Below are positions 1 to 8,365 of a DNA stretch of 8,365 bases, in pieces. Each line of letters begins with the position of its first letter. The stretch's first letter is position 1. The position numbers were made by a program, and so were the translations under genes. Origin of the DNA: Nitrososphaerota archaeon. GTDB taxonomy: Archaea > Thermoproteota > Nitrososphaeria > Nitrososphaerales > UBA183. The DNA is taken from assembly GCA_029785685.1 (NCBI GenBank), contig JAFLZE010000043.1:1-8365 (forward strand), written 5' to 3'. The notes beneath the pieces were generated by a model, which saw only the letters and a program-made list of their open reading frames with translations, was not told the origin of the DNA and did no database searches.

Positions 1-93
1 CAGGCTGGAAGGTGTCATTCGTGCTAGGTCATCTCTCGAATAATGCCTAGCGTACAGTTTACGCTTTTCCAAGTGTCCTCTTCCCTTGAAGTG

Positions 94-399
94 TCAAATC
101 TCGCCATCGGCATTGAAATCTCGCGCCCATTTGACGATGGTCTCTGCTTCGGTGACGGTCACCTTGGCAGTGCCGCTCTTGACCTGAATCAATGCCACTC
201 GTCCGTCCTTCGCGGCTATGACATCTATGGGCCCGCTCCTGGTTCCAACTACAGACCACCCGTCACCTCGCAACAGTCTACAGGCATAAGCTTCAGCCCG
301 CGCTCCTCTCTTGGCTGCCAGTCTTCCCTGGATCGACCTGATAACGTCATCAGGTAGAACGCTCGAGCTGCAAGACCATCGAAACGATTCCCCCTGCAT
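94..399 (-). CDS. Small PD-(D/E)XK nuclease-fold protein (Mrr/Hjc-like)
   Basis: This 101-residue protein has the sequence pattern of a PD-(D/E)XK nuclease. Glu36 lies in a helix (RGARAEAYA), Asp59 in GPIDVIA, and Gln72-x-Lys74 in the following strand (ALIQVKSG). The (E/Q)xK form with Gln is known in Mrr-like and some archaeal members of the superfamily. The order helix, P-x-D, strand with QxK matches the minimal nuclease core, and the length suits a stand-alone archaeal resolvase-like or restriction-like enzyme. Which DNA it cuts cannot be told. The ATG at 399 is the only good start. TATA-like sequence (TTTTAG, about 423-427 on the complement) lies about 25 nt upstream, which suggests a leaderless message. 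It diverges from the secreted-protein gene at 453. The superfamily call is fairly safe; the subfamily is open. Confidence 0.75.
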   Translation of the reverse strand: MQGESFRWSCSSSVLPDDVIRSIQGRLAAKRGARAEAYACRLLRGDGWSVVGTRSGPIDVIAAKDGRVALIQVKSGTAKVTVTEAETIVKWARDFNADGEI

Positions 400-452
400 T
401 AGCGAGCTTAGGCCTAAACCCTAAAATCAACTCGCGGCCAAGTCTATACGAC
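400..452. promoter_or_regulatory. Divergent promoter region with a 10-bp palindrome
   Basis: This 53-bp gap separates two divergent genes. It contains CCCTAAAATC (about 419-428), whose TAAAAT lies about 28 nt before the ATG at 453 and could serve as that gene's TATA box. The complement of the same tract offers TTTTAG about 25 nt before the ATG at 399. TTAGGCCTAA (408-417) is a perfect 10-bp palindrome next to these boxes and could be an operator. The TATA assignment is by position and composition only. Confidence 0.4.
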
Positions 453-1037
453 ATGAGTGCAAAGGGACGTGGTGGTGTCTATGGGGCGGTTGGGGCAGGT
501 CTGATGTTGATTGCCATTCTAGTCCTCCAGTCGATGCTTGGAAATGGTCTGCTTAGCACCAAGATGATAACTTCGACTGAAACGACGACTGTCTCAGCCA
601 TTCCCGAAGCCTACCAACAGCTCGCTAACGTGAGCGCGAACCACCTCCTCACGATCGAGTCGGGAAACGTCTCTTCCCTGTTGTCGGGATACGAGAGCAA
701 CGCCACTTTGGAGTTGACGGGAATGGCACCAGGACTCGTTGGAACCTACAACGGGACTTCTGAGATAGCCGCTCTCATAAAGTCCTCGTTCCCTGGGAGT
801 CTGGACAACCTTACCCTCTCGAACGTCAACGTAACGATCACGGGGCCTCGAGGGCAGTACTGGGTTGTGAAATCGGCCTTCGACTGGAGTGGGTTCAGTC
901 GCATCGAAGGACCTGTCTGGGGAACAATCATTGCCCAGGACACGTATGTTCACCAGCCAGGTGGGAGTTGGGCGATTGCCCGAGCGACCTGGAACTCCAT
1001 CAGCTACACTTGCGTGCATCCGGGTTGCCTGTTCTAG
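453..1037 (+). CDS. Membrane-anchored exported protein with NTF2/SnoaL-like domain
   Basis: The 194-residue product has a short basic N-terminus, one hydrophobic helix at about residues 9-30, then a Ser/Thr-rich linker (TSTETTTVS). The rest should be outside the cell. Residues about 52-185 resemble the NTF2/SnoaL-like fold: a helix with YQQLANVSANHLLTIESGN, a strand with a YESNATLEL pattern, and then a G-x-Y-NGTSEI segment, which is the usual 'G.Y.G...I' motif. At least six N-x-S/T sequons (NVS twice, NAT, NGT, NLT, NVT) fit archaeal surface N-glycosylation. Two Cys residues near the C-terminus (TCVHPGC) could form a disulfide. Ligand or activity is unknown, and NTF2-like domains serve as enzymes or as binding modules. 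The ATG start has a TATA-like box about 28 nt upstream. Confidence 0.7.
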   Translation: MSAKGRGGVYGAVGAGLMLIAILVLQSMLGNGLLSTKMITSTETTTVSAIPEAYQQLANVSANHLLTIESGNVSSLLSGYESNATLELTGMAPGLVGTYNGTSEIAALIKSSFPGSLDNLTLSNVNVTITGPRGQYWVVKSAFDWSGFSRIEGPVWGTIIAQDTYVHQPGGSWAIARATWNSISYTCVHPGCLF

Positions 1038-1220
1038 TGAACCAGCCTTGCAAAGTACGGCTCGTTGAACTGGGTGAAGTTCAATGTCTCTTGCAATCAA
1101 CCACACAGAGCCGACGTGCGCGTACAAGTCTTGAGCAATCACCGAGGAGTGAAGCTTCGTTGATGACGTGATGGTCGCGGGTGCTTAGCTTGGCGAAGTC
1201 TCACGTGGCCTGGCTTTCCA

Positions 1221-1562
1221 CTATCCAACACCGTTAGGAGGCAGAGTGAAAGTGTTGCACCGAAAGTAGTAGCTACCGTCGAGATAGAGGACTCCGAGCC
1301 AATTCCACTGCGGCGGGTAATGAAACCCCGGTGGCGGGTTGCTAGGAATAACGTGGTAGGGGAAAAGAGACCCGCTCGCTTGATTCTCAAGGCGCAGCCA
1401 GATGATGCAGCTCAGAGAGCCATAGACCTTGCTCCACGGAGACACCGGACTTTGGGGGATTGCCACGTAGTTCCCCGTATAGAAAATGGGCACGAAATAG
1501 GCGAAGAGAACGACGCTGACGATAACCGCCGAAGCCGTGGTCGCACGCCTCAGCCCAATCAA
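1221..1562 (-). CDS. Small exported or membrane-anchored protein, unrecognised
   Basis: I do not recognise this family. The frame gives 113 residues: a basic start (MIGLRR), one hydrophobic segment at about residues 10-28 (SAVIVSVVLFAYFVPIFY), and an aromatic-rich and proline-rich remainder (NPPPGFHYPPQWNWLGVLYL) containing two Cys. This suggests a signal-anchored protein facing outward. The start must be the TTG at 1562, because an in-frame TAG lies three codons upstream and no ATG or GTG precedes the hydrophobic segment. A weak TATA-like AATAA (complement of 1591-1597) is about 30 nt upstream. The 183 bp between this gene and the convergent gene ending at 1037 hold nothing I can name. Coding status is likely but rests on the membrane-anchor architecture alone. 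Confidence 0.5.
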   Translation of the reverse strand: MIGLRRATTASAVIVSVVLFAYFVPIFYTGNYVAIPQSPVSPWSKVYGSLSCIIWLRLENQASGSLFPYHVIPSNPPPGFHYPPQWNWLGVLYLDGSYYFRCNTFTLPPNGVG

Positions 1563-1700
1563 CCAAGTCTAAACGGAGAGGCGCCCGCAGTTATTCCTTG
1601 CGACCATCTCGTCCCGAGTCAGAGGATACCCAAGCCAACTGGATACAACCCAGAGTGGGAGCCCAGCCCCCGCTAGCTCGTTGAAGATGCGGGCAAGTTG

Positions 1701-1733
1701 CCGCGCACAGAGTTCATTGCGCCTCCGCCGGAA
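1701..1733 (+). repeat. Dispersed 33-bp direct repeat, copy A
   Basis: First of five ungapped, same-orientation copies of a 33-bp repeat. It reads CCGCGCACAGAGTTC and then ATTGCGCCTCCGCCGG, and matches the shared core GGGTTCATTGCGCCTCCGC except at two positions (AGAGTTC for GGGGTTC). It sits in the 244-bp non-coding stretch between 1562 and 1807. That stretch otherwise holds only a possible TATA box (TTAAAT at 1755-1760) and a Shine-Dalgarno-like GAGGAG (1790-1795) for the next gene. Confidence 0.8.
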
Positions 1734-1806
1734 ATTCCATCTGCGGGATGGGTCGTTAAATCCGCGACCATCCCTTATGTAGGTGCGCCGAGGAGAAGAC
1801 GTTGGG

Positions 1807-2078
1807 ATGAGTGCTCGAAGGTCTCGCAGGCAAGTGCTTGAGATCGAACAGATTCTGAGCGACCCGAGGCTCCTCGACGAGTGGACGGGAAGGGTGGTGA
1901 AGGGTTGGGAGAGAGTCGGGATCGGTTACTCGAGATCCTTGAAAGCCTCCAAAGCATCCTAGAGGCGCGGGCCGTCGCCGCGTTCAGGCGCTCGCCCGAG
2001 ACCTTCGTACGAGAAGCGAGGACGCTGGAGCTGGTGATCGACCTGCGCGAAAAGCAAAAGCCGGGCAGGCTTTCGTAG
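1807..2078 (+). pseudogene. Probable frameshifted small helical protein gene
   Basis: An ATG at 1807, preceded by GAGGAG 11 nt upstream, opens a 51-codon frame (MSARRSRRQVLEIEQ..., then DPRLLDEWTGRVVKGWERV) that stops at 1960-1962. A second frame, one base back, covers about 1915-2078. It reads as a convincing charged helical protein (RDRLLEILESLQSILEARAV, then FRRSPETFVREARTLEL and VIDLREKQKPG) with strongly G/C-biased third positions. Joining them near 1905-1925, in the G-rich tract, would give one protein of roughly 90 residues. This fits a single-base deletion or a sequencing error. The family is not recognised. The final TAG (2076-2078) lies inside repeat copy B, so the repeat supplies the stop codon. 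Alternatives are a programmed frameshift or two separate short genes. Confidence 0.4.
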
Positions 2079-2101
2079 GGTTCATTGCGCCTCCGCGTTG
2101 A
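2069..2101 (+). repeat. Dispersed 33-bp direct repeat, copy B
   Basis: The right part is a perfect match to the core GGGTTCATTGCGCCTCCGC (2078-2096). The left part (GCTTTCGTA) departs from the other copies and is shared with the end of the upstream reading frame. It lies between the stop of the frameshifted gene (2078) and the stop of the convergent secreted-protein gene (2104), leaving essentially no other sequence between the two genes. Confidence 0.8.
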
Positions 2102-2103
2102 AT

Positions 2104-3111
2104 TCAGCCCTGCGTCTGGTTCCCGACTATTATCGGGCCTTCTACGACGGACACCGGGAAAGTCTGCCCCAGGTACCCTGTCTCCATCCCTGTGATCCAA
2201 TAGTCGCCCGGAGCCACCTGGGATCCGTTGTCGTTAGTCTGGTCCCAATGGAGAGTCTGCGAGTAGCTCTGCCTGGGACCAAGCACCACCTTCAGCGGAG
2301 GCCCCGCGCAGCCCGGATGCTTCGCCGAGTGATATACTGCAGGGCCGTAGGTCGGGGCACGCTGCCCATTGGATTGGGCCTCTATACCACCCTGGATGAC
2401 TGTGAAGTTCCCGAGACACGACGTCCTCGCGGTTATTGTCATGCTCGCGCTCGTCAAATTTGTGAAGGTGAAGTTGATTCCTAAAGGTTGTCCGACGGCG
2501 TAGGTGACCGTGGGCGCCGATAGTCTGGCGCCGTATCGGAAACCGGCTCGCCCCACACACGAGTCTTGTGGCCAGCCGACCGACCCCGTGACGTTCCCCG
2601 ACCCTACGAAGTACGTCATCTGAGCGTAGCCGTCAGGGTCAGGGACGCCCCCTGAGACGAACAGGAAGTCCGCGGTCACAAAAGTCTGCATCGCCCCCGG
2701 AGGGCCTTGTTGGCCGGTACCCCAATCGAGCGTGACCCAGTCCCTCCCGGCCGCGAGCGCCTGAAAGGCGGAGGAGCTCACGATCTTGGAGTAGACCTGG
2801 CCCAGGGTGAGGTTCGCCGCCACGAGGGGACTATCGGGGCCGAAGTTGGTCCCGCTTGTCGTCGCGTTGCCTGAGACAAGGTATCCGCACCGGTCGTTCC
2901 AAGATGCAGGGAAGCTGTTGATTGGACCCAATCCAGACCCCCTAACGCCGGTATTCGGTGTCGCGATGTAGCTGGAAGTCGCGCCACGAGCCGCCGCGGT
3001 CGACGTATAGAGCCCCAAAGCGACGACCACCACCATCAGTGTCGACACGAAGACGAGCGAAGCGGACTGGATGCCCCGCCTGTGACGCTCCGTCGGCTGA
3101 GCCATGGTCAT
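2104..3111 (-). CDS. Secreted protein with C-terminal BsuPI-like domain
   Basis: The 335-residue product begins with a basic stretch (PTERHRRG) and a hydrophobic helix at about residues 17-40, a signal peptide or anchor ending near TAAARG. Residues about 45-200 form an unrecognised extracellular region with several N-x-S/T sequons (NAT, NLT, NVT). Residues about 205-325 resemble the BsuPI (intracellular proteinase inhibitor) beta-sandwich: a FTFTNLTSASMTI strand, a buried-turn CLGNFTVIQGG, a LGPRQSYSQTLHWDQ strand, then VAPGDYWITGMETG. These match the family's 'L.PGE...y...W......G..V.PG.Y...g' pattern. In archaea such domains often occur in surface proteins without proven inhibitor activity, so function is open. 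The ATG at 3111 fits a TATA-like TAAAATAA (complement of 3140-3147) about 32 nt upstream. An in-frame ATG two codons later is also possible. It is the only minus-strand gene between repeats B and C. Confidence 0.75.
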   Translation of the reverse strand: MTMAQPTERHRRGIQSASLVFVSTLMVVVVALGLYTSTAAARGATSSYIATPNTGVRGSGLGPINSFPASWNDRCGYLVSGNATTSGTNFGPDSPLVAANLTLGQVYSKIVSSSAFQALAAGRDWVTLDWGTGQQGPPGAMQTFVTADFLFVSGGVPDPDGYAQMTYFVGSGNVTGSVGWPQDSCVGRAGFRYGARLSAPTVTYAVGQPLGINFTFTNLTSASMTITARTSCLGNFTVIQGGIEAQSNGQRAPTYGPAVYHSAKHPGCAGPPLKVVLGPRQSYSQTLHWDQTNDNGSQVAPGDYWITGMETGYLGQTFPVSVVEGPIIVGNQTQG

Positions 3112-3137
3112 CGGCGTCGTAGAAAATGAGTGGCCGC

Positions 3138-3149
3138 CCTTATTTTAGG
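3138..3149 (-). promoter_or_regulatory. TATA-like box for the secreted-protein gene
   Basis: On the minus strand the sequence reads CCTAAAATAAGG and is centred about 32 nt before the ATG at 3111. This places a start site about 25 nt downstream, just ahead of the start codon. Assigned by composition and position only. Confidence 0.45.
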
Positions 3150-3203
3150 CCAGTGCATCAGTCCTCCAGCTTCCGCTAGCTTCTAGAAAATTCAGGTATA
3201 TCG

Positions 3204-3236
3204 CCGCGCACGGGGTTCGTTGCACCTCCGTCGGGG
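3204..3236 (+). repeat. Dispersed 33-bp direct repeat, copy C (extended)
   Basis: CCGCGCACGGGGTTC followed by GTTGCACCTCCGTCGGGG. It matches copies A, D and E over the whole 33 bp with a few substitutions. It has an extra downstream block (3237-3261) shared with copy D. It sits between the promoter of the minus-strand secreted-protein gene and the promoter of vapBC. Confidence 0.85.
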
Positions 3237-3261
3237 GACGGGCTGAACTGGTCGCCCGAAG
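3237..3261 (+). repeat. Second repeat block behind copy C, hairpin-forming
   Basis: CGGGCTGAACTGGTCGCCCG (3239-3258) forms a perfect 5-bp stem (CGGGC/GCCCG) with a 10-nt loop. The block recurs behind copy D at 4090-4114 with one base missing in the stem. Only the two copies that precede toxin-antitoxin operons carry it. Confidence 0.75.
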
Positions 3262-3330
3262 GCTTCCAGCATACACCCCCACCCCTCCAACACGACCTTC
3301 TCACCGCTATCGTCAATTTGGGAGTAAAGC

Positions 3331-3340
3331 ATTTAAGTAA
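3331..3340 (+). promoter_or_regulatory. TATA-like box for vapBC
   Basis: ATTTAAGTAA is a good archaeal TATA-like element centred about 21 nt before the ATG at 3356 and 39 nt before the second in-frame ATG at 3374. The spacing allows a leaderless message from 3356 or a very short leader to 3374. Confidence 0.55.
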
Positions 3341-3355
3341 AGAAAATCCTTCGAT

Positions 3356-3610
3356 ATGGTAGGTACTAAGCCCATGTCCGAAGTGGGAGTCTCCCCCGTG
3401 AGCGAGAAGGGTCAGGTAACCATCCCCAAGGAGATACGGGACTCGTTGAAGCTGAAGAAGGGGGACCGCGTGGTCTTCCTCGAGGCAGACGAAAAGGTGA
3501 TTCTCCGGAAGGCCAAGTCAGGAAGGCTCTCGGAGGCCCTCCAGAACCAAAAGCCGTGGAAGGAAGGCGCGGTCAAGTTCCAGAGAAAGCTGAGGAAAGA
3601 GTGGGATTGA
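3356..3610 (+). CDS. vapB: VapB-type antitoxin, AbrB/SpoVT DNA-binding domain
   Basis: This 84-residue protein has a swapped-hairpin AbrB domain at about residues 10-52: VSPVSEKGQVTIPKEIRDSL, then LKKGDRVVFLEADEKVILRK, the classic 'kGQvtIPkeiR...l.l.kGD.v.f' signature. Dimers of this fold bind DNA and normally repress their own operon. The C-terminal tail (about 53-84, basic and Trp-containing) is where VapB proteins usually wrap their VapC partner. The start may be the ATG at 3356 or the ATG at 3374; the second gives a more standard N-terminus (MSEVGVSPVSEKG). Its TGA stop overlaps the vapC start in TTGA. It forms the antitoxin half of a two-gene operon lying between repeats C and D. Confidence 0.9.
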   Translation: MVGTKPMSEVGVSPVSEKGQVTIPKEIRDSLKLKKGDRVVFLEADEKVILRKAKSGRLSEALQNQKPWKEGAVKFQRKLRKEWD

Positions 3611-4029
3611 ACGTCTCAGTCGACACCAACATCTTCGTGGGCGTGCTCAACAAGGAGTCGCTTTCCGCCTCATCGAAGGAAATCTTGGACAAAATAGATT
3701 CCGGATCTCTCGACTGCGTCGTGTCGACCGTGGTCATCGCAGAGATGTGCGCCGGATACCACATGGCAGGGGAAGCTGATGAAAAGGATGATTTTCTGGC
3801 GCACCTCCAGGGTTCGCAGAGCTATGACATAATCGAGCTCTCAGTGGGCATCGCAGACCAAGCGGGGAGGATAAAGGCGGCTACAGGGCTGAAGCTGCCT
3901 GACGCCATCATCGTCGCTTCGGCCGTGAAAGGCGAGGCGGAGTGTCTTATCACTAACGACGAGTCCCTCAAGAAGGCGGCGGAATTCATCAAGGTCGTTA
4001 CCTCAAGGGAATTCGTCGGTGAAAAGTAG
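3607..4029 (+). CDS. vapC: VapC-type toxin, PIN-domain ribonuclease
   Basis: Counted from the TTG at 3607 the product is 140 residues, the usual VapC length. It has the full PIN catalytic set: Asp6 (VSVDTNIF), Glu46 (VVIAEMCAG), Asp99 (LKLPDAIIVASA) and Asp118 (LITNDESL). These would bind metal for cleavage of RNA, typically tRNA or rRNA in this family. No key residue is missing, so it is probably active and held in check by VapB. The frame stays open upstream into vapB, but the first natural starts are GTG at 3601 and TTG at 3607. The TTG overlaps the vapB stop (TTGA) and gives the standard N-terminus MNVSVDTN. GAGGAAAGAG just upstream could act as a ribosome site. The gene ends 9 nt before repeat D. 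Confidence 0.9.
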   Translation: MNVSVDTNIFVGVLNKESLSASSKEILDKIDSGSLDCVVSTVVIAEMCAGYHMAGEADEKDDFLAHLQGSQSYDIIELSVGIADQAGRIKAATGLKLPDAIIVASAVKGEAECLITNDESLKKAAEFIKVVTSREFVGEK

Positions 4030-4038
4030 GAACAGCCG

Positions 4039-4071
4039 CCGCGCGTAGGGTTCCTCGCGCCTCCGCAGGGA
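4039..4071 (+). repeat. Dispersed 33-bp direct repeat, copy D (extended)
   Basis: CCGCGCGTAGGGTTC followed by CTCGCGCCTCCGCAGGGA. It matches the other copies ungapped, with CTC in place of ATT in the core. It begins 10 nt after the vapC stop and precedes relBE. Confidence 0.85.
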
Positions 4072-4089
4072 CGTTGGCCGATAGATAGT

Positions 4090-4114
4090 GGACGGGCTGA
4101 ACTGGTCGCCGAAG
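4090..4114 (+). repeat. Second repeat block behind copy D
   Basis: GACGGGCTGAACTGGTCGCC plus GAAG repeats the block at 3237-3261 with a single base lost. Relative to copy C there are 21 extra bases between the core and this block. They are bounded by GGGACG and GGACGG, as expected for a deletion or insertion between short direct repeats. Confidence 0.75.
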
Positions 4115-4157
4115 AAAGACAAATTAGAGGCCCGCCGTAGGAAACCCCCGACCGGAC

Positions 4158-4340
4158 GTGTCGACCGACGCCCAGCTGAAGCAGGAGATAGTCCAGATGA
4201 AGAGGCGGATTTCCTCCCTGGAGAAGGCTCTCGACTCTATGATTACAAAGGACGACCTAAACGCGATCGAAGAAGCGCACCGGGACCTCGCTCACGGCCG
4301 GACAGTTCCACTCTCCTCAGTCAAGAAGAAGAGCTCTTGA
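4158..4340 (+). CDS. relB: Archaeal RelB-type antitoxin
   Basis: This is a 60-residue charged helical protein. Residues about 4-28 (LKQEIVQMKRRISSLEKALD) form a predicted coiled coil for dimerisation. The second half has the archaeal RelB pattern 'I.kdDL.aieea..Dl..GRtVpLssvkk', the segment that lies across the RelE surface. The start is GTG at 4158, giving MSTDAQLKQE; no better start is seen. A weak TATA-like AAATTAGA (4121-4128) lies about 33 nt upstream. The stop overlaps the relE start by TTGA. There is no obvious DNA-binding domain beyond the small helical region. The assignment rests on the segment pattern and the partner gene. Confidence 0.8.
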   Translation: MSTDAQLKQEIVQMKRRISSLEKALDSMITKDDLNAIEEAHRDLAHGRTVPLSSVKKKSS

Positions 4341-4597
4341 CGTACGAGGTCAGGCTCTCGAAGCGAGCTCTGCGGGAACTCCTCGCACTCCAGCAACCGA
4401 CGCGCTCCAGAATCGTCGAAAGGCTTGAGCAGCTCAAAGACGACCCGTTACCTCGAGGGGTCGCCAAGCTTCAGGGAAGGCAGGATCTCTATCGAGTGAG
4501 GGTCTGCGACTATCGGATCCTCTACGAGGTGTTCAGGGATGAAGGGCTCGTGTTGGTCGAAAAGGTTGATCATCGCGGGAACGTCTATGGCCCATAA
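4337..4597 (+). CDS. relE: RelE/ParE-family toxin
   Basis: From the TTG at 4337 the product is 86 residues, the normal RelE length. It shows the family layout: an N-terminal strand (TYEVRLSKRALREL), two helices, then KLQGRQDLYRVRVCDYRILY and VLVEKVDHRGNVY. These match the 'l.g....yR.RvgdyRilYev......i.v..v.hR..vY' signature. Basic residues Arg53, Arg55, Arg60 and Arg80 and Tyr84 are where archaeal RelE proteins keep residues for ribosome-bound mRNA cleavage. The toxin is probably intact. The frame is open further upstream (to 4088), but that part overlaps relB and repeat D-linked sequence and looks non-coding. The TTGA overlap with relB sets the start. It ends 19 nt before repeat E. ParE-like gyrase targeting cannot be excluded. 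Confidence 0.88.
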   Translation: MTYEVRLSKRALRELLALQQPTRSRIVERLEQLKDDPLPRGVAKLQGRQDLYRVRVCDYRILYEVFRDEGLVLVEKVDHRGNVYGP

Positions 4598-4835
4598 CTG
4601 GAGCCCAGGGCGACTTCCGTGCATGGGGTTCATTGCGCATCTGCGGGGCATCTTCACTCGCACGTCGCCCTAAAGTCAATCTTTTCTCTATGATTTCTCG
4701 TGCTCCCCACAGGCGTTCCCCAGCTGCCCAGGCATCTCCGCCGTCCAGGTCCTCCAGCGCCCGCCTTATCCTCTCGTACACTCTGCCCCTATCATCAGAG
4801 GTCAGGCTCCCACCCTCATTCGGTTCGCGCGTCAA
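4533..4835 (-). CDS. Small PaREP1/HEPN-like helical protein, possibly with a replaced 3' end
   Basis: The gene starts at TTG 4835, overlapping the stop of the upstream membrane-protein gene as TTGA. The first about 55 residues look real: SLTSDDRGRVYERIRRALED followed by GGDAWAAGERLWGAREIIEK. This resembles the 'l..Gd...AsErLWgAak..i' core of archaeal PaREP1/HEPN-type small helical proteins, but the match is by eye and tentative. From about residue 57 (GRRASEDAPQ onward) the frame runs through repeat copy E and then antisense through the end of relE, giving a Pro/Arg-rich tail with no fold. The original 3' end may therefore have been lost when the relBE-repeat unit arrived. Alternatively the native protein simply has a junk tail. 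It is likely expressed with the upstream gene. Confidence 0.5.
   Translation of the reverse strand: MTREPNEGGSLTSDDRGRVYERIRRALEDLDGGDAWAAGERLWGAREIIEKRLTLGRRASEDAPQMRNEPHARKSPWAPVMGHRRSRDDQPFRPTRALHP
4617..4649 (+). repeat. Dispersed 33-bp direct repeat, copy E
   Basis: CCGTGCATGGGGTTC followed by ATTGCGCATCTGCGGGGC. It matches the other copies ungapped, with CATCTGC in place of CCTCCGC. It is the last copy in the window, 20 nt after the relE stop, and lies within the 3' part of the minus-strand gene at 4533-4835. Confidence 0.8.
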
Positions 4836-5242
4836 GCGGGGGACGCCTTGGACCTTTCTGATTCCGCCGGCCTTCGGTCCATCTTTTCCATCAGCTGTTT
4901 CTCGTATGACCTTATCTCCCGGATTCGCTCGTTCAGGCGCCTGGAGAAGAGGTAGTTCGCCACGCCGACGTACAGCCACGCGGCCCCGAGCGCGATCAGG
5001 AAGACCTCGGTCGCGACGAGCGTCGGATTCAGCAGGTCCACCGTCTGGTATCTGTTGGAGCTCGACGTGAGGGGAAGGACGATCTGGGAGAAGTACGCAA
5101 CGCAGAGCAGGAAGGCCACCGCGATGGTGACGCCCGACAGGAGGCGGATCTTCCCACGGCCGGCCTCCAGCTGCTGCATGAGCTCCTCGTGGGCGTCGAT
5201 GGCCATAACCCCCACGGACTTTTCATCTGGGGAGGAGGTCAT
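4832..5242 (-). CDS. Two-helix membrane protein with a cytoplasmic charged coil
   Basis: The family is not recognised. The 136-residue product has a soluble N-terminus with a short amphipathic helix (AHEELMQQLEAGRGK), two membrane helices at about residues 33-58 (LLSGVTIAVAFLLCVAYFSQ) and 71-97 (NPTLVATEVFLIALGAAWLY), and a basic C-terminal coil (SRRLNERIREIRSYEKQLME). Both ends are probably cytoplasmic, so the coil could dock a soluble partner. The ATG at 5242 is preceded by GAGGAG (complement of 5251-5256) at 8-nt spacing, a strong ribosome site. Upstream is a TATA box with the regulatory palindrome abutting it. The stop overlaps the next gene as TTGA, so the two form an operon. Shared control with the ATPase operon to the right suggests a common membrane process. 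Confidence 0.7.
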   Translation of the reverse strand: MTSSPDEKSVGVMAIDAHEELMQQLEAGRGKIRLLSGVTIAVAFLLCVAYFSQIVLPLTSSSNRYQTVDLLNPTLVATEVFLIALGAAWLYVGVANYLFSRRLNERIREIRSYEKQLMEKMDRRPAESERSKASPA

Positions 5243-5273
5243 GTGGAGGGCTCCTCTTGAAACGCGCTGCGCT

Positions 5274-5283
5274 CGTTAAAACC
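5274..5283 (-). promoter_or_regulatory. TATA box of the membrane-protein operon
   Basis: On the minus strand this reads GGTTTTAACG, about 35 nt before the ATG at 5242. It directly follows the palindromic operator. The leader of about 10 nt expected from this position contains the GAGGAG ribosome site. Confidence 0.55.
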
Positions 5284-5303
5284 GTTGCTCATCTGCGATG
5301 AGT
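5284..5303 (-). promoter_or_regulatory. Palindromic operator, copy 1
   Basis: On the minus strand it reads CTCATCGCAGATGAGCAAC, with arms CTCATC and GATGAG at 5297-5302 and 5288-5293. It matches copy 2 (5657-5675, plus strand) at 18 of 19 positions. In both places the element ends 2-3 nt before a TATA box in the same orientation. A sequence-specific regulator bound here would touch the TFB/BRE position. Confidence 0.7.
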
Positions 5304-5308
5304 CCTTC

Positions 5309-5575
5309 CTAGACGCGCACCATCCCCAGCTTCAGCAGCACCTGAGTGAAGTCCCTCTGGACGCCCAGCCCCTCGGCCGTGATCGCAAACAGCTCCCTGC
5401 CCTCCTCAGCCCTCCTCTCGACCAGCCTGCTGGACTCGAGCCTCGCGACGAACCTGACGAGGTTGTCGTAGCTGAGGTTGCATGTCTGGGCCAGCCTCGT
5501 CGGCGCCTTCGGGCCGTACACGAGCGCGGTGAGTATGTCAAGGAGGATGACGACGTCCGGCCGCCTCTTCGGCAA
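5309..5575 (-). CDS. Winged-helix transcription regulator (archaeal HTH_45-like)
   Basis: This is an 88-residue protein consisting of a single winged helix. A first helix (VVILLDILTALVYGPKAPTR) leads into the helix-turn-helix (LAQTCNLSYDNLVRFVARLE), followed by a two-strand wing (LVERRAEEGRELFAITAEGL) and a C-terminal helix (QVLLKLGMV) for dimerisation. The 'T.LA..cnLSyd.l...v..L...gLv.......y.iT..G' pattern is that of the small archaeal regulators grouped with Pfam HTH_45. The start is TTG at 5575, since no ATG or GTG exists upstream in frame. A TATA-like TTTATCTA (complement of about 5598-5605) lies 26 nt ahead, giving a leaderless message. The gene lies between the two copies of the shared palindrome, so it is the natural candidate to bind them. 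That link is inferred. Confidence 0.75.
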   Translation of the reverse strand: MPKRRPDVVILLDILTALVYGPKAPTRLAQTCNLSYDNLVRFVARLESSRLVERRAEEGRELFAITAEGLGVQRDFTQVLLKLGMVRV

Positions 5576-5595
5576 CGGGGCGTGGAGCGCGCCCT

Positions 5596-5607
5596 GAATA
5601 GATAAAC
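5596..5607 (-). promoter_or_regulatory. TATA-like box for the winged-helix gene
   Basis: On the minus strand this reads CGTTTATCTATT, centred about 26 nt before the TTG at 5575, which is the spacing of a leaderless archaeal promoter. It also supports the choice of the TTG start. Confidence 0.5.
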
Positions 5608-5639
5608 GAGGCGAGGGCTCCGCGGTGCGTATCTAAGGA

Positions 5640-5648
5640 TTGCTCATC
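5640..5648 (+). promoter_or_regulatory. Extra operator half-site
   Basis: TTGCTCATC equals one arm of the palindrome plus its conserved flank (the complement is GATGAGCAA). It lies 5 nt left of the complete copy 2 and on the side facing the winged-helix promoter. It could be a secondary site for the same protein or a decayed copy. Confidence 0.4.
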
Positions 5649-5653
5649 AGGCC

Positions 5654-5675
5654 TGCTCATCTCAGATGAGCAACC
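5654..5675 (+). promoter_or_regulatory. Palindromic operator, copy 2
   Basis: TGCTCATCTCAGATGAGCA (5654-5672) is a perfect inverted repeat with 9-bp arms around a single central C. With the flank AAC it matches copy 1, 18 of 19 positions in CTCATCKCAGATGAGCAAC. It ends directly before a TATA-like CATTTAG and upstream of the DUF1294-ATPase operon. It also lies about 55 bp upstream of the winged-helix TATA box on the other strand. Confidence 0.75.
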
Positions 5676-5684
5676 GCATTTAGT
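5676..5684 (+). promoter_or_regulatory. TATA-like box of the DUF1294-ATPase operon
   Basis: GCATTTAGT follows the operator at the same spacing as in copy 1. A start about 25 nt downstream (near 5705) would leave a leader of about 45 nt with GGAGGGGTGG (5730-5739) as the ribosome site for the ATG at 5749. Confidence 0.5.
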
Positions 5685-5748
5685 CTTGCCGCGTCCGCTC
5701 TGAGCATGAGACCTGGGCAAGACGGGCCTGGAGGGGTGGCTGACGGCG

Positions 5749-6024
5749 ATGGGACCGGTTCTTCTTAGCTTCCTAGAGGCGGCCGTCTTCTTCGGCTGCA
5801 TTTCCCTCCTGGTGATGGGCGCGAACAAGCGCTCTTCGCGTGCGAGACTCTCAGTGTTCGAGAGCCGGCTGCTGCTTATGAGCGCTTTGATGGGAGGCCT
5901 CTGGGGAATCCTGCTTGGCAGCCGCCTGTTCGGGCACAGGGTCTCACTTGCCCCATTCTGGCTCCTCGTCTTCGCGTGCGCCACAATCTGGGCATTCGGG
6001 TTGACCACCGCGGTCGTTGCCTGA
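5749..6024 (+). CDS. DUF1294-family small membrane protein
   Basis: The 91-residue product has three hydrophobic segments (about residues 4-25, 41-58 and 68-90). The connecting motif ANKRSSRARLSVFESRLLL, then MGGLWGILLGSRLFGHRVSL, matches the DUF1294 signature: 'dK..A.....RisE..Ll.la.lGG..Ga.lg..lfrHK', with His-Arg in place of the usual His-Lys. Family members are membrane proteins of unknown function, often about 90 residues when free-standing, so the length fits. The start is ATG 5749 with GGAGGGGTGG about 10 nt upstream. A shorter frame from the ATG at 5706 stops after 20 codons and is unlikely to be a gene. The stop TGA is embedded in the ribosome site (TGAGGAGA) of the ATPase gene that follows 11 nt later, so the two are translationally linked. 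Confidence 0.7.
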   Translation: MGPVLLSFLEAAVFFGCISLLVMGANKRSSRARLSVFESRLLLMSALMGGLWGILLGSRLFGHRVSLAPFWLLVFACATIWAFGLTTAVVA

Positions 6025-6035
6025 GGAGACCTTAC

Positions 6036-8365
6036 TTGGGCACTGTCACCGTCCTGCTCAAGCTCGCAGTCTCCGTCGTAGTGCTGGTTACGAGCTTCAT
6101 TGTCGTCGCGCTCATCCTACAGCTCGCGACGGTCGGCTCGCCTGCCGCTTCCGCCAACTCCGTCGTGGAAGACCTGGGAGCCTTGCTGACCGTTTTCACG
6201 TGTGCCTTCGTTGGGATTCTCTTCACCATCCCAGCCCTGCTTTCGATGTTCGGACACGCCGGCGCCTGGGTGAGCCAAGTAGCGGTGAGGGTCTGGAAGC
6301 ACCTCTCCCTCGCTCTCCTCGCAGGCGCCGCGCTCTACGCGGGAGCCAATGAAACCACCATAGTGCTCTCCAATCCCGCTTCTCTCACAGTCGCCCAAGC
6401 CGCCGCGCTCACCGCGCTCGCGATAGCTGCCGCCCTCGCTTCGCTTTGGAGCTTCGGTCCGGAGGCTGCCGCCTGTTTCGGCTCCGCGCCGAGGCGACTC
6501 CTGCGACTCAGGAGCCGCACCGCTGCGACGGTGGAACTGATGCAGTCACCCATCGATCGGGTCAGGCAAGGCATCGGCGCCGAGGACGCCGAGAAGGAGA
6601 TGCTGCGAATGCAGGGACTGGCGAGGACGCTGGGCACCCTCGACGGGGCAACAGAGCTCGTGGTCGGGTTCAGGGATGGTAGAGGAAGGAGCCTCTTCGT
6701 CGCGACTGGACGCTCGGACAAGTGGGAGATGGAACAACGGCTCGTCTCCGTCCTCAGAGCCTATCTGCACGGGCACCAGGCCGAACCCTGTCAGAGCGGA
6801 ATCCCCGCCGCCCGGGGCGGATATAGCCACACGGTAGGGATCACCGGGGTCCCTGAGCCGGCCGAGGACCCGCTCGAACCACTCGCGCGCTTCTTCCTCG
6901 AGAGCGGGCACGAGGGCGAGTACCGAGTGAGGATGTGCAGGGCCATGTCGGACCCAGTCCGCAGGCTGCTCGCCTCGAGAAGGCAGAGGGCACTCTCAAG
7001 GAAGGCCGGCCACCAAATCAGCGAACCCGAACACGTTGCCTTCGGAACCCGCGAGAAGTCCACCAGGGTCGTCGACCACCTGGCCGAGGTGGAGCACGAA
7101 GAGGCCGTACGGGAGTCTGAGAGGCGGGCGTCCCGGCAAGCGGTCAGGGTAAGGGTCTCCGTGACGGGCTACGGCTCGACCCAGGAAGAGGCGCGCAGGG
7201 TGGCTGTTGGGGGAGCCGCCACGCTCCGCGGCATGCTCTCGAGCCACAGAAACGCCTCTGCGCTCAGGGTCAAGCCGGTCCGAGACGCTGAAGTGAGCCC
7301 TTCCTCCGTCCTCATTCCCGCCGAGGCCGCGCCTTACTTCTGGATACCACGGGTGGCGATGGGAGGGGAGCTGGCCCCCACAGCGGAGTTCGAGCTCTCG
7401 CAGGAGATGGAGGGTGAAATCGAGCTCGGCGACGTCGTCCTCCAGTCCGGCGCCACAACGCACGGTGCGAGAATCCCCCTAGACTCTCTGTCGAAGCACC
7501 TCTTCGTCACAGGGATGACCGGAAGCGGGAAGACGACCTCCTGTCTCAACCTGCTCACGCAGCTCCACCAGCTCGGAATCCCCTTCCTGGTGGTAGAGCC
7601 GGTGAAGAACGAGTACCGCGCTCTTCTGGCGCGCATCCCTGGCCTCCAGGTGTTCACCCTGGGTGACGAGGAGACCACCCCGTTCCGGCTGAACATCTTC
7701 GAGCCGCCCGCCGGGGTACGCGTCCAGACCCACCTCGAGCATCTCCAAGCCGCGTGGAACTCGAGCTTCGTGATGTACGCGCCCCTCCCGCTCGTGCTCG
7801 GACAGGTCCTGGAGGAGACCTACAGGGCCTGTGGCTGGGACGTCCGCAAGGAGAAGAGGGGCAGGCCGATTTCCCTTGAGGACTTCCGCGTCCGAGCGGA
7901 GGTCGTCTGCAGGCGGCTGGGCTACGAGCCTAAGGTCTCCATGGACATCGAGGCCGCGCTCAAGACCAGGATAGCCAGCCTCTCGATGGGAGGCAAGGGG
8001 CCCATGTTCGACACGATGGCCTCCATCCCCTTCGACGACCTCCTGAGGCGCCCCACCGTGCTTGAACTCAAGGGCATTGCGAACTCCGAGGAGAAGGCGT
8101 TCGTCGCCGCGCTCATCCTGACGGAGCTCGCCGAGTACGTTGAGGCGAAGGGAGCCTCCAAGCAGCTCAGGCACGTGACCCTCGTCGAGGAGGCGCACAG
8201 GCTCCTACCCAACGTCTCGACTCAGAAGGGCGACCCCGAGGCCGCCGACCCCCGCAGGCACACGGTGGAGCAGTTCGCGAACATGCTCGCCGAGTTCAGG
8301 GCGCTGGGGGAGGGGCTCGTGGTCGTAGAGCAGATCCCCACCAAGATAATCCCCGACGCGATAAA
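6036..8365 (+). CDS. HerA/VirB4-like membrane-anchored ATPase (3' end outside the window)
   Basis: An uninterrupted frame of 776 codons runs off the right edge. Four membrane helices come first (about residues 7-33, 47-72, 88-104, 119-140), then a cytoplasmic linker, then a region resembling the N-terminal half of conjugation-type ATPases (about 360-450; AVRVRVSVTGYGSTQEEARR, as in 'f.v.vRv...g.s.eeA'). The P-loop domain follows. Its Walker A is GMTGSGKTT (493-501, Lys499), then FLVVEPVKNEYRALL, FTLGDEETTPFRLNIFEPP and FNASF-like NSSFVMYAPLP. Walker B is HVTLVEEAHRL (713-723, Glu718/719), and VVEQIP follows at about 764-769. These features define the HerA/VirB4/TraC clan, hexameric DNA or protein pumps, in a DUF87-type branch also seen in bacteria. 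The start is TTG 6036 with GGAG 7 nt upstream, overlapping the previous stop. The last segment of the ATPase domain is missing from the window. The transported substrate is unknown. Confidence 0.88.
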   Translation, partial: MGTVTVLLKLAVSVVVLVTSFIVVALILQLATVGSPAASANSVVEDLGALLTVFTCAFVGILFTIPALLSMFGHAGAWVSQVAVRVWKHLSLALLAGAALYAGANETTIVLSNPASLTVAQAAALTALAIAAALASLWSFGPEAAACFGSAPRRLLRLRSRTAATVELMQSPIDRVRQGIGAEDAEKEMLRMQGLARTLGTLDGATELVVGFRDGRGRSLFVATGRSDKWEMEQRLVSVLRAYLHGHQAEPCQSGIPAARGGYSHTVGITGVPEPAEDPLEPLARFFLESGHEGEYRVRMCRAMSDPVRRLLASRRQRALSRKAGHQISEPEHVAFGTREKSTRVVDHLAEVEHEEAVRESERRASRQAVRVRVSVTGYGSTQEEARRVAVGGAATLRGMLSSHRNASALRVKPVRDAEVSPSSVLIPAEAAPYFWIPRVAMGGELAPTAEFELSQEMEGEIELGDVVLQSGATTHGARIPLDSLSKHLFVTGMTGSGKTTSCLNLLTQLHQLGIPFLVVEPVKNEYRALLARIPGLQVFTLGDEETTPFRLNIFEPPAGVRVQTHLEHLQAAWNSSFVMYAPLPLVLGQVLEETYRACGWDVRKEKRGRPISLEDFRVRAEVVCRRLGYEPKVSMDIEAALKTRIASLSMGGKGPMFDTMASIPFDDLLRRPTVLELKGIANSEEKAFVAALILTELAEYVEAKGASKQLRHVTLVEEAHRLLPNVSTQKGDPEAADPRRHTVEQFANMLAEFRALGEGLVVVEQIPTKIIPDAI

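What the first reader, a model, noticed from the sequence alone, without database searches (positions are those of the whole stretch)
1701..4649. Cassette-like array: five same-orientation 33-bp repeats each bounding one gene unit
Copies at 1701, 2069, 3204, 4039 and 4617 align without gaps and share GGGTTCATTGCGCCTCCGC. They divide the stretch into four units: a frameshifted small gene, a secreted BsuPI-like protein, vapBC and relBE. Plus-strand genes end at 0-20 nt from the next repeat and start 75-125 nt after the previous one, so each unit is repeat-promoter-gene. Toxin-antitoxin pairs are the typical stabilising cargo of integron and other cassette arrays. No integrase is present, and the core GTTCATT breaks the attC GTTRRRY rule, so this may be a different archaeal cassette or repeat-mediated gene-capture system, or a non-autonomous repeat family that inserts between genes.
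Basis: partly seen in the sequence, partly recalled or inferred. Interest (0 to 1): 0.8.

Follow-up and report, generated by a model that had tools for sequence, protein, structure and literature searches.

The report
Archaeal gene cassettes beside ribosomal RNA
Soil archaea of one family carry strings of small movable genes separated by a short repeat that copies the end of their ribosomal RNA gene, which looks like a gene-capture system that works like bacterial integrons but is built from different parts.

Summary
The five repeats share a core, GGGTTCATTGCGCCTCCGC, and belong to a 28-kb run of 11 (3 mismatches) to 17 (5 mismatches) copies, all in one orientation, in a Gagatemarchaeaceae (Thaumarchaeota I.1c) genome. 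Relatives carry similar one-way arrays: 242 copies in 52 sampled loci, 2 loci mixed. Units mostly hold one gene or operon (VapBC, RelBE, HicBA, GNAT, hydrolases). Homologous units recur in other genomes; in 0 of 19 testable comparisons was the next unit also shared. One 99%-identical pair matches through the core, then breaks off.

The core is not an attC. It is the 3' strand of the pre-23S rRNA processing stem. Eight sampled arrays, the window's included, abut the 23S rRNA 3' end; G009 and G022 have that site with no further copy seen nearby.

Best reading: an integron-like cassette system docked at the 23S rRNA 3' end, probably worked by a Xer-like tyrosine recombinase, which is beside cores in three loci but absent from some array-bearing assemblies. 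Movement is inferred from comparison, not shown.

The parts
1710..1728 (+). core copy 1 (1 mismatch); stem arm gccgcgcaca at 1700-1709
2078..2096 (+). core copy 2 (exact)
3213..3231 (+). core copy 3 (3 mismatches)
4048..4066 (+). core copy 4 (2 mismatches)
4626..4644 (+). core copy 5 (2 mismatches)
3236..3301 (+). reverse complement of the 23S rRNA 3' end, carried behind core 3 (84% over 68 columns)
   Evidence: J 14571-14636
4023..4109 (+). stretch alignable to the 23S 3' end and trailer around core 4 (72% over 101 columns)
   Evidence: J 15358-15444
1881..2078 (+). ORF of unit 1; ORF 1783-1962 overlaps it in another frame (one broken gene or two, not tested)
2104..3111 (-). unit 2: 335-aa protein, secreted-looking, no Pfam match; stop 7 nt after core 2
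3356..3610 (+). unit 3: MazE/AbrB-type antitoxin (VapB-like)
3556..4029 (+). unit 3: PIN-domain toxin (VapC-like); the true start is probably further in
4158..4340 (+). unit 4: 60-aa putative antitoxin, no Pfam match
4307..4597 (+). unit 4: RelE/ParE-type toxin
5976..8365 (+). start of a HerA-type ATPase ORF in the 10-kb block between cores J15961 and J25741; runs off the window (L014 5554-8526)

Best explanation
The repeats are recombination sites of a gene-cassette system of Gagatemarchaeaceae that works like an integron. The site is a copy of the 3' strand of the pre-23S rRNA processing stem, and the chromosomal landing site (the counterpart of attI) is the 3' end of the 23S rRNA gene. A circular cassette carrying one gene or operon and a copy of the core would recombine core-to-core. 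This leaves cassette after cassette in direct orientation behind 23S, and also in secondary arrays and in integrase-bearing mobile elements. Shown: the arrays, the single orientation, the 23S link, the shared origin of core and 23S trailer, unit homology with changed neighbours, and homology that ends at cores. Inferred: excision and insertion themselves, the circular form, and the enzyme, probably a Xer-like tyrosine recombinase clade.
For: One orientation: region J has 17 core matches on + and 0 on - at up to 5 mismatches; 242 copies in 52 fetched loci with two or more, only L196 and L215 mixed. 23S link: copies in complete G013 and in G009, G022 and G028 lie at the 23S 3' end; arrays in G001, G007, G010, G017, G025, G029, G067 and the window's own contig abut an Rfam LSU rRNA match, the 23S-side core being 24/24 in six of these eight and 22 or 23 of 24, with N's, in G007 and G001. 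In G013 the spacer before 23S pairs with the trailer over the core, 17 and 10 consecutive pairs. Movement: 19 homologous unit pairs among 198 units, 0 of 19 testable neighbours conserved; L179 2379-3207 vs L216 283-1036, 99% over 712 nt, stay identical through AGGGTTCATTGCGCCTCCGCC and part there. Enzyme: integrase beside cores in L017, L057, L062, L181; in L017, L057, L181 there are 0, 1 or 2 units between a conserved small gene (a remnant in L017) and the integrase. One integrase clade is in 10 of 18 genomes with 4 or more cores vs 1 of 19 with fewer, p 0.001 (fragments counted, relatedness not corrected). Catalytic R, K, R, W and Y are seen in that clade. Cargo: PIN, MazE, HicAB, GNAT, nitroreductase, methyltransferase, Fic.
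Against: No excision product or activity was seen. G008, G014 and G016 have arrays but no PF00589 match (completeness 84, 79, 64%), and the only clade-A match in nearly complete G017 is a fragment with a stop. Having any PF00589 match also goes with arrays (14 of 18 vs 7 of 19, p 0.02), so the clade is not singled out, and two different integrase clades sit beside cores. Core quality does not fall with distance from 23S (rho -0.16, p 0.26, n=53), so ordered insertion at 23S is not shown. Only 50 of 251 interior cores keep a 23S-like stretch; the host's own 23S is not preferred over the best of nine others (7 vs 22, 1 tie). Some arrays and single copies are away from 23S (L166, L169). The left side of the L179/L216 unit is shared as far as the contig reaches, and G008/G016 share two stretches of 97-98% across a core, so not everything is shuffled.
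Confidence: 0.76

Rival explanations
1. Ordinary tandem accretion of integrative elements at a structural RNA gene: each unit is the remnant of a plasmid or provirus whose integrase targeted the 23S 3' end, and decay left short gene-bearing stubs.
For: Archaeal integrases favour structural RNA genes, and tandem integration at one locus is reported for archaeal elements (review passages). Integrase elements with the core exist (L017, L057, L181).
Against: Units are small (median 1,059 bp) and mostly one or two genes (86 and 41 of 177). No gene resembling the integrases used as queries lies inside any of 177 units. Whole small units recur in other genomes.
Confidence: 0.13
2. A REP-like repeat, derived from the 23S trailer and copied by its own mechanism into gaps after genes; the genes between are not moved.
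For: 82 of 265 cores have a gene stop within 30 nt, vs 505 of 4,418 random intergenic points. Isolated copies exist.
Against: One orientation per array, arrays anchored at 23S, homologous units with changed neighbours and homology that ends at the core.
Confidence: 0.06
3. A CRISPR-like or casposon-like integrase inserts segments at 23S and duplicates the 25-bp target each time, so that the cassette itself carries no core.
For: Would also give direct repeats in one orientation next to a leader-like anchor (inference).
Against: Repeats carry 23S-derived arms on both sides of the core, with 23S stretches of varying length. Cas1-type enzymes were not searched for.
Confidence: 0.05

Closest known systems
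Integrons and CALINs, including archaeal ones (Ghaly et al. 2022, PMC9668308; passages seen)
   Same: Arrays of small cassettes in direct repeats; accessory cargo such as toxin-antitoxin and GNAT genes (general knowledge for integrons); many arrays without a neighbouring integrase; insertion at one preferred site.
   Different: The attC motif pair occurs at 4 of 257 cores (1.6%) vs 4 of 1,285 random windows (0.3%). Integrases fall far below the integron-integrase cut-off (at most 42 vs 265 bits). The site is the 23S rRNA processing stem. Genes lie in both orientations (137 with, 175 against the core). 'Thaumarch', 'Nitrososphaer' and 'rRNA' do not occur in that paper's main text; Thermoproteota do.
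dif (pdif) modules of Acinetobacter plasmids, moved by XerC/XerD (starts of abstracts seen in a search listing)
   Same: Small modules, some with toxin-antitoxin genes, bounded by short Xer-type sites.
   Different: There, as I recall, site orientation alternates; here it is uniform. Here many arrays sit on the chromosome behind 23S rRNA and the site resembles the rRNA trailer.
Integrative elements at RNA gene ends in Thaumarchaeota (Archaeal tyrosine recombinases review, PMC8371274; passages seen)
   Same: Tyrosine recombinase, structural RNA gene as target, tandem integration.
   Different: The terms rRNA and 23S do not occur in that review's main text. Here small units without an integrase make up the array.
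SCC elements at the 3' end of rlmH (recalled, no call)
   Same: Tandem islands at a conserved ribosome-related 3' end.
   Different: Serine recombinases, a protein gene as target, large islands.

Membership tests
Integron | IntI-type integrase (NCBIfam TIGR02249) | tested here: not met
   Best 42.1 bits vs cut-off 265 among 5 core-near integrases; XerA_Arch is the best family in 4 of 5 but also below cut-off.
Integron | attC sites with RYYYAAC and GTTRRRY | tested here: not met
   4 of 257 cores on either strand vs 4 of 1,285 random windows; no covariance model of attC was available.
Integron | attI next to intI with cassettes inserted there | tested here: inconclusive
   The main anchor is the 23S 3' end; L017, L057 and L181 show an integrase plus a site with 0, 1 or 2 units.
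Integron | array of small cassettes with sites in one orientation | tested here: met
   242 copies in 52 loci, 2 loci mixed; median unit 1,059 bp.
Integron | integrase-dependent cassette excision and insertion | not testable with these tools
   Needs an assay.
dif module | XerC/XerD-type sites in alternating orientation (recalled) | tested here: not met
   Uniform orientation.
Integrative element at an RNA gene | each element encodes its integrase | tested here: not met
   No integrase-like gene inside any of 177 units by blastp with 36 query ORFs, one of them (L139) read in a wrong frame.
Integrative element at an RNA gene | attachment site shared with the end of an RNA gene | tested here: met
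   Core and flanks match the 23S 3' end and trailer.
Tyrosine recombinase (Xer-like) | PF00589 domain with R, K, HxxR, H/W, Y | tested here: met
   Pfam over cut-off in 5 of 5. In the clade-A rows R, K, R, W and Y are there; the H of HxxR is Y in several.

The most novel reading that the evidence does not exclude
An independently evolved archaeal counterpart of the integron. Its recombination site imitates the pre-23S rRNA processing stem and its chromosomal docking site is the 3' end of the 23S rRNA gene. New cassettes arise when a gene is joined to a stretch of that end, and they may be transcribed by read-through from the strongest promoter of the cell.
Probability: 0.6. Interest if true: 0.92.

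Novelty: new variant of a known kind. Interest (0 to 1): 0.86.

Why it matters
Integrons are the textbook case of cassette capture. A second system with unrelated sites, in archaea, would suggest that the strategy arose more than once, and would explain how uncultured acid-soil Thaumarchaeota collect toxin-antitoxin, restriction and metabolic genes. Because the site is recognisably a piece of 23S rRNA, the origin of the site and of new cassettes becomes testable, which to my knowledge is open for attC. Several array contigs end inside the rRNA gene, so such arrays are probably often split or under-sampled in metagenomes.

Tried and rejected
attC: rejected by motif count. tRNA origin of the core: ARAGORN found no tRNA in 21 loci and one, a tRNA-Gln 3.9 kb from the core of L166, in 14 more; the 23S match explains the core. 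REP-like hairpin (GCGCA..TGCGC), seen by eye in the first copies: dropped once the core proved to be one strand of the 23S processing stem. Replication-oriented motif: G017 carries copies in both orientations on one contig. Phage vehicle: no exact match in viral contigs. Serine recombinase as the enzyme: 13 of 46 genomes, not significantly associated with arrays (7 of 18 vs 3 of 19, p 0.15). Age gradient of cores with distance from 23S: none. G013 as an empty site: not kept, since a degenerate copy with a 23S tail lies 9.3 kb from its 23S core. An array with its own trailer core in family f14: one copy only, in G049, of 4 genomes searched. Names TFB-like and ParB-like for the conserved genes in L057 and L181: no Pfam or NCBIfam match, so dropped. 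Papers in the open library: combined-term searches gave 0 papers or 2 that by title are on other subjects; subscription papers were not searched.
Full report
What is there. The window holds five copies of a 19-nt core, all on +. From base 423 it is contig C57 of a 1.81-Mb, 72%-complete genome, with one base different, and its first 383 bases are the end of contig C69. C69, the window and C57 thus form one 27,967-bp region J (window position p = J 11335+p). At up to 3, 4 and 5 mismatches J has 11, 14 and 17 copies on + and none on -. The rest of the own genome has 2 copies at up to 3 mismatches, on C7 and C25.

Where else. Of 61 genomes (own and relatives) 31 have the core at up to 2 mismatches, all 31 within the own family (31 of 37), and 0 of 24 from other families of the order; the reversed-pattern control gave 0 or 1 per genome, so single copies can be chance. 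An exact search of one genome for each of 84,980 species gave 64 stretches. By title these are Thaumarchaeota, Nitrososphaerales, Nitrososphaerota or archaeon bins, among them Ca. Gagatemarchaeum stordalenia, with one 4-kb contig labelled Acidobacteria. Viral contigs gave none.

Array anatomy. In 123 copies the conserved block is sharp, about 24 nt: (A)GGGTTCATTGCGCCTCCGCCGGG. I fetched stretches chosen because they hold copies, so the sample is not exhaustive. In 52 such loci with two or more good copies there are 242 copies; only L196 (2/2) and L215 (1/1) are mixed. 177 units up to 6 kb have a median of 1,059 bp; 86 hold one called gene, 41 two, 37 three or more and 13 none; genes run with the core in 137 cases and against it in 175. 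A gene stop lies within 30 nt of 82 of 265 cores, vs 505 of 4,418 random intergenic points. Of 284 unit proteins outside J with a fair coding score, 275 were scanned; among the 25 commonest Pfam families shown for each of two batches are PIN, MazE and VapB antitoxins, HicA, HicB, GNAT acetyltransferases, nitroreductases, methyltransferases, alpha/beta hydrolases and Fic. Genes of J and the window were scanned in part.

The site is the end of 23S rRNA. Copies in the complete genome G013 and in G009, G022 and G028 lie at the 3' end of 23S. In G009 no other copy is seen in the 9.5 kb beyond, and G022 has one copy in all at up to 2 mismatches; G013 has a degenerate second copy 9.3 kb away; the contig of G028 is too short to tell. 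Arrays in G001, G007, G010, G017, G025, G029 and G067 run up to an LSU rRNA match. The window's own contig ends in one: C57 16064-16210, minus strand, 56.6 bits with gathering score 50, starting nine bases after the end of the last core. The tail found behind some cores is the reverse complement of the 23S 3' end; 50 of 251 interior cores have such a tail, 0 after shuffling. In G013 the spacer before 23S pairs with the trailer over the core, with runs of 17 (GCCGUGCAUAGGGUUCG with UGAACCCUAUGCACGGU) and 10 pairs: the layout of the archaeal 23S processing stem. That such stems carry a bulge-helix-bulge is general knowledge (papers seen in a listing only). Related trailers (GCGCAAT..ATGC) occur at the 23S end in several families without arrays. 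G011, whose trailer core is degraded, has no copies.

Units move as units. Among 198 units in 52 loci, 19 pairs are homologous over half or more of the shorter; 18 of the 19 join different genomes; of 19 neighbour comparisons that could be made, none was conserved; in the rest one side was at an edge. The window genome's J 6268-7042 (VapBC-like) matches G007 L059 at 89% over 682 nt with both neighbours different. Two units adjacent in G002 (L070) are 8.5 kb apart in G007 (L059). In G008 and G016 a unit 99% identical over 712 nt, with one 75-nt length difference near its right end, stays identical through AGGGTTCATTGCGCCTCCGCC and then the sequences part; to its left the two agree as far as the contig reaches. 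Two other G008/G016 stretches (L208/L217, L206/L219) are 97-98% identical across a core, so not everything has been shuffled.

Enzyme. PF00589 is found in 27 of 46 family genomes. Integrases lie beside cores in L017, L057, L062 and L181 and 4.5 kb away in L016, and none was found inside a unit. L017, L057 and L181 share a layout: a conserved gene pointing away, small gene(s) whose 3' end (a remnant in L017) touches the core, then 0, 1 or 2 units, then the integrase facing the core. L057, L062 and L181 belong to one clade with R, K, R, W and Y in place and a C-terminal CxxC..CxxC stretch, a zinc ribbon over cut-off in L181. That clade is in 15 of 46 genomes at E 1e-5, fragments included, and in 10 of 18 genomes with 4 or more cores vs 1 of 19 with fewer (37 of 46 genomes used, relatedness not corrected); any PF00589 match gives 14 of 18 vs 7 of 19. 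Against this: G008, G014 and G016 have no PF00589 match, and G017 has only a broken piece of the clade.

Verdict. It works like an integron but is not one by either molecular test. The most economical account is a separate archaeal cassette system docked at the 23S rRNA gene. The comparative case for unit movement is strong; the enzyme and the reaction are inferred.

Noticed in passing
L014 5554-13923 (window 5976 onward): A 10-kb block between two cores: HerA-type ATPase, two proteins without a match, a TdeIII-type restriction enzyme and a type II methyltransferase. DNA related to the HerA gene lies in array loci of G017 and G036, and of G021 by way of G036.
   Followed up: partly
L015 8497-10368 and 5450-6142: A Schlafen-group-3 helicase-domain protein and an SRA-HNH protein in the same array, both of defence type.
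   Followed up: no
L165 and L167, inside 23S: The 23S genes carry insertions, 1,171 nt in L167, with a small ORF that looks GYD-like to me (recalled, no call); probably introns.
   Followed up: no
L169 6592-8462: A serine-resolvase-domain gene (G017 C1 1026769) followed by a longer gene, perhaps an IS607-like element (recalled), just upstream of a secondary array.
   Followed up: no
L096 3659-3690: One core on a 4-kb contig labelled Acidobacteria, from what by its scaffold names looks like the same soil series as some array-bearing archaea; mis-binning or transfer was not resolved.
   Followed up: partly
L017, L057, L181, L156: A family of elements with a conserved gene of CxxC motifs, small paired genes and an integrase-like gene; the first two have no Pfam match.
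   Followed up: partly
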